A stretch of DNA of 64,000 nt, from NCBI RefSeq assembly GCF_004212215.1, contig NZ_QVFV01000002.1, positions 209,794 to 273,793 on the forward strand, read 5' to 3'. Source of the stretch: Leptolyngbya iicbica LK (GTDB lineage Bacteria > Cyanobacteriota > Cyanobacteriia > Phormidesmidales > Phormidesmidaceae). A program made the position numbers and the translations under genes. The notes beneath the pieces are model-generated. The model did no database searches and had not been told where the DNA came from. It saw nothing but the letters and a program-made list of their open reading frames with translations. How positions within the stretch are numbered: the stretch's first letter is position 1; each line of letters starts with the position of its first letter. Positions 1-64,000 of this stretch are shown piece after piece.

Positions 1-23
1 GGGAGCCGGAAAGCTTTGTCTGG

Positions 24-61
24 CCTCCCCCTCGCCCATTTTTGGGAGAGGGGGACTGAGG
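24..61. repeat. Pyrimidine/purine hairpin at window start
   Basis: A C-rich arm (CCCCCTCGCCC) faces a G-rich arm (GGGAGAGGGGG) across a short ATTTTT loop. It is followed by further G-rich sequence ending in GGTGAGGGCC. It resembles the CCTCTCC/GGAGAGG hairpin repeats near 55.3-55.6 kb and could also act as a terminator for a gene left of the window. Function is not established. Confidence 0.4.
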
Positions 62-331
62 GGGTGAGGGCCGAGATGTGTATACACAGGAGCTGGTTTT
101 GGGGATGGCTGGGTAATTGGGACCATTGCTGGTCAGATATGGGGGCCGCAACAGGCAACTTGTAATGTGCCGAACTAAAGGTAAAAATGCTGCCCAATCA
201 CGCTGTTGGTGGTAATGGCTGGCTGCACCTAAGCGCAAATCGTGAGATCTCAAGGGCGTTCTGAGGTTGCCTTGATGCGGGGATTTTGGCTAATCTGCCC
301 AGTAGTTTTATCGGCTGTCTCGACCTTATCC

Positions 332-808
332 ATGACTGCGTTTACCCAGTGCCCCTGTGGGAGTCAACGACCGTTGCTCCGCTGCTGCGAACCTTATCTC
401 TCTGGGCAACAGGCTGCGCCCACCGCCGAAGCACTGATGCGATCGCGTTACACCGCCTATGTGCAGCAAAATATCGACTATCTCATGGCGACGCACCATC
501 CCACCCAGCGCCGCTTGAGCGATCGCGCCACCCTGCGCCAGAGTATGCAAAACACGACGTGGCTCGGGTTAACCATTCTCTCGACTCAGCAGGGACAGCC
601 AGATGACGATACTGGCATCGTCGAATTTGTCGCCCGGTTTCAGGCCGACCAACCCGGACAAATCCACGAGCGATCGCGCTTCCAAAAGCAGAAAGGGATC
701 TGGTTTTACCTTGATGGCGAGCACTTGCCGCCCGTAACACCCAAACGCAATGAACCCTGCTGGTGCGGCAGCGGCAAAAAGTACAAACAATGCCACGGCA
801 AGGCTTAG
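332..808 (+). CDS. YchJ-like SEC-C motif protein (UPF0225)
   Basis: A small cytoplasmic protein of about 158 residues with a cysteine-rich zinc-binding motif at each end. The N-terminus reads TQCPCGSQRPLLRCC and the C-terminus ends in the SEC-C signature PCWCGSGKKYKQCHGKA. In between lies the YchJ/NTF2-like core, including AEALMRSRYTAY. The open frame extends upstream to 242, but family members begin a few residues before the first CPCG, so the ATG at 332 is preferred. YchJ proteins have no firmly established role; a zinc-dependent protein-binding function is inferred from SEC-C motifs. It stands alone, with about 200 bp to the next gene. Confidence 0.85.
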   Translation: MTAFTQCPCGSQRPLLRCCEPYLSGQQAAPTAEALMRSRYTAYVQQNIDYLMATHHPTQRRLSDRATLRQSMQNTTWLGLTILSTQQGQPDDDTGIVEFVARFQADQPGQIHERSRFQKQKGIWFYLDGEHLPPVTPKRNEPCWCGSGKKYKQCHGKA

Positions 809-1016
809 CTTTACCACTGCGGTCAATGGCTAACGTCAGGCCCCCGGTCCCTGGGGCATAACTTCAAACTATCGTGTTACCCAACAAGGGGCCGGGTTGC
901 TTTTACCGGCTAGTTACCGATCAGAAGCGTCCTGATGCGGTTGTTGCGCCCTGGATAGATCGGATAGAACAGACATACAGCTCTTCGCCAACTTTTCTCC
1001 CCGTTCTCCCAGTCGC

Positions 1017-1892
1017 ATGATCAATCCCAACAAGATTCTCGGTAACGCTTTTGTTGCCGAACTGCGGTCCAATTACACCCAAACCTACGGTGGGCTCAAG
1101 CCTGACTACGCCGACATCATTGCCTGGGTCGGCAACATGGGAGTGGAAACCATCGCCAACAGCAATGCCCTCTATCACGACGTTGAACATGCCATCTTCG
1201 TAACTTTGGTGGGCCAGCAAATTTTGCGGGGCAAGCACATTCGCGAAGGGCGAGTCTCCTGCGAAGACTGGCTGCACTTCACGATTTCGCTGGTGTGCCA
1301 CGACATTGGCTACGTCAAAGGGGTGTGCCGTCGAGATGTCATTTCTGGCCGAACCTATGCCACCGGCAGACAAGACGAAACCGTACAGTTTCCCGAGGGA
1401 CACACCGACGCCAGTCTCACGCCTTACCATGTCGATCGCGGCAAACTCTTTGTGCAAGAGCGTTTTGGCGGCCATGCCTTGATCAACGCAGAAGTCATCA
1501 AACGCAATATTGAGCTCACGCGGTTTCCCGTGCCATTGGATGGGGATCATCAAGACACGACGGAGTTTCCAGGGTTAGTGCGAGCGGCTGACCTGATCGG
1601 GCAGCTATCAGATCCTCGCTATTTGCACAAAATTCCCGCCCTGTTTTATGAATTTGAGGAAACGGGCGTCAATCAGCAGTTGGGATATCGTCATCCCGAA
1701 GACTTGCGGCGCAACTATCCCCGCTTTTATTGGAAAACGGTGTATCCCTTCATCAAAGATGCGATCGCCCACTTGAAACTCACCCAAGAAGGTAAACAGA
1801 TCCTCTCTAGCCTGTATGGCCACGTCTTTGAAGTGGAACATGAATCTCACCCCGAGCCATTCCCTCCGGATGAGCCGGGGGCGAACCTCTAG
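1017..1892 (+). CDS. HD-domain metal-dependent phosphohydrolase
   Basis: A 291-residue HD-superfamily protein. Metal ligands are visible as H54-D55 (ALYHDVEH) and H95-D96 (CHDIGYVKG), with a further conserved GGHALINAEVI segment mid-protein. Cyanobacterial relatives are annotated only as Npun-type HD phosphohydrolases; the substrate is unknown, probably a phosphomonoester or nucleotide. The start ATG at 1017 lacks a strong ribosome-binding site, but it is the first codon before the conserved region. The stop overlaps the stop of the convergent ZIP transporter gene by 4 bp. Family assignment is secure, substrate is not. Confidence 0.85.
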   Translation: MINPNKILGNAFVAELRSNYTQTYGGLKPDYADIIAWVGNMGVETIANSNALYHDVEHAIFVTLVGQQILRGKHIREGRVSCEDWLHFTISLVCHDIGYVKGVCRRDVISGRTYATGRQDETVQFPEGHTDASLTPYHVDRGKLFVQERFGGHALINAEVIKRNIELTRFPVPLDGDHQDTTEFPGLVRAADLIGQLSDPRYLHKIPALFYEFEETGVNQQLGYRHPEDLRRNYPRFYWKTVYPFIKDAIAHLKLTQEGKQILSSLYGHVFEVEHESHPEPFPPDEPGANL

Positions 1893-2662
1893 CCCAAGGC
1901 AATATCCAGGCACATCATCACCACAAAGCCCGCCATGACGCCCAGGGTGCCGCTCTGGCCCAGGCTCTTTTGGGAGATGTCGGGAATAATTTCATCCACA
2001 ATCACAAACAGCATGGCACCGGCGGCCAAAGCCATGCCCCAGGGCAAAGCTTCTTGAGCGATGCTGACAAGGCCCGCCCCCACCAGGCCGCCCACGGGTT
2101 CGACCAGTCCCGTCAGGGTCGAAATGCCGAGGGCATAATAGGGAGAATATTGCAGGCTCTTGAGCGACCAGGCGACAACCAACCCTTCCGGCATATTTTG
2201 CAACGCGATGCCCAGGGCCAGCGTTAAGCCTTGGGTTGTATCACCAGAACCAAACCCGACTCCGACGGCCAAGCCTTCGGGAAAGTTGTGCAGGGTAATC
2301 GCGGCGACAAACAGCCAAATCCGCTTCAAATTTTTTGCTGCTGGTCCCTCCAGCCCTTTAAAGACGTGCTCGTGGGGAAAGCGGTTGTGGACGAGCCAGA
2401 GCAAGCCGCTCCCCAGACAAATGCCGAGACCCATAATCAGCGCCGCGATCGCTTCGGAATAGCCTAACTCCATCGCTGCGGCAGTGCCTGGCACGACGAG
2501 CGAAAACGAGGTTGCCGCCAGCATAATGCCGCCGCCAATGCCCAACAACACGCCTTCCACCTTTGCGTCGGGCATCCAGGGCAGTAAGACTGGCAAAGCA
2601 CCGATGCCGGTGCCGAGTCCGGCGATGAGGCTCGCACTCGCCCCTAACGCTACTGTGTCCAC
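1889..2662 (-). CDS. ZIP family divalent metal transporter (GufA-like)
   Basis: A 257-residue polytopic inner-membrane protein with about eight hydrophobic segments. The ZIP metal-path motifs are present: LHNFPEGLAVG in TM4 and LQNMPEGLVVA in TM5. The Q in the second motif is typical of the GufA branch. It probably imports Zn2+ or another divalent cation. Translation likely starts at GTG 2662, about 10 bases after an AAGGAG ribosome-binding site on the minus strand. It converges on the HD gene with a 4-bp overlap of the stops. Metal specificity cannot be read from sequence; a Fur-family regulator lies about 2.4 kb away but no operator was recognised. Confidence 0.9.
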   Translation of the reverse strand: MDTVALGASASLIAGLGTGIGALPVLLPWMPDAKVEGVLLGIGGGIMLAATSFSLVVPGTAAAMELGYSEAIAALIMGLGICLGSGLLWLVHNRFPHEHVFKGLEGPAAKNLKRIWLFVAAITLHNFPEGLAVGVGFGSGDTTQGLTLALGIALQNMPEGLVVAWSLKSLQYSPYYALGISTLTGLVEPVGGLVGAGLVSIAQEALPWGMALAAGAMLFVIVDEIIPDISQKSLGQSGTLGVMAGFVVMMCLDIALG

Positions 2663-2906
2663 GCGGGTCGTCTCCTTTTCCAGGCTGGATGGGTGGGTCT
2701 CCTACAGGCTAGTCGATCTTGGCCATCCTGCCCGATCGCGTTTAGGGGCGACTAGTTGGCGAGGGTTCTAAGCGGGCGCGATCGCCCACCGCAGTGGCTT
2801 CCCCGATTTCCTGTGCCCATGCCGAATCAAGAATGTTATTCTGGCAAGACTCGCTCACCGAGTGGCCGCGATCGCGCGTCCATCCCTGCCCTTCATTGGT
2901 TGACCT

Positions 2907-4196
2907 ATGAATCCTGCCCTGACCCAATTTGGCGATCAAATGTCTCACCTAACGGGGGTGAGAGCCATTATGAAAGACATTATTGAAACCTTGCGAGCGG
3001 GCCAGGGGCAGTCTTTCATTAATTTGAGTGCCGGTAATCCGGTGATTTTGCCCGAGGTCGAGCAACTCTGGCGCGACTGCACGGCTGACCTGCTGGCCAG
3101 TGCCGAATATGGCGAGGTCGTTTGTCGTTATGGCTCTAGTCAGGGGTATGAACCACTCATTGAGGCCGTGCTGGTAGACTTTAATCAACGCTACGGGCTC
3201 AATTTGACCGAGCGCAACATCCTCATTACACCGGGCAGTCAATCGCTGTACTTTTTTGCGGCCAACGCCTTTGGCGGCTACACAGCGGACGGGCAACTAC
3301 GGGAAATTGTGCTACCGCTGAGTCCTGATTACACCGGCTATGGCGGCGTCTCGCTGTATCCAGAAGCGCTGCGGGCCTACAAACCGACGTTGGATATTGA
3401 TGTCGCCGCTCACTCCTTTAAATATCGCCCTGACTTCAGCCAGCTAGAAATTACCGATCGCACCGGATTCGTCTTATTTTCGCGACCCTGCAATCCCACG
3501 GGGAATGTGTTGACGAATGACGAAGTCCACCGTATTGCTGACTTGGCTGCGCCCCACAACGTGCCCGTCTTTGTGGATTCGGCCTATGCGCCACCGTATC
3601 CAGCGCTCAACTTTACGGAAATGACGCCGATTTTCCGCGACAACATGGTGCATTGCCTCAGTTTGTCGAAGGCGGGGCTGCCGGGGGAACGGATTGGGAT
3701 TGCGTTGGGCGATGAGTCGATCATTCAAATCTTGCAGTCGTTCCAGACCAATTTGTGTATCCATTCGTCGCGCTATGGTCAAGCGATCGCGGCCCGAGCG
3801 ATCGCCTCGGGTGCCCTCGCTCACCTATCAGAAACGGTGATTCGTCCCTATTACCAGAATAAATTTGCCGTCCTTGCCGACAGTCTGGATCGGCATATGC
3901 CTGGAGATGTGCCCTGGTATTTGCACCGCGGTGAAGGGGCCATCTTCGCTTGGCTCTGGTTTGACCAACTGCCTGTGACCGATCGCGAACTGTATCAGCA
4001 GCTCAAGCAATATGGGGTGATCGTGGTGCCCGGTGATCCGTTCTTCCCCGGCTTGCAAGAAGATTGGTCTCACACTCGCCAGTGTATTCGTATTAGCCTG
4101 ACAGCGGCCGATGGCGAAATTGACCAGGCGATTCAACATTTGGCGAGTGTGGTGACGGCTCTGTATCAACCCAGTCTGACCGCAGTGGGTGCTTGA
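2907..4196 (+). CDS. avtA: Valine-pyruvate aminotransferase AvtA-type
   Basis: A 429-residue fold-type I PLP aminotransferase. It opens with the AvtA-like MNPALTQFGDQMS. It carries substrate and cofactor motifs such as LSAGNPV, TPGSQSLYFFAANAF and SRPCNPTGN, and the Schiff-base lysine in SLSKAGLPGERIGI near residue 254. AvtA transfers an amino group between alanine/2-aminobutyrate and 2-ketoisovalerate, giving valine plus pyruvate or the reverse. The downstream rimM is nearly fused to it, so the two are probably co-transcribed. Exact amino-acid preference is inferred from family resemblance. Confidence 0.88.
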   Translation: MNPALTQFGDQMSHLTGVRAIMKDIIETLRAGQGQSFINLSAGNPVILPEVEQLWRDCTADLLASAEYGEVVCRYGSSQGYEPLIEAVLVDFNQRYGLNLTERNILITPGSQSLYFFAANAFGGYTADGQLREIVLPLSPDYTGYGGVSLYPEALRAYKPTLDIDVAAHSFKYRPDFSQLEITDRTGFVLFSRPCNPTGNVLTNDEVHRIADLAAPHNVPVFVDSAYAPPYPALNFTEMTPIFRDNMVHCLSLSKAGLPGERIGIALGDESIIQILQSFQTNLCIHSSRYGQAIAARAIASGALAHLSETVIRPYYQNKFAVLADSLDRHMPGDVPWYLHRGEGAIFAWLWFDQLPVTDRELYQQLKQYGVIVVPGDPFFPGLQEDWSHTRQCIRISLTAADGEIDQAIQHLASVVTALYQPSLTAVGA

Positions 4197-4204
4197 AGAC
4201 GGTG

Positions 4205-4807
4205 ATGAACGAAGCATTGTCCGATGACTGGATTGAAATTGGTCGCATCGTCGCCCCCCAAGGACTGAATGGCGAGATGCGGGTGTATCCTGACACCGAC
4301 TTTCCGGAGCGGTTTTTGGAGCCGGGCGATCGCTGGCTCCTGAAACCGGGCCACACCGAGCCTGAAACTGTAAAGCTGATCTCCGGTCGCTATTTAGCGG
4401 GCAAGGGGCTGTATGTCATCAAGCTCAAAGGGGTAAATTATCGCGACCAGGTGGAAGCTCTGCGAGAAGCACGTCTATTAATTGCGGCGAGCGATCGCCT
4501 GGTTCTCGAACCGGGGGAATTTCATGTGGCTGATTTGGTGGGACTCACCGTTCGCCTCCAGACAACGGATGAGGACATCGGCACAGTGGTCGATATTTAC
4601 TCAGCGGGGAACGATTTACTCGCGATCGAACTCTTCTCCGACCTGGCGGCGGTCACCGCAAAACCTGACATTGGTCAGACAAAAAAGCACAAATCCAAAT
4701 CGGCTCCGCCTGTCCTCATTCCTTTTGTCGAAGAGATTGTCCCCGTCGTGGATATCGACGCTGGCTATGTCGTGATCAACCCGCCGCCAGGGCTATTGCC
4801 CGGTTAA
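4205..4807 (+). CDS. rimM: Ribosome maturation factor RimM
   Basis: A 200-residue RimM protein that assists maturation of the 30S head by binding S19 (uS19). The N-terminal RimM domain is clear (IEIGRIVAPQGLNGEMRVYPDTDFPERF). The C-terminal PRC-barrel has HVADLVGLTV and the ending VPVVDIDAGYVVINPPPGLL. A lysine-rich insertion (TKKHKSKS) sits in the PRC half. The frame opens at TTG 4193, overlapping the avtA stop, but ATG 4205 gives the usual RimM N-terminus. Tight spacing to avtA suggests one transcript. Confidence 0.93.
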   Translation: MNEALSDDWIEIGRIVAPQGLNGEMRVYPDTDFPERFLEPGDRWLLKPGHTEPETVKLISGRYLAGKGLYVIKLKGVNYRDQVEALREARLLIAASDRLVLEPGEFHVADLVGLTVRLQTTDEDIGTVVDIYSAGNDLLAIELFSDLAAVTAKPDIGQTKKHKSKSAPPVLIPFVEEIVPVVDIDAGYVVINPPPGLLPG

Positions 4808-4902
4808 TCATTAACTACACTCACCATGGAATCAGGCTTCTGTCAAGATAGGTGGTTCCCTACTTAACCGGAGTCGCTAGATTGGGTACGTTAAGGCAGT
4901 AA

Positions 4903-5046
4903 ATGCTAACCATTGCGTCAAGCAAAGTTGGCGCAGCTTCAGCATACGCAGTCTTTTTCAGGGTAATGGTTATGGATTTGATACTGGCCGCGATCGTCTT
5001 TGGCGCTATTCTCGTTCTCTTCACCAAAGAAGTGTTCGGCATTTAG
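4903..5046 (+). CDS. Candidate 47-residue single-pass membrane protein
   Basis: An ATG directly after an in-frame TAA opens a 47-codon frame. It ends in a well-formed hydrophobic helix (MDLILAAIVFGAILVLF) followed by TKEVFGI. An internal ATG at 4972 or 4978 would leave little more than the helix. The stop overlaps the stop of the convergent Fur-family gene by 4 bp. I do not recognise the family. The helix composition and short charged tail are like small cyanobacterial thylakoid subunits, which is inference only. Confidence 0.4.
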   Translation: MLTIASSKVGAASAYAVFFRVMVMDLILAAIVFGAILVLFTKEVFGI

Positions 5047-5492
5047 ACAGTTTCGGAAGCTGACTGTCGAGTGCCAAAAAAGTCAATGCGATATTCAGTA
5101 ATCTTAGTGCCTGTTTGTGCTTCTACCTGACGAATCAGCTCAGGGGGCAACTCGACGCGCACATCGATAATTTGCTCGGTATCCAGGCAGTTAACGTGGC
5201 TATGGGCGTCGTTGATGTGCCCATACAGCCTGCCATCGGAGCGCTCGACGCACTCAATAATATTGTGCTCAGAGAGGGCTTCCAGGTTTTGATAGACCGA
5301 GGTGTGGCCGATCTCGCACCCCTGACGATTAAGGCGATCGTAGATCTCGCGGGCCGATAAATGCTCTTTGGCTTCCCACAGCAGTTCTAAAATGTAGCGG
5401 CGTTGTCGGCTCAGGCGCATTTTCAAGACCTGACAGCGCTCAAAAGCATCTTCTAAAGAACGGATCGGTTTAGCAGCTGTCGGGCTCTCCAT
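5043..5492 (-). CDS. Fur-family transcriptional regulator, FurC/PerR-like
   Basis: A 149-residue Fur-superfamily repressor. The winged helix-turn-helix is visible in SRQRRYILELLWEAKEHLSAREIYDRL and IGHTSVYQNLEALSEHNII. The C-terminal metal-sensing and dimer half contains YGHINDAHSHVNCLDTEQIIDV. It lacks the paired CxxC structural zinc motifs of FurA and Zur. This, with the N-terminal KPIRSLEDAFERCQ, matches what I recall of cyanobacterial FurC (PerR-like) proteins. Expected role: metal-dependent peroxide or iron-linked repression. The subtype assignment rests on recalled similarity. Confidence 0.85.
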   Translation of the reverse strand: MESPTAAKPIRSLEDAFERCQVLKMRLSRQRRYILELLWEAKEHLSAREIYDRLNRQGCEIGHTSVYQNLEALSEHNIIECVERSDGRLYGHINDAHSHVNCLDTEQIIDVRVELPPELIRQVEAQTGTKITEYRIDFFGTRQSASETV

Positions 5493-5739
5493 CTTACGTG
5501 TACTCCACAGATCGACAACAGATAGGGAATGCCATGGGTTTAGCTAAGTTACTGCTGGTTATTCACCCTAGAGGCAAGGAACAGCAAGTAGGGCATCCCA
5601 TCACTGACATGAGTACAGGGGAGATAAGTATTCCATAATCCGTACTCAGTACCACTTTAGCTTGTGCTGACCCAAATTTGCCACGCCTACAATAGCGCTG
5701 CCCTCGATTCGTGTCATCCCCGAGCTAAGGAAATTTACG
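5493..5739. other. Intergenic region upstream of the Fur-family gene
   Basis: About 250 bp between the Fur-family start and a doubtful small frame. It should hold the regulator's promoter. It contains partly mirrored pieces around 5570-5635 (AGTAGGGCATCCC, CATGAGTACAGGGGAG) but I could not define an operator. Confidence 0.3.
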
Positions 5740-5913
5740 GTGCCGAGCGAGGCGATCGCACAATTACGCGACCGTCCGCTAAGTCAGGATATTGAACCGG
5801 ACTCTCTGGAAAAGCGATTTTCCCTCCCCGATCAGCGACTTAGTAGGTCGTCTAGCGCGGTTAATTTGGGAGCGGTAATAACGGAAAATCGCTTTGTTGC
5901 GCCGCTATTTTGA
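5740..5913 (+). CDS. Doubtful 57-residue frame overlapping an inverted repeat
   Basis: A GTG preceded by AAGGAA opens a 57-codon frame with ordinary protein-like composition (PSEAIAQLRDRPLSQDI, then LEKRFSLPDQRLS) and the end RFVAPLF. No family is recognised. The same stretch carries a perfect 13-bp inverted repeat, AAAGCGATTTTCC at 5811-5823 and its complement at 5883-5895. The locus may therefore be a structured repeat rather than a gene. It converges on the uraD gene 10 bp away. Confidence 0.28.
   Translation: MPSEAIAQLRDRPLSQDIEPDSLEKRFSLPDQRLSRSSSAVNLGAVITENRFVAPLF
5811..5895. repeat. 13-bp perfect inverted repeat, 59-bp spacer
   Basis: AAAGCGATTTTCC at 5811-5823 is repeated as GGAAAATCGCTTT at 5883-5895. 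The left arm is itself nearly palindromic (GGAAAAGCGATTTTCC). It could form a long hairpin downstream of uraD on the minus strand, or be a binding site or mobile-repeat remnant. Confidence 0.6.
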
Positions 5914-5923
5914 AGCATAGGGA

Positions 5924-6427
5924 TTAGTCCTGCACTAATGCTCCAAGGCGATACCCGGCAATTTTGGCAATCTCGGCCAAGGCGGTTTGACGCTCCGTTG
6001 CCGCGTCGTGGGTCAAGCGCTGACGAAAGGCAGCCAAAATTGAGGTTTTGGTGTGTTCTTTGACGGCGACGATAAAGGGAAAATGGAAGCGATCGCGATA
6101 CGCCTGATTCAACTCCGAGAAAGTGGCAAACTCCTCTGGCGAGAGGCGATCAAGGCCAACCCCGGCTTGCTCTTGCACGGATGAGTCGGCCATTTTGGCT
6201 TTAGTGCCCAGATCGGGATGCGCTCGGATTAGCCGTAACTGATCTTCGGTTGGCAGGGCTTGCATCACTGTCACCATCGCCTGATGCAATGCTTCCACCG
6301 TCGCAAAGGGACGCTGGGGCCAAGCCTTTTGAGCGATCGCGGGCGTGTGCTCAAAAATATCGCCTAATGCCTGGGTGAAATGCACTTCATCCATTTCGTT
6401 CAACGCCGCTAAAGTAACTTGCCCCAT
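5924..6427 (-). CDS. uraD: OHCU decarboxylase (ureidoimidazoline decarboxylase)
   Basis: A 167-residue protein of the 2-oxo-4-hydroxy-4-carboxy-5-ureidoimidazoline decarboxylase family. It catalyses the last step of the urate-to-(S)-allantoin conversion. The catalytic-histidine motif RAHPDLGTKAKM is visible, followed by GLDRLSPEEF and FPFIVAVKEHTK. It is the last gene of a minus-strand operon: flavin urate hydroxylase, hydroxyisourate hydrolase, this enzyme. It lies 5 bp behind uraH. Length is normal for the family. Confidence 0.95.
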   Translation of the reverse strand: MGQVTLAALNEMDEVHFTQALGDIFEHTPAIAQKAWPQRPFATVEALHQAMVTVMQALPTEDQLRLIRAHPDLGTKAKMADSSVQEQAGVGLDRLSPEEFATFSELNQAYRDRFHFPFIVAVKEHTKTSILAAFRQRLTHDAATERQTALAEIAKIAGYRLGALVQD

Positions 6428-6432
6428 TGCTG

Positions 6433-6795
6433 CTAGCTCCCCCGATAGGTACTGTAAGACCAGGGCGAGACTAACAGCGGCACGTGATAGTGTGCCTCGA
6501 CATCCGCAATGCCAAACCGCAGCGTCACTTCGCCTAAAAAGGCTGGTTCTGGTAGCTCCATCCCTCGCCGCCGAAAGTAAGCATCAACTTCAAACACCAG
6601 TTCATACTGGCCGACCTTGAACTCTTCGGGGCTCAGCATTGGCGCATCCGTGCGTCCATCGGCATTGGTGAAGGTGTGCTTGAGCAAAACGGATTGCTGC
6701 GTAGCGGGGTCGATAAACCGCAGGCCCACCCCCATTGACGCGGCTGGACAACCATTCGCTGTATCCAGCACATGCGTCGTCAATTTTCCTGTCAT
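6433..6795 (-). CDS. uraH: 5-hydroxyisourate hydrolase (transthyretin-like)
   Basis: A 120-residue transthyretin-related hydrolase that opens 5-hydroxyisourate to OHCU. The N-terminal signature [14 protein letters not shown] and the C-terminal diagnostic tetrapeptide YRGS ([11 protein letters not shown]) are both present. The ATG at 6795 is chosen over the frame's TTG at 6810 because GAGAGG lies 8-9 bases upstream of it. It lies 83 bp after the flavin urate hydroxylase and 5 bp before uraD, supporting a single transcript. Confidence 0.96.
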
Positions 6796-6878
6796 AAAAA
6801 TGCCTCTCAAAATTGTTTAGGGCCAGACTCATGCTCGATTTAAGAGCGGCTCGTCTGGCTGAGAAAGTGGCCCTTTGA

Positions 6879-8042
6879 CTACCGCATCGGGCCCCCTAAG
6901 ATGACCTTGGCTAAGGCCCCAGTCACCGCCTCGGGTGATTCCTGTTTGAGTTCTTCATACCAGGCTTCCGTCAGTGCCGGATCTTTGCCATAAATGGTGT
7001 CCGTCCGCTTGCGGGCTTTGAGCACGAGGGCAGCGGTGCGGTCTTTGCGCTCCTGTTCGTAACGCTGCAAGGCATCCGACACGCTGATGTTGGTGGTGAC
7101 CAGATAGCGGGTGAGCACCTCGGCATCTTCTACCGCTTGGCAGCCCCCTTGCCCCAGAGTCGGAGTCGTCGCGTGGGCAGCATCACCAATCAGCACCGTT
7201 CGACCGCGAGCTAAGTGATGGGGCGGATCGATATCGTGAATTTCAAGACGATTGGTGTTGAGCGGATCCAAAGCTTGAATCAAGGTTTGGACAGGAGCGG
7301 GCCAACCCGCAAAAATTTCGGCTAATTCATCTCGGCGCTGGGCCGGTTCGACGTGAGTGCCTTTGGGCATGGGCGCCCCAAAAAAGAAGTAAAAGCGATC
7401 GCCCCCAATGGGCATCATCGAGGCGCGTTTGCCCTGTCCTACATAGATCACCCAGTTATCAGCCTCACAGAGACCGGGTTGGGCATCGACAATGCCGTTC
7501 CAGTTGACGTAGTTGGCATAGCGTGGGCTGATCGATGTCTCCAAAACATACTCCCGCACGCGGGAATGAATGCCATCCGCTCCGACGAGCAGATCCCCCG
7601 TCGCACGGTGACCGTTTTCGAAAATTGCGGTGACCTGATCAGCAGTTTCTTCCACCTCCACGCAGCGCATCTGCAACTGCACCTGGTCACGTCCCACTGC
7701 GTTCAGCAACATGTCCTGCAAGTCGGTGCGCGAGACCGGGTAAGGTCGCTGCCCCACCTGATGAACCAGCGGCATCAGGTCGATGTGGCTAAGCGGTTCG
7801 TCTTGGTGGCTGCGATATTCCATCCGGTTCATGGTGCCACCCAAGGCCGCTAGCTGCTCACCCAAACCCAGGCGGTTTAGCACTTTGACCCCGTTCGACC
7901 AGAGCGAAATGCCCGCCCCTGCAGGGCGTAAGGCGCTGACTTTGTCGTAAATTTCGACCGTGTAGCCGGCTTGTTTGAGGGCGATCGCGGTCGTGAGTCC
8001 CCCAATGCCAGCCCCCACCACAATAGCTTTCAAGTTATACAT
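6879..8042 (-). CDS. hpxO: FAD-dependent urate hydroxylase, HpxO-like
   Basis: A 387-residue class A flavin monooxygenase. The dinucleotide-binding motif VVGAGIGGLTTAIALKQAG is at the N-terminus and the second FAD motif GDAAHATTPTLGQGG is near residue 285. The family-specific stretch RYANYVNWNGIVD, MMPIGGDRFYFFFGAP and KARKRTDTIYGKD closely follow Klebsiella HpxO as I recall it. HpxO oxidises urate to 5-hydroxyisourate using NADH and O2. An in-frame TTG at 8105 exists, but ATG 8042 gives the normal N-terminus. It heads the operon with uraH and uraD, which strongly supports the urate substrate. Confidence 0.93.
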   Translation of the reverse strand: MYNLKAIVVGAGIGGLTTAIALKQAGYTVEIYDKVSALRPAGAGISLWSNGVKVLNRLGLGEQLAALGGTMNRMEYRSHQDEPLSHIDLMPLVHQVGQRPYPVSRTDLQDMLLNAVGRDQVQLQMRCVEVEETADQVTAIFENGHRATGDLLVGADGIHSRVREYVLETSISPRYANYVNWNGIVDAQPGLCEADNWVIYVGQGKRASMMPIGGDRFYFFFGAPMPKGTHVEPAQRRDELAEIFAGWPAPVQTLIQALDPLNTNRLEIHDIDPPHHLARGRTVLIGDAAHATTPTLGQGGCQAVEDAEVLTRYLVTTNISVSDALQRYEQERKDRTAALVLKARKRTDTIYGKDPALTEAWYEELKQESPEAVTGALAKVILGGPMR

Positions 8043-8562
8043 AGTTGCGTTTGCAATAAACTCAGTGAGAATCCAAAAGTCAATAGCGCAGCGCTTGGCT
8101 ACCAAACAGCCTGCTTGCCGCTTAGGGTAGTCTATTCATCCTAAAACTAAAAACCTGTGAAACACCGTTGAGGCTGAGGCCATTTCGGCTCAAATCTCCC
8201 CCCATCAGAACAATTTGAGTCTGAGATTTTTTTGCCTTGCCAAATGTGGTTAAAGAATTATCTCGACCTCTGAAACAGCCGCTCTCTGCTTGCCCGTTTT
8301 CTTAGGCGCACTGTCTAATCGCGACCAGTGGTGAGCAAGCTAGCTTCGTTGCGCCTGGTTATCGCTGTCGCTCATCTCAAACTGGCGACTACCCTGCATG
8401 ATGCAAGTCATTGAGGGGAAACTGGCCCACCGCCTTGATCACAATGGCAATTTCGCCCTGGCGGTGTCACAACTGTTAAAGATCGTTTATCAAACGCATA
8501 ATCACGACTCAACTTGTAGCGAACGGTGCGACACTGAAAAAGATTATTTGTGCTGAGGTTTC
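8043..8562. promoter_or_regulatory. Divergent intergenic region, urate operon / GH57
   Basis: About 520 bp separate two divergent transcription units, so both promoters should lie here. Around 8190-8235 an AAATCTC / GAGATTTTTTT pair could form a weak terminator-like hairpin. No clear operator, for example for a purine- or nitrogen-responsive regulator, was recognised by eye. Confidence 0.4.
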
Positions 8563-10047
8563 ATGGTCGCTACTGCTGCCCACTCCATCATGGATCGCTT
8601 GCCCCAATTGATTGACGATATGCCGCCTCTCGCGGGGTGGAGCGATCGCCTTCAAGCCGCTACCCAGGGCACCGATCCGCTGTATTTAGAGCACACCAAT
8701 CTGCGGTTATCCGATATTTCGGCGGGGTTTGCGATCGCCCTCCACATGCACCAACCGACGATCCCCGCTGGGCAAAATGGGCAACTCATCAGCAACCTGC
8801 AACATATGTTTGAGCACCCCTACGACGGGGATAACCATAATGCTGGGCCATTTGCCTATTGCTACGCTCGCATGGGCGACTTCATTCCCGAATTGGTGGA
8901 GCAAGGCTGCAATCCCCGCATCATGTTGGATTACTCCGGCACGTTGCTGTGGGGCTTCCAGCAGATGAATCGCCACGACATTCTTGACAAGCTGAAGCGC
9001 ATTACCTGTGACGCTAAATATCAACCCTATGTGGAATGGCTCGGCACTTTTTGGGGCCATGCGGTGGCGCCCTCGACCCCCATTCCGGATATTGCGTTAC
9101 ACATTCGCGCTTGGCAACATCATTTTGCGGCCCTATTTGGCTGGGAAGCGCTCTCTCGAGTGCGGGGCTTTTCGCCGCCAGAGATGCACCTGCCAAACCA
9201 CCCCGATACCCTTTATGCCTTGGTTAAAGCGCTGAAGGACTGTGGCTATCAGTGGCTGATGGTGCAAGAGCACACGATCGAAACCCTAGAAGGCCACGGC
9301 ATTCCTCAACCCCATCTCCCGCATCGGCTGGTGGCCAAAAATTCTCAGGGCGAAGTAGCAGAAATCACGGTGCTCATCAAAACCCAGGGATCGGACACAA
9401 AACTGGTGGGCCAGATGCAGCCGTTTGCTGAAGCCAAGACGCTGCAACCAATGACGCTGGGGAATCAATCGGTGCCACCGCTAGTCTCACAGATCAGTGA
9501 TGGCGAAAATGGTGGGGTCATGATGAATGAGTTTCCCAGTATGTTTAAGCGCTGCTGGCATGAAATGCGGCAACATGGCTGTGGTCGTGTCGGTACGGTC
9601 GGCTTCCTTGCTACAGAATACCTGGAACTGTTGGCCGCCGCTGGTGTCACGGAAGCAGACTTCCCAACCTGTCAGGCGATTGGGCAACATCGGCTGTGGC
9701 AGCTGGTGGGCGATCGCCCTACCCCCGAAGCCGTGCAGACCGCGATCTCCTCTATCCAAGCAGAAGATGGCAACTTCCACATGGAAGGTTCATCTTGGAC
9801 GAGCGATCGCAGCTGGGTTGAGGGGTATGGCAATGTCATGCAACCTATGCAGCAGCTCAGCGCTCGCTTTCACCAAGCAGTGCAAGCGGGCAAGTTGGGA
9901 GATGAGCGATCGCCCGCCTATCACCGCGCACTGCTGCACAATTTGCTGTTAGAGACGAGCTGCTTCCGCTATTGGGGGCAGGGCGCTTGGACAGAATACG
10001 CTCAAACCATCTACCGCCGGGGATTGGCAGCCCTGACCAGTCACTAG
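8563..10047 (+). CDS. Glycoside hydrolase family 57 protein
   Basis: A 494-residue GH57-type (alpha/beta)7-barrel enzyme. Signature segments are AIALHMHQPTIPAG near the N-terminus, LDYSGTLLWG, and GFSPPEMHLPN, whose Glu is the expected nucleophile. SDGENGGVMMNEFPSMF follows in the C-terminal half. GH57 enzymes act on alpha-glucans (amylase, amylopullulanase, 4-alpha-glucanotransferase or branching). The exact reaction is not resolvable here, but a role in glycogen metabolism is plausible. No signal peptide is seen, so it is probably cytoplasmic. It has its own upstream region and is followed by a mobile repeat. Confidence 0.85.
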   Translation: MVATAAHSIMDRLPQLIDDMPPLAGWSDRLQAATQGTDPLYLEHTNLRLSDISAGFAIALHMHQPTIPAGQNGQLISNLQHMFEHPYDGDNHNAGPFAYCYARMGDFIPELVEQGCNPRIMLDYSGTLLWGFQQMNRHDILDKLKRITCDAKYQPYVEWLGTFWGHAVAPSTPIPDIALHIRAWQHHFAALFGWEALSRVRGFSPPEMHLPNHPDTLYALVKALKDCGYQWLMVQEHTIETLEGHGIPQPHLPHRLVAKNSQGEVAEITVLIKTQGSDTKLVGQMQPFAEAKTLQPMTLGNQSVPPLVSQISDGENGGVMMNEFPSMFKRCWHEMRQHGCGRVGTVGFLATEYLELLAAAGVTEADFPTCQAIGQHRLWQLVGDRPTPEAVQTAISSIQAEDGNFHMEGSSWTSDRSWVEGYGNVMQPMQQLSARFHQAVQAGKLGDERSPAYHRALLHNLLLETSCFRYWGQGAWTEYAQTIYRRGLAALTSH

Positions 10048-10091
10048 ACCTCATCTCACCCTGAGCATGAGGTATTCGTGGTGCAGTTTCA

Positions 10092-10228
10092 GTGTCTGCT
10101 TAGCGTCAGGTTGCTACTGATCTCCCTAAATCCCCCTTAACAAGAGGGACTTTGAGCCGGGATACTCTGAGCCCCCTTACCAAGGGGGCAGCGACAGCTG
10201 GGGATCCCAAGCCCCACTAAACAGATAT
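10092..10228 (+). mobile_element. 137-bp MITE-like element, copy A
   Basis: A non-coding element with terminal inverted repeats GTGTCTGCTTAGCG and, at the right, CACTAAACAGATAT. It is flanked by CAGTTTCA (10084-10091) and CGGTTTCA (10229-10236), an 8-bp target duplication with one mismatch. Internal hairpins are formed by CCCCCTTAAC...AGAGGGAC and CCCCCTTACCAAGGGGG. Copy B at 55365-55501 is the same length, highly similar, and in the opposite orientation. No transposase is encoded, so movement must be in trans. Confidence 0.85.
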
Positions 10229-10370
10229 CGGTTTCAACCTGCATCACGGTAACGGTTTCGGTCCTTAGCCAGGCGCGATCGCCGGACGCGGCACTGGCTG
10301 CATCCGGTCAATATCTCGCTGCTAAGGTCAACCGCAACCGCGCGCGATATTGATGGCGGTGTGAGGAATG

Positions 10371-10748
10371 CTAAAGTAGCCCGGCTTCCTCATCAGTGTC
10401 TGCGGCAACGGCGAGTTCTTCTAACGCGAACTGGAGGAATTGAGTGGCGACTTCGATACTGTCATTGTGGGCTGAAAATACCAGCAACATGCTGGAATCC
10501 TCACCCCCGGTGTAACACAAGATGCGAAAAACGCCGTCGTCGAAGTAACCAGTCCGGTCAATATCTCCCGCTTCGTTCGGCACATTCAGTTCGCGGATAA
10601 AGTCATCGGCACGACTGAGACACTGTTCTTGGTCGACACCTTCGAGCCATTGATCGCCACTCGCGATTTCGGGGCGGGCCTCAGCTGGCAAACTCACAGC
10701 GGCTAAACTTAAGCCGACAATACTGGCTGCAAAATATCGTAAAACCAT
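10371..10748 (-). CDS. Small secreted protein of unknown function
   Basis: A 125-residue protein beginning with a clear Sec signal peptide (MVLRYFAASIVGLSLAAVSLP, then AEARPE). It is predicted to be exported to the periplasm or thylakoid lumen. The mature part has two cysteines (DQEQCLSRAD and FRILCYTGGED) that could form a disulfide, and an acidic tail (AADTDEEAGLL). I do not recognise a named domain. It has its own promoter region of about 350 bp and is convergent with the GH57 gene and the mobile repeat. Confidence 0.7.
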   Translation of the reverse strand: MVLRYFAASIVGLSLAAVSLPAEARPEIASGDQWLEGVDQEQCLSRADDFIRELNVPNEAGDIDRTGYFDDGVFRILCYTGGEDSSMLLVFSAHNDSIEVATQFLQFALEELAVAADTDEEAGLL

Positions 10749-11095
10749 TGAATCTATGACAGAGAACTAAAGGGTGTAGACGCACAATTGAGGTGCCAGG
10801 TTGCTGATCAGACAAAAGTCTGTGGCCCGCACATGTGCTTATCCTCAATAGACTAACTGTTACCGTCCACAAAAGGCGCAAACCCGATCGTTACAGCAGT
10901 TAGCCACGAGCTTTATTGTTTACGGGATTATGTCCTTCCCATCCGGAGGTGTTGGGCGTCAGTCCTGAGAAATAACTCTTTTGTCAGGTGCCAAATCTAG
11001 ACATAATCAGTTATCAAGAAGCTTATGGATGTCATCCCAGCAGGGTCTGTGCGAGTCGTTGGCAACCATCACCGCTGAAATTGAGGATCGCCAAC
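10749..11095. promoter_or_regulatory. Divergent intergenic region
   Basis: About 350 bp between the divergent secreted-protein gene and the alpha/beta-hydrolase gene. A conventional GAGGA ribosome-binding site lies just before the hydrolase ATG. Nothing else distinct was seen. Confidence 0.35.
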
Positions 11096-12013
11096 ATGTT
11101 CATCGCACCCGGATTTGAGCAACGCTCTATCGTCACCGACTTAGGCGCGATCGCCTATGCGGCTCCCCAGCCAGAGTTTTGGCCGGTGGCTGATCATCCC
11201 GACCAAACCCTGCTCTTTCTACACGGTTTTGGTGGCGGGTCATCCTCCTATGAATGGTCGAAGGTTTATCCGGCGTTTGCAAGTGATTATCGGGTGTTTG
11301 CCCCTGATCTCATCGGGTGGGGCCAGTCTGATCATCCTGAACGCAGCTATCAAATCAGCGATTACGAAACGACCATTGTCCAACTGTTGCAAAAATTAGC
11401 CCCGCAAGGAGCGATCGTCATTGCCTCGGCCTTGACTGCCGCCATCATGGTGCGGGTGGCGGTGCAGCAGCCTGAACTGGTGAAGGGGCTAATTTTGGTC
11501 ACCCCAGCAGGACTGTCAGATTTTGGTAAAGATTTTAGCGAGAGTTGGTTACCGCAAATTTTGCGCGTCCCCCTGCTGGATAAAGTGCTTTATCAGAGCG
11601 CGATCGCGACTTCGGCGGGCATTAGTGGTTTCTTGAGTAATCGCCAGTTTGCTAACCCTGACCTGATCACAGGTGAAATGGTGGAGGCATATCTGGCTTC
11701 CGCTACCCAACCCAATGCGGAGTATGCGGCGTTGTCATTTGTGCGCGGCGATCTGTGTTTTGATCTGGCGGAGTGGCTACCACAACTGACGGTGCCGACG
11801 GTCGTGTTTTGGGGCCAAGCAGCGCAATTTACCGATGTGGAATTGGGCAAACGTCTGGCAGCACTGAATCCTGAGGCTATCCAGCAATTCGAGATCATTG
11901 AGAACGTGGGGCTGACGCCGCAGTTAGAACAACCTAGCTTGACGATCGCCCTGATTCAGCGATCGCTGCGGCAGCTCTTGGCTATCCCAGATCCGGCTAC
12001 CAGTGCTCACTGA
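11096..12013 (+). CDS. Alpha/beta-hydrolase fold protein with atypical triad
   Basis: A 305-residue alpha/beta-hydrolase. The oxyanion-hole motif FLHGFGGGSSSYEW and PDLIGWGQSDHPE are typical. At the nucleophile elbow the sequence is VIASALTA, so the serine sits in A-S-A rather than G-x-S-x-G. At the usual catalytic-histidine position (normally GHxPxLEQP) the sequence is NVGLTPQLEQP, with leucine in place of histidine. An acid residue is available in WGQAAQFTDVE. It may be a non-hydrolytic or altered-chemistry member. ATG 11096 is preferred because GAGGA precedes it; the frame extends upstream without support. Confidence 0.8.
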   Translation: MFIAPGFEQRSIVTDLGAIAYAAPQPEFWPVADHPDQTLLFLHGFGGGSSSYEWSKVYPAFASDYRVFAPDLIGWGQSDHPERSYQISDYETTIVQLLQKLAPQGAIVIASALTAAIMVRVAVQQPELVKGLILVTPAGLSDFGKDFSESWLPQILRVPLLDKVLYQSAIATSAGISGFLSNRQFANPDLITGEMVEAYLASATQPNAEYAALSFVRGDLCFDLAEWLPQLTVPTVVFWGQAAQFTDVELGKRLAALNPEAIQQFEIIENVGLTPQLEQPSLTIALIQRSLRQLLAIPDPATSAH

Positions 12014-12039
12014 TTTAGTTGATGCGGTCAAAATTCAGG

Positions 12040-12270
12040 CTATTCCAGTGATTCAATCAGGCCTGCGATCGCAAACAAACTCATCAATCCGGCAGTGAGC
12101 CGCAAAAACACTGGCATCACTACTCGCATCAGCGCTTCTGTTTGCTCAACCGTGCCGAATAAAGCCCAGAGCAGGCAAATACTGATAAACCCAACCACCA
12201 TGAATGCGAGAAGCTTCAGCCCTTCGCAGGCTGCCCGGAACAATAGGTTATGTCGCTGAGGTTGTCGCAT
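12040..12270 (-). CDS. Small two-helix membrane protein
   Basis: A 76-residue frame with two hydrophobic helices (LLAFMVVGFISICLLWALFG and MPVFLRLTAGLMSLFAIAGL) and a basic start, MRQPQRHN. The ATG at 12270 opens just after the upstream zinc-ribbon gene, with 45 bp between them on the same strand. The two could form a small operon. No family is recognised. Membrane topology and composition argue for a real gene. Confidence 0.55.
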   Translation of the reverse strand: MRQPQRHNLLFRAACEGLKLLAFMVVGFISICLLWALFGTVEQTEALMRVVMPVFLRLTAGLMSLFAIAGLIESLE

Positions 12271-12315
12271 GGATCTGTTCCCATAAATAAATGTTGCTGT
12301 TAATGCAAACCGCCA

Positions 12316-12534
12316 TCACAAAATCAGGGCGGCGGCAACCAAAAAGCCACCAATGGCAAACACCAATTCACCCAGGCCACCTTTTGCGGGCAGCAACTCG
12401 TTTTCGGTGCTCAGGTCACGCTCAAAATTGCAACTCAGGCATTGGTAAATCCCATTTTGGTGACTCACAATGGTGTTCTTGCTGCATTTCGGACATTCAA
12501 GTGAAGAGGACAGATTTAAGATGGGAGATGACAT
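12316..12534 (-). CDS. Zinc-ribbon protein with C-terminal membrane helix
   Basis: A 72-residue protein starting at ATG 12534. An N-terminal four-cysteine zinc ribbon (LECPKCSKNTIV and YQCLSCNFERD) is followed by a linker and a C-terminal hydrophobic helix (GELVFAIGGFLVAAALIL). The frame extends upstream to 12645 but that part lacks conserved character. Its layout suggests a tail-anchored cytoplasmic zinc ribbon. Function is unknown. It lies upstream of the two-helix membrane protein on the same strand. Confidence 0.6.
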   Translation of the reverse strand: MSSPILNLSSSLECPKCSKNTIVSHQNGIYQCLSCNFERDLSTENELLPAKGGLGELVFAIGGFLVAAALIL

Positions 12535-13115
12535 CGCTGATAGAAATCGGTAACGACAGTGAGCCAGCAAGGCTGACCACGTTTTCATCATGTCTGACTT
12601 TTTTTGATGAGTCGATAGGGAAATCTTCAGGAAAACTCTGCTCAAGTTCAGGAATTCTTGGGGTTAGTTGGTGGCTGCCTCTGATCCCGGTTGATGCCGT
12701 GCTCAACGCTGTCCGTTTGCGGTGCAGAGATCTGACGTTTAGCGGACTGTGTGAAGGGAGGATAAAGCCTTGTGAAGCAACGATGAAGCGACGCCGATGG
12801 AGTTTTCTGTTCTTAAACAGGCGTGATGTAGACTCTCTAGGTTAGGTCGTGGCGATCGCCTTGCCCAGCCAGCACTTGCAGGCGAGAGACATATACCCCG
12901 TAGCAGCTAGCACATGGCGTCTCAAGCCTTATTAATCGTCCATTGACAGCTAACTGGGGCATCGAGGTCATTCTCACCATCAGCCATCCCCCAGTCAGGA
13001 ATGCAGTTTTCTCAAGGCATCATTGCACCCAATGCCACAGCCTCAATTGAGCCGTGTATAAAACTTGTTACTTTAAAGACACAAGACCCTGGCAGCCAAT
13101 ATTCGATAACCAGAG
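12535..13115. other. Gene-poor intergenic stretch
   Basis: About 580 bp between the divergent zinc-ribbon and ferredoxin genes. Long plus-strand frames cross it but show no protein family and overlap the zinc-ribbon gene. I see no RNA gene or repeat. TATAAAACTTGTTACTTT around 13060 may belong to the ferredoxin promoter. Confidence 0.35.
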
Positions 13116-13475
13116 ATGGCAAATTCTTCTTCGCGATACCTGATCACAGTCTGTCAGCACCGCTCTTGTCTACGCAATGGCGCTGCCGAGACGCTGGCGG
13201 CGTTTCAACAGCATCAGTCGGATCATTTGCTGGTGCAAGGATGCGAGTGCCAGGGGCAGTGCGGTTCTGGGCCGACTGTGCGCGTGATGCCTGGTGACAC
13301 CTGGTACTGTCGAGTGCAACCTGCTGACGCCCAAACGATCATGGAGCAACATTGCACCCCGGGCGGTCAGCCCGTAGAGTCGCTGCTCAATCCGCGACTG
13401 CATCAAACTCAGTCAGCCTATGCCAATTTGGCTGAGCAGTACCAAGCGTTTACGCAATCTCAGCCGGCAGATTAA
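13116..13475 (+). CDS. Thioredoxin-like [2Fe-2S] ferredoxin protein
   Basis: A 119-residue protein with the thioredoxin-like ferredoxin fold. Candidate cluster ligands are the first pair in VCQHRSCLRNG and the second pair in GCECQGQCGSGP. The following VRVMPGDTWYCRV matches the usual strand arrangement. These proteins bind a [2Fe-2S] cluster and act in electron transfer or cluster storage; partners are unknown. The last 35 residues form a non-conserved Gln-rich tail. It is followed by the convergent ribH-psbZ pair. Confidence 0.88.
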   Translation: MANSSSRYLITVCQHRSCLRNGAAETLAAFQQHQSDHLLVQGCECQGQCGSGPTVRVMPGDTWYCRVQPADAQTIMEQHCTPGGQPVESLLNPRLHQTQSAYANLAEQYQAFTQSQPAD

Positions 13476-13535
13476 TGCAGTAATGGGCGCGATCGCGTCC
13501 ATCAGCAGGATGAGGCCATCAACAGGATGACAATG

Positions 13536-14111
13536 CTACTGGTTGGTAGAGGTCGCTTGGGTCGGCACTGCTGCCGATGGCAAAGTTGGTGCAGCCCCAG
13601 CCGATAGCAAACCATTCTGCGGATCACTCGGCAAAGCTTGAATTTGTCCCATCAAGCTCGACATTTCTAGTGCGCTCATGGCGTAGCTCCACCCCAGATT
13701 GCTCTTAATGCCAGCTCGCTCCAACGCTTGCTGCATTGTGTCAGTCGTGAGGACGCCAAACACAATGGGCACCCCAGTCTGAAAGCTTGCCGCGGCTATC
13801 CCTTTGGAAACCTCAGCGGCTACGTAATCAAAGTGGGGCGTTTGCCCTTTGATCACTGCGCCTAAGCAAATAATGGCGTTATAGCGCCCAGTAAGCGCTA
13901 ACTGGCGGGCCACCATCGGAATCTCAAAGCTTCCTGGCACCCAGGCATAATCGACCTGCTCACCATGGGGATCAACATCGACCCCGTGACGCTTCAAACA
14001 ATCCTGGCAAGCACCTAAAAGCTTTTCCGTGACAAGGTCGTTAAAACGACCAATCACCAGAGCAAAACGACGGGGTTCGCTCTGGTGAAAATTCCCTTCC
14101 AAAACAGCCAT
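13536..14111 (-). CDS. ribH: 6,7-dimethyl-8-ribityllumazine synthase
   Basis: A 191-residue lumazine synthase, the penultimate riboflavin enzyme. It condenses the ribitylaminouracil with 3,4-dihydroxy-2-butanone-4-phosphate. Substrate-binding segments are visible: [47 protein letters not shown] and [20 protein letters not shown]. Unlike compact homologues, it carries about 30 extra C-terminal residues rich in Ala/Pro/Thr/Ser. psbZ lies 25 bp upstream on the same strand. RibD is encoded 30 kb away. Confidence 0.96.
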
Positions 14112-14136
14112 GAAAAATCAATGCCTAAAAATATGG

Positions 14137-14325
14137 CTACACCACAAGGTAGTTGAGACTACCGACAACTACAACCAAAATCCCCCAGACGACAGACCCT
14201 AGCAGGATCAAACGCTTGGACTGCTCCCAGTTTTGAGGCGAGGCATAGGCGACAGGTACGCCGACCACCATCACAAAAGACAGGAGAACCAGCGCAAAGA
14301 GTGCCAACTGGAAAACAATTACCAT
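14137..14325 (-). CDS. psbZ: Photosystem II protein Z
   Basis: A 62-residue protein with two transmembrane helices ([21 protein letters not shown] and [23 protein letters not shown]) separated by the characteristic [12 protein letters not shown] loop of PsbZ (Ycf9). It is a thylakoid subunit at the edge of the PSII core that stabilises core-antenna and supercomplex interactions. It directly precedes ribH on the minus strand, a pairing I recall as common in cyanobacteria. The ATG start and full length are normal. Confidence 0.97.
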
Positions 14326-14541
14326 CTTGATTAAATCTCTCTATCTCAACACAACAGTAATGCGGAACCGTGCAGTCTCGGTGGTCTGCTAGCTACCACA
14401 TTATTATTAGTAAGCTATCAGAAATGTGGATGCGACGGAAGCCTTAATCCTCAGTAACTCAGCGCAGTTAATTGGTCACAGGGGGTTAGGGAGGCGAACT
14501 ACATTTGCTAGCGACGATGCCACCACATATTGGTTGATCCT

Positions 14542-17322
14542 ATGGATCTGGTCTTGTGCCATACCACCGCTGACTTTGATACCCTCGGTGCCGCCGTTGG
14601 GGTCGCGCTACTATACCCGGCGGCTCGCATTGTGTTGGCAGGCGGCTGCCATCCAACGGTGCAGGCTTTTTTGGCCCTGCATCGCGACGAATACCCGTTG
14701 ATTGAGCGGCGGGCTGTCGATCTCGATGCGGTTGAGGCGATCGCGGTGGTCGATACCCAATCGTTAGAACGACTTGGTCCAGTGGGATCGTGGGTGACCC
14801 GCGTCGCGGAGCGGGGGGGCGAGGTGCAGGTCTATGACCACCACAGCGGGGGCGATCGCACTTTGCCCGCCACTGAATTGATCGTCGACGAGGTGGGCGC
14901 AGCAACTACGTTAGTGGTGGAAGCCTTGCAAGCCCGTGGTCTGCAGTTAAATACCAGCCAGGCGACTGTGATGGCGCTAGGGATTCATGTGGATACGGGA
15001 TCGCTTACCTTCACGTCGTCGACGGTGCGGGATGCGGCGGCACTGGCGTGGGTGATGGGCCAGGGGGCGAGCCAGAGCGCGATCGCAGAATTTGTGGAAC
15101 CCAATCTTTCCCCGACGTTGCAGGATTTGTCCGAAACGGCGATCACTCAATTGCAGCGCGAGCAGCAGCCGGGGCACACCCTGGGTTGGGTGTTGCTGAA
15201 AACCGCTACCCACGTTCCTGGTTTATCTGGACTGGCTGAGCGGTTGCTCACCTTTCTAGATTTGGACAGTTTGCTGTTTGGGGCGTGGTTTCCTTCGCGG
15301 GAAACCACGCAGAAACTGGTGTTGATTGGCCGCACTCGGGGCCGAGTCGCCGCGACTCCAGAACACCCTGGCATTGATTTCAATGTGCTGCTATCCCGGC
15401 TGGGCGGCGGCGGTCATCCCACAGCGGCGGCGGCCACCTATATCACAGACGATGCGCAAGGGGAATTTGAACGAACTTTGGCAGAGCTCCGCCAACAGAT
15501 TCCCCCGATGCCGACCGCTCGGGATTTGATGTCGTCGCCGGTGCGCACTATCCGCCCCAGTACCCAAATCACCGAAGCCCAACGGATTCTTTTGCGCTAC
15601 GGCCATTCCGGCCTATCGGTGGTCGATCGCAATGGTGAGTTGGTTGGGGTGATCTCCCGTCGCGACATCGACTTGGCGCTCCATCATGGGTTTGGCCACG
15701 CGCCGGTCAAGGGCTACATGTCCACCCAAATCAAAACGGTGCAGCCACACACGCCCCTGCCCGATATCGAAGCGCTGATGGTGACCTATGACATTGGCCG
15801 ACTACCTGTTTTGGAGGGCGATCGCCTAGTTGGGGTCGTCACCCGCACCGATGTACTGCGGCAGCTACACCAATCTCAGCAAGCTCAAGTCACCGTTGCC
15901 GAACCTGTGACTGCGATGGTGCGGCCTCCCAGCCCGTCCCAACTTTGGCAAACGCTGCAGGCCCGTCTGGCCCCGGCGTTGTGGGAGATGTTGCAGTCGA
16001 TGGCGGCGGTGGCCCGCGATCGCGGTTGGCAACTCTATCTCGTGGGCGGTGGCGTACGAGATTTGTTTCTGAGTGAACCGGACACTTTGCTCGACTTGCC
16101 AGATGTCGATTTGGTGGTGGATAGCGCTTATCAAACCCTCGAAATGGGGGCCGGGGTGGTGCTGGCAGAGGCCATTAAAGCGCAGCATCCTGACGCTGAG
16201 TTGCAGGTCTATGGCCGCTTTCAGACGGCTGCATTGGTCTGGCACACATCACCGATGGGGGGCGACGGCTCACTCATGGTCGATATCGCTACCGCCCGCA
16301 CGGAGTTTTATCCTTACCCGGCGGCCAATCCCGAAGTGGAGGCCAGTTCGATCCGCCAAGATCTGTATCGCCGCGACTTTACGATCAATGCGCTAGCCGT
16401 GAGTCTGACGCCCCCCCAACCCGGGCAGCTCCTCGATTTTTTTGGTGGCCTGGTTGATCTCCAAGCGCGCCATATCCGGGTATTACACGCCAACAGCTTT
16501 ATTGAAGATCCGACGCGCATTTATCGGGCGGTGCGCTTTGCGGTAAGGCTGGGTTTTACTTTGGAACCCCAAACGGAAGGCTTTATTCGCCATGCCATTG
16601 ATAGTGGTGTTTACAAACGGCTGCAAACAGAGATTGCTAAGCTGCCCACCTTGCAAACTCGGCTGAAAACAGAATTGCAATACATCTTGGCGGCAGATTA
16701 TTGGGAAGCCGCCTTAAGCCTGCTGGATGATTTGGGGGCTCTGGTGTGTTTGCACCCCGAGTTGGCACTCAGCGATCGCCTCTGGCAACAATTGCGCCGA
16801 TTGAGTCGTTGGCTCGCACAAGTGGACTTATTGGCGGCGCTCTCGCCATGGCAACTGCGGTTGGAATTGCTGCTCACAGGCATTCCGACCCGCGATCGCG
16901 AATCAGTGGCCACCCATTTGCAGTTGCCCCAAACCAGCGTGCAACGGCTGGCCCAGTTAGCGTCGGCAGAGGTCGCGATTTTGGAGAAACTCCCCCAGTG
17001 CGATCGCCCTAGCCAGTGTCGGCAACTGCTAGATGCCTATGACTTAGAATCCCTCGTGCTCATCAGTCTCCGGCATCCTCGGCACACCAGCGATCGCATC
17101 TGGCGCTACTTGACCCATTGGTCTCAGGTCAAAGCACCGATCAATGGTCAAGACTTAAAGCGGCTGGGCTATCCGCCAGGACCGGCGTATCGGGACATGC
17201 TATTGAGGGCTTTGTACGCCACTTTAGACGGCGAGTTGGCGAATCAGGCAGCGGCAATCGCGTTCATTCAACGCCAATATCCCCTCGAAAATGCCACCTC
17301 TAACATTCAGCGATCGTCCTGA
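14542..17322 (+). CDS. DHH phosphoesterase-CBS-CCA nucleotidyltransferase fusion
   Basis: A 926-residue multidomain protein. Residues 1-310 are a DHH/DHHA1 phosphoesterase (HTTADFDTLGAAVG, VYDHHSGGD near 97, GGGGHPTAAAA). A CBS pair spans about 325-445 (RDLMSSPVRTIRP and KGYMSTQIKTVQP). From about 495 there is a class II CCA-adding/poly(A) polymerase head and neck (LVGGGVRDLFLSEPD, DVDLVVD, RRDFTINALAV). The fusion is recurrent in cyanobacteria and is usually annotated as tRNA nucleotidyltransferase or A-adding enzyme. A link between nucleotide-sensing CBS domains, RNA or dinucleotide turnover and tRNA 3'-end repair is inference. ATG 14542 is chosen over TTG 14530. Confidence 0.93.
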   Translation: MDLVLCHTTADFDTLGAAVGVALLYPAARIVLAGGCHPTVQAFLALHRDEYPLIERRAVDLDAVEAIAVVDTQSLERLGPVGSWVTRVAERGGEVQVYDHHSGGDRTLPATELIVDEVGAATTLVVEALQARGLQLNTSQATVMALGIHVDTGSLTFTSSTVRDAAALAWVMGQGASQSAIAEFVEPNLSPTLQDLSETAITQLQREQQPGHTLGWVLLKTATHVPGLSGLAERLLTFLDLDSLLFGAWFPSRETTQKLVLIGRTRGRVAATPEHPGIDFNVLLSRLGGGGHPTAAAATYITDDAQGEFERTLAELRQQIPPMPTARDLMSSPVRTIRPSTQITEAQRILLRYGHSGLSVVDRNGELVGVISRRDIDLALHHGFGHAPVKGYMSTQIKTVQPHTPLPDIEALMVTYDIGRLPVLEGDRLVGVVTRTDVLRQLHQSQQAQVTVAEPVTAMVRPPSPSQLWQTLQARLAPALWEMLQSMAAVARDRGWQLYLVGGGVRDLFLSEPDTLLDLPDVDLVVDSAYQTLEMGAGVVLAEAIKAQHPDAELQVYGRFQTAALVWHTSPMGGDGSLMVDIATARTEFYPYPAANPEVEASSIRQDLYRRDFTINALAVSLTPPQPGQLLDFFGGLVDLQARHIRVLHANSFIEDPTRIYRAVRFAVRLGFTLEPQTEGFIRHAIDSGVYKRLQTEIAKLPTLQTRLKTELQYILAADYWEAALSLLDDLGALVCLHPELALSDRLWQQLRRLSRWLAQVDLLAALSPWQLRLELLLTGIPTRDRESVATHLQLPQTSVQRLAQLASAEVAILEKLPQCDRPSQCRQLLDAYDLESLVLISLRHPRHTSDRIWRYLTHWSQVKAPINGQDLKRLGYPPGPAYRDMLLRALYATLDGELANQAAAIAFIQRQYPLENATSNIQRSS

Positions 17323-17417
17323 TACTTCACCGTCACCGAGAATCTGCTATTTAAGACACAACACGGTAGATTAAGAAAGTCTAAATTCTGTACGGTTTCG
17401 CAACTTCGCCAACGCCT

Positions 17418-18878
17418 ATGCCACTCGCCCCCGGAACTGCGCTGCAAAACGGCCACTATGTTATCGACGCCTTGCTCGAAGCGGCACCCAATGGCGACCT
17501 TTACTGGGGAACCCATGTAATCGTGGGAATGCCGGTGTTCATCCAAGTTTTTCCCATTGGCGAGTTGGCCCAGAGTGATTTGGCGACGCTGATTGCCCGT
17601 CTAGAAGGCATTGCCTTTTCACCCCAGTCGCCGCTACCCCAATCGTTTCAACTCTTCCACGGCGATGATCAGACCCTGTGTCTAGCGATGAGTACAGCCG
17701 TCGGCTTGCCGTGGTCTACGGTGCGCAAAAGCCGGGCTCCGCTGTCTCCTCGACAAGCGTTAACTACCATTCGTCAGCTTGCCGATCACCTGAGCTGGCT
17801 CAAAACTCAGGACCTAACGGGGCTTGATCTTTCACCCAATCGGGTTTGGCTCTCGCAGGAAACAGATACCGTCACGGTGACTGGACTGCCCCATACCTAC
17901 TTGCAAAACGCTGTCACCCCTGACACCGCGCCCGACACCTCGGTGCCAGCCCTGGCAAAACTGCTGTTCAGCTTTTTGACCGGACAATTGCTGACCTGGC
18001 CGGTCTCCGAAGATGGCCTCACGATCAAAGCGCAGCTGCAAGCGCACTGCCCCAACGTCAGCCCGATGATTATCACCGCGATTGAACAAGCGCTTGCCCC
18101 GCAGCCACCAGATGAGTCAACGCTGACTTTGCCACAGTGGTTGCAGCAATTACCTGATGCTGGCCCCATCGTGCGAGTGTCTCCTCCGAGTCAATCTCTA
18201 ATCTCTTCCGCTTCTCCTAACCCCATGACTGAAGTTGCTCGTCCCACTCCATCAAACAAGCAAGGCTCCTGGCTATTACCCTCGTTGGCGGCCACGGCGA
18301 TGCTGGCGGCCATCTCCGGTGGTGCCCTGGGCACGTACTGGCGATTAAATACGCAGTCGATGCCGGGCGCCATTCGGTTAGACCCGAAGCAATCCTTTCC
18401 CGCCCAAGCCGACTGGTCAGGCGACACCCCCGAGGCTGAATTTGATACCCCCTACGTCCCGGCAAGCAATGCGCCGATGCGCCGCGATCGCTGGTATGAG
18501 TCTCCGACACTCAACCGCACCAACAGTATTTCGAATGACCCTCTCAACAGCGAAGTTGGCGACCTGACAGACAGCTTAAACTCGCCCTCTGATTTCAGCG
18601 GCGTGGACTCCCCTAATTCTTCTGATGCGACGCCTCTAAATCAGCCCAGAGACGGCTCCACTGGCGGCTCGTCATTCACCAATACCCAGCCAACAGCGCC
18701 CTCAGAGAAGCCCAATGCTGCGCCTGTTGGCCTGGAAGCAGTGGAAGTTCCAGACGCGATCGCGGTGCCTGAGGCGCGTCCAACCGCTCCTTCAGAACCG
18801 ATGGAAACATCACCAGCGCCGTCTTCAATGACAGTGCCGAAAGCTGATCCCACCTCAGAAGCCGCAACTGAAAGTTAA
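17418..18878 (+). CDS. Membrane-anchored Ser/Thr pseudokinase
   Basis: A 486-residue protein. The N-terminal about 250 residues have the outline of a bacterial Ser/Thr kinase (G-rich start ALQNGHYVIDALLEAAPNG) but lack catalytic residues. The VAIK lysine is replaced (FIQVFP), HRDLKPxN is degraded to GLDLSPNRVW, and DFG reads TGLP. A transmembrane helix lies near 290-307 (LLPSLAATAMLAAISGG). A Ser/Pro/Thr/Asn-rich, probably extracytoplasmic tail of about 175 residues follows. It is likely a scaffold or sensor rather than an enzyme. The next genes on the strand include an ABC1 kinase and a PP2C phosphatase. Confidence 0.75.
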   Translation: MPLAPGTALQNGHYVIDALLEAAPNGDLYWGTHVIVGMPVFIQVFPIGELAQSDLATLIARLEGIAFSPQSPLPQSFQLFHGDDQTLCLAMSTAVGLPWSTVRKSRAPLSPRQALTTIRQLADHLSWLKTQDLTGLDLSPNRVWLSQETDTVTVTGLPHTYLQNAVTPDTAPDTSVPALAKLLFSFLTGQLLTWPVSEDGLTIKAQLQAHCPNVSPMIITAIEQALAPQPPDESTLTLPQWLQQLPDAGPIVRVSPPSQSLISSASPNPMTEVARPTPSNKQGSWLLPSLAATAMLAAISGGALGTYWRLNTQSMPGAIRLDPKQSFPAQADWSGDTPEAEFDTPYVPASNAPMRRDRWYESPTLNRTNSISNDPLNSEVGDLTDSLNSPSDFSGVDSPNSSDATPLNQPRDGSTGGSSFTNTQPTAPSEKPNAAPVGLEAVEVPDAIAVPEARPTAPSEPMETSPAPSSMTVPKADPTSEAATES

Positions 18879-18986
18879 CTGTTCAGTTTCTCAACCACCG
18901 CTATTAATGCGGATCAATAGGGAGATAGAGGACTTTTGGGCCAGAACGTTATAATCTGAACGACAGGTGTAACAAAGTGTGACATT

Positions 18987-19319
18987 ATGAGTAGCCCCGT
19001 TGTCCATGCGTTCTTTATGGGTCGCGCGCTAGCGTCTGCGATCGCTGAGCAAGCCGAGCAAGCGATGACCGAAACCCTCAGTAATTTGGGGCGATTTGAC
19101 GCTGAGCAGCGAGAAAATCTGCGCAACTTTACTGAAGATGTGATGGCGCGGGTACAGCAGCAAGAAGCCGCCGTTTCGCAAGGAACAGCCAGTAGCGACT
19201 TTAGTGCTTCTGCTAATTCCGGCAATGCCCAAGATTTACAGGCAACGATTGACAATTTGAGAGCCGAGATTGCTCAAGTTCGTTCAACTTTGCAGCAGTA
19301 CCGGGCATCCTTGAATTAA
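18987..19319 (+). CDS. Conserved cyanobacterial coiled-coil protein (DUF6825-like)
   Basis: A 110-residue protein with a conserved hydrophobic start (MSSPVVHAFFMGRALASAIAEQ), helical stretches around EQRENLRNFTEDVMARVQQQE, and a C-terminal heptad-like coiled coil (LQATIDNLRAEIAQVRSTLQQY). From memory it resembles a family of unknown function shared by cyanobacteria and plastids (DUF6825). I cannot assign a reaction. It lies 108 bp after the pseudokinase and 65 bp before the ABC1 kinase on the same strand, so it may belong to that unit. Confidence 0.75.
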   Translation: MSSPVVHAFFMGRALASAIAEQAEQAMTETLSNLGRFDAEQRENLRNFTEDVMARVQQQEAAVSQGTASSDFSASANSGNAQDLQATIDNLRAEIAQVRSTLQQYRASLN

Positions 19320-19384
19320 CGCCGTTCTTGACCGCTGTGACTGAGTGTGTGTTGTCCCCCTTAGAGCGTAACCTGGGAGTTTGA

Positions 19385-21355
19385 GTGTCTGCTGCTTACG
19401 ATTCTGAAACTGCTTTGCCAGCCTTTCCTGAAAACAAATCAGGCAACGGCAAAGCTTTTGGTGCTCAACCGCCTGATCCGGAAACGTTGACATCGGCGGA
19501 GCTCTCGACGCCGACGAATGGCGATAGCCCTGGCGAAGCTCATGCCCGAGAGGGCCACGATATGTCACATGAAACCCACTCGGATTTTGCTGCATCGAGT
19601 GCCGCCGCTAACTTAATGAAACTGGCTGCTCCGCCTACGACTAACGTGACGCCAGCCTCAAACCCGCAAATGACTGTTCAGCGTCGCCAAAAAGCTTACA
19701 AGTGGAATCGCAAGCGTTACTCCCGCACTAAGCGCTCCATCGATATTTGGTCGTTCGTTTTTCGGTTTTTGGGCGCTCGTTGGTTGCATAAGCGCCCTTG
19801 GAGCTATCAGGGCGACATGACGCCTGAAAAAATGGCGGCTCGTCGACGTAAACAAGCCATTTGGATCCGTGAAACATTCCTTGAATTAGGGCCGACATTC
19901 ATTAAGCTTGGGCAACTTTTTTCGACCCGGGCTGACCTCTTTCCTACTGAATACGTGGAAGAGTTGTCAAAACTGCAAGACCGCGTGCCCGCCTTCAGCT
20001 ATGAACAGGTTGAGGAAATCATTCAAGCCGACTTTGGCAAGTCAGTTCCAGAATTATTCAAGAGTTTTGACCCCATTCCGCTGGCTGCCGCTAGCTTGGG
20101 CCAAGTGCATCGGGCTCAACTCCACTCTGGGGATGAAGTTGTCGTTAAGGTTCAGCGTCCTGGCTTAAAGCGTCTGTTCAAAATTGATTTGGCGATTTTG
20201 CGGGGCATCGCCGTCTATTTCCAAAATCATCCCTACTGGGGAAAAGGGCGAGATTGGATTGGCATTTATGAAGAATGTTGCCGCATTCTGTGGGAAGAGA
20301 TTGATTATTTAAATGAAGGTCGCAATGCCGATACCTTCCGACGTAACTTCCGCAAGCATGACTGGACTCGGGTGCCGCGGGTATTTTGGCGCTATGCGAC
20401 CCCTCGAGTACTGACGCTGGAATATATGCCCGGCATCAAGATTAGTCACTACGAAGCTCTGGAAGCGGCTGGATTAGATCGCAAGGAATTAGCCCATTTG
20501 GGAGCCAAAGCCTATCTACACCAGTTGCTGGATGATGGTTTCTTTCACGCTGACCCACACCCTGGCAATATTGCGGTCAGCCCAGAAGGCGCGTTAATTT
20601 TTTACGATTTCGGCATGATGGGTCAAGTTAAGCCTGTGACCCGTGAGCGTCTTATGATAACGTTCATAGGAATCGCTCAGCGAGATGCAAATTTAGTTGT
20701 CTCATCGCTGGTTGATTTGGGTGCCCTGCAAGAGACTGAAGACATGGGGCCGGTGCGTCGCTCTGTCCAATATATTTTGGACAATTTGATGGACAAGCCC
20801 TTTGAAGAGCAATCAGTCGCTGAAATTAGCGATGATTTATATGAGATTGCTTACGACCAGCCCTTTCGATTTCCTGCCACCTTTACCTTTGTGATGCGGG
20901 CCTTTTCAACCCTCGAAGGTGTAGGCAAAGGACTGGACCCAGAGTTCAATTTTATGGAAGCGGCTAAACCCTTTGCCACCAAGCTTATGAGTAACAACGA
21001 TCTTTCTAACTCGACAGAATCTCTCTTTGGCGAAATTGGTCGTCAAGCGGCTCAGGTGGGCTCGACCGCGTTTGGCCTACCCCGACGGTTGGAAGATACG
21101 CTGGATAAGTTGGAGCGCGGTGATGTGCGGGTGCGGGTTCGTTCCATTGAAACAGATCGGATTCTGCGTCGGGTGAGCAACGTCAACATGGCTACGAATT
21201 ACACGCTGCTGGTAGGGGCTTTTGTCCTGTCGGCAACAATTCTGCTGGTTTATGAGTTTTTGTGGTTAGCGATCGCAGCGTTTCTGGTGGCGGGGGTGGC
21301 AGGTTTTGCCCTGCTGCGTTTAATGCTGCAAATGGGTCGCGCTGATCGGCTTTAG
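19385..21355 (+). CDS. ABC1/AarF/UbiB family atypical kinase
   Basis: A 656-residue ABC1K protein. The first 100 residues are variable and low-complexity. The family core follows: the KxGQ-type motif in FIKLGQLFSTRADLFP, the Ala-rich loop PLAAASLGQVHRA, the lysine strand VVVKVQRPG near 254, the catalytic-loop equivalent HADPHPGN near 387, and YDFGMMG near 405. Two C-terminal hydrophobic helices (LLVGAFVLSATILLVYEF and the next segment) anchor it in the membrane. Such proteins support quinone or prenyl-lipid metabolism in thylakoids. GTG 19385 is the likely start. It lies 18 bp before the PP2C gene. Confidence 0.93.
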   Translation: MSAAYDSETALPAFPENKSGNGKAFGAQPPDPETLTSAELSTPTNGDSPGEAHAREGHDMSHETHSDFAASSAAANLMKLAAPPTTNVTPASNPQMTVQRRQKAYKWNRKRYSRTKRSIDIWSFVFRFLGARWLHKRPWSYQGDMTPEKMAARRRKQAIWIRETFLELGPTFIKLGQLFSTRADLFPTEYVEELSKLQDRVPAFSYEQVEEIIQADFGKSVPELFKSFDPIPLAAASLGQVHRAQLHSGDEVVVKVQRPGLKRLFKIDLAILRGIAVYFQNHPYWGKGRDWIGIYEECCRILWEEIDYLNEGRNADTFRRNFRKHDWTRVPRVFWRYATPRVLTLEYMPGIKISHYEALEAAGLDRKELAHLGAKAYLHQLLDDGFFHADPHPGNIAVSPEGALIFYDFGMMGQVKPVTRERLMITFIGIAQRDANLVVSSLVDLGALQETEDMGPVRRSVQYILDNLMDKPFEEQSVAEISDDLYEIAYDQPFRFPATFTFVMRAFSTLEGVGKGLDPEFNFMEAAKPFATKLMSNNDLSNSTESLFGEIGRQAAQVGSTAFGLPRRLEDTLDKLERGDVRVRVRSIETDRILRRVSNVNMATNYTLLVGAFVLSATILLVYEFLWLAIAAFLVAGVAGFALLRLMLQMGRADRL

Positions 21356-21373
21356 TAAGGGAAACACGGGTCG

Positions 21374-22162
21374 ATGCTCAAGCTACTCTTCTCTGGGATG
21401 ACTGATCCTGGTTTGGTGCGTTCCAGCAACCAAGATGCCTATCACGTTGATTCTCAGGGGCGCTTTTTTATTGTGGCTGACGGTATGGGCGGCCATGCCG
21501 GCGGACAAGAGGCTAGTAGTATCGCCACTGCAACCATTCGCACGTATCTGGAAGAGCATTGGGAATCAGATTTGGCGACGCCACAGATTCTTGAGCAAGC
21601 AATGGTGCTGGCCAATAAAGCCATTCTCACGGATCAAAAGCAACATCCAGAGCGGGGCGATATGGGCACCACTGCAGTGGTGCTCACCTTTCGCACCGAT
21701 AAAGACGACCAGCCTTGGTGTGCTCACGTAGGTGACTCCCGACTGTATCGCTTGCGAGGGCCTAAAATCAACGCCCTGACGGAAGACCATACCTGGATTG
21801 CTCGGGCTGTTAAAGAAGGCGAATTGACCCCGGATCAGTCGCGCAATCATCCTTGGCGACATGTTCTTTCCCAATGTCTGGGGCGGGAAGACATGCATCG
21901 CATTGATGTGCAATCGATTGAAGCTCAACCTGGCGATCGCTTTCTGCTCTGTAGTGATGGCCTAACGGAAGAGTTGCCGGATACTGTGATTGCTGCTCAC
22001 TTAAAGTCTATTCGTGCGGTTGAGAGTGCCGCCCAGGCATTGATTAACTCAGCTAAAAAGCATGGCGGCCGCGACAACATTACCGTCGTGTTGGTGACCC
22101 TGTTACTGGATACTGCTGCTCACGAAACCACTGGTGTTGAGACCGGCTTTATTGTCGATTAG
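21374..22162 (+). CDS. PP2C-type Ser/Thr protein phosphatase (Stp1/PphA-like)
   Basis: A 262-residue bacterial PP2C with the full metal-site set: SGMTDPGLVRSSNQDAYH, VADGMGGHAGGQEAS, GTTAVVL, HVGDSRLYRLR, LLCSDGLTEELPD and GGRDNITVVLV. It removes phosphate from Ser/Thr and could oppose kinases. Length matches the minimal catalytic domain, with no sensor domain. It follows the ABC1 kinase by 18 bp and is probably co-transcribed. A palindromic repeat lies 57 bp downstream. Confidence 0.95.
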   Translation: MLKLLFSGMTDPGLVRSSNQDAYHVDSQGRFFIVADGMGGHAGGQEASSIATATIRTYLEEHWESDLATPQILEQAMVLANKAILTDQKQHPERGDMGTTAVVLTFRTDKDDQPWCAHVGDSRLYRLRGPKINALTEDHTWIARAVKEGELTPDQSRNHPWRHVLSQCLGREDMHRIDVQSIEAQPGDRFLLCSDGLTEELPDTVIAAHLKSIRAVESAAQALINSAKKHGGRDNITVVLVTLLLDTAAHETTGVETGFIVD

Positions 22163-22219
22163 GTGACGTTTCCAACTGGTCCTAAGGAGATCTCTGAAAA
22201 AGAAATCACCCGAAAAATT

Positions 22220-22310
22220 CGTCGTGTAGGTTGGGGTTGACGTCAGGAAACCCAACAGTAGGAAGGATTAAAGCCTGTTGGGTCTCGTTCCTCGACGCCA
22301 ACCTACGACG
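22220..22310. repeat. Long palindromic repeat (GTAGGTTGG family)
   Basis: CGTCGTGTAGGTTGG at the left faces CCAACCTACGACG at the right. An inner pair, AAACCCAACAG and CTGTTGGGTCTCG, gives a roughly 91-bp near-perfect palindrome. Sequences of the type GTAGGTTGGGTT...AACCCAACA are, from memory, widespread MITE-like repeats in cyanobacteria. No duplication of flanking bases is obvious. It may also terminate the upstream operon. Confidence 0.65.
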
Positions 22311-22468
22311 GTAAATTTATTTCTGGAGAACACCTAAGTCCCGGATGCTCGAGGGTCAGTGCGATCGATTAGGGCAAGCGTGAGCCTGACTGAACCGTCA
22401 TTTTGAAGGAGATGAAATTTGCTCCGTTTCCAGGCATGATGATCGGGCAGTGGCCATAGGACTCGACC

Positions 22469-23344
22469 ATGACGCGATCAGGCTTGACCGGTAAAACGCA
22501 ATTATTGGGAATCATCGGTTATCCAGTTGAGCATTCTTTATCACCGCCGATGCAAAACGCGGCTCTAGCAGCGCTTAGCGTCGATGCTGTGTACGTTCCT
22601 TTTGCTGTAGAACCGGCAGCTTTAGAGACGGCGATCGCGGGGCTGTGGTCATTAGGCATTCAAGGCTTTAACGTCACCATTCCCCATAAGCAGACTGTCC
22701 TGCCTCACCTGGCCTCGGTGACTGACATCAGTCAAGCTGTGGGGGCGGTCAATACCGTCTGGCGGACCGATGATGGCTGGGCGGGCACCAATACCGATGT
22801 CACGGGTTTCATAGCGCCCTTGAAGGCAAGCAAGCGCAATTGGGCATCCTCAAAGGTCGTCATTTTAGGCAATGGCGGTGCCGCGAGAGCCGTGGTCGCG
22901 GGCTGTGTCACTCTGGGCTGCGCAGAAATTTGGCTAGTTGGCCGCAGCGCCGATAAGTTGCAACAGTTTGTTTACAGTTGGCAAGACTCCCCTCTGCAGC
23001 CATCTCTGCACACGTGTTTGATGACTGAGTTAGATACGGTGTTGCCCGACACGACTTTGCTCGTCAACACGACGCCGGTAGGGATGCATCCTCAGGTCAA
23101 TGCAACTCCGGTCACGGCCGCGCAAATGGCCTTGTTGCCGATGAACGCGATCGCCTATGACTTAATTTACACACCGAGTCCCACTCAATTTCTGCAACTT
23201 GCCACCCAGCGAGGACTAGCCACCTTTGACGGCACGGAAATGTTGGTGCAGCAGGGGGCTGCCGCCCTGCAAATTTGGACTCAGCAGTTGCCCCCCATTT
23301 CTCTCATGCGTCAGACCCTGCGATCGCAGTTAGGATTACCCTAA
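22469..23344 (+). CDS. aroE: Shikimate dehydrogenase (NADP+)
   Basis: A 291-residue AroE that reduces 3-dehydroshikimate to shikimate. The N-terminal substrate domain has GIIGYPVEHSLSPPMQNAAL and the catalytic lysine motif FNVTIPHKQTV. The Rossmann half has AVGAVNTVWR, TDVTGF, VILGNGGAARAVVAG, LLVNTTPVGMHP and YDLIYTPSPTQFL. The NADP-binding loop WLVGRSADKL is consistent with NADP preference. It is an isolated cytoplasmic gene, not clustered with other aro genes. Confidence 0.96.
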   Translation: MTRSGLTGKTQLLGIIGYPVEHSLSPPMQNAALAALSVDAVYVPFAVEPAALETAIAGLWSLGIQGFNVTIPHKQTVLPHLASVTDISQAVGAVNTVWRTDDGWAGTNTDVTGFIAPLKASKRNWASSKVVILGNGGAARAVVAGCVTLGCAEIWLVGRSADKLQQFVYSWQDSPLQPSLHTCLMTELDTVLPDTTLLVNTTPVGMHPQVNATPVTAAQMALLPMNAIAYDLIYTPSPTQFLQLATQRGLATFDGTEMLVQQGAAALQIWTQQLPPISLMRQTLRSQLGLP

Positions 23345-23415
23345 TCGCTGCCGCTGCCTGCGATTTCACGATAGGCTAATGAGTGGGATGTTACTGTTTG
23401 CGCAAAGGAAAATCT

Positions 23416-23856
23416 ATGCTCCGCACCGGACTGAAAACAGCACTTTGGACAGGACTCATCACGTGCTTGTTTGCACTGACATTTGTGTTGACACCGTCGG
23501 CTCACGCCATGACACCAATTGAGTTGAAAGACCTCAGTTACGCTGCTTGCCCCGAAGAAATGTCAGAGGGGATCGTCGCGCCGGGTTCTTTACAAAAAGC
23601 CAACTGTTATCTCATTTCAGGCACGGCGGTCAATCGCTCTGGCAAACCAGTCTTGAACGCTGATATTTTTGGCCGCATCTACGACGCCAATAATAATCCG
23701 GCCATGATGAATCGCACTCGACTGGGAGCTATTGATGAGGTTCCCCCCGGCGAAAGCCCATTCGAGCTGCGAATTTCGGTCGCTGCAAATCAGCCAGAGC
23801 CCCTCAAGCTAGAGCAATTCAAAGCATCAGGCTTCACCGGCAAAGTGCGCCGATAA
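23416..23856 (+). CDS. Secreted protein of unknown function
   Basis: A 146-residue protein starting at ATG 23416 after AAGGAA; the open frame begins earlier at 23383 but lacks that signal. A typical Sec signal peptide (about residues 1-29, ending PSAHA) precedes a mature domain of about 117 residues. The mature part has two cysteines (YAACPEEM and ANCYLISG) and the segment GTAVNRSGKPVLNADIFGRIYD. This resembles a small immunoglobulin-like or FxLYD-like beta domain, by impression only. It probably acts in the periplasm or lumen. Confidence 0.75.
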   Translation: MLRTGLKTALWTGLITCLFALTFVLTPSAHAMTPIELKDLSYAACPEEMSEGIVAPGSLQKANCYLISGTAVNRSGKPVLNADIFGRIYDANNNPAMMNRTRLGAIDEVPPGESPFELRISVAANQPEPLKLEQFKASGFTGKVRR

Positions 23857-23914
23857 TCGGGCTCATCTATCCGGACAGCGTGCTTTCTTGTTTTTATTGT
23901 TTCGGCCTGAGCCC

Positions 23915-24187
23915 ATGAATCTTTTCAAACAATCTCGTCCCACCGCCAACCCCGGAGCGGTTCAACAAATCAAAACTTGGGTTTATGAAGGGCTAGCTTT
24001 ATCGACAGACGTGCCGATCTCAATCAGTCAGCTACAGTGCCATGAACCAGGATGTCCCCCGATTGAAACGGTGATTGCCGTGATGGCGCAGCCTACGCAA
24101 ACCTACAAAATTCACGCAGCAGCGGCTGATATCACTCAGGCGCAAGTTTTGGCCGCCTTGCATGATGAGACGCCCCATTGTAACTAA
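23915..24187 (+). CDS. Small conserved protein with CxxxGCPP motif
   Basis: A 90-residue cytoplasmic protein starting at ATG 23915. The central motif QCHEPGCPPIETVIAVM contains two cysteines spaced C-x4-C followed by PP, and the C-terminus ends with CN. I recall similar small proteins in proteobacteria and cyanobacteria without known function, sometimes near COG0523 GTPases. The next gene here is such a GTPase, 215 bp downstream, so a metal-related role is possible but unproven. Confidence 0.7.
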   Translation: MNLFKQSRPTANPGAVQQIKTWVYEGLALSTDVPISISQLQCHEPGCPPIETVIAVMAQPTQTYKIHAAAADITQAQVLAALHDETPHCN

Positions 24188-24402
24188 GGGATTCAGAATC
24201 GAGACTCTAACTCTGGTTCAACAAATACAGCGCTTGGTCGTGAGCTGAGAGGACTGTCAAAGCTTTATTTATCCCGAATCCTCAGAGGAGGATGGAGCGA
24301 ACTCGTGAGCTGTAATGTTCACTACGAACTTTCTCAAGGAAACGGCGACCTAGATAATGCCAAACGTCCCTGAGATTTTATGTTTGAAGGTAAGAAGACA
24401 CC

Positions 24403-25371
24403 ATGGTGACGACAGCAACGGCAGGTGTGCCAGTAACCGTTTTGACCGGTTACTTAGGCGCTGGCAAGACCACTCTGCTCAACCGCATCTTGACTTACGA
24501 GCATGGCAAAAAGGTTGCGGTCATTGTGAACGAGTTCGGCGAAGTGGGGATTGATAACCAACTGGTAATCGACGCCGACGAAGAAATTTTTGAGATGAAT
24601 AATGGCTGTATTTGCTGCACAGTGCGGGGCGACCTGATCCGCATTATCGGCAACTTGATGCAGCGTCGGGACAAATTTGACCATCTAGTGATTGAAACAA
24701 CGGGGCTTGCCGATCCGGCTCCGGTCATTCAGACCTTCTTTGTGGATGAAGACATCCAAACGCAGCTGAACTTGGATGCGGTAGTCACCGTCGTTGATGC
24801 CAAGCACATTGCCCAGCACTGGGAGAGTGACGAAGCCCAGGAGCAAATTGCCTTTGCCGATGTGATTTTGCTGAACAAAATCGACTTGGTGACTGAAGCA
24901 GAGTTGAATGAACTGGAGCGACGCATCAAAGAAATGAATGCGATGGTCAAAATCTATCGCACCCAAAACTCTGAGTTAGACATCGAGTCAGTCATTGGCG
25001 TTAAAGCGTTTGATTTAGATCGTGCTTTAGAGGTTGACCCAGACTTCCTGAATGAAGACGCCCACGAGCACGACGACGAGGTGTATTCTTTCGCCATTGT
25101 GGAAGAAAAGCCGCTCGATAGCGAAAAACTTAGCGCCTGGGTCAGCGAATTACTCCAAACCAAAGGGCCCGATATCTTTCGCACTAAGGGGATTTTGAAT
25201 CTGGCTGGGGAGAATGATCGCTTTGTGTTTCAGGGCGTCCACATGATTTTTGACGGACGTGGCGATCGCCCCTGGAAACCAGATGAAACCCGCCGCAGCG
25301 AGATGGTCTTCATTGGCCGCAACTTGGATGAAGCAGAAATTCGCCAAGGATTTCGGGCGTGTTTGGCGTGA
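24403..25371 (+). CDS. COG0523 (CobW-family) GTPase, putative metallochaperone
   Basis: A 322-residue P-loop G3E GTPase. Walker A is GYLGAGKTTLLNR. The metal-binding CxCC motif is NNGCICCTVRGD near residues 67-71. LLNKIDLV provides the guanine-specificity NKxD. The His/Asp/Glu-rich stretch EDAHEHDDE near 230 is a likely metal-binding loop. COG0523 members deliver zinc, cobalt or other metals to client enzymes. The C-terminal CobW domain includes FVFQGVHMIFDGRGDRPW. The stop overlaps the start of the WD40 gene (GTGA), implying translational coupling. Confidence 0.92.
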   Translation: MVTTATAGVPVTVLTGYLGAGKTTLLNRILTYEHGKKVAVIVNEFGEVGIDNQLVIDADEEIFEMNNGCICCTVRGDLIRIIGNLMQRRDKFDHLVIETTGLADPAPVIQTFFVDEDIQTQLNLDAVVTVVDAKHIAQHWESDEAQEQIAFADVILLNKIDLVTEAELNELERRIKEMNAMVKIYRTQNSELDIESVIGVKAFDLDRALEVDPDFLNEDAHEHDDEVYSFAIVEEKPLDSEKLSAWVSELLQTKGPDIFRTKGILNLAGENDRFVFQGVHMIFDGRGDRPWKPDETRRSEMVFIGRNLDEAEIRQGFRACLA

Positions 25372-26426
25372 AGACAGCAAAACTGCAACTGACGCCTCAA
25401 TGGCAACATGCTTTGTCAGATTATGTCACCGCCTTGCAGTGGTCGTCCGTTGGCGACCAAGCAGCGGCTGCAACCGCCGCGGGTGAAGTGGTATTGTTTG
25501 CGGCTACGGGGACAGCTACGCCACTGCAATCGGCTCAGGAGCAAGCGGTCAATTGCCTGGGTTGCTCAGCCCAGGGTGACTTTTGGGCTTGGGGCGGCCA
25601 AGCGGGTGAGCTCTGTTTATGGCGAGAGCAAACCCATGAACGCAAAGTTCTTGAGACTTATGAAGGCGCCTGGATTGACACCTTGGCTTGGCATCCCACG
25701 CGCCCTATCTTGGCCTATGGAGTTGGCTCAACTGTGCATATCTGGGACGCGAAAGAGGAGAGTGCGATCGCAACCCTCGATTTTGAAGCGTCATCAGTTC
25801 TGCATTTAGACTGGCATCCCCAAGATGATCGCCTGGCAGCGAGCGGGCACGGGGGTATCAAAGTCTGGTCACAGTCTGATTGGAGTGCTGGGCCAACTGT
25901 GGTGGAAGTACCTGGGGCCAGTTTGTTTTGCGCCTGGTCAGCCGATGGTCGCTATCTTGGTTCAGGCAACCTTGATCGCACCCTTACGGTTGCCGAATGG
26001 GGCAGCCCGCCTCCATGGCTGATGCAGGGGTTCCCAGGCAAAGTTAGACAAATTACCTGGTCAATGCCGAATACCGCTTCAGGGTCGCCGTTAGTGGCTG
26101 CCGCTTGCGTAGAGGGCATCACTATTTGGGAGCGGGGCAAACAGGTCAAAAAAGGCGGTTGGCAGTCCCAGGTTTTGCAACACCACCAAGAGCGCGTGAA
26201 CGAGATCGCTTTTCAGCCCGATTCACTGCTGTTAGCATCCGCTGGTCAGGATGGCCGCATAGCGCTGTGGCGTGAGGGACGCAAGCTCGATCAGTCGCTT
26301 AAAACATTTTCTACGGGTGTTTCAACCCTTGCTTGGTCACCGACAGGCGATCGCTTATTGGCTGGAGGCAGTGGTGGCGAAGTCGCATTATGGCAAGTGT
26401 CGCGCCGCGCTCAGGGCTTTGGCTAA
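25368..26426 (+). CDS. WD40-repeat protein coupled to COG0523 GTPase
   Basis: A 352-residue beta-propeller protein with about seven WD-like repeats, for example LAWHPTRPILAYGVGSTVHIWD, LDWHPQDDRLAASGHGGIKVW, IAFQPDSLLLASAGQDGRIALW and LAWSPTGDRLLAGGSGGEVALW. No enzymatic domain and no signal peptide, so it is a cytoplasmic scaffold. GTG 25368 overlaps the TGA of the upstream GTPase gene as GTGA. An in-frame GTG at 25359 is the alternative start. Tight coupling suggests a partner in metal delivery, possibly holding client proteins; this is inference. Confidence 0.85.
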   Translation: MKTAKLQLTPQWQHALSDYVTALQWSSVGDQAAAATAAGEVVLFAATGTATPLQSAQEQAVNCLGCSAQGDFWAWGGQAGELCLWREQTHERKVLETYEGAWIDTLAWHPTRPILAYGVGSTVHIWDAKEESAIATLDFEASSVLHLDWHPQDDRLAASGHGGIKVWSQSDWSAGPTVVEVPGASLFCAWSADGRYLGSGNLDRTLTVAEWGSPPPWLMQGFPGKVRQITWSMPNTASGSPLVAAACVEGITIWERGKQVKKGGWQSQVLQHHQERVNEIAFQPDSLLLASAGQDGRIALWREGRKLDQSLKTFSTGVSTLAWSPTGDRLLAGGSGGEVALWQVSRRAQGFG

Positions 26427-26923
26427 CATTGATTTGCCCCCCGAGTCCCCCTTTTTCGACAGCCCCCTGGATTATTATTTCTGACATCAAGGCTACCCGA
26501 CAGTTCTGAACTAGTCCGGGGGCTGAGCATGGTCATTCTGAGGGATGGAGATTTGACACTGTCGATTCTTTGTCATCGCTTCAGCTTAATGTTCTCAACA
26601 TGCCGTAGACATCGTTATCGCGCCATCATCAAATCTGCGCTATCCATCTTTACCCATGTCAGCGATCGCTGCCGCCAGCCAAACCGTAGTATTGCATTTG
26701 ATTACAGATAGCAATGGTTCTTAATCAGCCATATCAATGGCGAGTAAATGACCTCAAAGCCTTGCTGAATAGGGCGAAGAACCCACAATCCAAACTTGAG
26801 AACCACTCTGATTGTTGCGCAATGTAAACAAAATGACGTCATGCCAGCATTCTGTCTTGACAGTCCCGGTGAATTGTCGCTACCTTGTCATCCATACCCG
26901 GGTCACGTCAGTTGGAATGCGAC
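26427..26923. other. Intergenic stretch
   Basis: About 500 bp with no convincing gene. Short frames lack family resemblance. It contains a small palindrome TGACGTCA near 26833 and precedes the ribbon-helix-helix gene, so a promoter probably lies at its right end. Confidence 0.3.
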
Positions 26924-27277
26924 ATGGAAGACCAGCAAAAAGCTACTAAAGTTACGCTCTACCTCACATCAGATTTGCATCGTCAATTGAAAATTCGTTC
27001 GGCTGTTGATGGTGAGCCGATGTCTTCCCTCGCTGAGAAGGCGCTCCAGTTTTATTTGTCACATTCTGATGTTGTAGAAGAAGTTGGAAGCCACGGTAGC
27101 ACTTATCGAACTTATAGCTGTCCCAGCTGTTCTGATGCGGTTGTGGTCAGAGATGGTGAGTTGATGTCGGTTAAAGAAGTGGCTGGGTCGTCGTCGGATG
27201 ACGAATTGACGGTCGGAGTTTCTGATGTGATTGCGGGCGGTTCACGTCCTGAAGAAGGTCAGTTAGTTCACTGCTAG
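26924..27277 (+). CDS. Ribbon-helix-helix / zinc-motif protein upstream of ycf46
   Basis: A 117-residue protein starting at ATG 26924. The N-terminal half has ribbon-helix-helix character (KVTLYLTSDLHRQLKIRSAVDGEPMSSLAEKALQFYL, shown here from about residue 8). It is followed by YSCPSCSDAVVVRDGE, a two-cysteine knuckle that may bind zinc with the terminal HC. The end is acidic and glycine-rich. It could be a DNA-binding autoregulator of the following ycf46-ycf35 unit. The neighbouring AAA ATPase lies 88 bp downstream on the same strand. Confidence 0.7.
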   Translation: MEDQQKATKVTLYLTSDLHRQLKIRSAVDGEPMSSLAEKALQFYLSHSDVVEEVGSHGSTYRTYSCPSCSDAVVVRDGELMSVKEVAGSSSDDELTVGVSDVIAGGSRPEEGQLVHC

Positions 27278-27365
27278 GTTAGTGGCCCTGTTTATAGGGG
27301 TTTTGTTCGCGCTTTGTGTTGATGTTTCGCCGTTTTTCAGGCGAATGTAGTGTCAGGAAGAAGTC

Positions 27366-28880
27366 ATGAGAGAAGATCTCAACATACTCGTACAGGCGCA
27401 ATATCCCCTCGTTTACTTGGTGACTTTCGAGGAAGAGCGAGCGGAGCAGGCGGTTTCGAGCGTAGCTCAGCAATTGCGGCCACAGCGACGGATTTTTACG
27501 TGGACAATGACTCACGGCATCGTCGAGTATGGTCAGCCGCGTAACGTCACTCAGCACAACAGCACCGTATCACCCGAAGCTGCCATTGAGTGGGTCATGC
27601 GGCAGCGCGAACCGGGAATCTACATATTTAAGGATTTGCATCCATTCAAGGACTCGCCGGCAGTGACCCGTTGTTTAAGGGATGCGATCGCAAGCTTCAA
27701 AGAAGCACAGAAGACCATCATCTTGATGTCGCCAATTCAGGAAATCCCTGTCGAACTCGAAAAGGAAGTTGTTGTCCTTGACTTCCCGCCGCCCACGATG
27801 GCCGAGCTGAACACAGTTCTGAGTAGTGAACTGGATGTTGCTAAGTCATCTCGAATTACAACTGAGGTGCGTGAGAAGCTCTTGAAAGCAGCTCTCGGCC
27901 TGACGCGAGACGAAGCTGAAAAAGTCTATCGTAAGGCTCGGGTGTCAGCTGGCAAACTCACCGAAGGTGAAGTCGATATTGTCTTGACGGAAAAGAAGCA
28001 ACTCATTCGTCGCAATGGCATCCTGGAGTTCATGGAAGTCGATGAAACCATCAATTCCGTCGGTGGTTTGGAAGAACTGAAGCATTGGCTGACCCAGCGT
28101 TCTAACGCTTTTACCGAGCGGGCACGAGAGTATGGGCTGCCCCAGCCAAAAGGCATGTTGATTCTCGGGGTTCCAGGCTGCGGCAAGTCGTTGATTGCCA
28201 AAACCACATCGCGTTTGTGGGGACTGCCCTTGTTGCGATTGGACTTAGGGCGAGTTTACGACGGCTCTACAGTGGGTCGTTCAGAAGCTAACTTACGCAA
28301 CGCTTTGCGCACGGCTGAATCAATTTCTCCAGCCATTCTCTTTATCGACGAAATTGATAAAGCCTTTGCTGGCAGTTCAGGTTCATCAGATTCCGATGGC
28401 GGTACCTCAAGCCGCATCTTTGGAACGTTCCTGACTTGGATGCAGGAAAAAACTTCCCCAGTTTTCGTCATGGCAACCGCCAACCGAGTAGAGCGATTGC
28501 CCGGTGAATTTCTTCGGAAAGGACGATTCGACGAAATTTTCTTTGTCGATTTGCCGAACGAAGAAGAACGTCAAGAGATTTTCAAGATTCATTTGCAGAA
28601 GCGACGCCGCGACATTGAGCGGTTCGATCTGCCTCAGTTAGTCAAAGTTTGTGATGGGTTCTCGGGCGCAGAAATTGAGCAGGGCATCATTTCAGCGATG
28701 TATGAAGCCTTTGCTCAAGACCGAGAGTTTACCCAACTCGATATTATTGCTGCGATTCGGTCGACGATGCCCCTGTCGAAGACGATGAATGAGCAAGTGA
28801 CTGCCCTGCGCGATTGGGCACGTCAGCGGGCTCGGCCAGCTGCAGCCTCCGTCGCTGAATATCAGCGTATGGAGTTTTAA
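27366..28880 (+). CDS. ycf46: Ycf46-like AAA+ ATPase
   Basis: A 504-residue AAA+ protein of the Ycf46 family shared by cyanobacteria and red-lineage plastids. The N-terminal domain (MREDLNILVQAQYPLVYLVTFEEERAE, in part) is a degenerate first AAA module. The active module has Walker A GVPGCGKSLIAKT near 267, Walker B ILFIDEIDKAF near 323, and the arginine-finger region GRFDEIFFVDLPNEEER. Genetic work in cyanobacteria has linked Ycf46 to inorganic-carbon use, by my recollection. It is cytoplasmic. Paired downstream hairpins separate it from ycf35. Confidence 0.92.
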   Translation: MREDLNILVQAQYPLVYLVTFEEERAEQAVSSVAQQLRPQRRIFTWTMTHGIVEYGQPRNVTQHNSTVSPEAAIEWVMRQREPGIYIFKDLHPFKDSPAVTRCLRDAIASFKEAQKTIILMSPIQEIPVELEKEVVVLDFPPPTMAELNTVLSSELDVAKSSRITTEVREKLLKAALGLTRDEAEKVYRKARVSAGKLTEGEVDIVLTEKKQLIRRNGILEFMEVDETINSVGGLEELKHWLTQRSNAFTERAREYGLPQPKGMLILGVPGCGKSLIAKTTSRLWGLPLLRLDLGRVYDGSTVGRSEANLRNALRTAESISPAILFIDEIDKAFAGSSGSSDSDGGTSSRIFGTFLTWMQEKTSPVFVMATANRVERLPGEFLRKGRFDEIFFVDLPNEEERQEIFKIHLQKRRRDIERFDLPQLVKVCDGFSGAEIEQGIISAMYEAFAQDREFTQLDIIAAIRSTMPLSKTMNEQVTALRDWARQRARPAAASVAEYQRMEF

Positions 28881-28927
28881 GGCTTTTTCTCTGCTTCGTC
28901 AGAGAAAAAGGCTAGCATTTTGCTAGC
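28881..28927 (+). promoter_or_regulatory. Tandem hairpins between ycf46 and ycf35
   Basis: An 11-bp perfect stem, CTTTTTCTCTG / CAGAGAAAAAG with a short CTTCGT loop, is followed at once by GCTAGCA/TGCTAGC around TTT. There is no clean T-tract after the second stem. It may be an attenuating or RNA-stabilising element rather than a full terminator. Confidence 0.6.
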
Positions 28928-29024
28928 AATTACCTCGAAGGTTGATTAGGGATTCATCCCCTGTCCGTCTTCATCTCTCTCAAACCTCGTTGTCTCTCTC
29001 AAGTTCTCTCCAGGAGGAAACACC

Positions 29025-29375
29025 ATGTCTCACTTCAGCACCTTGCGCACGAAAGTGACCGATGCTGCAGTTCTCAAGCAGTCCCTCTGCGATCTCGGCA
29101 TTTCGGTGAAGACCGAAGCTGATGTCCGGGGTTACAACGGTCAGCGCGTTCGTGCCGACATCGTTGCTGTTCTCGAAGGCGAATACGATCTCGGCTGGTC
29201 TCGCAATGCTGATGGCAGCTTTGATCTCATCGCTGACCTCTGGGGTGTTGCTAAAAAGCACAACCAGACTGAACTGATCAACTCGATCAACCAGAAGTAC
29301 GCAGTTAACAAGACCTTGGCCGAAGTCAAGCGTCCTGGCTTGCAAAACGCTAACGTCAAGTTGGTGCTTCAGTAA
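29025..29375 (+). CDS. ycf35: Ycf35-like protein (DUF1257)
   Basis: A 116-residue protein of the DUF1257/Ycf35 family, opening MSHFSTLRTKVTDAAVLKQSL and containing YNGQRVRADIVAVLEGEYDLGWSRN (segments quoted separately by position: residues 1-20 and about 38-60). The ATG follows an ideal GGAGG. The family is conserved between cyanobacteria and plastids without an established biochemical role. It follows ycf46 by 144 bp and has its own strong downstream terminator. Confidence 0.92.
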   Translation: MSHFSTLRTKVTDAAVLKQSLCDLGISVKTEADVRGYNGQRVRADIVAVLEGEYDLGWSRNADGSFDLIADLWGVAKKHNQTELINSINQKYAVNKTLAEVKRPGLQNANVKLVLQ

Positions 29376-29400
29376 GCTAAATTGCGTTCCCAGATATTTT

Positions 29401-29434
29401 GGGCGGCTCTGTTATGCAGGGTCGCCCATTTTTT
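29401..29434 (+). terminator. Rho-independent terminator after ycf35
   Basis: An 11-bp stem GGGCGGCTCTG / CAGGGTCGCCC, with two G-U wobbles and a 5-base loop, is followed by ATTTTTTA. It lies 25 bp after the ycf35 stop. Confidence 0.88.
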
Positions 29435-29460
29435 ATGACTAATTGTTGTCAATCAATTCT

Positions 29461-29553
29461 AAAGATTCTCAATCTGGGAGGTCGCTTCTGCGGATTTCTC
29501 AGGGGGGAACTATTCGTCAAAACTGCCGCTTTCCGATTGGATTGAGAATCTTT
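29461..29553. repeat. 14-bp perfect inverted repeat, 65-bp interior
   Basis: AAAGATTCTCAATC at 29461-29474 is matched exactly by GATTGAGAATCTTT at 29540-29553. The interior has purine-rich AGGGGGGAAC and no coding frame. It lies between the ycf35 terminator and the radical SAM gene. It could be a structured RNA, a leader element or a short mobile-element remnant. Confidence 0.7.
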
Positions 29554-29693
29554 GCTGTTCTCGCACAAGTCATTCATTTGATTAGGAAAATAGCAGGATA
29601 GCCGACGCATAGATTGCACCATGCTGGTCCCACATTTGAATTTGTGCTGGAGTAATCTTTGAGCCGCTAAACCCTATCGGTAAAGGTGAATTT

Positions 29694-30341
29694 ATGTCTT
29701 TATCCACCACAACAAGCCATCCATATTTGTCTCGAAATTTGATTCCTTCCAGGCATCTCAATCTGATGGGAACGATCAAGAAGTCGGAGGTGAATGGCCC
29801 AGGCTGTCGGGCAGTAGTGTGGGTGCAGGGATGTGCGCGGGCCTGCGGTAGCTGTTTTAATCCGGCTTCGTGGGAGTTTGAAATTAATCAGCTCGTGTCC
29901 ATTGACCAGGTGGTCGAACTGATTTTGAGTGAGCCCAGCCATGAGGGAGTTACATTTTCAGGGGGTGAACCGTTTTGGCAGGCGACAGCGTTAGCGGAGG
30001 TGGCGCGTCAGGTCAAGGCACACGGTCTCAACGTCATGTCGTTTAGCGGATTTACTCTGGACGAGTTGCAGAGCGATCGCGCTCCGGCGGGTGCCCACGA
30101 TCTGTTGCAGGAACTGGACCTCTTGATTGATGGCCCCTATGTGGAATCGCAGGCGATTAACGACCCTACTTCCCTAGTGTCGTCCCGCAATCAAAAAGTG
30201 CGCATTTTCAATGAAGCGATGCGCGATCGCTTGAACTGGGCCAGCGATCAAATAGAAATTCACATCTTGCCTGATGGGAGTCGCATTGTGACTGGTTATC
30301 TGGGCAGCTTGAATCCCCTGAGTGCTGAGGTCGCGGAGTAA
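29694..30341 (+). CDS. Radical SAM activase-like protein (NrdG type)
   Basis: A 215-residue radical SAM protein of the single-[4Fe-4S] activase class. Cluster ligands are CARACGSC (C-x3-C-x2-C) within VVWVQGCARACGSCFNP, and the SAM motif GGE is in VTFSGGEPFWQ. The upstream SEVNGPG is typical of anaerobic ribonucleotide reductase activases. No glycyl-radical enzyme is encoded nearby. In this ycf46/ycf35 context the substrate is unknown. ATG 29694 is preceded by AAAGGTG; the next in-frame ATG at 29766 would cut into the conserved N-terminus. Confidence 0.85.
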   Translation: MSLSTTTSHPYLSRNLIPSRHLNLMGTIKKSEVNGPGCRAVVWVQGCARACGSCFNPASWEFEINQLVSIDQVVELILSEPSHEGVTFSGGEPFWQATALAEVARQVKAHGLNVMSFSGFTLDELQSDRAPAGAHDLLQELDLLIDGPYVESQAINDPTSLVSSRNQKVRIFNEAMRDRLNWASDQIEIHILPDGSRIVTGYLGSLNPLSAEVAE

Positions 30342-30617
30342 ATGACCGGGACACCGTGATATAAGATTCTCCGAATTTTGCCAGTGATTGCAGCAGAAGA
30401 TTAACCAGTAAGACGTGAGAGTGGTATCGCGACAGCTGCGGTCGAGTCGGAGGGATTGCCAGCAATCGACATTTTGACTAGTGGGCATTGACGATTTTCT
30501 AGCGATCGCCGATCAGTAAATTCTTAAATTGGCAAATTCACCGATAGCTGAAGGCAGGCCATGTCAGGGTGATGTAGTGGTTTAATAGAACTGCTTTGTC
30601 GGTTTTGATGTCTGGTT

Positions 30618-31193
30618 ATGGTGAAGTGTCCGAAGGAACTGAAGGTCGATCTCAATGATGGGATGTTGTCGGGTGAGCTGCCGGCCCTATGTTGTCCGGA
30701 CTGTGATGGCGCGTGGATTCGGCCTGAAAGCTATGCCGAGTGGCAAACTCAGCGTGGCATTGAGCGTGACGCTGAGCCTGAGGTGGCGGTGGTGCCGAGT
30801 CAAGCGGCGATCGACTTTCAACCCTCATCGCTGGATAATCGGGCGGCGCTCTGTCCTGACTGCAAGAACTATTTAGTGCGGGGGCGGGTACAGCTTGCGG
30901 GGACGCCATTTTTTGTGGAGCGGTGTCCCAATTGTCGCGGCTATTGGTGCGATCGCGGTGAATGGGCGGTGTTGCAACAGCTGCGATTAGATGAGCATTT
31001 GGACTATATCTTTAGCGACCCGTGGCAGAGCAAGGTGAAAGCGCTGGACTTTGCGGCGCGGGAAAAAGCCGCCACCATTGACAAATTAGGATCAGAAATT
31101 GCGAGCAAAGTTTTTGAACTGGCCCAACTCCTGGAAGCCCATCCGGAGGGCGATTTTGGTGTGGCGTATTTGATGCGGCGGTTTGAAGATTGA
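30618..31193 (+). CDS. TFIIB-type zinc-ribbon protein
   Basis: A 191-residue protein with two zf-TFIIB-like modules. The first is atypical (VKCPKELKVDLND, then CCPDCDGAWIRPESY). The second is complete (ALCPDCKNYLVRGRV, RCPNCRGYWCDRGEW). A helical C-terminal region (KALDFAAREKAATIDKLG) completes it. Function is unknown; nucleic-acid or protein binding is assumed from zinc ribbons. Its TGA abuts the stop of the opposing giant kinase gene inside a single TGATCA. Confidence 0.85.
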   Translation: MVKCPKELKVDLNDGMLSGELPALCCPDCDGAWIRPESYAEWQTQRGIERDAEPEVAVVPSQAAIDFQPSSLDNRAALCPDCKNYLVRGRVQLAGTPFFVERCPNCRGYWCDRGEWAVLQQLRLDEHLDYIFSDPWQSKVKALDFAAREKAATIDKLGSEIASKVFELAQLLEAHPEGDFGVAYLMRRFED

Positions 31194-34100
31194 TCAATTA
31201 ACCGACTCGGTGTGAGGAGAAACGCAGTAGCGATCGCGTCCTTGTCGTTTGGCCTGATAGAGCGCTGCGTCAGCTTGTGCAATTAAGTCTGTGGGAGTGC
31301 TGTCGGTTGCCGGAATCTGGCTGGCGATGCCCATGCTAAGAGTGACGTAGGGCGCAACCTCCGACTGTTTGTGGGGGATGGCCAAGGTCGCAACGGCCTG
31401 CTGGACTCTGTTGGCGATCGCAATCGCCCCGGCGGCAGTCGTCTCAGGTAAGACAATGGCAAATTCTTCGCCGCCATAACGGGCCACCATATCTGTCGAT
31501 CGATTGACGACTTGGGTAACGGCCTGAGCCAAGCGCACCAAGCAGGCATCGCCCGCTTGATGACCATACTCGTCGTTGTAGCGCTTGAAGAAATCAACAT
31601 CAAACAAAATTAGCGAGAGGGGCATTCGGGTCCGTTGTAGGCGTCGCCATTCAGTGTCTAGTTTTTGGTCAAAAGAACGACGATTGGAAACTTGGGTCAG
31701 GCCATCAACATTCGCGAGCCGATGCAGCTCTTGATTGGCCAGCAACAATTGCTCTTGTGCCCGCTGACGTTCTTTCACTTCTTGCGCTAACTCGGTGGTG
31801 CGCTGCCGGACGGCCTGTTGCAACTCATGAGAGTAATCGGCCAAGAGCTTTTGGGCGCGTTGGCGTTCGGTAATGTCTTGAAAGACGGCAATCACATATT
31901 TGAGCTGTCCCGCCTCGGTCATGATCGGGGCGCTGTGCAGCTCAATGGGAATGGTGCGATCGCCCGCACGAATGGCTAAATCATCCACCGCACTGGCGAT
32001 GCCCCGCATCGCTTGGTGAATAGGCAACTTGTCAGCGGGATAGCGATCGCCGGTTGCGAGCACCTGTGCCTTAAAAAGTTGGGTTAACGGTTCTACGGAA
32101 GCCTTATCAGTTGCTGCCCCGTTTAACAAAATCTGGGCCTGCTGATTCATGTAATGGGGCGTGCCATTACCTTGAAAAATGCCCACTCCGATCGGCATCG
32201 CTTCAATAAATTGCATCAGCTGCCGTTCACTCTCGCGTGTCTGTTCGTACAGCCGGGCATTGTCGAGCGAGATCGCCGCCTGGGCGGAAATCAGATTCAC
32301 CAGCTCTAAGCGTTGGGGCGTAAATGCACCGACGACCAAATTGTTTTCCAGGTAAACAATGCCAGCTAATTTGCCTTGGTGGTGGAGGGGGGCACACAGC
32401 AGCGATCGCGGCTGCTGAGTTTGGATGTAAGGGTCTTGTTCAAACTGGTCGGCTTGAGTCGCGTCGTTTAACACGACGTTGTCGCCTGTGCGCGCCACAT
32501 AGTTCACCACGCCAGTAGAGAGGCGATCGCTCGCTGCCGTCAACATGACACTGGTCAAGTCAACCGGTTCAGATGCCACCTCATAGCTGGCGGCAATGGC
32601 TAATTGGCCATCAACCTCAAACAGCAATAGACCGCGCTGGGCCCCAGCATTTTCAATCAGCAACTGCATCAGGGTGGTCAAAAGCTGGTCCAGATGAATC
32701 TCTTCGGCAATAGTTTTGGCCGTTTCAATGACGGTCAGCAGATCTAAGTCTTCGCTGCGATGATTGCCGGTGGTGGAATGCTGACGACCCGATGTCAGCG
32801 TTTGAGGATGCTTGAACGAGGCAATCGATCCCTCCAGTTGAAGATGCTCGCCAAAGCTCGCTTCCAGTTGGCCGACTTTGGCCGTAGCTCCCCACTGGCG
32901 GTACAAATACACGGCTTCTTGAAAATAGGCGCGGGCCACAATTAAACGCTGTCGGGCCAGATAAAATCGAGCCGCCCGCTCACAAGCCAGGCCCGCCTCG
33001 GCAATAAAGTCGTGTTGTAGGGCCAAGTCAATCGCTCGATCATAGGTCTTACCCGCCGCGCTGGGTCGGCGTTGTAAACGATGCAGTTCGGCATCGACCA
33101 GAGCCAGCTTATGACTATAGTTGGCGGGGGCTGACTGGGCCCAACGTTTGAGCTGACGACGGTGTTGGCGCACGGTGCGCAGGAGCGATCGCCGCTGGGC
33201 TAGATTTGCCGTGGCAGCAAGCTCTAGCCGGGCCAGGGCATCATAAAAAGTGAACCAACCCGAAATGTATAAAGCAACGACAGCTTTGAGGTAAGGCTTG
33301 GCTTGATCAGCACTCACAAGGGCCTGCTGGGGCTGATCAAACAGATAATGTAAAAAGAGCTTGTAGCTATAAAAATAAAAAATTGCTGTGCGGTAATCGT
33401 CTTCAAGGTGTTGGGGTAACAGCTCCGCTGCGTTATAAAAAGGCCCCTCCAGGCGCAAAGGCACATCCCCATTCGCGGTCAAAACATGGATAACCTGCCG
33501 CGATTGTTGAATGAGTTCATAAATGGGCTGCTTCTTAAACTTCAGGACTTTGGTAGCCATCCTGTCGGTATATTGGGCCAGCTCAGGCAGTGATTCCCCG
33601 AGGAAGAAACGATGCATGATCGACATTTGCCCGCAAAAGCTGGCGTATTCCAAATCCCCGGTTTCGCACCCGACCTGAAATCCTTGCTGTAGTTCTGGTC
33701 GGGTGCTGGAGAGGGGCTCTCGCCAGTGACGAATAAAAGCATTGACGACAAATAGTGTGCGGGCTGATATCGCTCGGGTTTCAAAGCGATCGAGCAGGGC
33801 CATCGCCAATTGACCAAACTGATAGCCATCGTTCAAGTCGCCAATGACGCCACACAAAATGATGCCGTACATGGCGTATGAAAAGGCTGAAACAGGCAAA
33901 TTACCCTGCCGCGCCGAGAGTTCTACCTGTTTAAAGACTGTCAGTGGGAATAAGTTAGGTACTGCCAAGTAAGTGGCAGAAGCAATGCTGGCTAATACCT
34001 GTGTGGCCGCGATCGCTTCTGGAGCTTGCATGGTCGATAGTTGAACGAGCGCTTCGGGCGATTGTCCTAAGAGGGCGATTTTGGTTCGTCCTAGCCCCCA

Positions 34101-36749
34101 CAAAATCTGGATTTGGTTGGGCTGCTGCGGTAGTCGCACCCCCAATTGTCGCAGCACCCGCACTCCCAATTGGGCGGCGGCGGCCAACTCATGCCTTGCC
34201 ATTAACGCCTGAATCTGCACGGTGTAAACGGGCACGCAGTCGAGAATGCCGTTTGCGTGACTGACGACCGTCGTGATGAGCTGATCCATCTGCTCAAAGT
34301 CGCCATTGAGAAAGGCGGCCTCGGCGGCGGCTTGGGTCAAGGCCAGGGTGAGCGCATACTGCTGCTGCCAGCCCTGCTCGCCGAGGCACTGCAGCCCAGT
34401 ATTGAGATAGCCCCAGGCCGGGCCGTAGGCGGCGGCCGCTATTCCTTTTTGCCCCGCAGCAAGATTCAGCTGCGCGAGGGCTAACCGCTCAGACGGTTCG
34501 TGTAACTGTTGCCATCCGTAATTGAGATGATTTAGCAGGTCAAAAAGACATTCCTGCTGCTGGTCGGGGGTGAGTTGTTGCTGCCAGGTGCGACCAATGC
34601 GCCAGTGTAGTGTCGCTAGCTGCTCTGGGGCAATGAGCGAGTAGGCGGCTTGTTGCACGCGATCGTGCAAAAATCGATAGCTGACTTCAGCGGGCTGCTG
34701 GTCAGCGGGTAACGTCAGGTCACTGTCGGCGATCGCTTGCCAAAGCTTGTAGTTGTCGTTTTCAGGAATGATGAACCCGGCTTGGGCGGCTTGCCAAAGG
34801 TGAGCTGCCGTGATGAATAAAGGCTCTGCCTGCACAGCAGCCAATAGTTGCAGCGTAAAGTGGTTGCCGATCGCTGCCCCGACTTGCAGTGCCGCTTGGG
34901 TAGCTGGAGGTAACTGCTGGAGTTTGCTTACCATCAGCGCTACGACGTTATCCGTCATGTTGGCAGCTTCTATGTCGCTTAAATGCCACTGCCAGCCTTG
35001 CTGGCGATCGCAGGTGATCAACCCCGCCGTCTCTAGCGACTTCAAAAATTCCCCCATAAAGAATGGATTGCCGCCGGTTTTAACTTTCAGGAGACGCGCC
35101 AATTCGTCCCGCGCTGCCGTCGGCGTTTGCGGAAAGGTGTCATGCAAGAGCTGCCCAATCTGCTCAAACTTTAGGGGTTGCAAATGCAGCTCCTGCATCC
35201 GCACTTGGGCTTGCTGGAGCTCCGCTATAACTTGTCGGAGTGGATGCATCGCATCGACTTCATTGTCACGATACGCGCCAATGAGCAACAGCGCTTGGTG
35301 CGCCTCGGCTTGCAAAATCACCTTGATGAGCTGGAGCGAGGCATTATCGGCCCACTGCAAATCATCCAAAAAGAGAATCAGTGGACGCTCAGGTTGACTA
35401 AACACCCGGATAAACTGCTCAAACACCCGGTTGAGTCGATTTTGGGCGGCGGTGGCACTTAAGGTGGGGACGGCGGGTTGTGGCCCGAGAATCAGCTCTA
35501 AGTCTGGAATGATCTCGATTAAGACCGCCGCATTGGGGGTGAGGGCTTGTTGCAGGTGACTGCGCCACTGTGCGACCTCGGCTTCGCTGCGGGTCAGCAA
35601 TTGTCGCACTAGGGTCGTAAAGGCTTGAATCAATGCACTGTAGGGCAGATTGCGCTGCAGTTGGTCAAACTTGCCACTGGTATAGTTGCCCCGCTGGGCC
35701 GTGATGAGTTTGTGAGTTTCTTGCACCAGGGCAGTTTTGCCAATGCCCGAGTAGCCCGAAACTAATACATACTCAGCTGGCGTATCGGGTTGAGCGGTGC
35801 GATCGCACGCGGCCAACAGCGCCGCGACTTCGGTTTCTCGACCATATAACTTGGCAGGAATTTGTAAGCGATCGCGATAATCCGCCTGCCCTAGTTCAAA
35901 CATCGGGATCTGCCCGTCGGCATTCCAGGCCGTCAGACATTGCTGCAAGTCATGCACAACGCCATCTGCACTGTAGTAGCGTTCCTCCGCATTTTTGGCG
36001 AGGAGTCGCAACACCAACCGTGACACCATCGGCGGAATTTCAGCGTTCAACGCTTCTGGCCGCAACGGTGGACGCGCCAAGTGACTATGAATCATTTCTG
36101 CCAAGTCCGCCCCCACAAAAGGCGGTCGCCCGGTCAACAGGTCGTATAGGGTGGCGCCCAGGGAGTAAAAATCTGTGCGATAGTCCAGCGGACGATTCAT
36201 GCGACCCGTTTGTTCTGGCGATAGATAAGCCGGGGTGCCCTCGATCGCTTCCAGCGATCGCAGCGATAGCGTTTCACGGCTGAGTTGGGTCGAAATTCCC
36301 AAGTCGATAATTTTGAGTTGCATGGATGGCGGATGCAGCACCACATTTGCTGGATTAATATCCTTATGAATGACATTGTGGCGATGCAGTTCTGCCAAAG
36401 CCTGGGCGATTTTGAGGCCGATTTCCAAGCCTGCCGCAATTGACACCGGCCCCGCCTGCTGCGATCGCCATTGCTCTAGGTCAATGCCACCAAAATCCTC
36501 AAAAGCAATGACCAGGGTCTTACGCCAGGTCTGTAGCTGATAGGCTTTGATCACCCCAGCACAATTGAGTTCTTTACATAGCCGATATTCCTGCTGATAC
36601 CGTTTCAGTTGCTCTGTCGTCGGGTAATCAGCCTTCAAAATCTTGAGGATAACTGGCCGCGCGTCCGCGATCGCTTCAGCCCGATACACACGGGAATTAG
36701 GGCCATCATAAAGCGGAACAAAATTACGATATCTAGGAAGGCTAAACAT
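31194..36749 (-). CDS. Giant hybrid Ser/Thr kinase-ATPase-GAF-PAS-diguanylate cyclase
   Basis: An 1851-residue signalling protein. Residues 1-270 are a Ser/Thr kinase with VILKILK, HKDINPANVVL, IDLGIS and GTPAYLSPEQTGRMN. About 300-650 is an AAA/MalT-like ATPase (Walker A GYSGIGKTALVQE near 331, LILFLDDLQWAD). A long helical, TPR-like region reaches about 1300. GAF (about 1340-1495), PAS with PAC (about 1510-1630) and a GGDEF domain with intact GGEEF near 1757 follow. An RxxD (RSTD) five residues before GGEEF is a candidate inhibitory c-di-GMP site. Kinase, sensing and c-di-GMP synthesis are thus combined. No membrane helix is seen. Confidence 0.93.
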   Translation of the reverse strand: MFSLPRYRNFVPLYDGPNSRVYRAEAIADARPVILKILKADYPTTEQLKRYQQEYRLCKELNCAGVIKAYQLQTWRKTLVIAFEDFGGIDLEQWRSQQAGPVSIAAGLEIGLKIAQALAELHRHNVIHKDINPANVVLHPPSMQLKIIDLGISTQLSRETLSLRSLEAIEGTPAYLSPEQTGRMNRPLDYRTDFYSLGATLYDLLTGRPPFVGADLAEMIHSHLARPPLRPEALNAEIPPMVSRLVLRLLAKNAEERYYSADGVVHDLQQCLTAWNADGQIPMFELGQADYRDRLQIPAKLYGRETEVAALLAACDRTAQPDTPAEYVLVSGYSGIGKTALVQETHKLITAQRGNYTSGKFDQLQRNLPYSALIQAFTTLVRQLLTRSEAEVAQWRSHLQQALTPNAAVLIEIIPDLELILGPQPAVPTLSATAAQNRLNRVFEQFIRVFSQPERPLILFLDDLQWADNASLQLIKVILQAEAHQALLLIGAYRDNEVDAMHPLRQVIAELQQAQVRMQELHLQPLKFEQIGQLLHDTFPQTPTAARDELARLLKVKTGGNPFFMGEFLKSLETAGLITCDRQQGWQWHLSDIEAANMTDNVVALMVSKLQQLPPATQAALQVGAAIGNHFTLQLLAAVQAEPLFITAAHLWQAAQAGFIIPENDNYKLWQAIADSDLTLPADQQPAEVSYRFLHDRVQQAAYSLIAPEQLATLHWRIGRTWQQQLTPDQQQECLFDLLNHLNYGWQQLHEPSERLALAQLNLAAGQKGIAAAAYGPAWGYLNTGLQCLGEQGWQQQYALTLALTQAAAEAAFLNGDFEQMDQLITTVVSHANGILDCVPVYTVQIQALMARHELAAAAQLGVRVLRQLGVRLPQQPNQIQILWGLGRTKIALLGQSPEALVQLSTMQAPEAIAATQVLASIASATYLAVPNLFPLTVFKQVELSARQGNLPVSAFSYAMYGIILCGVIGDLNDGYQFGQLAMALLDRFETRAISARTLFVVNAFIRHWREPLSSTRPELQQGFQVGCETGDLEYASFCGQMSIMHRFFLGESLPELAQYTDRMATKVLKFKKQPIYELIQQSRQVIHVLTANGDVPLRLEGPFYNAAELLPQHLEDDYRTAIFYFYSYKLFLHYLFDQPQQALVSADQAKPYLKAVVALYISGWFTFYDALARLELAATANLAQRRSLLRTVRQHRRQLKRWAQSAPANYSHKLALVDAELHRLQRRPSAAGKTYDRAIDLALQHDFIAEAGLACERAARFYLARQRLIVARAYFQEAVYLYRQWGATAKVGQLEASFGEHLQLEGSIASFKHPQTLTSGRQHSTTGNHRSEDLDLLTVIETAKTIAEEIHLDQLLTTLMQLLIENAGAQRGLLLFEVDGQLAIAASYEVASEPVDLTSVMLTAASDRLSTGVVNYVARTGDNVVLNDATQADQFEQDPYIQTQQPRSLLCAPLHHQGKLAGIVYLENNLVVGAFTPQRLELVNLISAQAAISLDNARLYEQTRESERQLMQFIEAMPIGVGIFQGNGTPHYMNQQAQILLNGAATDKASVEPLTQLFKAQVLATGDRYPADKLPIHQAMRGIASAVDDLAIRAGDRTIPIELHSAPIMTEAGQLKYVIAVFQDITERQRAQKLLADYSHELQQAVRQRTTELAQEVKERQRAQEQLLLANQELHRLANVDGLTQVSNRRSFDQKLDTEWRRLQRTRMPLSLILFDVDFFKRYNDEYGHQAGDACLVRLAQAVTQVVNRSTDMVARYGGEEFAIVLPETTAAGAIAIANRVQQAVATLAIPHKQSEVAPYVTLSMGIASQIPATDSTPTDLIAQADAALYQAKRQGRDRYCVSPHTESVN

Positions 36750-37125
36750 CCGATTAGACTGAGACTGTCAAATATTTATTAGCCTGCATCAAAGCGGATA
36801 TGCCTCGCTACATTCACTAACGTCAATGAGGGTTAAATAATAATCTAGGACCGTGCCAATGAAGCAACATTCTAATTTCAAGTGCAGCTAATGTGTGGAG
36901 TTGCGATCTGTCAGACCGAATGATGCGTTAGTCTCACGGTTCAGTATTTTGCCACATAATGCGTGAACATAAAGGCCCTGGTTACAGCCATAAAATAAGC
37001 CAGGTAGCCAAACTACCTGGCAGCGATAAAAAAACGACTAGGGTACTAGCTGAGGAGTGCAATTGTCTCAATCGCCAAAATTGCTGCATTGCGGCCGCAT
37101 TGAGTCCCCTGAGAAGAATCTAGGC
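36750..37125. other. Intergenic stretch upstream of giant kinase
   Basis: About 375 bp. It holds the giant kinase promoter region on its left and the terminator for the small minus-strand gene at 36985-37021. AT-rich around 36780-36960; no other feature recognised. Confidence 0.35.
36985..37021 (-). terminator. Terminator after small membrane-protein gene
   Basis: Read on the minus strand, GCCAGGTAG and CTACCTGGC form a perfect 9-bp stem around a 5-base loop, followed by TTATTTTAT. It lies about 105 bp beyond the stop of the 42-residue frame, supporting real transcription there. Confidence 0.7.
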
Positions 37126-37254
37126 CTAAAAAATACTCCGTCGTTTGCCTGATTTGCTCCAACGTTGTGCCCACCAAAGTAGGCCATAGACAACGAAAAG
37201 ATAAGCGATCGCAAGCATTAAAATCCAAGTAGTCGGCGTCAGGAGGAAGTTCAT
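37126..37254 (-). CDS. Candidate 42-residue single-pass membrane protein
   Basis: A short frame from ATG 37254 encodes a hydrophobic helix (TTWILMLAIAYLFVVYGLLWW) followed by a strongly basic tail (AQRWSKSGKRRSIF). This is the layout of small thylakoid complex subunits or regulators. The frame extends upstream to 37362 but the extra part is not membrane-like. A terminator lies downstream. No good ribosome-binding site precedes the ATG, and I do not recognise the family. Confidence 0.45.
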   Translation of the reverse strand: MNFLLTPTTWILMLAIAYLFVVYGLLWWAQRWSKSGKRRSIF

Positions 37255-38178
37255 CGTGGTGTGCAGGGAGGTGGAGTGAACGGCGGCAACAAACAGCACT
37301 GCCTGACTGACAAGACAGTTGCGGCTACAGCTCCAATAGCTCTTCTGCTTCACGCGGCACACACGAGATCAGTATGAATCGGGCAAACTACTTAAGCCGC
37401 TTTGGTCTCCCGAAGGTTAACCAAAACAATCACAAAATCATTTGCACCTAAAACTAATCGCTTGCTTTGCGATAGGCCAACGAACTCCTAAGAGATAACA
37501 ACAACTGCTTAACAATTTTTGCAACTGAACAGGTTCCTAGAACCAGCAACAAATTGAAGTGCAGTACTATTCGGTTTGCTTCAAAACTTGTGTACAGTCT
37601 AACACACCTGTGAGTGCTTGCAGACCTTTCCAGTCAAGAGATTCGCATGTTTTGTGAAAATGTCTCGACTGCTTAACTTTTATTTAAGTTTTGCAAGCAA
37701 ATAATGCTGCAGCGGATGACGGTTGTCGGTGTGCGACTATTGACCGCGATCGGCGGCATGATGGCTCACATCGTCAGCGTTCTCTGTGAACCGGGTCTCT
37801 CAGCGCCACTTTTCACCTCAAATGGGATAGGTTAGCGCCCCAAAAGGACTTAAGTAGAGTGCCTGCCGCGCTAGCGTGGGGCAAAAGCACGATAAAAAGC
37901 TCTGCTTTGTGCAGGTGGCTATCCCAATTGCCCAGTCCTCCAGCTATCCGACCACCTTGTCATTAACCGACTGTCAGGAGATTGACTTCTCATTCTCGGC
38001 CCTGGCTCGCTAGCGTTAGCTCCAATTCACAAAGTGCCGCTATTTGGTGAATTGAGTGCCAGGGCGACCATCCTATTAAGAGTTTTCATGGCTGTGATTT
38101 CCACCTGCTGGTGTGGTTGCCTTAGAATAGACTGAGAACTGTAAAATTTCGTAAACCTCCGCCTGGGTCGGCTTATCC
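37255..38178. other. AT-rich gene-poor region upstream of sds
   Basis: About 920 bp with low GC around 37400-37700, unlike the surroundings. A 43-codon frame from ATG 37704 (start LQRMTVVGVRLLTAIGG) has no recognised family. TTAACTTTTATTTAAG near 37675 could be promoter-like. A non-coding RNA or sds regulation is possible but nothing is proven. Confidence 0.3.
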
Positions 38179-39150
38179 ATGGTTTCAGTGACATCTCTAT
38201 TTGCGCCAGTCGAGTCCGATCTTCAAGTTCTAGTTGAAAACTTGAAGAATCTGGTCGGTGCAAAGCATCCCATTCTGTACGCTGCTGCTGAGCATCTTTT
38301 TGGCGCAGGCGGCAAACGCATTCGCCCAGCTATCGTGTTGCTGCTGGCCAGAGCTGTTTCAACGGGGACTGATATCCTGCCGCAGCATCGCCGCTTGGCG
38401 GAGATTACCGAGATGATTCACACGGCGAGTCTCGTGCATGATGACGTGGTGGATGAATCGGATGTGCGGCGGGGAGTGCCGACAGTTCACAGCAGTTTTG
38501 GCAATCGGGTGGCCGTATTGGCGGGTGATTTCTTGTTCGCTCAGTCTTCCTGGTATCTGGCTAATTTGGATAACTTGACTGTAGTCAAGTTGCTGTCTGA
38601 AGTGATTATGGATCTGGCAGAAGGGGAGATTCAGCAGGGACTCAATCGGTTTGATACCGATTTGACTTTAGAAGCTTATCTAGACAAGAGCTATTACAAG
38701 ACGGCGTCGCTGATTGCGAATAGTGCTAAGTCCGTCGGGGTCTTGAGTGGTTTACCGAATCACCAGCTGGATAATTTATATGCCTATGGCCGTTCTCTTG
38801 GGCTAGCCTTTCAAATTGTTGATGATATTTTAGATTTCACGGGTTCTAGCGAGGTCTTAGGTAAACCCGCCGGATCAGATTTGAAGAGTGGCAACCTGAC
38901 CGCACCCGTGCTGTTTGCCCTTCAAGAGAAGCCCTATCTGAGAGGGTTGATTGAACGCGAGTTTGCCGAAGCGAGCGATTTTGAGCAGGCGCTTGATTTG
39001 ATTCACCAGAGCGAAGGGATTGCCAAGTCTCGGGAACTTGCTAATCAACAGGTGCAGCAAGCGATCGCCTGTCTAGAAGATTTGCCTGCGTCAGAGTCGC
39101 AGAAGGCTTTAGTGGAGTTGGGTAATTACGTTTTGCGGCGTGTGTATTAA
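38179..39150 (+). CDS. sds: Solanesyl diphosphate synthase
   Basis: A 323-residue trans-polyprenyl synthase. The first Asp-rich motif is LVHDDVVDESDVRRG and the second is FQIVDDILDFTG. The allylic-site region GAGGKRIRPAIVLLLARA and the lysine-bearing KTASLIANSAKS are also present. Cyanobacterial members extend isoprenyl diphosphate to C45 for the plastoquinone side chain. Chain length is inferred from family; the residue pattern before the first motif (small residues TASL) is consistent with a long product. It is followed 27 bp later by a PfkB kinase. Confidence 0.93.
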   Translation: MVSVTSLFAPVESDLQVLVENLKNLVGAKHPILYAAAEHLFGAGGKRIRPAIVLLLARAVSTGTDILPQHRRLAEITEMIHTASLVHDDVVDESDVRRGVPTVHSSFGNRVAVLAGDFLFAQSSWYLANLDNLTVVKLLSEVIMDLAEGEIQQGLNRFDTDLTLEAYLDKSYYKTASLIANSAKSVGVLSGLPNHQLDNLYAYGRSLGLAFQIVDDILDFTGSSEVLGKPAGSDLKSGNLTAPVLFALQEKPYLRGLIEREFAEASDFEQALDLIHQSEGIAKSRELANQQVQQAIACLEDLPASESQKALVELGNYVLRRVY

Positions 39151-39177
39151 ATTGCCCTAAGCTGTCGTAGCTGCTGT

Positions 39178-40167
39178 TTGGGTGCGCCTGTGCTGAATAA
39201 GGACGGTCTGGTCATTTGCCTGGGGGAAGTGCTGATCGACCAGGTGGTAGATACGTTGGGTCGTCGCCAAAACTATGCTGGTGGGGCACCCGCGAATGTT
39301 GCGGTAGCGCTGGCTCGTTTGGGTCTGCCAGTGGGTTTTGTGGGTGGCGTGGGTCGAGATGCCGAGGGACAATACTTAATTCAGACCTTGCAGCAGCAAG
39401 CGGTTGATTGTGGTGGCTTGCAACATTGCGATGCCCCGACGCGCATTGTTGAGGTGACTTGTACGGCAGCGGGCGATCGCACCTTTGGCGGGTTCATAGG
39501 GGGTGCAACCACCGATTTTGCGGACACACAACTGGCGGCTCCGCAGTTGCCATTCACTTCGCTATCCACTGCGGCCTGCTTGGTGACGGGGACTTTAGGG
39601 TTGGCGTATCCCACCACGAGAGCCGCTATGCGGCAGGCGGCAACGACAGTCCAAGCGGCTGGCGGCAAGTTAGTTATTGATGTGAATTGGCGACCGACAT
39701 TTTGGCCGGATGTAACCACTGCCATGGATTTACTGAGGCCGTGGTTGTGCCAGGCTGATGTCATTAAAGTTTCGGCTGATGAGGCGATCGCCCTATGGCA
39801 AACCGCTGATATCGACTGCCTGAAGGCGCAATTTCCTCAGGCTGATTGGCTAGTGACCGATGGCGATCGCGGTTGCCAGGCTGTATTGGGTGGTTATCGA
39901 GCTGTCGTGCCTGCGTTCGCCGTGCCGGCAGTGGAAACGACGGGAGCGGGTGATGCCTTTTTGGCCGGAATGCTCTATCAACTCCTGCAGCATGATTGGC
40001 AGTTTGAGTCGGTCGCGCAGCTCACCGATGCCTTAATTTGGGCCAACGCGATGGGGGCGTTGACGACGCTGAAATCTGGCGCGATCGCCGCCCTGCCCAC
40101 TCCGGTGGAAATTCTCAGCTTTTTGCACACCCACACTGGCAAAGTCTGGACGATGGGAGGGGTATGA
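39178..40167 (+). CDS. PfkB-family sugar kinase (fructokinase-like)
   Basis: A 329-residue ribokinase-fold enzyme. The N-terminal signature is YAGGAPANVAVALARLGLPVGFVGGVG and the C-terminal PfkB signature with the catalytic base is ETTGAGDAFLAGML. These suggest phosphorylation of a hexose such as fructose, though substrate choice is not certain. No ATG is available before the conserved start. TTG 39178 or GTG 39190 are the candidates, neither with a clear ribosome-binding site. It lies 27 bp downstream of sds and 28 bp upstream of the CYTH gene, suggesting co-transcription. Confidence 0.88.
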   Translation: MGAPVLNKDGLVICLGEVLIDQVVDTLGRRQNYAGGAPANVAVALARLGLPVGFVGGVGRDAEGQYLIQTLQQQAVDCGGLQHCDAPTRIVEVTCTAAGDRTFGGFIGGATTDFADTQLAAPQLPFTSLSTAACLVTGTLGLAYPTTRAAMRQAATTVQAAGGKLVIDVNWRPTFWPDVTTAMDLLRPWLCQADVIKVSADEAIALWQTADIDCLKAQFPQADWLVTDGDRGCQAVLGGYRAVVPAFAVPAVETTGAGDAFLAGMLYQLLQHDWQFESVAQLTDALIWANAMGALTTLKSGAIAALPTPVEILSFLHTHTGKVWTMGGV

Positions 40168-40195
40168 TCAACGTGTCTAGTGCGGGGCAGCAGCA

Positions 40196-40699
40196 ATGGC
40201 ACAAGAAATTGAGCGTAAGTTTTTGGTGACCGATGTTGCCTGGCGCCAGTACGCCAAGGGCACACTGTATCGTCAAGGCTATGTGCCCACTCAAAATGGG
40301 ACGACGGTGCGGGCTCGGGTGGTGGGCGATCGCGGCTATCTCACCATTAAAGGGCCGACCAACGGAGTATCGCGCCAAGAGTTTGAGTATCACATTCCGC
40401 TAGCCGATGCCGAGACCATGCTTGCGGATCTCTGCCAGCCGCCCCTAATTGAAAAATGGCGCTATCGCATCAACGTCGGTAGCCATTTATGGGAAATTGA
40501 TGAATTTTTAGGTGACAACGCCGGTCTGGTCATGGCCGAAGTCGAGCTGGAAAGTGAAACCGAAATCTTTGATTTGCCACCTTGGGCCGGAGCGGAAGTT
40601 TCTCATGACGCCCGCTATTACAATTCCAACCTGGCAAAGACCCCTTATCGCTCCTGGCCAAAGGAAATATCTGCCACCGATGTTTCTTGCCCTGAGTAA
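40196..40699 (+). CDS. CYTH-domain protein (triphosphate tunnel enzyme)
   Basis: A 167-residue CYTH protein with the N-terminal signature EIERKFLV (ExExK). Tunnel-lining basic residues follow (TTVRARVVGDRGYLTIKG), and acidic metal-binding residues are in WEIDEFLGDNAGLVMAEVELES. Bacterial members hydrolyse tripolyphosphate or thiamine triphosphate; CyaB-type adenylate cyclase activity is another possibility. Short-chain CYTH proteins of this length are most often inorganic triphosphatases. It follows the PfkB kinase by 28 bp. Confidence 0.92.
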   Translation: MAQEIERKFLVTDVAWRQYAKGTLYRQGYVPTQNGTTVRARVVGDRGYLTIKGPTNGVSRQEFEYHIPLADAETMLADLCQPPLIEKWRYRINVGSHLWEIDEFLGDNAGLVMAEVELESETEIFDLPPWAGAEVSHDARYYNSNLAKTPYRSWPKEISATDVSCPE

Positions 40700-40828
40700 G
40701 TCATCACTTCACGCAATTTTTTGTGCCTAAAGGTTTGAACCAACGGCATTATTGATATAGGTTTTAAGGACGTTGCTTGCACGCCCGCGTAACATTTCAC
40801 TTAGCTTGTTGTTAGCCGTTTGGAGCTT

Positions 40829-41320
40829 ATGGCCTCTACCTACTCTTTCGATGTTGTCAGCGAATTTGATCGCCAGGAACTGGTCAATGCGATCGATCAG
40901 GCGCGCCGCGAAATCACCAACCGCTATGACCTCAAAGACAGCAAAACTGCGATTGATCTGAGCGAGAACACCATCACGCTTGAAACCGATAGCAACATGA
41001 CCTTGCAATCGGTGCAATCCATCTTGCAAACCAAAGCGGCTAAACGCAATTTATCGCTCAAGATTTTTGACTTTGGCAAAGCCGAATCAGCAAGCGGTGG
41101 GCGGGTGCGGCAGGTGGTGACGCTGAAGGAAGGTATCGATAAAGAAATCGCCAAAGACATTTCTAAATTTGTCCGTGACAATGTCAAAAAAGCGCAGGCC
41201 TCGATCCAAGGGGATGCGGTGCGCGTGTCGGCCAAATCCAAAGATGATCTGCAAACTGCCATTCAGCTCTTAAAGTCTGCGGACTGGCCAGTGGCGTTGC
41301 AGTTCACCAATTACCGTTGA
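40829..41320 (+). CDS. YajQ-family nucleotide-binding protein (UPF0234)
   Basis: A 163-residue YajQ protein with two ferredoxin-like halves. It starts [18 protein letters not shown] at ATG 40829, preferred over TTG 40820, and contains [14 protein letters not shown] and the C-terminal [19 protein letters not shown] Xanthomonas homologue binds c-di-GMP, so a role in second-messenger reading is possible here, where several GGDEF/EAL proteins occur. It is cytoplasmic and monocistronic, with a hairpin terminator region downstream. Confidence 0.94.
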
Positions 41321-41352
41321 GCGTGGTGCGAGCTTTGACTGATCCGGGCTGA

Positions 41353-41384
41353 GCAAAAAGGGACGGCTGATTAGCCATCCCTTC
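41353..41384 (-). terminator. Hairpin terminator between convergent genes
   Basis: GGGACGGCT and AGCCATCCC form a stem with one mismatch around GATT. On the minus strand it is followed by TTTTT, fitting termination of the glycosyltransferase-like/cyclase operon. On the plus strand it lies 40 bp after yajQ. Confidence 0.75.
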
Positions 41385-41416
41385 CTGTTCATGAGGCCTC
41401 AGATTCGAAGCGGGGA

Positions 41417-42427
41417 TTAAGAACTCGCTGTGGCTACCCGGCGAGGATTCCAGCGCGATCGCGACTCTTCAATATGCATGTTCTTCTCATCTTTTTTGAG
41501 GTGGCGAGGGCTGCTCTCAAAGGACAGCGAAGACGGCAACGGATCAGTGCCATAGGCTTGCTGAATAAAGGCCGACACGGTGGCATAACTCGGTGAAAAC
41601 GGAGCGTCGATCGCGGCTTGCGTTTCCATTAAAGCCGCAGAAAACAGTCCGGTGCCATCGTCAAAGAACCGTTCTGTGGTTGCGCCATAGGTTTCATAGG
41701 GGTGGAATGCCAGATCATCAGGAGCCGTCGCGGCTACCCAGGACGAATAGATCCAATATTCGCCGTAGGTGCCGAACTCATTAGCCGATCGCATCATCAA
41801 CTTCAGCCAATGTTCGTCAGAACCGTAGTAGGCTTGCACCCGCTGGGCCATCGCCTGCAAGTGCGATCGCTTCATCCACATGTGATGGGGAATAAATGTT
41901 CCCGCTGCATCGATAATCGCCTCGACCTTGAGGACGGAGCGAATCCAATTGGCCCAGGTATCCACGATTTTGGCATTCCCCGTTTGGTTACTTTGCAACA
42001 GAGCAAAGGTATGTTTGGTTGCCCCATCCACTGTTTGGAAAATTGGCCAGGTAGCCACTGGCAGCAAATCACTATCCCACACTAAGTACCATTCGCTCAG
42101 GTCAGGGATGCCCTCGTAAGCCCCCAGCTTTAGAAGCTGCTGGTAAAACCAACCTGGCGTGTACAAAGATTCTCCTAAATCTAACTCCGCGCAGATGGCT
42201 TCTTTGGAAAGGCCGACGGGACTAAAGAACAGCTCCTCTTCGTGCACCACAATCGGAGCGGTCTGCCAGCTTGCGGCCTGAGTGCGCAGAGCTGCCGCTT
42301 CGGTTGTGGGCGTAATGATGTGGATGGTGCGGGGCTGGTAGTGCTGGGTCAATCCCTCCAGCACCGCCCGCGTGTTCCACCGCACTTTAAAGAGCGGAAT
42401 GACACAGTCAAAGATTTCCGTTGACAT
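41417..42427 (-). CDS. Glycosyltransferase-like protein (DUF6492-type) in cyclase operon
   Basis: A 336-residue protein starting at ATG 42427, only 4 bp after the stop of the sugar-phosphate cyclase. The N-terminus FDCVIPLFKVRWNTRAVLEGL and PRTIHIITP look like a nucleotide-sugar Rossmann half. WYLVWDSDLLPV gives a DxD-like metal motif, followed by FIPHHMWMKRSHL. From memory this resembles a DUF6492 glycosyltransferase-like family. The frame is open further upstream into the cyclase gene but that is a shadow. It may glycosylate the cyclase product; this is inference from coupling. Confidence 0.75.
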   Translation of the reverse strand: MSTEIFDCVIPLFKVRWNTRAVLEGLTQHYQPRTIHIITPTTEAAALRTQAASWQTAPIVVHEEELFFSPVGLSKEAICAELDLGESLYTPGWFYQQLLKLGAYEGIPDLSEWYLVWDSDLLPVATWPIFQTVDGATKHTFALLQSNQTGNAKIVDTWANWIRSVLKVEAIIDAAGTFIPHHMWMKRSHLQAMAQRVQAYYGSDEHWLKLMMRSANEFGTYGEYWIYSSWVAATAPDDLAFHPYETYGATTERFFDDGTGLFSAALMETQAAIDAPFSPSYATVSAFIQQAYGTDPLPSSLSFESSPRHLKKDEKNMHIEESRSRWNPRRVATASS

Positions 42428-42431
42428 CGGC

Positions 42432-44198
42432 TTACGCGATCGCCTCCTGCACTGACGACAATATCTCGGCAGCCGCGGGAGTGTGATGTGCCACCGTAGA
42501 AGGATCTTCCAGCCCCACATCACTACAGAGCGGATCGATGCCCACTCCACCCCGGGGATACTCCGCACAGATGGCTTGATATTCCGACACGGCAATAATC
42601 AACTCATCTTGGGTCATGGCGTTGAGGTAGCCACACTGACCAATCGTGCCCTTTGGCAGCGGAGCCACCAAATTATTTCCGCGCTTTTGCACCATTTTTT
42701 CTTGGGCTTCCCACATGAGGTCGCGATCGAGCAGCACATCACTCCACAGGCTGAGCCCAAAGGAGTTAATCAAATTCAAAATGCGATGGAAATCGGCTTT
42801 ACTAATCCACTCATGGCGATAGCTCAGGTAAGCGCCAAAACCCATGCCGATCGCGACCGCGTGACCATGCAGCAAACCCGCCGCAATTTCAAACCCAGGC
42901 GACCAGGTATGACCGTAGGCGTGGGGGCGGCACTGATGGGTTTCGTACAGATTGTCGTATTCCGCCTCGACATAGCTGCGCATCGCTGCGCCGAGGATTT
43001 TCTGCGACAGTTCGCAAATGGGCGCATCGGCTGGACAGTCCAACGTGCCAAAGCGAGTGGCGATGAGCTCAGGTCCCGCCTGCTCTAAATACGCAAACAG
43101 CTCGGCATCCTTGACCGTCGCCATTTTGATGATTTCCGCAATGCCGTGACGCAACCACCCTTCCTTTAAAGTCTTGAAAAAAGCGCGATCGGTAATCGAC
43201 AGCACCGGGGCGTGGTAAGCCCCAAACAAATTTTTATAGCCAAAACCGTCGCAGCAGGTGCGGGGCGAGGGGCCAGCATCAATGCCCGCCACAATGGAAG
43301 TGGATAGCATGACGTAGGGCGTATTGCGGTGATACAAAGCGCAGGCTAAACCGCCCGTATCCGTCAGAACGCCACCCCCGACAATGAGCACGGGCTCATT
43401 TCGCGAAACGCCCAAGCGCTTAAAGTCGCCCAGCATTCGCTCTACGGTGTGAATGCCCTTATCGACTTCCATCGCCCGATACACCAGTTTGTCCAACTGA
43501 ATATCGTGATGGGTAAAGTAATGCTCAATCTGTTCGCCATAAAAGCGCTCAACGTTTTGATCCAGCAGCGCGACACAGCGACCCGCCGAGATGTACATGT
43601 CGCGCAGAATAGTTTGCTGCGGATCAAGCACATTTTCCAACACGCGAATAGAGGTAAAGGTGCTGGAAGTCATGACCGCTTCGACCGTCTGATCGTCATC
43701 GGTGCTGACCACAAAGCCCTGACTCTGACGATAGCTAGAGGTGGGATAAATGGCGTGGGGATCTGCTTCCACCAGATGCTCGGCCAGTTGCCGGTAAAAC
43801 TCCCCAGCAGAACCATGAACCAGCACTTGCAGAAGCTTTTCTTGCCCGAGCGAGGACCGACGAATTTGCGTTGCCATCTCAGTCCATAAGACCCCAGACG
43901 ACATGTCAAATGCGCCTAAGAGTTCGGACATGAGGCCAAAAAAGTGACTGAGAGAGCCATTCAAACAGCTGCGCAAGCGCCGACAAGCCGATAGCCCTGT
44001 GATGGCCCCGGCCATGGCAAATTCTTGTCCGAGTTCTGGTGCAAAGGCGGGCGCATTAATCAAAGCCAGTAGCAAATCACGAAATGGCAAACTCGCAAAA
44101 AGCTGATCGGTCGCCTTTTCCAGGTCTTGACCGAGTAAGGATTGACCGTCGTACGCTGCGATAAAGGTCTTCACTGCTGAAGTAGTCGAAGTCATCAT
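42432..44198 (-). CDS. Sugar-phosphate cyclase with N-terminal extension
   Basis: A 588-residue dehydroquinate-synthase-fold enzyme. Residues about 165-560 are the cyclase: NAD-site PVLIVGGGVLTDTGGLAC, the specificity loop SPRTCCDGFGYKNLFGAYH, and the three zinc ligands in HGIAEIIKMA, AYGHTWSPG and LLHGHAVAIGM. The specificity loop differs from true dehydroquinate synthase (VNxxxGKNxxGxF) and points to sedoheptulose-7-phosphate cyclases (valiolone or gadusol type). The exact product is unassigned. Residues 1-155 form an extra helical domain I cannot name. ATG 44198 follows AGGA. It is first in an operon with the glycosyltransferase-like gene. Confidence 0.85.
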   Translation of the reverse strand: MMTSTTSAVKTFIAAYDGQSLLGQDLEKATDQLFASLPFRDLLLALINAPAFAPELGQEFAMAGAITGLSACRRLRSCLNGSLSHFFGLMSELLGAFDMSSGVLWTEMATQIRRSSLGQEKLLQVLVHGSAGEFYRQLAEHLVEADPHAIYPTSSYRQSQGFVVSTDDDQTVEAVMTSSTFTSIRVLENVLDPQQTILRDMYISAGRCVALLDQNVERFYGEQIEHYFTHHDIQLDKLVYRAMEVDKGIHTVERMLGDFKRLGVSRNEPVLIVGGGVLTDTGGLACALYHRNTPYVMLSTSIVAGIDAGPSPRTCCDGFGYKNLFGAYHAPVLSITDRAFFKTLKEGWLRHGIAEIIKMATVKDAELFAYLEQAGPELIATRFGTLDCPADAPICELSQKILGAAMRSYVEAEYDNLYETHQCRPHAYGHTWSPGFEIAAGLLHGHAVAIGMGFGAYLSYRHEWISKADFHRILNLINSFGLSLWSDVLLDRDLMWEAQEKMVQKRGNNLVAPLPKGTIGQCGYLNAMTQDELIIAVSEYQAICAEYPRGGVGIDPLCSDVGLEDPSTVAHHTPAAAEILSSVQEAIA

Positions 44199-44533
44199 GA
44201 ATTCCTGCAAAACGTTGGCAACAGTACAAAGGGCAAGTCACCCACTGTTTACGCAACTTAACACAGCCGCCAGAGAAAATCTTAAAAGAAGATTACAGAT
44301 ATGAAGCTACTCTCAATGTTATGGTGTTGAGTCAGGGCATAGTAAAATTGTTCTGCTGTATGGATTTGGGCTGTCGGCAACAGTTGCGATATCTGGAATT
44401 ACCAGCCCTGGCGGTAGGCGACTCCGCATAATGGACTCCCCATCAGATGAGAGAATTGCCACACGAATTGCTTGAGTTTTGAGCAACCACGGCGTTTAGC
44501 CGATGCAGTTGAATAAAGGTTGAAGGTTGTGCC
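44199..44533. promoter_or_regulatory. Divergent intergenic region, cyclase operon / ribD
   Basis: About 335 bp containing the promoters for both the cyclase operon and ribD. It is AT-rich around 44265-44345. No riboswitch (for example FMN) fold was recognised upstream of ribD. Confidence 0.4.
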
Positions 44534-45655
44534 ATGTCGTCGACGATCGCCCACCAAGCCGACGATCACCGTTGGATGCAGCGTTGCCGTGAACTGGCGC
44601 AACAGGCAATCGGCAAAACGTCCCCCAATCCTCTAGTCGGATCGGTAATTGTTAAGGATGGGGAAGTCGTGGGCGAGGGTTGGCATCCCGGTGCCGGACA
44701 GCCCCACGCCGAAGTGTTTGCCCTCAGAGCGGCGGGCGATCGCGCTTCCGGCAGTACTCTGTACGTCAACCTCGAACCGTGCAACCACACCGGACGGACT
44801 CCCCCCTGTACCGAAGCCATTATGGCGGCGGGCATTCGTCGAGTCGTTGTGGGCATGATTGACCCTGATCCGCGCGTGGCAGGCGGTGGCGTTGAACGGC
44901 TGCGACAGGCTGGCATTGAGGTGACTGTTGGCATCGATGAAGCCGCATGTCAACAGTTGAACGAAGCATTTTGCCACAGCATTTTGCAGCAGCGGCCCTT
45001 TGGCATTTTGAAATATGCCATGACGCTGGACGGCAAGATTGCTGCCTTGACGGGGCACAGCGCCTGGGTCACGGGTCCCGACTCACGGGCCTGGGTGCAT
45101 CGGCTGCGCAGCCAGTGCGATGCGGTGATTGTTGGGGGAGAAACCGTGCGCCGCGATAATCCTCGGTTAACGAGTCATGGGCAGAGCGATCGCAATCCCC
45201 TCCGAGTGGTGATGAGTCGCCAGCTTGATTTGCCCGAGCAGGCCCATCTCTGGGAAGTTGAAGCGGCTCAGACAGTGGTCTTTTGCAGTGAGCAGCATTC
45301 TGCCAGCCGCGCCGCAAAGCTCGCACAGCAAGGGATAGAAGTGATCACACTGCCCGCTTTAGAACCGCGAGAAGTATTACAGGTGTTGCAAGGGCGGGGG
45401 CTGCGATCAGTACTCTGGGAATGTGGTGGCCAGTTAGCGGCCAGGGCGATCGCGCAAAGCTGCGTCCAAAAAGTCTACGCATTCATTGCCCCCAAAATTA
45501 TCGGGGGTACGAACTGCCCAACCCCTGTGGGTGACTTAGGCATTGGCAAAATGAACGAGGCAATTGGCCTGACCGATGTCACATTAACGCCAATTGCCTC
45601 TGACATTCTGATTGCAGGATATTTGCCCTCATCGGTCAGCGGTCTCGACCAATGA
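44534..45655 (+). CDS. ribD: Bifunctional riboflavin deaminase/reductase
   Basis: A 373-residue RibD. The N-terminal deaminase has the zinc motif PHAEVFALRAAGD and NLEPCNHTGRTPPCTEAIMAAG. The C-terminal reductase has LKYAMTLDGKIAALTGHSAWVTG, DAVIVGGETVRRDNPRLT and LWECGGQLAARAIAQ. It catalyses the second and third steps of riboflavin synthesis. ATG 44534 is the natural start. It converges with the thioredoxin gene 15 bp downstream. Confidence 0.96.
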   Translation: MSSTIAHQADDHRWMQRCRELAQQAIGKTSPNPLVGSVIVKDGEVVGEGWHPGAGQPHAEVFALRAAGDRASGSTLYVNLEPCNHTGRTPPCTEAIMAAGIRRVVVGMIDPDPRVAGGGVERLRQAGIEVTVGIDEAACQQLNEAFCHSILQQRPFGILKYAMTLDGKIAALTGHSAWVTGPDSRAWVHRLRSQCDAVIVGGETVRRDNPRLTSHGQSDRNPLRVVMSRQLDLPEQAHLWEVEAAQTVVFCSEQHSASRAAKLAQQGIEVITLPALEPREVLQVLQGRGLRSVLWECGGQLAARAIAQSCVQKVYAFIAPKIIGGTNCPTPVGDLGIGKMNEAIGLTDVTLTPIASDILIAGYLPSSVSGLDQ

Positions 45656-45670
45656 GATGGCAATGCTGAC

Positions 45671-46054
45671 CTAAGCTTCGGTGTAAGGCTGAATTTTGAT
45701 TGCGGGTTCTAAGCCGACAAGCTGATGACTACAAGCATTCAGATACTTGGCTAAGGAAGCCTTGAGTCCATCACGGCTGTTGATGCCCTCAATGCGGTGG
45801 CAAAGCTCACCATTCTGAAACAGCAAAATCGTGGGTAATGTGGTCAAGCGATACTGGTTTGCCAACCGGAAGTTCTCATCAGCATTGACATCTACCAACC
45901 GGAAATTGCTTAACCACTCATCTTGCAAGCTCAGCAGCAGCGGCTCAACTAAGCGGCATACACCACACCAGGGAGCCCAAAAATGGACGAGGACGGGAAC
46001 AGGTGATCCCAGCACTTCAGCCTCAAAAGTCGATTCGTCAGCCTTCAAAGACAT
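45671..46054 (-). CDS. Thioredoxin-like protein with CGVC active site
   Basis: A 127-residue thioredoxin-fold protein. The active site is WAPWCGVCRLVEP, with Val replacing the usual Pro of WCGPC, which shifts redox potential. The cis-proline region is TTLPTILLFQNGE. The last 25 residues (CSHQLVGLEPAIKIQPYTEA) extend beyond a minimal thioredoxin. It is cytoplasmic, probably a thiol-disulfide oxidoreductase of a divergent cyanobacterial Trx class. It converges with ribD. Confidence 0.88.
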   Translation of the reverse strand: MSLKADESTFEAEVLGSPVPVLVHFWAPWCGVCRLVEPLLLSLQDEWLSNFRLVDVNADENFRLANQYRLTTLPTILLFQNGELCHRIEGINSRDGLKASLAKYLNACSHQLVGLEPAIKIQPYTEA

Positions 46055-46966
46055 AGGATTGTAAAGCGATTCATTAAAAAAATACTTTTAAAGTCATTGT
46101 ATCGGAATCAGGTCACCATCATCTGGTTTTCCCGAGGTTTTGTGGGCTTCCGATAACATCTGGCAAGGGTCAAAAATTTGACTAAGTATTTTTACTCTCG
46201 CGAATGACTATTTTCAAATTGGCTTGATCCTATCAGTTTTAAAGTGGATTGCCTGCAAACTGCGCTGATCTCTGCCCCTCTCAAACGGTGGCCCTTAATC
46301 TTTAGTTATCTCTTTGTCAGATTGCTCGACACTAGCTGAGAAAACTGGCAAAGAGATTCCAACAAACTTTACAAAAATCACTCAAGGTTTTGCTGCGGCG
46401 TCATGAAAGGAGCCGTGATGAGAACATGTTTGGTGATAATTTGCATCTTTTCAGTCTGAGCGAAAATCGGCGATTTTCAGCATTTTCGGGACAGTCCTGG
46501 AAAATGTCCTGGATATCCGCTGTTCACTCTCTCTCAGGGGGCCGCAGCAGCCTTTCGGTCTTTTCGTCGGGGGCAGGGACTGATCTCTGTGGTCAGAGTG
46601 TTATCTTGAGCCACAAGCACTGGTCACTTGCCAAATCTGAGCGCGTGCCTTTACTGATTGCTCAACCAGATATGAGCAATATCTCTGGGTCTAGCTTATT
46701 TAGGAATGCAGGGGCGCAATTAGCGGCGTTTGATCTCTCGGCGATAACGGAAAAACGCCGAAATACGCGCCTAAGCCCATCGCACTTGTACGGAAGTTTT
46801 CGGCGATCGCTTGGCGTATTTGCTCTAGCCTTGGGTATTCTTACGAAGGTGACTGGCGGCAGGCCAAGGTGACCAACAATTGGTCGACCACACTTTTGTC
46901 AACCTTTGCGATCAGTCGGGCGACAAATCCTCATCCACAGCTCAGCGGAATTTTTTGGAGGCAACC
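46055..46966. other. Long intergenic region before cobQ
   Basis: About 910 bp. A 160-codon plus-strand frame crosses it (46390-46872) but is Ser/Arg-rich with no family and seems non-coding. An 8-bp inverted repeat CGGCGTTT/AAACGCCG lies at 46724-46760, and several CGGCGATTTTC-like motifs recur. No cobalamin-riboswitch B12 box was recognised, although the next gene is corrinoid-related. Confidence 0.35.
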
Positions 46967-48475
46967 ATGCAGGCGATTATGGTAGTGGGTACTACATCCC
47001 ACGCAGGCAAATCCCTAGTGGCCACTGCCCTTTGTCGTATGTTGAGTCGTCGCGGCTGGCGGGTAGCCCCATTCAAAGGGCAAAACATGGCCCTCAACGC
47101 TTATGTCACGAACGCCGGAGCCGAAATTGGGTATGCCCAGGCGGTGCAGGCTTGGGCTGCTAAGGTTGCACCCCAGGCAGAAATGAATCCCATTTTGCTC
47201 AAACCCCAAGGCGATATGACCTCACAGGTCGTGCTGCGGGGACGGGCTGTGGGTCGCATTGCCGCCAAAGATTACTACGAAAAGTTTTTTGACACAGGTT
47301 GGCAAGCGATTCAAGAAAGTCTGAGTCGCCTGGAACAAGAATTTGATTTTTTGGTGTGTGAAGGAGCGGGCAGCCCCGCCGAAATCAACCTCAAACATCG
47401 TGACCTGACGAATATGCGGGTGGCCAAGCATCTCAATGCGCCTACGGTATTGGTGGCAGACATTGAGCGAGGGGGGGTGTTTGCTCACATTGTGGGGACG
47501 TTAGAACTGCTTGATCCTGATGAGCGGCAGTTGGTCAAAGGCATCATTATCAATAAATTTCGTGGGCAAAAAGACATCCTGCAACCGGGTATTGACTGGT
47601 TACAAGAGCGTACGGGGATTCCGGTGATTGGGGTATTGCCCATGCTCAATCAGGCATTTCCGGCTGAAGATTCCCTCTCCTTGCTGGAACGAACGACGAA
47701 CAAAGCAAATGCTTCGATTACGATCGCGGTAATCAAATTACCGCACATTTCCAACTTCACTGACTTTGACCCGCTGGAGTCAGAAGAGTCAGTGCGCGTG
47801 CGATATGTCAGTCCTGGCGAAGATTTGGGCTATCCCGATGCGGTGGTGTTGCCCGGTACCAAAACTACGATCGCTGACATGCTGGTCTTGCAGCGATCGG
47901 GATTGGCCGAAGCGATTCAAAATTATATGCACGCGGGCGGCACTGTCCTCGGCATTTGTGGTGGCTTCCAAATGATGGGGGAATATTTGGCCGACCCAGA
48001 AGGCATCGAGGGACAAGATGGGCGTTATAAAGGTTTGCAACTGGTACCCATCCGCACCGTGATTACCACTCGTAAAATTGCCCGCCAGCGCGAGACCAGT
48101 TCACAATATCCGCAATTGGGCTTGCCGATCACCGGATATGAACTGCATCAAGGCCGCACCCAACTGGTGGCCCCGGAAGAAGCCACCAGTAGTCTGAAAT
48201 TTGATTTCCTCTTTGAAGACAAATCGCTGGGCATTGTGGATACGCGGCAAGCTTTGTGGGGCACCTATCTACATGGATTATTCGACAATGGCCCTTGGCG
48301 GCGGGCTTGGCTTAATTGCTTGCGCCAACAGCGAGGGCTAGGGTCACTGCCGACTGGCGTTGCCAACTTTCGCGAACAACGAGAAATCATGCTGGATGGC
48401 TTGGCGGATGAAGTGGAAACTTACCTCGATTTAGCTCCCCTGTTGCCGTCGTCTAAGGGTGGAACTGGAGGTTAA
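46967..48475 (+). CDS. cobQ: Cobyric acid synthase
   Basis: A 502-residue CobQ/CbiP amidase that amidates four corrin-ring side-chain carboxylates. The N-terminal P-loop-like region is IMVVGTTSHAGKSLVATALC, with KGQNMALNAYVT. The C-terminal class I-like glutamine amidotransferase has GICGGFQMMGEYL, with the catalytic cysteine, and YLHGLFDN. ATG 46967 follows GGAGG; the longer open frame from 46880 lacks support. It is the corrinoid partner of the CbiG-CobJ fusion near 60 kb. Confidence 0.96.
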   Translation: MQAIMVVGTTSHAGKSLVATALCRMLSRRGWRVAPFKGQNMALNAYVTNAGAEIGYAQAVQAWAAKVAPQAEMNPILLKPQGDMTSQVVLRGRAVGRIAAKDYYEKFFDTGWQAIQESLSRLEQEFDFLVCEGAGSPAEINLKHRDLTNMRVAKHLNAPTVLVADIERGGVFAHIVGTLELLDPDERQLVKGIIINKFRGQKDILQPGIDWLQERTGIPVIGVLPMLNQAFPAEDSLSLLERTTNKANASITIAVIKLPHISNFTDFDPLESEESVRVRYVSPGEDLGYPDAVVLPGTKTTIADMLVLQRSGLAEAIQNYMHAGGTVLGICGGFQMMGEYLADPEGIEGQDGRYKGLQLVPIRTVITTRKIARQRETSSQYPQLGLPITGYELHQGRTQLVAPEEATSSLKFDFLFEDKSLGIVDTRQALWGTYLHGLFDNGPWRRAWLNCLRQQRGLGSLPTGVANFREQREIMLDGLADEVETYLDLAPLLPSSKGGTGG

Positions 48476-48535
48476 ATCCAACTAGGTAGGGGAACTTGCA
48501 AAACCTGTTCGAGATAGGTGGTTACCTCTGATTAG

Positions 48536-49474
48536 CTAGCTTAGGGGTTGTAACGGTTTTTGGGGTGATAACTCAGCCAGCAAGTCTTCTGTCGAGGTGA
48601 TGGTGTGAGTCTGGTCTACCCAAACGAGGTGCGATCGCTGTACCTGCTGCTTAGTCAAGGTGACCAGGGAAAAATTGTGGGCGCAGGTCGTGGCCGTTTG
48701 CACGATACGGGGAACGCAAGCGACATTGAGATAAAGCGTGTCAGCAGAATCGCGACTGACTCGTTGTCGCAGCCGATCTTGCCGATGGCGCAAGTGGTGA
48801 TGCATGTGGCCAAAGGTCACGAGAGGCACTGATTTGCCAAGCCGCTGAGCATAGGCGATCGCCGCCGCAAAATCAGGATCGCCAAAATCACCGCCCAGGG
48901 GTTTCCAATCCCGTCCGCAGGGAGATTCGGGCGCATCGCCTAGCCCCGTTGGTCCGCAGTGACCGACGAAAATTAAAGTGTCAAAGGCCGCAGCATCAAT
49001 GGCCGCTTTCATCCGCGCCAGAGATTCCTCAAAACTGTGGACGCCGTAGCGATCGCGATAAAACGCCTCATATTTCCACTCAGAGCCGCCCCAACTAAAA
49101 GGCCGCCCCCCAATCACCGTCACCCCCAACTCCGGAAAATCGCGTTTGCTGTAGCTAACATCCGCTGGCCCTAGCAAATCGATTTGCTGTTGGACCCAAT
49201 CTTCGCTCTGGCGATCATAAGGACATTTACGGCGACCCCAGGGAGTGGCCGTATACCAAGCATCGTGGTTGCCAAAAATTGCGGCTTTGGGCAAGGGCAG
49301 AGAGGCGATCGAGCGCACTACATCCACTGACTCATTGCCAAAATCGCCCACAAACAGCACTAAATCGACTTTCAGGCTTTGTAATGCCGCGATATCTTGC
49401 TCATCCCATTGGTCATGGACATCCCCAATCACAGCAATTTGCAGAGAGGGGTTGGGAGCAGCAATATCTATCAT
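48536..49474 (-). CDS. Metallophosphoesterase, TIGR04168-type
   Basis: A 312-residue calcineurin-like phosphoesterase. Its metal motifs in order are VIGDVHDQWDE, FVGDFGNESVD, FGNHDAWYTA, VGHCGPTGLGD and FGHMHHHLRH. The layout matches the TIGR04168 cyanobacterial/plant group as I recall it. Substrate is unknown. It is cytoplasmic with no signal peptide. It is transcribed away from the adjacent insertion sequence, whose left end lies 120 bp upstream of the start. Confidence 0.9.
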   Translation of the reverse strand: MIDIAAPNPSLQIAVIGDVHDQWDEQDIAALQSLKVDLVLFVGDFGNESVDVVRSIASLPLPKAAIFGNHDAWYTATPWGRRKCPYDRQSEDWVQQQIDLLGPADVSYSKRDFPELGVTVIGGRPFSWGGSEWKYEAFYRDRYGVHSFEESLARMKAAIDAAAFDTLIFVGHCGPTGLGDAPESPCGRDWKPLGGDFGDPDFAAAIAYAQRLGKSVPLVTFGHMHHHLRHRQDRLRQRVSRDSADTLYLNVACVPRIVQTATTCAHNFSLVTLTKQQVQRSHLVWVDQTHTITSTEDLLAELSPQKPLQPLS

Positions 49475-49672
49475 GGGTCTCAGGGCTTTTATTTATCTTT
49501 ACTTAAGGATAAAGGGTCAACGCAAGACTTGATGGGGGCTTAGCCTCCAGCCAGTTGCGTGGTGCTGTAAAATGCTCACTCGATCAAGAGACTAGTGCAA
49601 CGTCAACGCAAAGAATTAGGGTAGTCAATACTGTTGTAGAAGATGAAACTGAGACGATGAAAGCCTTACCCC

Positions 49673-50116
49673 ATGCCCAAGAAATATATTGTCCGCCTGA
49701 GCAAATGCGAACAAGAGGAACTACAAAGCGTCATAAAAAAGCTCAAAGGCAGTAGCCAGAAAGTTCGCCGGGCTCAAATTTTGCTGAAAGCGGATGCCTC
49801 AGGACCAAACTGGACTGATGAACGCATTGCCGAAGCTTTTTGCTGTCGGACAAAAACCGTTGAGAACATCCGTAAACGTTTAGTAGAGCAGGGGTTCGAA
49901 GTCGCCGTAAACGGCCTGAAACGGCAGAGTGCGCCAACGCCAAAGTTACTTGATGGGGAGCAAGAAGCGCAGGTGATTGCGATGCGTCTAGGCAAACCAC
50001 CCAAGGGGTATGGTAACTGGTCACTGCGGCTGCTGGCCCGCCAAGTGGTTGAGTTAGATATTGTTGAATCAGTGAGCCACGAAACCATCCGCCAGACGCT
50101 GAAAAAAATGGGATGA
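49673..50116 (+). CDS. IS630 transposase, ORF A
   Basis: A 147-residue N-terminal part of an IS630-type transposase with helix-turn-helix modules: ARILLKAD-like QILLKADASG, WTDERIAEAFCCRTKTVENIRKRL, and a second winged-helix half (WSLRLLARQVVEL, SHETIRQTLKKMG). It binds the terminal repeats. The A7 run at 50102-50108 sits in codons AAA AAA ATG. Slippage by -1 continues into ORF B as ...TLKKNGMSNRKIE. Without slippage, translation stops at 50116. Confidence 0.9.
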   Translation: MPKKYIVRLSKCEQEELQSVIKKLKGSSQKVRRAQILLKADASGPNWTDERIAEAFCCRTKTVENIRKRLVEQGFEVAVNGLKRQSAPTPKLLDGEQEAQVIAMRLGKPPKGYGNWSLRLLARQVVELDIVESVSHETIRQTLKKMG

Positions 50117-50808
50117 GCAACCGCAAGATAGAGTATTGGGTGATTCCACCTGAGGCCAATAGCGAGTTTGTGGCGCAGATGGAAGAAGTCTTGGATGTCT
50201 ATGCTCGGCCTTATGACGCGAGCTGTCCGGTGATCTGCATGGACGAGCAACCGATTCAGTTCCACAAAGAAATTATTCAACCGATTGAAGCCACTGTGAA
50301 GCATCCTAAACGGGTCGACTACGAATATGAGCGCGCAGGAACCGCCAGTATCTTCATGTTCACAGAACCGCTGAGCGGTTGGCGGCAAGCAACGGCGCGA
50401 GCCCGGCGGACAAAGGTCGACTGGGCGATAGAAGTGGCCGCTTTGCTAGAAGGGCGCTACGCCAAGTGCGAGCAAGTTTTACTGGTCTGCGACAACCTCA
50501 ATACCCACACCAAGGGAGCTTTCTATGAAGCCTTTGAACCTGAGCGGGCCCGCCAATTAGTCCGACGTCTTCAGTTTTGCCATACTCCTAAACACGGCAG
50601 TTGGCTCAATATTGCTGAAAACGAGTTGAGCGCGATGACACGTCAGTGTGTTGACGGCAGGCGCTTTGGCGATATTGACACCCTCAGAGATGAAATTGCC
50701 GCTTGGTCGACCGACATCAACAATGCTCAGCGAGGAGTTGATTGGCAGATGAAAGTTGATGATGCCAGAAGCAAGTTGACCTCTGTCTACCCTAAAATCA
50801 AGCTTTGA
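50113..50808 (+). CDS. IS630 transposase, ORF B (DDE domain)
   Basis: A 231-residue DDE catalytic part. The first Asp is in PVICMDEQPIQF, the second in VLLVCDNLNTHTKG, and the Glu in SWLNIAENELSAM. It is normally made as a fusion with ORF A by -1 frameshifting at the A7 run. It could also start at ATG 50113, overlapping the ORF A stop as ATGA. Intact catalytic residues suggest a functional element. Confidence 0.9.
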   Translation: MSNRKIEYWVIPPEANSEFVAQMEEVLDVYARPYDASCPVICMDEQPIQFHKEIIQPIEATVKHPKRVDYEYERAGTASIFMFTEPLSGWRQATARARRTKVDWAIEVAALLEGRYAKCEQVLLVCDNLNTHTKGAFYEAFEPERARQLVRRLQFCHTPKHGSWLNIAENELSAMTRQCVDGRRFGDIDTLRDEIAAWSTDINNAQRGVDWQMKVDDARSKLTSVYPKIKL

Positions 50809-50860
50809 CGCTGCACTAGTGGGCGCGAGCCAGCGCAATCTGCGAAGGAGTGCGATCGCG

Positions 50861-53236
50861 TTAACTCGTGGCAAAATGCTGCTCTAGGATTTGCTCGGCT
50901 TGGACCTCAGTGAGGGGCTCAGAAAACCAGTAGCCCTGCCCCAAAGCACAGCCTTGTTCTAATAAAAACTGTACCTGCGCAGCCGTTTCGATGCCCTCGG
51001 CGACGATGTCAAGTTCCATATTTTTCCCCAGTGCCATAATGGTTTTGACGATGGCCTGACTGTCAGAACTCTGCTCCAGAGTTGAGATGAATGACTTATC
51101 AATCTTGAGGACATCTTTGGGAAAGCGGAGCAAATAACTCAGAGACGAATAGCCCGTCCCAAAATCATCCATCGCCACTTGAATATTTTTCGCCTTGAGC
51201 TGCTTTAACGTCTCTAAGGCGGCTGTTTCGTTTTGCATCAGTGCGCTTTCAGTGATTTCGATGCGCAACTGCCGAAAGTTGATGCCGGTATGGCTAACAA
51301 TGCGGTCAATTTGGCCGGGTAAATCAGGCTGCACAAACTGCATGGGAGAAAGATTGACGCTGATGTTACCGCCCTGTTGCAACTGCGGCCAGCGCTGTAT
51401 CCATTGCTGCCATTGACGGCAGGCCTGCCAAATCACCCATTCGCCCATCGGTAAGATCAGTCCAGTTTGTTCGGCAATGGGGATAAAACTGTCAGGCGAT
51501 CGCATCCCTAACTCGGGGTCATGCCAGCGAATCAGAGCTTCAAAGCCGCACAGTCGGTGCTTTTGCTGGGGCGACAGCCGATAAATGGGTTGATAAAACA
51601 GGACAAACTCATCTTTATTTAAAGCGCGGCGGAGGTCGTTTTCTAGTTGTAGTCGCTGCTTGACCTCTGTATGCATCGTCCAGTTAAAAATCTGATAGCT
51701 GTTGCGCCCCTTATTCTTCGCTTGATACATGGCGGTGTCGGCATCGCGGAGCAACTGCGAGGCATCATCATAGTTGGGGGCATCGATGACGATGCCGATG
51801 CAAGAGCTGATGAAAATTTCTTGTGATTCCAGGGTGATGGGCTGTTGCAAGATCGCTTGAATGCTTTCCACCACTACCAGCACATCATCAATGCTGTTGA
51901 TATCTTCGAGCAAAATGGCAAACTCATCGCCGCTGGTGCGCGCCAGGGTATCACCTACCCGCAGGCATTGATCCAGGCGAGTTGCGACTACTTGCAACAA
52001 AAAATCCCCAGCATCGTGGCCCAGACTGTCATTAACAATGCGAAAGTCATCCAAATCTAAAAACAACACCGCAAAATCTCCCAACTCATGGGGCGCGGTT
52101 TCGGTCTGGTCGCGATGGGCGATTTGGCGGGCATGGTTGAGCCGATCTAAAAACAAGGCCCGATTAGGAAGACCCGTTAAACCGTCGTGAAAGGCGTCAT
52201 GACGCAGTTGGTCTTCGATTCGTCGTCGTTGTTCTAATTCGTTTTGGGCTTGGGCATAGAGTTTGATTTGATAAATGGCGATCGCACATTGTTCTGCAAC
52301 TGCTTGCACCAGCGATCGCTCCGCCCAACTCCACTGGCGGGGTGAGTCAATCTGATGTAACGTCAACGCCCCCAAATACTCTTGTTGGTAGTTGAGTGGC
52401 GTTAACAGGGCCGATTGCAGGCCATATTCTTGCAAAAAATCGGCTTCTATTAGTGACAGCGCCGTATCTTCGACCGTGAGCATAAGCTGCTGCCCGGCCT
52501 TTAACTGGGGCGCAAAATGACGACATAGCTGACAAGCCAATCCTTGGAAACTGGGCAATTCCGGCGAAGACAGACTGACATACTCAACAATGACCTGTTC
52601 TCCGTCGAGGGTTGGCTGGGCCACGATGCAGCGATCGACTCCTAAGGCCGCTTGCAATTGATCAACGGTTGTTTGCAGCACCTCTTCAGAAATTAGCGTT
52701 TCGCGAATGGCCTGAAAAATCTGATTAAGGATGGACTCTCGCCAAGCTTGTTGCTCAATCTGTCTTAACGCCCGACGCTGCTGCTGTTTAAGTTGAGCCT
52801 CAGCTAACGCTCTGCCTAATACGGTTGGTAGACGGTAAAGCCGATCTTTCAAGACATAATCGGTCATGCCCGTTTTGATGCATTCAACTGCCGCCTCTTC
52901 GCCTAAGCTGCCGGTCACTAAAATAAAAGGCAAAAACGGTTTTTGTGCCTGTACTGCCTGAAACACATCCGGAGCATGCAGCCCTGGCAGTCGGTAATCA
53001 GCTAGCACTGCATCGAATTCCTCATTTTGCAGCAGTGATTCGCATTTCTGTAGAGAATCGGCAACTTGTATGGCGCAGTCAATGCCAGCAGTATTCAGTG
53101 CTAACTCAATGAGTTCTACATCTTCTTGGACGTCTTCGACAATCATTAACCGCAGGGAAGATGGCGTAGCAATCGGTTGATTGCTGTCAGAAAGATCAGT
53201 AGTCGCTCCTTGAATGGAGAGAAAACGATTGGCCAT
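50861..53236 (-). CDS. Response regulator REC-GAF-GGDEF-EAL
   Basis: A 791-residue c-di-GMP-related protein. The REC domain spans about 28-150 (MIVEDVQEDVELIELAL, VLADYRLPGLHA with the phospho-Asp, LVTGSLG, VLKD). A GAF-like domain spans about 170-335. The GGDEF module (HDGLTGLPNRALFLDRL) has the active motif degraded to TSGDEF. The EAL domain (about 530-785) keeps FEALIRW, DDFGTGYSSLSYL and IVAEGIET, so phosphodiesterase activity is likely while cyclase activity is doubtful. It lies 46 bp downstream of a stand-alone response regulator on the same strand. Confidence 0.92.
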   Translation of the reverse strand: MANRFLSIQGATTDLSDSNQPIATPSSLRLMIVEDVQEDVELIELALNTAGIDCAIQVADSLQKCESLLQNEEFDAVLADYRLPGLHAPDVFQAVQAQKPFLPFILVTGSLGEEAAVECIKTGMTDYVLKDRLYRLPTVLGRALAEAQLKQQQRRALRQIEQQAWRESILNQIFQAIRETLISEEVLQTTVDQLQAALGVDRCIVAQPTLDGEQVIVEYVSLSSPELPSFQGLACQLCRHFAPQLKAGQQLMLTVEDTALSLIEADFLQEYGLQSALLTPLNYQQEYLGALTLHQIDSPRQWSWAERSLVQAVAEQCAIAIYQIKLYAQAQNELEQRRRIEDQLRHDAFHDGLTGLPNRALFLDRLNHARQIAHRDQTETAPHELGDFAVLFLDLDDFRIVNDSLGHDAGDFLLQVVATRLDQCLRVGDTLARTSGDEFAILLEDINSIDDVLVVVESIQAILQQPITLESQEIFISSCIGIVIDAPNYDDASQLLRDADTAMYQAKNKGRNSYQIFNWTMHTEVKQRLQLENDLRRALNKDEFVLFYQPIYRLSPQQKHRLCGFEALIRWHDPELGMRSPDSFIPIAEQTGLILPMGEWVIWQACRQWQQWIQRWPQLQQGGNISVNLSPMQFVQPDLPGQIDRIVSHTGINFRQLRIEITESALMQNETAALETLKQLKAKNIQVAMDDFGTGYSSLSYLLRFPKDVLKIDKSFISTLEQSSDSQAIVKTIMALGKNMELDIVAEGIETAAQVQFLLEQGCALGQGYWFSEPLTEVQAEQILEQHFATS

Positions 53237-53282
53237 GAATGCGGAGATCCCCTAAGTTGCCCTTATGATTCCCGTTACGGCG

Positions 53283-53720
53283 TCAAAACGCTAAGGGGGA
53301 ATTAATCGTCATCCAATAGCTTCCAACCGATTTCACGAATTCCTGAAATCGATAAAAATCTAATGGTTTGACGACGTAGCTATTTACGCCTAGTTCGTAA
53401 CAGTCCCTGATATCGCTATCTTCTGACGATGAAGTCATAATAACAACCGGCAAAGTTCGTGTCCGACGATTTTGACGAATTGCCTGTAAAACTTCAATCC
53501 CCGTTAATTTTGGCAGCTTTAAGTCCATCAACACAAATTGTGGCAGTGAGGGTGCGGGTTGTCGATTTTGGTTGCCCACTAAGTATTCGAGGGCTTGAGC
53601 CCCGTCGGTCAAAACATCTAAAGTTTGAATAAAGTTGAGGTCTTGAATCGCTAGTTGGACGAGTTCTATATCGTTGGGATCGTCGTCTATCAACAGCATT
53701 TTATATGGATCGATTGTCAT
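53283..53720 (-). CDS. Single-domain response regulator (Rcp1-like)
   Basis: A 145-residue CheY-type receiver. The acidic pocket is LLIDDDPNDIELV, the phospho-Asp is in FVLMDLKLPKLTG, the Thr switch is VVIMTSSSEDSD and the Lys is in SYVVKPLDFYRF. Such receivers in cyanobacteria often serve phytochrome or hybrid kinases; none is adjacent. It is 46 bp upstream of the REC-GAF-GGDEF-EAL gene and probably co-transcribed, so it may tune the same c-di-GMP output. Confidence 0.93.
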   Translation of the reverse strand: MTIDPYKMLLIDDDPNDIELVQLAIQDLNFIQTLDVLTDGAQALEYLVGNQNRQPAPSLPQFVLMDLKLPKLTGIEVLQAIRQNRRTRTLPVVIMTSSSEDSDIRDCYELGVNSYVVKPLDFYRFQEFVKSVGSYWMTINSPLAF

Positions 53721-54110
53721 CGCAAACCTACAGGAACGATTTCAGGGAACTACTTTCGAATCTAGTCTAATCAAGAAAACTTGCGAAGAGACTAGGTTAC
53801 AGTCGTCGAACTGACCGCTTTCTCATTTTCAGCGAAAGTTTAGTCAGAGTGATGTCGGTTTATACAGCTATGACTCAGGGTTTTCCGAATTTTAGAGTCA
53901 AAAGGTTTTCTCTGAAATACCTTCTCAACTCTGTCATGCGGTTATTTGGCAGATACCAGGCTTGGACGTCGCGGTTCTATTGGCTATTTTGGTGTTTTTA
54001 TTGATACATTGTCGATGCTCTGATTGACCGGCCTGTTTGGGGGGCACGGCGATAAGCTATCGACCCCTGATTTTAAGTCCTTTGGTGAGCATGTAAGTCT
54101 TGGACTTTAC
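53721..54110. other. Intergenic region between response regulator and recF
   Basis: About 390 bp. The left part should hold the response-regulator promoter. Near 54065-54115 an imperfect stem (TAAGTCC / GGACTTTA with outer CCCC/GGGG) may terminate recF on the minus strand. No gene recognised. Confidence 0.35.
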
Positions 54111-55253
54111 CTAAAGGGGGGTGGTGTTGTGGCGGTTATGTTTGGGGTCAGTCATGATCTGGCCTGCCTGGACGGTACAGATTTGCGATCGCTGGAGCCA
54201 ATCGGCGTCAAACGCGCCCAGATGGGTGGTGGTAATGAGGGTTTGAAAGCGATCGCCGATCGCCTCTAACAGCTGATTTTGCCGCTTTAAGTCGAGTTCG
54301 GCGAGCACATCATCCAGCAGCAGCAGAGGTGGTTCGCCGACGACGGTTTCGATCAGCTCCAGTTCCGCCAGTTTGAGGGCGAGGACGAGGGTGCGCTGTT
54401 GTCCTTGGGAGCCGTACTGCCGGGCGGGGGTGTCGTTGATGGTGAAGTCGATGTCGTCGCGATGGGGGCCGACGAGGCTGGTGTGCTGGTGCTGCTCGGC
54501 GATCGCTCGCTGCTGGATTTTCTCTAAAAACGCAGCTTGAATCACTTGGGGGTCATCTTCAGTAAGAGGGACGTTGGGGGCATATTGCAGCACTAGATTT
54601 TCGGTTTTGCCGCTGATGGCGCTGTGCCAGTATTGGGCGATGGGCACCAGGCGGGCCAGCCCGCGCGATCGCCGCCGAATCACGCGGGTGCCGAGGGCGG
54701 CCAGTTGGGCATCCCACAGGGCCAGTTGCGCCGCATCGGGGGTGCGATCGTCTTGCTTCAGCAGGGCGTTGCGCTGCTTGAGGGCTTGCTGATACTGCCC
54801 CAAAATGTAGGCGTAGACGGGTTCTAGTTGGGTGAGCAGAGTGTCGAGCCAGACGCGGCGTACGCCCGGCCCGCCGCGCACCAAGTCCAGATCGAGGCTG
54901 GAGAATTGCACGGCGTTGAGGGCACCGAGAAAGTCCAGTTGGCGGCGCAGCTTTTCGCCACTGCGGGCGACGGTGCGGCGGCCTTTTTCCCGCAGGGTGA
55001 TGGCGAGGTCGGCGTAACTCACGTCGCGGCGGACTTCGGCGCTGATGTGGGCGGTGGCGAAGCCATCTTGAATCAGGTCGCGATCGCGGCTCGTGCGATG
55101 GGATTTCAGCGTGGCGAGCAGTTCCACTGATTCCAGCAGGTTCGATTTGCCCTGGGCATTTTCGCCCAGCAAGATAGTTTTCGGGGCCGTGAACTCGACC
55201 CGTTGGGTTTCGTAATTGCGAAAATGCCTCAGCTCTAACGTTTTGAGGAACAT
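54111..55253 (-). CDS. recF: DNA replication/repair protein RecF
   Basis: A 380-residue SMC-like ATPase. Walker A reads [16 protein letters not shown], the ABC signature region is [18 protein letters not shown], and Walker B is [16 protein letters not shown]. RecF loads RecA through RecFOR at single-strand gaps. The N-terminal [15 protein letters not shown] is canonical. It is not next to dnaN or gyrB, as is usual outside the oriC cluster in cyanobacteria. The upstream side is filled with nested repeats. Confidence 0.96.
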
Positions 55254-55335
55254 GGCCGCTGCCCGCTACCGTGAATATCGATTCTGCAAACTAAACCTCA
55301 TCCAGGTTCAGAAGTGGAGTTTTGACGCTTGTCCG

Positions 55336-55569
55336 ACCTCACCGCCTGCGGCACCTCTCCTTCTGTATCTGTTTAGCGGGGCTTGAGATCCCCCGCTGTC
55401 GCTGCCCCCTTGCCAAGGGGGCTCAGAATATCCCGGCTCGAAGTCCCCCTTGTTAAGGGGGATTTAGGGGGATCAGTAGCAGCCTGACGCTAAACAGATA
55501 CCTCCTTCTCAAGGAGAGGCTTAATGACAGTCTGGTTCCTCTCCTTTTCAAAGGGAGGTTAGGTGAGGT
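55336..55569. repeat. Composite palindromic repeat hosting MITE copy B
   Basis: Outer arms ACCTCACC (55336-55343) and GGTGAGGT (55562-55569) enclose CCTCTCCTTCT...AAGGAGAGG and CCTCTCCTTTTCAAAGGGAGG hairpins. The first CTCCTTCT is split by the 137-bp element, so that element inserted into a pre-existing repeat. Confidence 0.6.
55365..55501 (-). mobile_element. 137-bp MITE-like element, copy B
   Basis: Perfect 14-bp terminal inverted repeats, GTATCTGTTTAGCG and CGCTAAACAGATAC. The flanks are exact 8-bp duplications CTCCTTCT at 55357-55364 and 55502-55509. Inside are hairpins CCCCCTTGCCAAGGGGG and CCCCCTTGTTAAGGGGG. It is the reverse-complement orientation of copy A. No coding capacity; it needs a transposase acting in trans. 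Confidence 0.92.
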
Positions 55570-55607
55570 TTTGATGACCAAACATGACTCCAGTTTTCAA
55601 CTTAGAC

Positions 55608-55668
55608 GCGGTTTAGCACTACAGATCGAGGCTCCCCCGCTGTCGCTGCCCCCTTGCTGAAGGGGGCT
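55608..55668 (-). repeat. Degenerate partial relative of the MITE
   Basis: GTTTAGCACTACAGATCGAG leads into CTCCCCCGCTGTCGCTGCC and CCCCTTGCTGAAGGGGGCT. These match the left third of copy B (GTTTAGCG...CCCCCGCTGTCGCTGCC) with changes. The right end is missing. Confidence 0.5.
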
Positions 55669-55760
55669 TGGCCAATGCTGGAAACGTTGTCCAGTTTCGG
55701 AGAATTGGGGGACACCCACGCCTTAGGGTAAGCGACGCCGGGGATTGGGGAAAGCGCTGG

Positions 55761-56798
55761 TTAGCGAGCCCCGTTAGTTGACAGCAAAAAGGGCGCTTTC
55801 TCGATCAGCAGTTGGGCGGCGGCGGTCGGGTCGTGGCCAGCAATATCCAGTTGGGGAATGACTTGATTGCGGCGTTCTAAATCGTAGCGGTAGGTGCGAT
55901 CGTAGTAGTCGAGCACGATTTTGCAGACTTCCCGCAGTTCGCCGCGATGGAGACAGTCCACCGCTGCTTGGGTGCGCTGTCCGCCGAGGCGTTTGCGAAT
56001 GCGCTGGGTGGCGTCGATGAGACCCTGGCGATCGGTTTGGCCGTAAATTTCTACCAGGATGTCGAGTCGTTCTTCGAGGGGGCGGACGACTTCGAGGGTG
56101 GGGGCGGCTTCCATCTGGTCAAAGAGTTCGGGGGGCACGCGGCAGGTGCCGACTCGCTTGCTTTCGGCTTCAATCCACACGGGGCGGGCGGGATCGAGGT
56201 GGGCGAGGCGATCTCCGATTAGATTCTCAAATTGTTCGGTGCTGGGTTGGGGCGGCATGTCCAGACTGCCGTAGCTGCTACCGCGATGGTTGGCGAGTCC
56301 TTCGAGATCGAGCACTTGTTCGCCCAGTTGTGCCAGGGCATGCAAAATCTGGGTTTTGCCGGTGCCCGTCATGCCGCCGAGCACAATGATTTGCCGGGGC
56401 GTGCTGAATACCTGCCGCGCCCAGCGGCGAAAGGCTTTGTAGCCGCCCTCCAGGGTTGCCACTTGCAACCCAGCGGTTTCCAGGCACCAGGCGACGCTGC
56501 CGCTGCGCATGCCCCCGCGCCAGCAGTGGATGCGCAGACGGTGATCTGGAGCGATCGCTTTGCCCTGGCGCACGATTGCCCCCAGCTTTGGCCCCACCAG
56601 GTCAAACCCCAGTTCTACCGCCGCATCGCGCCCCTGCTGTTTGTAGCACGTCCCCACTTGCGCCCGTTCGTCATTGGTGAACAGGGGCAAGCTGATGGCT
56701 CCGGGGATGTGTCCCTGCTCATATTCACCGGGACTGCGCACGTCTAGAATCGGGCCAGCCGCCGTCAAAAAATCTTGAATGTCTAAACGCTTTACCAT
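55761..56798 (-). CDS. mnmH: tRNA 2-selenouridine synthase
   Basis: A 345-residue MnmH/SelU. The N-terminal rhodanese domain has LDVRSPGEYEQGHIPGA and the active cysteine in RIHCWRGGMRSGSVAW. The P-loop domain has GGMTGTGKTQILHAL near 142, followed by GLANHRGSSYGSL. It converts 2-thiouridine at the wobble position of some tRNAs to 2-selenouridine through a geranylated intermediate, using selenophosphate. Its start overlaps the selD-fusion stop by 7 bp, so the pair is an operon with donor and user of selenophosphate. Confidence 0.96.
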   Translation of the reverse strand: MVKRLDIQDFLTAAGPILDVRSPGEYEQGHIPGAISLPLFTNDERAQVGTCYKQQGRDAAVELGFDLVGPKLGAIVRQGKAIAPDHRLRIHCWRGGMRSGSVAWCLETAGLQVATLEGGYKAFRRWARQVFSTPRQIIVLGGMTGTGKTQILHALAQLGEQVLDLEGLANHRGSSYGSLDMPPQPSTEQFENLIGDRLAHLDPARPVWIEAESKRVGTCRVPPELFDQMEAAPTLEVVRPLEERLDILVEIYGQTDRQGLIDATQRIRKRLGGQRTQAAVDCLHRGELREVCKIVLDYYDRTYRYDLERRNQVIPQLDIAGHDPTAAAQLLIEKAPFLLSTNGAR

Positions 56799-59104
56799 GC
56801 CTCAATTGTAATGGGCGGTTGGGCCGCGCGAAACGGCTGCACAGTGCCGATGCGGGTGGCGGCGGGGTAGCCGCGATCGCGCAGCTGGGCCACACAATCC
56901 GTCGCGCGATCGCTCGGCACTGTCGCCAACAAGCCCCCCGCCGTCTGCGGATCAAACAGGATGGGATAGTCGGGGCGCTGGGCGTAGGCTGCCGCATTGG
57001 CTAGCGCCCTCGCCGCCTGGAGATTTTGCGGCTGCAGGGAACTGACGAGGCCCTGTTGTAGCGTGTTCATTGCGCCCTCCAGCAGCGGCAGGTTGGTCAA
57101 CTCCAACGACACGGCGACCTGTGCCGCTTCCACCATTTCCAGCAGGTGCCCCAGCAGGCCGAATCCCGTGACATCGGTGCAGGCGGTGACGCCATGTTGT
57201 CGGAAAACTTGCATCGCTGTCGCACTGGGCTGAATCATGTGGGCGATCGCGTTCTCGATCCACCGACCCTTAGCTTTTTTCTGCATGTCAGCCGCGAACA
57301 GGGTACCCGTGCCCAACGGCTGGGTCAAAATCAGTGCCTCTCCTGGCTGCATTCCCCCCTTCGGGAGCAGGGCCGATTCTTCCACCAGACCATTGCAGGC
57401 CAGACCGAGGGCCAGTTGCTCGCCTTCGGTGGTGTGGCCGCCGACGAGGGGCGTCTGCGTTGCCATGAGGGCTTTTTGGACGCCCGAGAGCAGATGAAAC
57501 AGGGTTTCGGTTTGCTTGTCCGTTGTGGCGTGGGGCAGGGTGGCGATCGCCAGCACCGTCTGCGGTTCGGCCCCCATGGCGTACAAATCATTCAGGCAGT
57601 GCTTCACCACGATTTGCCCAAACACAAATGGGTCATCCACCAAGGCGTTAAAAAAATCGACGGTATGCACCATGAGCTTGCCGGGCGGCACCCGCACCAC
57701 CGCCGCATCATCCGGCGATGCCAACCCCACCAGCACATGGTCTGTTTGACTCCCGACCGTAAGGTTGTTACCTCCCTTTTTTAAGGATGTGGGGGAAATC
57801 GCCAGCCGTGCCAAGGCCCGCCGCAACACGTCACTGCCCACCTTCGAGCCACACCCGGCGCAATACATCGACGGCGCAGGCGCAGCGGCGATCTCTGGCT
57901 GTCCTCGACTGGGCGACTCCGCCCCCATGTCAGGAAAGGCGCTGAACAGACTCATGAACTTGCGATCGATGCGATTCTTCCATGCCCGCATGAGCTTGGA
58001 TTCAAACGTGAAGGGACCACGGGAAGCGATCGCGCTGCCATCCCCGGTATCAATAATGTTGAGGTACTGCTTTTGCGGGGCGAACGGTTGCAGCGGTTCT
58101 CGTTTCAGATATGCCTGCAAGTTATGAAACAGCGGCGGCCCTTGCCTTACGGCGAACACGCCTGCCTTGGGCCGGGGATGGTTTTGCATGGTCGCCACAT
58201 CCCCCGCCGCGAAGACGTGGGGATGAGAACAGCTTTGCAGGGTGTCTTTCACCAGCAGAAAGCCGTCGTCATCGGTGGCGAGTCCGGAACCCTGAATCCA
58301 GCCGGGGGAGGAGGCATTCGTAACCCAGAAAACGCGATCGCACTCCACCACCAAGCCCGACTCGCACCGCACCCGCCGCTGGTCATCACCGACGGGCTCG
58401 ATGGCACACACCGACTCCTGCAAATGCAGTTGCACGCCTCGTTCCACAAAGCGGCGATGCAGTAGCTTGCGAGTGCTGCGGTTGCGGCCATTGGCGATTT
58501 CCTCACCGCGATGAAACAGGTGGATGGTGAGGTCGTCGCGCGATCGCCCCAGCTCGTCCAGCAAGTGCCACAGACGCATCTGCATGTTCAACGTCAGCTC
58601 GACGCCCCCCACGCCGCCGCCGACTACGGCGAACGAAATCGGTCCTGGAGCCGAGTGCTGCACCTCCTCTAGAAAACCAGCCCAGGCTTTGAGCAAATCG
58701 GGCACGGGTTTCGCCGGAATCGCGTATTCCTGGGCACCGGGCACGGCCACCGTCGCTGGGGTGCTGCCCGTGTCGATAGAGAGCACGTCAAACGCTACGG
58801 GAGGATGGTGAGCGCAGATGACCTGCTGATTCGCGACATCGATCGCCACGGCTCGATCCATCAGCAGTTGGCAGTTCGCAAATCGGCTTAGGGGGCGCAG
58901 GTCAATATGCGACTCATCGAAGTCGTACAGGCCGGAAATGTGGCAGGGCAACATGCCGGAATAGGGCGTATCGACCAGATTCGTAATCAGCGTCAGGCGC
59001 ACCCCCGGCAGGGGATTCATGCCAAACTTGCGCAGCACGATCGCGTGGGTATGCCCGCCCCCCACAAACACCAAATCTTTGACAATCGGCGTTGCCACCT
59101 GCAT
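56792..59104 (-). CDS. selD: SelD selenide, water dikinase fused to NADH-dehydrogenase-like flavoprotein
   Basis: A 770-residue fusion. Residues 1-380 form a pyridine-nucleotide-disulfide oxidoreductase related to type II NADH dehydrogenases (VFVGGGHTHAIVLRKFG, YSGMLPCHISGLYDF, AVVGGGVGGVEL, VFAAGDVATMQNHPRPKAG). From about 410 is SelD (YCAGCGSKVGSD with the Cys version of the catalytic residue and the Lys, QTDHVLVGLASPDD, DLYAMGAEPQTVL, FGLLGHLLEM). SelD makes selenophosphate from selenide and ATP. The flavin half may supply or sense reduced selenium; its role is not established. It is followed immediately by mnmH. Confidence 0.95.
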   Translation of the reverse strand: MQVATPIVKDLVFVGGGHTHAIVLRKFGMNPLPGVRLTLITNLVDTPYSGMLPCHISGLYDFDESHIDLRPLSRFANCQLLMDRAVAIDVANQQVICAHHPPVAFDVLSIDTGSTPATVAVPGAQEYAIPAKPVPDLLKAWAGFLEEVQHSAPGPISFAVVGGGVGGVELTLNMQMRLWHLLDELGRSRDDLTIHLFHRGEEIANGRNRSTRKLLHRRFVERGVQLHLQESVCAIEPVGDDQRRVRCESGLVVECDRVFWVTNASSPGWIQGSGLATDDDGFLLVKDTLQSCSHPHVFAAGDVATMQNHPRPKAGVFAVRQGPPLFHNLQAYLKREPLQPFAPQKQYLNIIDTGDGSAIASRGPFTFESKLMRAWKNRIDRKFMSLFSAFPDMGAESPSRGQPEIAAAPAPSMYCAGCGSKVGSDVLRRALARLAISPTSLKKGGNNLTVGSQTDHVLVGLASPDDAAVVRVPPGKLMVHTVDFFNALVDDPFVFGQIVVKHCLNDLYAMGAEPQTVLAIATLPHATTDKQTETLFHLLSGVQKALMATQTPLVGGHTTEGEQLALGLACNGLVEESALLPKGGMQPGEALILTQPLGTGTLFAADMQKKAKGRWIENAIAHMIQPSATAMQVFRQHGVTACTDVTGFGLLGHLLEMVEAAQVAVSLELTNLPLLEGAMNTLQQGLVSSLQPQNLQAARALANAAAYAQRPDYPILFDPQTAGGLLATVPSDRATDCVAQLRDRGYPAATRIGTVQPFRAAQPPITIEAW

Positions 59105-59303
59105 GTTTCACACCCGGCTTGAGAACCCCTTCAGCATATCGACTCTATTTGAGAGATTCCTGAATGTTCCAGCCTCTTGTCATCCAGTCAGTCGTTCCGC
59201 CAGCCCTCGTTTACCTGATTTGACCGCGCCGCCCCAGCTGATGGGCGCACAAGGGAACTTGGCTTGCTATGCTCGTTGCCAGTGACATCAGGAATGTGAT
59301 TTT

Positions 59304-61208
59304 TTGTTTGCTGCTATTACCACCACGGCCACGGGGGCGCGATCTCTCATTCTGGTTTGTCAGGCCTTACCAGCGACGCTTTGGTTGCCCGAGACAGTGG
59401 CCTCCACGGTCGATCTCCCCGCCGACCTGGCGGTTAAAACCTACTCGGGTTCCCTAAAGGCGGTGGTTGCCCAGTTGTGGCCCGCCCAAACCGGATTCAT
59501 TTTTGCGCTGGCTAGTGGCGCGGTGGTGCGTCTGATTGCGCCGCTGCTCACTGATAAAGCGACCGATCCGGCGGTGGTGGTGGTGGATGACGCGGGGCAA
59601 TTTGCCATTAGTCTCTGCGGTGGGCACCAGGGGGGCGGCGATCGCCTCACCCAACGCATCAGCCAGCTGTTGGCCGCGACTCCCGTGATTACCAGCGCCG
59701 CCCAGCAGCAACAACTACCCGGAATTGATGTGCTCGGTGAGCCCTTTGGCTGGCAGCGCGGGACTGGCAATTGGACAGGGGTGGCGAGTGCGATCGCCCG
59801 GGGTGAGGCCATTCAAGTCATCCAAGAGGCGGGCACGACTCTGTGGCAACAACATTTGCCCGCTCACCATCCGTTTCAGTTTGGCTGGCCCGAAGTCCCC
59901 ACCCCGGCGAGCAAGACCGCAGTCTCGCCCCAAGCCAGGGTTTGGATTAGTCCGATTCAGCGACGGTTTGATGTCGAAGCGACCATGCCGAAAGTGCAGT
60001 GGCATCCGCGCGTGCTTTGGGTGGGGCTGGGGTGCGAGCGGGGTACCTCCCAAGCATTAATGGAGCGGGCGATCGCGGACACATTGCGATTGCGCCATTT
60101 GGCCCTAGCCGCTGTGGCGGGCATTGCTACCCTCGATCTCAAGGCTGATGAAACGGGGCTGCTAGCCCTGTGTCAGGCTCATCATTGGCCGCTGAAATGC
60201 TTTACTGCCAACGAATTGAGATCGGTGCCCGTCCCCCATCCTTCTCCCGTCGTGGAGCAGGCAGTAGGGACTCCCAGCGTGGCTGAAGCCGCAGCGATTC
60301 GGGCGGCGATGGCGATCGCTCCCCCGTCCACCTCAGCAGGCGATTGCCCTGTGAAGACTGCCGAAAACTGCCTTTGCATCACCAAAAAGGTGATCCGCGA
60401 AGTGGGGGAACCGGGCGCAGTGACTGTGGCCGTCGCGGAAGCCAATGGAGAATATACCGGACGCCCAGGACAGTTGAGTTTAGTGGGCACCGGCCCTGGC
60501 AGCCTCGATCAAATTACCCCTGCCGCCAAAGACGCCTTGTCTCAAGCGGATGCCATTATCGGCTACAGCCTGTATGTCGATCTGATTCGCCCCTTATTGC
60601 GACCGGGGCAAATCGTCGAAGGATGGCCCATCACTCAAGAACAGCAGCGGGCGGAGCGGGCGATCGCTCTGGCCCAGTGGGGCCTCACGGTGGCAGTGAT
60701 CTCCTCGGGCGACTGCGGCATTTACGCGATGGCGGGCCTGGTGCTGGAAACGTTGCAGGCTCAGGGATGGGATGGCCAAACGCCCACCGTGACCAGCTAT
60801 CCGGGCATTTCGGCGTTGCAGGCGGCAGCGGCCCGAGTGGGGGCACCGTTGATGCACGATTTTTGCGCCATTAGCCTCAGCGATCTGCTGACGCCCTGGC
60901 CGGTGATCGAAAAACGATTGGCAGCGGCAGCGGCGGCGGACTTTGTCATCGCGCTATACAACCCCAAATCGCAAAAGCGCACCGAGCAGATTGCGATCGC
61001 TCAGCAGCTCATTCTCCAGCATCGCTCGGCGGAGACTCCCGCAGCACTCGTGCGATCGGCCTATCGTCCCGATGAAAGCATCATCGTCACCACCCTGGGA
61101 GACCTGTTAGACCACCCCATCGACATGCTGACCACCGTCATCATCGGCAATCGCAGTACACAGCTTTATGCCAATCAGTTGATCACCCCCCGAGGCTATC
61201 GGCTTTAG
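59304..61208 (+). CDS. CbiG-CobJ fusion (corrin ring contraction)
   Basis: A 634-residue fusion for anaerobic-type corrin synthesis. The N-terminal half, about 1-360, is cobalt-precorrin-5A hydrolase CbiG (ISLCGGHQGGGDRLTQRIS, the ALMERAI core after VGLGCERGTS, CFTANELRSVPVP). The C-terminal half is precorrin-3B C17-methyltransferase CobJ/CbiH (LSLVGTGPGSLDQITPAA, SGDCGIYAMAGLV, AISLSDLLTPWPVIEKRL, IALYNPKS). It starts at TTG 59304, about 8 bases after AGGA; no ATG is available. It is isolated from cobQ by about 12 kb. Confidence 0.94.
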   Translation: MFAAITTTATGARSLILVCQALPATLWLPETVASTVDLPADLAVKTYSGSLKAVVAQLWPAQTGFIFALASGAVVRLIAPLLTDKATDPAVVVVDDAGQFAISLCGGHQGGGDRLTQRISQLLAATPVITSAAQQQQLPGIDVLGEPFGWQRGTGNWTGVASAIARGEAIQVIQEAGTTLWQQHLPAHHPFQFGWPEVPTPASKTAVSPQARVWISPIQRRFDVEATMPKVQWHPRVLWVGLGCERGTSQALMERAIADTLRLRHLALAAVAGIATLDLKADETGLLALCQAHHWPLKCFTANELRSVPVPHPSPVVEQAVGTPSVAEAAAIRAAMAIAPPSTSAGDCPVKTAENCLCITKKVIREVGEPGAVTVAVAEANGEYTGRPGQLSLVGTGPGSLDQITPAAKDALSQADAIIGYSLYVDLIRPLLRPGQIVEGWPITQEQQRAERAIALAQWGLTVAVISSGDCGIYAMAGLVLETLQAQGWDGQTPTVTSYPGISALQAAAARVGAPLMHDFCAISLSDLLTPWPVIEKRLAAAAAADFVIALYNPKSQKRTEQIAIAQQLILQHRSAETPAALVRSAYRPDESIIVTTLGDLLDHPIDMLTTVIIGNRSTQLYANQLITPRGYRL

Positions 61209-61432
61209 CAGAACTTGACCAGGTTGCGACATTCTCCTCATTGGCAGCGCTCCAGAGCGACGCAGTCAGGCATTCTCGTGAATGAGGCGTAAGCTTTATC
61301 GCTCATCGAGTTTTAAGCTCTGGCTGGAGGGCCGCCTGCTCAAAATTTGGGCATCCTGTGGGAAATGATTGCTCTTTCTCGGTCGATGCTGACCGATTTG
61401 CCTGATTGCAAGCGAGCCCCCACAACATTGCT

Positions 61433-62422
61433 ATGACTATTGCGGTTTCCGTCATTATTCCGATCTATAACGGCATGCAAGATCTGCCGGATTTAGCCGC
61501 CTGTTTACTGGCGCAGACCTTCCCCGCTGCCCAGGTGGAATTTTTGCTGGTGGATAACCATAGTCAAGACGGTACCTGGTCACAGCTACAGGACTTGAGC
61601 GATCGCGCCCGCCAGCAAGGCGTCACCGTTCGGCCTCTGTCTGAGACGGCAATTCAAAGTTCCTACGCCGCGAGAAACCGAGGGATTCGCGCCGCCCAGG
61701 GCGACATTTTGGTCTTTACCGATGCGGACTGTCGCCCCGAGCCAACATGGCTCACGCGGATGGTCGCTCCCTTCGACGCCGCATCCGTGGGGTTGGTGGT
61801 CGGCGAAATTAAAGCCTTGCCCGGGGATTCCTGGCTAGAGCAGTTCGCGGAGCAGCGGGAAATTTTGTCCCAAAAGTTCACCATTGCTCACTCGTTCTAT
61901 CCCTACGGTCAGACTGCGAACCTCGCCGTCCGCAAAGTAGCGCTGCAAAAGTCTGGCCTGTTTCGTCCCTATCTCACCACCGGGGGCGACGCAGATTTGT
62001 GCTGGCGCATTCAAATGACAGGCGATTGGAAAGTGCATTTTGCCCAAGACGCCATCATTCGCCATCGTCACCGCTCAACCCTCAAGGATTTGGGCAGTCA
62101 GTGGCGACGCTACGGTCGATCGAATCGGTATCTGCATGAACTCTTTGATGTGCCGCTGCAACCGGAGTCGCCGCGCTTTCATGTGGCGAATCGGCTGACT
62201 CGCTGGTTACTAAAAGGATTGCCGGTGGCGGCGTGGCGATCGCTGCGGGGGCAGGCTCCAGCCATTGAAATGGTGGGGCCACCGCTAGATTTATTTTGCG
62301 GGCGATCGCGCGAACTGGGGCAGCGCACGGCGAAGTTGCCTGAGGCGGCTCGCGACATTGAGTGGCTAGAGGACGCGGCAGTTCAGCCTGATCCCGCTGC
62401 TCAGTCGGACACCCGCAACTAA
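61433..62422 (+). CDS. Family 2 glycosyltransferase
   Basis: A 329-residue GT-A fold glycosyltransferase. It starts at ATG 61433 with VSVIIPIYNGMQDLP, and has LVDNHSQDGTW, AARNRGIRAAQGDILVFTDADCRPEP (DxD metal motif DAD) and GGDADLCWRIQ. Rhamnosyl or glucosyl transfer for an exopolysaccharide or glycan is the usual role; acceptor unknown. No transmembrane helices are obvious. It is not clustered with other polysaccharide genes in this window. Confidence 0.88.
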   Translation: MTIAVSVIIPIYNGMQDLPDLAACLLAQTFPAAQVEFLLVDNHSQDGTWSQLQDLSDRARQQGVTVRPLSETAIQSSYAARNRGIRAAQGDILVFTDADCRPEPTWLTRMVAPFDAASVGLVVGEIKALPGDSWLEQFAEQREILSQKFTIAHSFYPYGQTANLAVRKVALQKSGLFRPYLTTGGDADLCWRIQMTGDWKVHFAQDAIIRHRHRSTLKDLGSQWRRYGRSNRYLHELFDVPLQPESPRFHVANRLTRWLLKGLPVAAWRSLRGQAPAIEMVGPPLDLFCGRSRELGQRTAKLPEAARDIEWLEDAAVQPDPAAQSDTRN

Positions 62423-62479
62423 GATCCCCAAAAAGTGGCTAAACAATGGACCTCCTCTAGCCGTCAAAGTGGGCCGATC

Positions 62480-62542
62480 AGGGGACGGGTCCCTGTTGGC
62501 TCAGCCGATATGGTTAGGAGGTGGCCAAGGGACCCGTCCCCT
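62480..62542. terminator. 15-bp perfect inverted repeat between convergent genes
   Basis: AGGGGACGGGTCCCT at 62480-62494 is exactly complemented by AGGGACCCGTCCCCT at 62528-62542, separated by 33 bases. On the plus strand a short T4 follows. It sits between the convergent glycosyltransferase and histidine-kinase genes, so it is a probable bidirectional terminator or repeat. Confidence 0.6.
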
Positions 62543-62595
62543 TTTGATTGCGGCAACAGTTCCGTTTTGGCTGACTGGGTCGATGCCAGCAGGGC

Positions 62596-64000
62596 TTAGG
62601 GATGACCTGAGCGACTGGCTGCCGTGAGGGGAGGACGAGATTTAGACGGTTCCGTGTAGAGTGGGAGGCGAATTTTGACCTCGGTGCCCTGCTGCGGGCG
62701 GCTCTGGAGTTGGATGTCGCCGCCGTGATTTTCCACAATGACTTTGGCGATCGCGAGCCCGAGTCCCGAGCCACTGGTGGCCGAGCGCTGCCGAGCCGGA
62801 TCGACCCGATAAAAGCGATCAAAAATGTGGGGCAGTGCCGCTTCTGGAATGCCCACACCGTTGTCTTTGATGGTGATGGCGATCGCGGCTTGATTTTGCC
62901 ACTTCTCTTCTTCCAGCGAAATCTCGATGCGGCCATCCTCGGGGGTATATTGCAGGCTATTGCTGATGATGTTGGTAAACAGCCGCAGCAGTTGGTCCGC
63001 ATCTCCCTGGACTTGCCAATTGGGCAGGGATGTCGGTGGGCAAGGGGCCGACGGGACTCCTGCAAGGGAAACCAGGGCCGTTTCACAGGCTTGGCAGTCA
63101 AGTTGAATCTGCTTGTGATCGGCGATCATGCTCTGCTCTTCAATCACGTCGGTCAGGAGCAACGAAATATCCACCGGCTCGGCCTCAAAGGGCACCAGGC
63201 CCCCTTCCTGTCGGGCCAGAAACAACAGATCATCCACCAGGCGGCCTAGCCGTCGGGTCAGGCGTTCGATGACTTGCAGTTGCTGCTGTTGGGCAATGGC
63301 ATCGGGTTCGGGGTCGGCGAGGGCCACCTGAGCATTGGTCTGAATCACCGCGATCGGATTCCGCAGTTCGTGGGAAGCGTCCGCCGTGAACTGTTTCAAC
63401 TGTTGGTAAGACTCGCGCACGGGGGCGATCGCGATGCCCGACAACAGCCAGCCAATAAAGGCAACCGCCGAAATCATCAGACTCAGGCCCAGGGTGAGAT
63501 CTTGCAAGAGCTGACGGCTGGGCTTCGTCACCTCAAACCAGGGGTGGCTGACCCGCAGATAGCCCAAAATTTGGTTGCCCGCCACAATGCGATCGGTGAC
63601 CTGACGCACCACATGTTCTGCGTCAATGGGGACGGTTTTGCCTTCGGGGTTCACTTTGACCGGGAGGTTGAGCGGCTCCGACAAAGTGGACCACAGCAAG
63701 TCTCCGGTGGGACTAAACCACTCCAAATCAATGTGGTCGTCTTCGGTCGTAGTGGTGTTGTCTCGAAAGCTGGCTTCCACATTTACCTTGAGAGCCGGGG
63801 CAACTTTGCCCACTGCCGTGAGCACCTGCTCGTCGGAGGCGGCACCGGGCTCAATCACCAGCGATCGCTGCACAATTTCCACCACATGGTTAAGGGTGTC
63901 ATCCACCCGCTCTACCAGCGTCGTGCGCACATACCAATAGACGCCGCTGGCAAACAGCAGCAGCACGATCGCCGTCACGGTGGTGTACCACAGGGCCAAG
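62596..64000 (-). CDS. Membrane sensor histidine kinase, 5' end outside window
   Basis: At least 468 residues of a two-component sensor kinase; the N-terminus lies beyond the right edge. A transmembrane helix opens the visible part (TTVTAIVLLLFASGVYWYV). About 150 residues of extracytoplasmic sensor follow, then a second helix (LGLSLMISAVAFIGWLLSG). The phospho-acceptor box is ASHELRNPIAVI. The ATPase has SNSLQYTPEDG (N), DNGVGIPEAALPHIFDRFY (G1) and GSGLGLAIAKVI (G2). It resembles RppB-type cyanobacterial kinases; the cognate regulator should lie just outside. Confidence 0.93.
   Translation of the reverse strand, partial: LALWYTTVTAIVLLLFASGVYWYVRTTLVERVDDTLNHVVEIVQRSLVIEPGAASDEQVLTAVGKVAPALKVNVEASFRDNTTTTEDDHIDLEWFSPTGDLLWSTLSEPLNLPVKVNPEGKTVPIDAEHVVRQVTDRIVAGNQILGYLRVSHPWFEVTKPSRQLLQDLTLGLSLMISAVAFIGWLLSGIAIAPVRESYQQLKQFTADASHELRNPIAVIQTNAQVALADPEPDAIAQQQQLQVIERLTRRLGRLVDDLLFLARQEGGLVPFEAEPVDISLLLTDVIEEQSMIADHKQIQLDCQACETALVSLAGVPSAPCPPTSLPNWQVQGDADQLLRLFTNIISNSLQYTPEDGRIEISLEEEKWQNQAAIAITIKDNGVGIPEAALPHIFDRFYRVDPARQRSATSGSGLGLAIAKVIVENHGGDIQLQSRPQQGTEVKIRLPLYTEPSKSRPPLTAASRSGHP

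Follow-up and report, generated by a model that had tools for sequence, protein, structure and literature searches.

The locus studied here raises the question of what a sugar-phosphate cyclase with an unusual active-site loop makes in a cyanobacterium, and what the transferase-like protein encoded directly behind it does with the product. Both genes lie on the reverse strand of the window, the whole 64,000-nucleotide stretch of Leptolyngbya iicbica LK that was analysed (Table 1). The earlier note had read them as an operon for a minimal pathway to a glycosylated cyclitol, and this is still the best reading of the pair. Both reading frames were intact and open at the coordinates first assigned to them, and the 4-bp spacing was borne out by the cyclase TAA at 42432-42434 and the ATG of the DUF6492 gene at 42425-42427. 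For the cyclase start codon, the second ATG (44195) is favoured by orthologues. The shared hairpin terminator was recovered downstream of the DUF6492 gene as GGGATGGCTAATCAGCCGTCCC-TTTTT, with −26.4 kcal/mol over 41345-41395 (51 nt; RNAfold), although a simple consensus terminator scan did not have this hairpin among its entries. No relative was found in the viral contigs searched, and viral carriage was set aside.

Table 1. Positions in the window of the two-gene unit and its principal features.
Feature	Position	Strand	Basis
Class-A sugar-phosphate cyclase (likely alternative MysA/DDGS type), 588 aa	42432..44198	-	Pfam, predicted fold, tree
Cyclase N-terminal all-helical domain, residues 1-146	43761..44198	-	AlphaFold model, alignment
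Cyclase core, residues 177-564	42507..43670	-	Range structurally aligned to 5tpr
Cyclase active-site loop DAGPSPRTCCDGFGYKN, residues 307-323	43230..43280	-	Alignment across classes
Zn ligand Glu355, cyclase	43134..43136	-	Aligns with DHQS/DDGS metal ligand; invariant
Zn ligand His430, cyclase	42909..42911	-	Aligns with DHQS/DDGS metal ligand; invariant
Zn ligand His446, cyclase	42861..42863	-	Aligns with DHQS/DDGS metal ligand; invariant
Intergenic gap, 4 bp	42428..42431	-	
DUF6492 protein, predicted GT-A-fold sugar-nucleotide transferase, 336 aa	41417..42427	-	Pfam PF20102, AlphaFold, fold matches
DxD motif D118-S-D120 within LVWDSDLLP, DUF6492 protein	42068..42076	-	Alignment, 28 homologues
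Intrinsic terminator of the two-gene unit, hairpin + T5	41355..41381	-	RNAfold

The cyclase exceeded the Pfam cut-offs for DHQ_synthase and DHQS_C over residues 241-487 and carried the hallmarks of the sugar phosphate cyclase superfamily, namely DHQS-fold domains, a GGGxxxD NAD motif and a Glu/His/His metal site, together with a non-DHQS loop; its description as an atypical sugar-phosphate cyclase holds. The loop, PSPRTCCDGFGYKN, is genuine and unlike that of the same genome's AroB. An AroB duplicate was rejected, since the protein scored 133.9 bits against the AroB equivalog (NCBIfam), for which the cut-off is 305, and a separate AroB was present on contig C1; this normal AroB, on a different contig from the pair, was the one other DHQ-synthase-family gene in the window genome (G000; 5.7 Mb, 99.99 % complete). 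Over residues 183-555 the nearest solved sequences were DDGS 5tpr and the EEVS ValA 4p53. The best structural match to the whole-protein model was 5tpr (Z 49.2, 2.0 A, 374 residues, 36 % identity), with ValA (Z 42.9) and the DHQSs (Z ~37) lower. The model also showed a helical N-terminal domain of ~146 residues, absent from the earlier note and all-helical in the AlphaFold prediction, for which a profile search of residues 1-146 against PDB and Pfam gave no convincing match.

Homologues of the cyclase were of three types, here called class A (the type of the window cyclase), class B and canonical MysA. Identity to the window cyclase was ~65 % or more for class A in cyanobacteria, 55-58 % for class A in Bacteroidota and others, and 36-42 % for canonical MysA. 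In a maximum-likelihood tree in which the outside references were EEVS and DHQS only, DOIS being absent, class A formed one clade (support 99/98), class B was its sister (A + B 100/99) and canonical DDGS came next (A + B + canonical DDGS 100/99), with EEVS and DHQS outside. The cyclase can be assigned to a class: it is sister to DDGS/MysA, and close homologues lie in mysB-mysC-mysD clusters. Phylogeny placed the clade beside characterised DDGS; active-site mapping showed loop residues that differ from those of the characterised classes.

Class A retains the metal ligands E355, H430 and H446, and the loop core DAGPSPRTCCD was invariant in 33/33 aligned family members. At the corresponding positions canonical DDGS has IDAxxAIKVAVN and EEVS has IDAGIGAKTGVNF. 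The Lys and Asn of the canonical DDGS loop (IAIKVAVN) were not found in the window cyclase: Arg313 stands in place of the Lys found in DHQS, DDGS and EEVS, and Asp317 replaces the following Asn of canonical DDGS. Two further class-A residues depart from the known types, Tyr409 (Met in DDGS and EEVS, Lys in DHQS) and Lys505 (Thr in DDGS, His in EEVS), while Ala427 corresponds to the Ala of DDGS where EEVS has Asp. The class-B MysA-like cyclases (L157-L163), which lie in mysB-mysC operons, share with the window cyclase an IDAGPSPRTC loop including the Arg, an RPHAYGH-type motif and a Lys at the 505 position, but are ~45 % identical to it, keep Asn at the 317 position and do not have the helical N-terminal domain, which by alignment is likewise missing from canonical MysA. 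Two positions were used to separate EEVS from DDGS (Asp and His versus Ala and Thr), taken from the 5tpr/ValA alignment and from the published fingerprint. The EEVSs (ValA 4p53 and the vertebrate gadusol EEVS) have superfamily and fold in common with the window cyclase but carry Asp/His in place of Ala427/Lys505, and an EEVS or gadusol route was ruled out by these residues and the tree. The DDGS/MysA of Anabaena variabilis, Ava_3858 (PDB 5tpr), resembles the window cyclase in fold, Zn ligands, NAD motif and the Ala at the EEVS-Asp position; the window cyclase differs in being ~36 % identical, in its extra helical N-terminal domain, in Arg for the loop Lys and Lys505 for Thr, and in the absence of mysB, mysC and mysD from the window.

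Taken with the loci described below, these comparisons make it likely that the window cyclase is an alternative MysA/DDGS-type enzyme, and class A may represent a second active-site type of MysA beside canonical DDGS. Because Arg313, Asp317, Tyr409 and Lys505 deviate from the known classes, the sequence leaves room for a different product, and the cyclase could make a new C7 cyclitol other than desmethyl-4-deoxygadusol (DDG), which the DUF6492 enzyme would then glycosylate. Such a product would fit the difference of these four residues from all characterised classes and the invariance of the loop core across the class-A family, but the identical invariant loop is found in members of mysB-mysC clusters and the class seems to include the Halothece mysA, which supports mycosporine-2-glycine synthesis, and we regard a non-DDG product as unlikely.

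The genomic settings of the relatives bear directly on the MysA/DDGS assignment. A scan of genome contigs returned 58 loci. Most non-cyanobacterial cyclases had as neighbours an O-methyltransferase gene and genes for ATP-grasp, D-Ala-D-Ala-ligase-like and HAD hydrolase proteins, often with a TauD dioxygenase; these neighbours include homologues of mysB, mysC and mysD. The taxa were Aquimarina, Nonlabens, Saprospiraceae and other Bacteroidota, Planctomycetaceae, Rhodospirillaceae, Polaromonas and Nitriliruptoraceae, many of them MAGs with labels that need care. In two Phormidesmis-type cyanobacteria (L071, L073) the cyclase, mysB and mysC were consecutive, and three genomes (G003/L164, G337/L165, G213/L166) had mysB-mysC(-mysD) without mysA and a class-A gene elsewhere. 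MysC was present in 19 of the 38 genomes reached via these loci, and in 19/19 of them class A was the only SH7P-type cyclase (called at E below 1e-50); by record labels 11 were non-cyanobacterial and eight cyanobacterial, among them Hyella patelloides LEGE 07179, Pleurocapsa CCALA 161 and LEGE 10410. As the only such cyclase in non-cyanobacterial and some cyanobacterial genomes with mysB-mysC(-mysD), class A occupies the slot of the missing mysA. Most Pleurocapsales mys clusters, and H. patelloides, have been reported to seem to lack mysA, with the role of mysA-like homologues unknown (PMC8472315); class A offers an answer to this remark, including for the strain LEGE 07179 named there. Mycosporine-type clusters are thereby extended to Bacteroidota, Planctomycetota and proteobacterial MAGs. 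Searches for mysA that require 40 % identity (PMC11378024) are predicted to tend to miss class-A pathways.

A functional anchor for class A was sought in Halothece sp. PCC 7418 (= Aphanothece halophytica), where mysA (PCC7418_1590) lies apart from mysB-D (1078-1076) and where mysABCD transferred to Synechococcus led to mycosporine-2-glycine accumulation (PMC12981126). In the genome G430, MysC lies at 1,176,660 (gene 1077) and a class-A gene at 1,742,903 (gene 1590), so that each gene number corresponds to 1093 and 1096 bp, respectively. A class I and a class II aldolase next to each other at 3,074,096 and 3,075,551 give 1080 bp per gene number. The gene numbers come from PMC12981126 and PMC9374696 and, for the aldolases (H2846/H2847), from PMC7151593. 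G430 has two DHQS-family genes only. On the basis of position and uniqueness, we infer that its class-A gene is the Halothece mysA; the protein is 71 % identical to the window cyclase over its full length, including the N-terminal domain. Conversion of SH7P to DDG by class A would be supported indirectly by the mycosporine-2-glycine yield of the Halothece mysABCD genes (PMC12981126). One member of the class appears to have served already as mysA in Halothece; the literature search found no description of the class-A clade or its N-terminal domain, and none of a connection with DUF6492 or of a part as alternative MysA across phyla. G430, taken as Halothece, has mysB-C-D and no DUF6492 gene, so the characterised case is silent on the pair.

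The window genome presents a different gene content. The absence of mys genes near the pair, observed earlier, extended for MysC to the whole of G000, where a homologue search found none, and the only MysB-like match was a generic methyltransferase (43 % identity) lacking the first ~100 residues. The cyclase is thus not accompanied by the mysB and mysC expected of a DDGS, and an ordinary mycosporine cluster with dispersed genes was ruled out by the lack of MysC. With the usual MysB, MysC and MysD steps absent, the most economical account is that the DUF6492 enzyme stands in for MysB/MysC and uses up what the cyclase makes.

The distribution of the genes was determined in 390 cyanobacterial genomes, of which 40 carried class A, 11 class B and 47 canonical MysA. 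One genome carried both class A and class B; class A and canonical MysA were never found together (chance ~0.4 %). MysC was present in 57/58 class-B/canonical genomes versus 7/40 class-A genomes. A DUF6492 relative was found in 36/390 genomes; 35 of these also carry class A, and the lone exception (G373) is ~70 % complete. The partner is therefore present in 35/40 class-A genomes, far beyond chance (Fisher p ~2e-43, for counts that cover related genomes), and the conserved gene pair proposed at the outset is upheld. Three of the five class-A genomes without DUF6492 have MysC; in the remaining two (G009, G091) the cyclase locus is truncated or broken up. The earlier note had held its reading open to challenge on two points, grouping of the cyclase with a characterised class and lack of conservation of its neighbour; the first largely applied and the second did not.

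Across the 45 class-A rows of the tree, MysC was present in 22, alone in 15 and together with DUF6492 in seven; 23 had DUF6492 only and none had neither. Among the class-A genomes examined whose contigs are intact, none was without at least one of MysC and the DUF6492 gene. The tree requires ~8 changes for MysC and ~5 for DUF6492; an independent-pairs sign test of one against the other was not significant, the independent changes being few. In G230, where the cyclase is part of a mys operon, the DUF6492 gene is at a separate locus (L173) together with a decayed N-terminal remnant of a cyclase, a hint that the pair is the older arrangement in this genome.

The second protein belongs to DUF6492 (PF20102; E 3e-12, 46.6 bits against a gathering threshold of 22.9), a family of which we know of no characterised member and on which a literature search found no paper. 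Its AlphaFold model (pLDDT 82, pTM 0.87) has a GT-A fold, and D118 and D120 of the DxD motif were invariant in 28 homologues. This agrees with the initial reading of a DxD glycosyltransferase-like partner, and the model leads us to predict a GT-A sugar-nucleotide transferase, with transfer of sugar or sugar phosphate both possible. The fold ranking was headed by CpsY (Z 14.8) and GlcNAc-1-phosphotransferases (~14), with other GT-A enzymes at ~11 or less; since Stealth-type phosphotransferases (M. tuberculosis CpsY, GNPTAB) lead it, sugar-phosphate transfer is a serious alternative to plain glycosylation. These closest predicted folds are 8-14 % identical over aligned residues; no Stealth Pfam domain was detected in the 28 members despite fold Z values of ~14-15, and no sequence-level link to Stealth or other solved transferases was found. 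The same ranking would suit a Stealth-like enzyme that uses an envelope polysaccharide as its target for sugar-phosphate transfer, with the cyclitol as cap or decoration. Fold likeness does not equal common function, a Stealth Pfam domain was detected in 0/28 members, and recurrent polysaccharide genes beside the pair were not found, which makes this reading improbable.

We consider it somewhat more probable than its alternatives together that the two genes form a short side route of mycosporine metabolism, in which the cyclase makes DDG and the DUF6492 enzyme attaches a sugar or sugar phosphate to it. The Zn/NAD-dependent cyclase would most likely convert sedoheptulose 7-phosphate (SH7P) to DDG, the mycosporine core, the substrate being oxidised, losing its phosphate, cyclised and rearranged as in the DDGS route (PMC4426668). 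The DUF6492 enzyme would most likely then use a nucleotide sugar as donor and transfer a sugar or sugar phosphate to DDG or a close derivative, perhaps via the hydroxymethyl group. The product would be a ring-sugar conjugate without amino acids, putatively a soluble UV-B-absorbing or antioxidant solute; sugar conjugation of the cyclase product is favoured on balance, and the lack of amino acids is fairly likely. This would be the first activity proposed for a DUF6492 family. More tentatively, and a little short of evenly balanced, the two-gene unit of dozens of mostly marine cyanobacteria could constitute a ligase-free mycosporine branch and DUF6492 a new class of sunscreen-core transferase.

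GT4 enzymes have the GT-B fold. MysG (GT4) and MysJ of Nostoc UHCC 0302 (PMC11378024) are likewise sugar transferases associated with a mycosporine cyclase, whereas the window partner is a DUF6492 protein with a GT-A fold. Glycosylated mycosporine-like amino acids are known (PMC11378024), and class A, DUF6492 and MysC occur together in the seven tree rows above, as would be expected if the product were an ordinary compound of this kind with its other steps performed by unrecognised, unlinked or non-homologous enzymes. The absence of MysC from 33/40 class-A cyanobacterial genomes, G000 among them, and the generic, truncated character of the latter's O-methyltransferase match argue against this, and we judge it quite unlikely. 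Ongoing decay of the pair after loss of a mycosporine pathway could be read from the repeated MysC changes on the tree and the cyclase fragment in G230, but is most improbable given that the pair is retained in >30 genomes with intact frames and invariant catalytic residues, and that purifying selection on both the cyclase and the DUF6492 gene is strong (dN/dS 0.03-0.06).

The PSPRTC loop was found to be common to the class-B cyclases (MysA-like, without the helical N-terminal domain) of mysB-mysC(-mysD) operons at loci L157–L163 of the comparison set, and mycosporine cyclases therefore seem to be of two active-site types.

Five genomes encoding MysC (G070, G083, G299, G318 and G329) had no cyclase match at a cut-off of 1e-60. 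Among these, the cyanobacterium G070 contains an EEVS-like gene (locus L167), whose product has EEVS-type residues, namely the Asp in ERLVDYGH and the His in TKHRN, with the loop AIGAKTAVNF. Immediately after it come an O-methyltransferase gene, a gene for a MysC homologue (59%) and one for a Methyltransf_2 protein. This gene group may encode an EEVS-based route to mycosporine or gadusol.

HAD hydrolase and TauD dioxygenase genes repeatedly accompany mysB-mysC-mysD in clusters without canonical mysA (L164, L074, L076, L086 and L089), where they possibly provide additional tailoring steps. A sodium:solute symporter, recognized by Pfam SSF in L166 and by a similar N-terminus in L160, lies within or beside mys clusters and could be a mycosporine transporter.

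Several close relatives (G001, G002 and G003) carry a third DHQS-family gene (~410 aa, E ~1e-23) that has no counterpart in the window genome. At locus L173, an intact DUF6492 gene lies downstream of a decayed class-A cyclase fragment; the same genome has its working cyclase elsewhere, in a mys operon.

Coordinates of cyclase-related and accessory genes in the comparison set
Feature	Location	Match
Decayed class-A cyclase N-terminus	L173 5782-6168	43% over residues 1-129
EEVS-type cyclase to Methyltransf_2 group	L167 3545-8117	
HAD hydrolase and TauD dioxygenase	L164 3735-5241	
Symporter	L166 8284-9699	
Symporter	L160 7246-8676	
Third DHQS-family gene	G003:C19:73995	
Third DHQS-family gene	G001:C479:704	
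Third DHQS-family gene	G002:C12:34529
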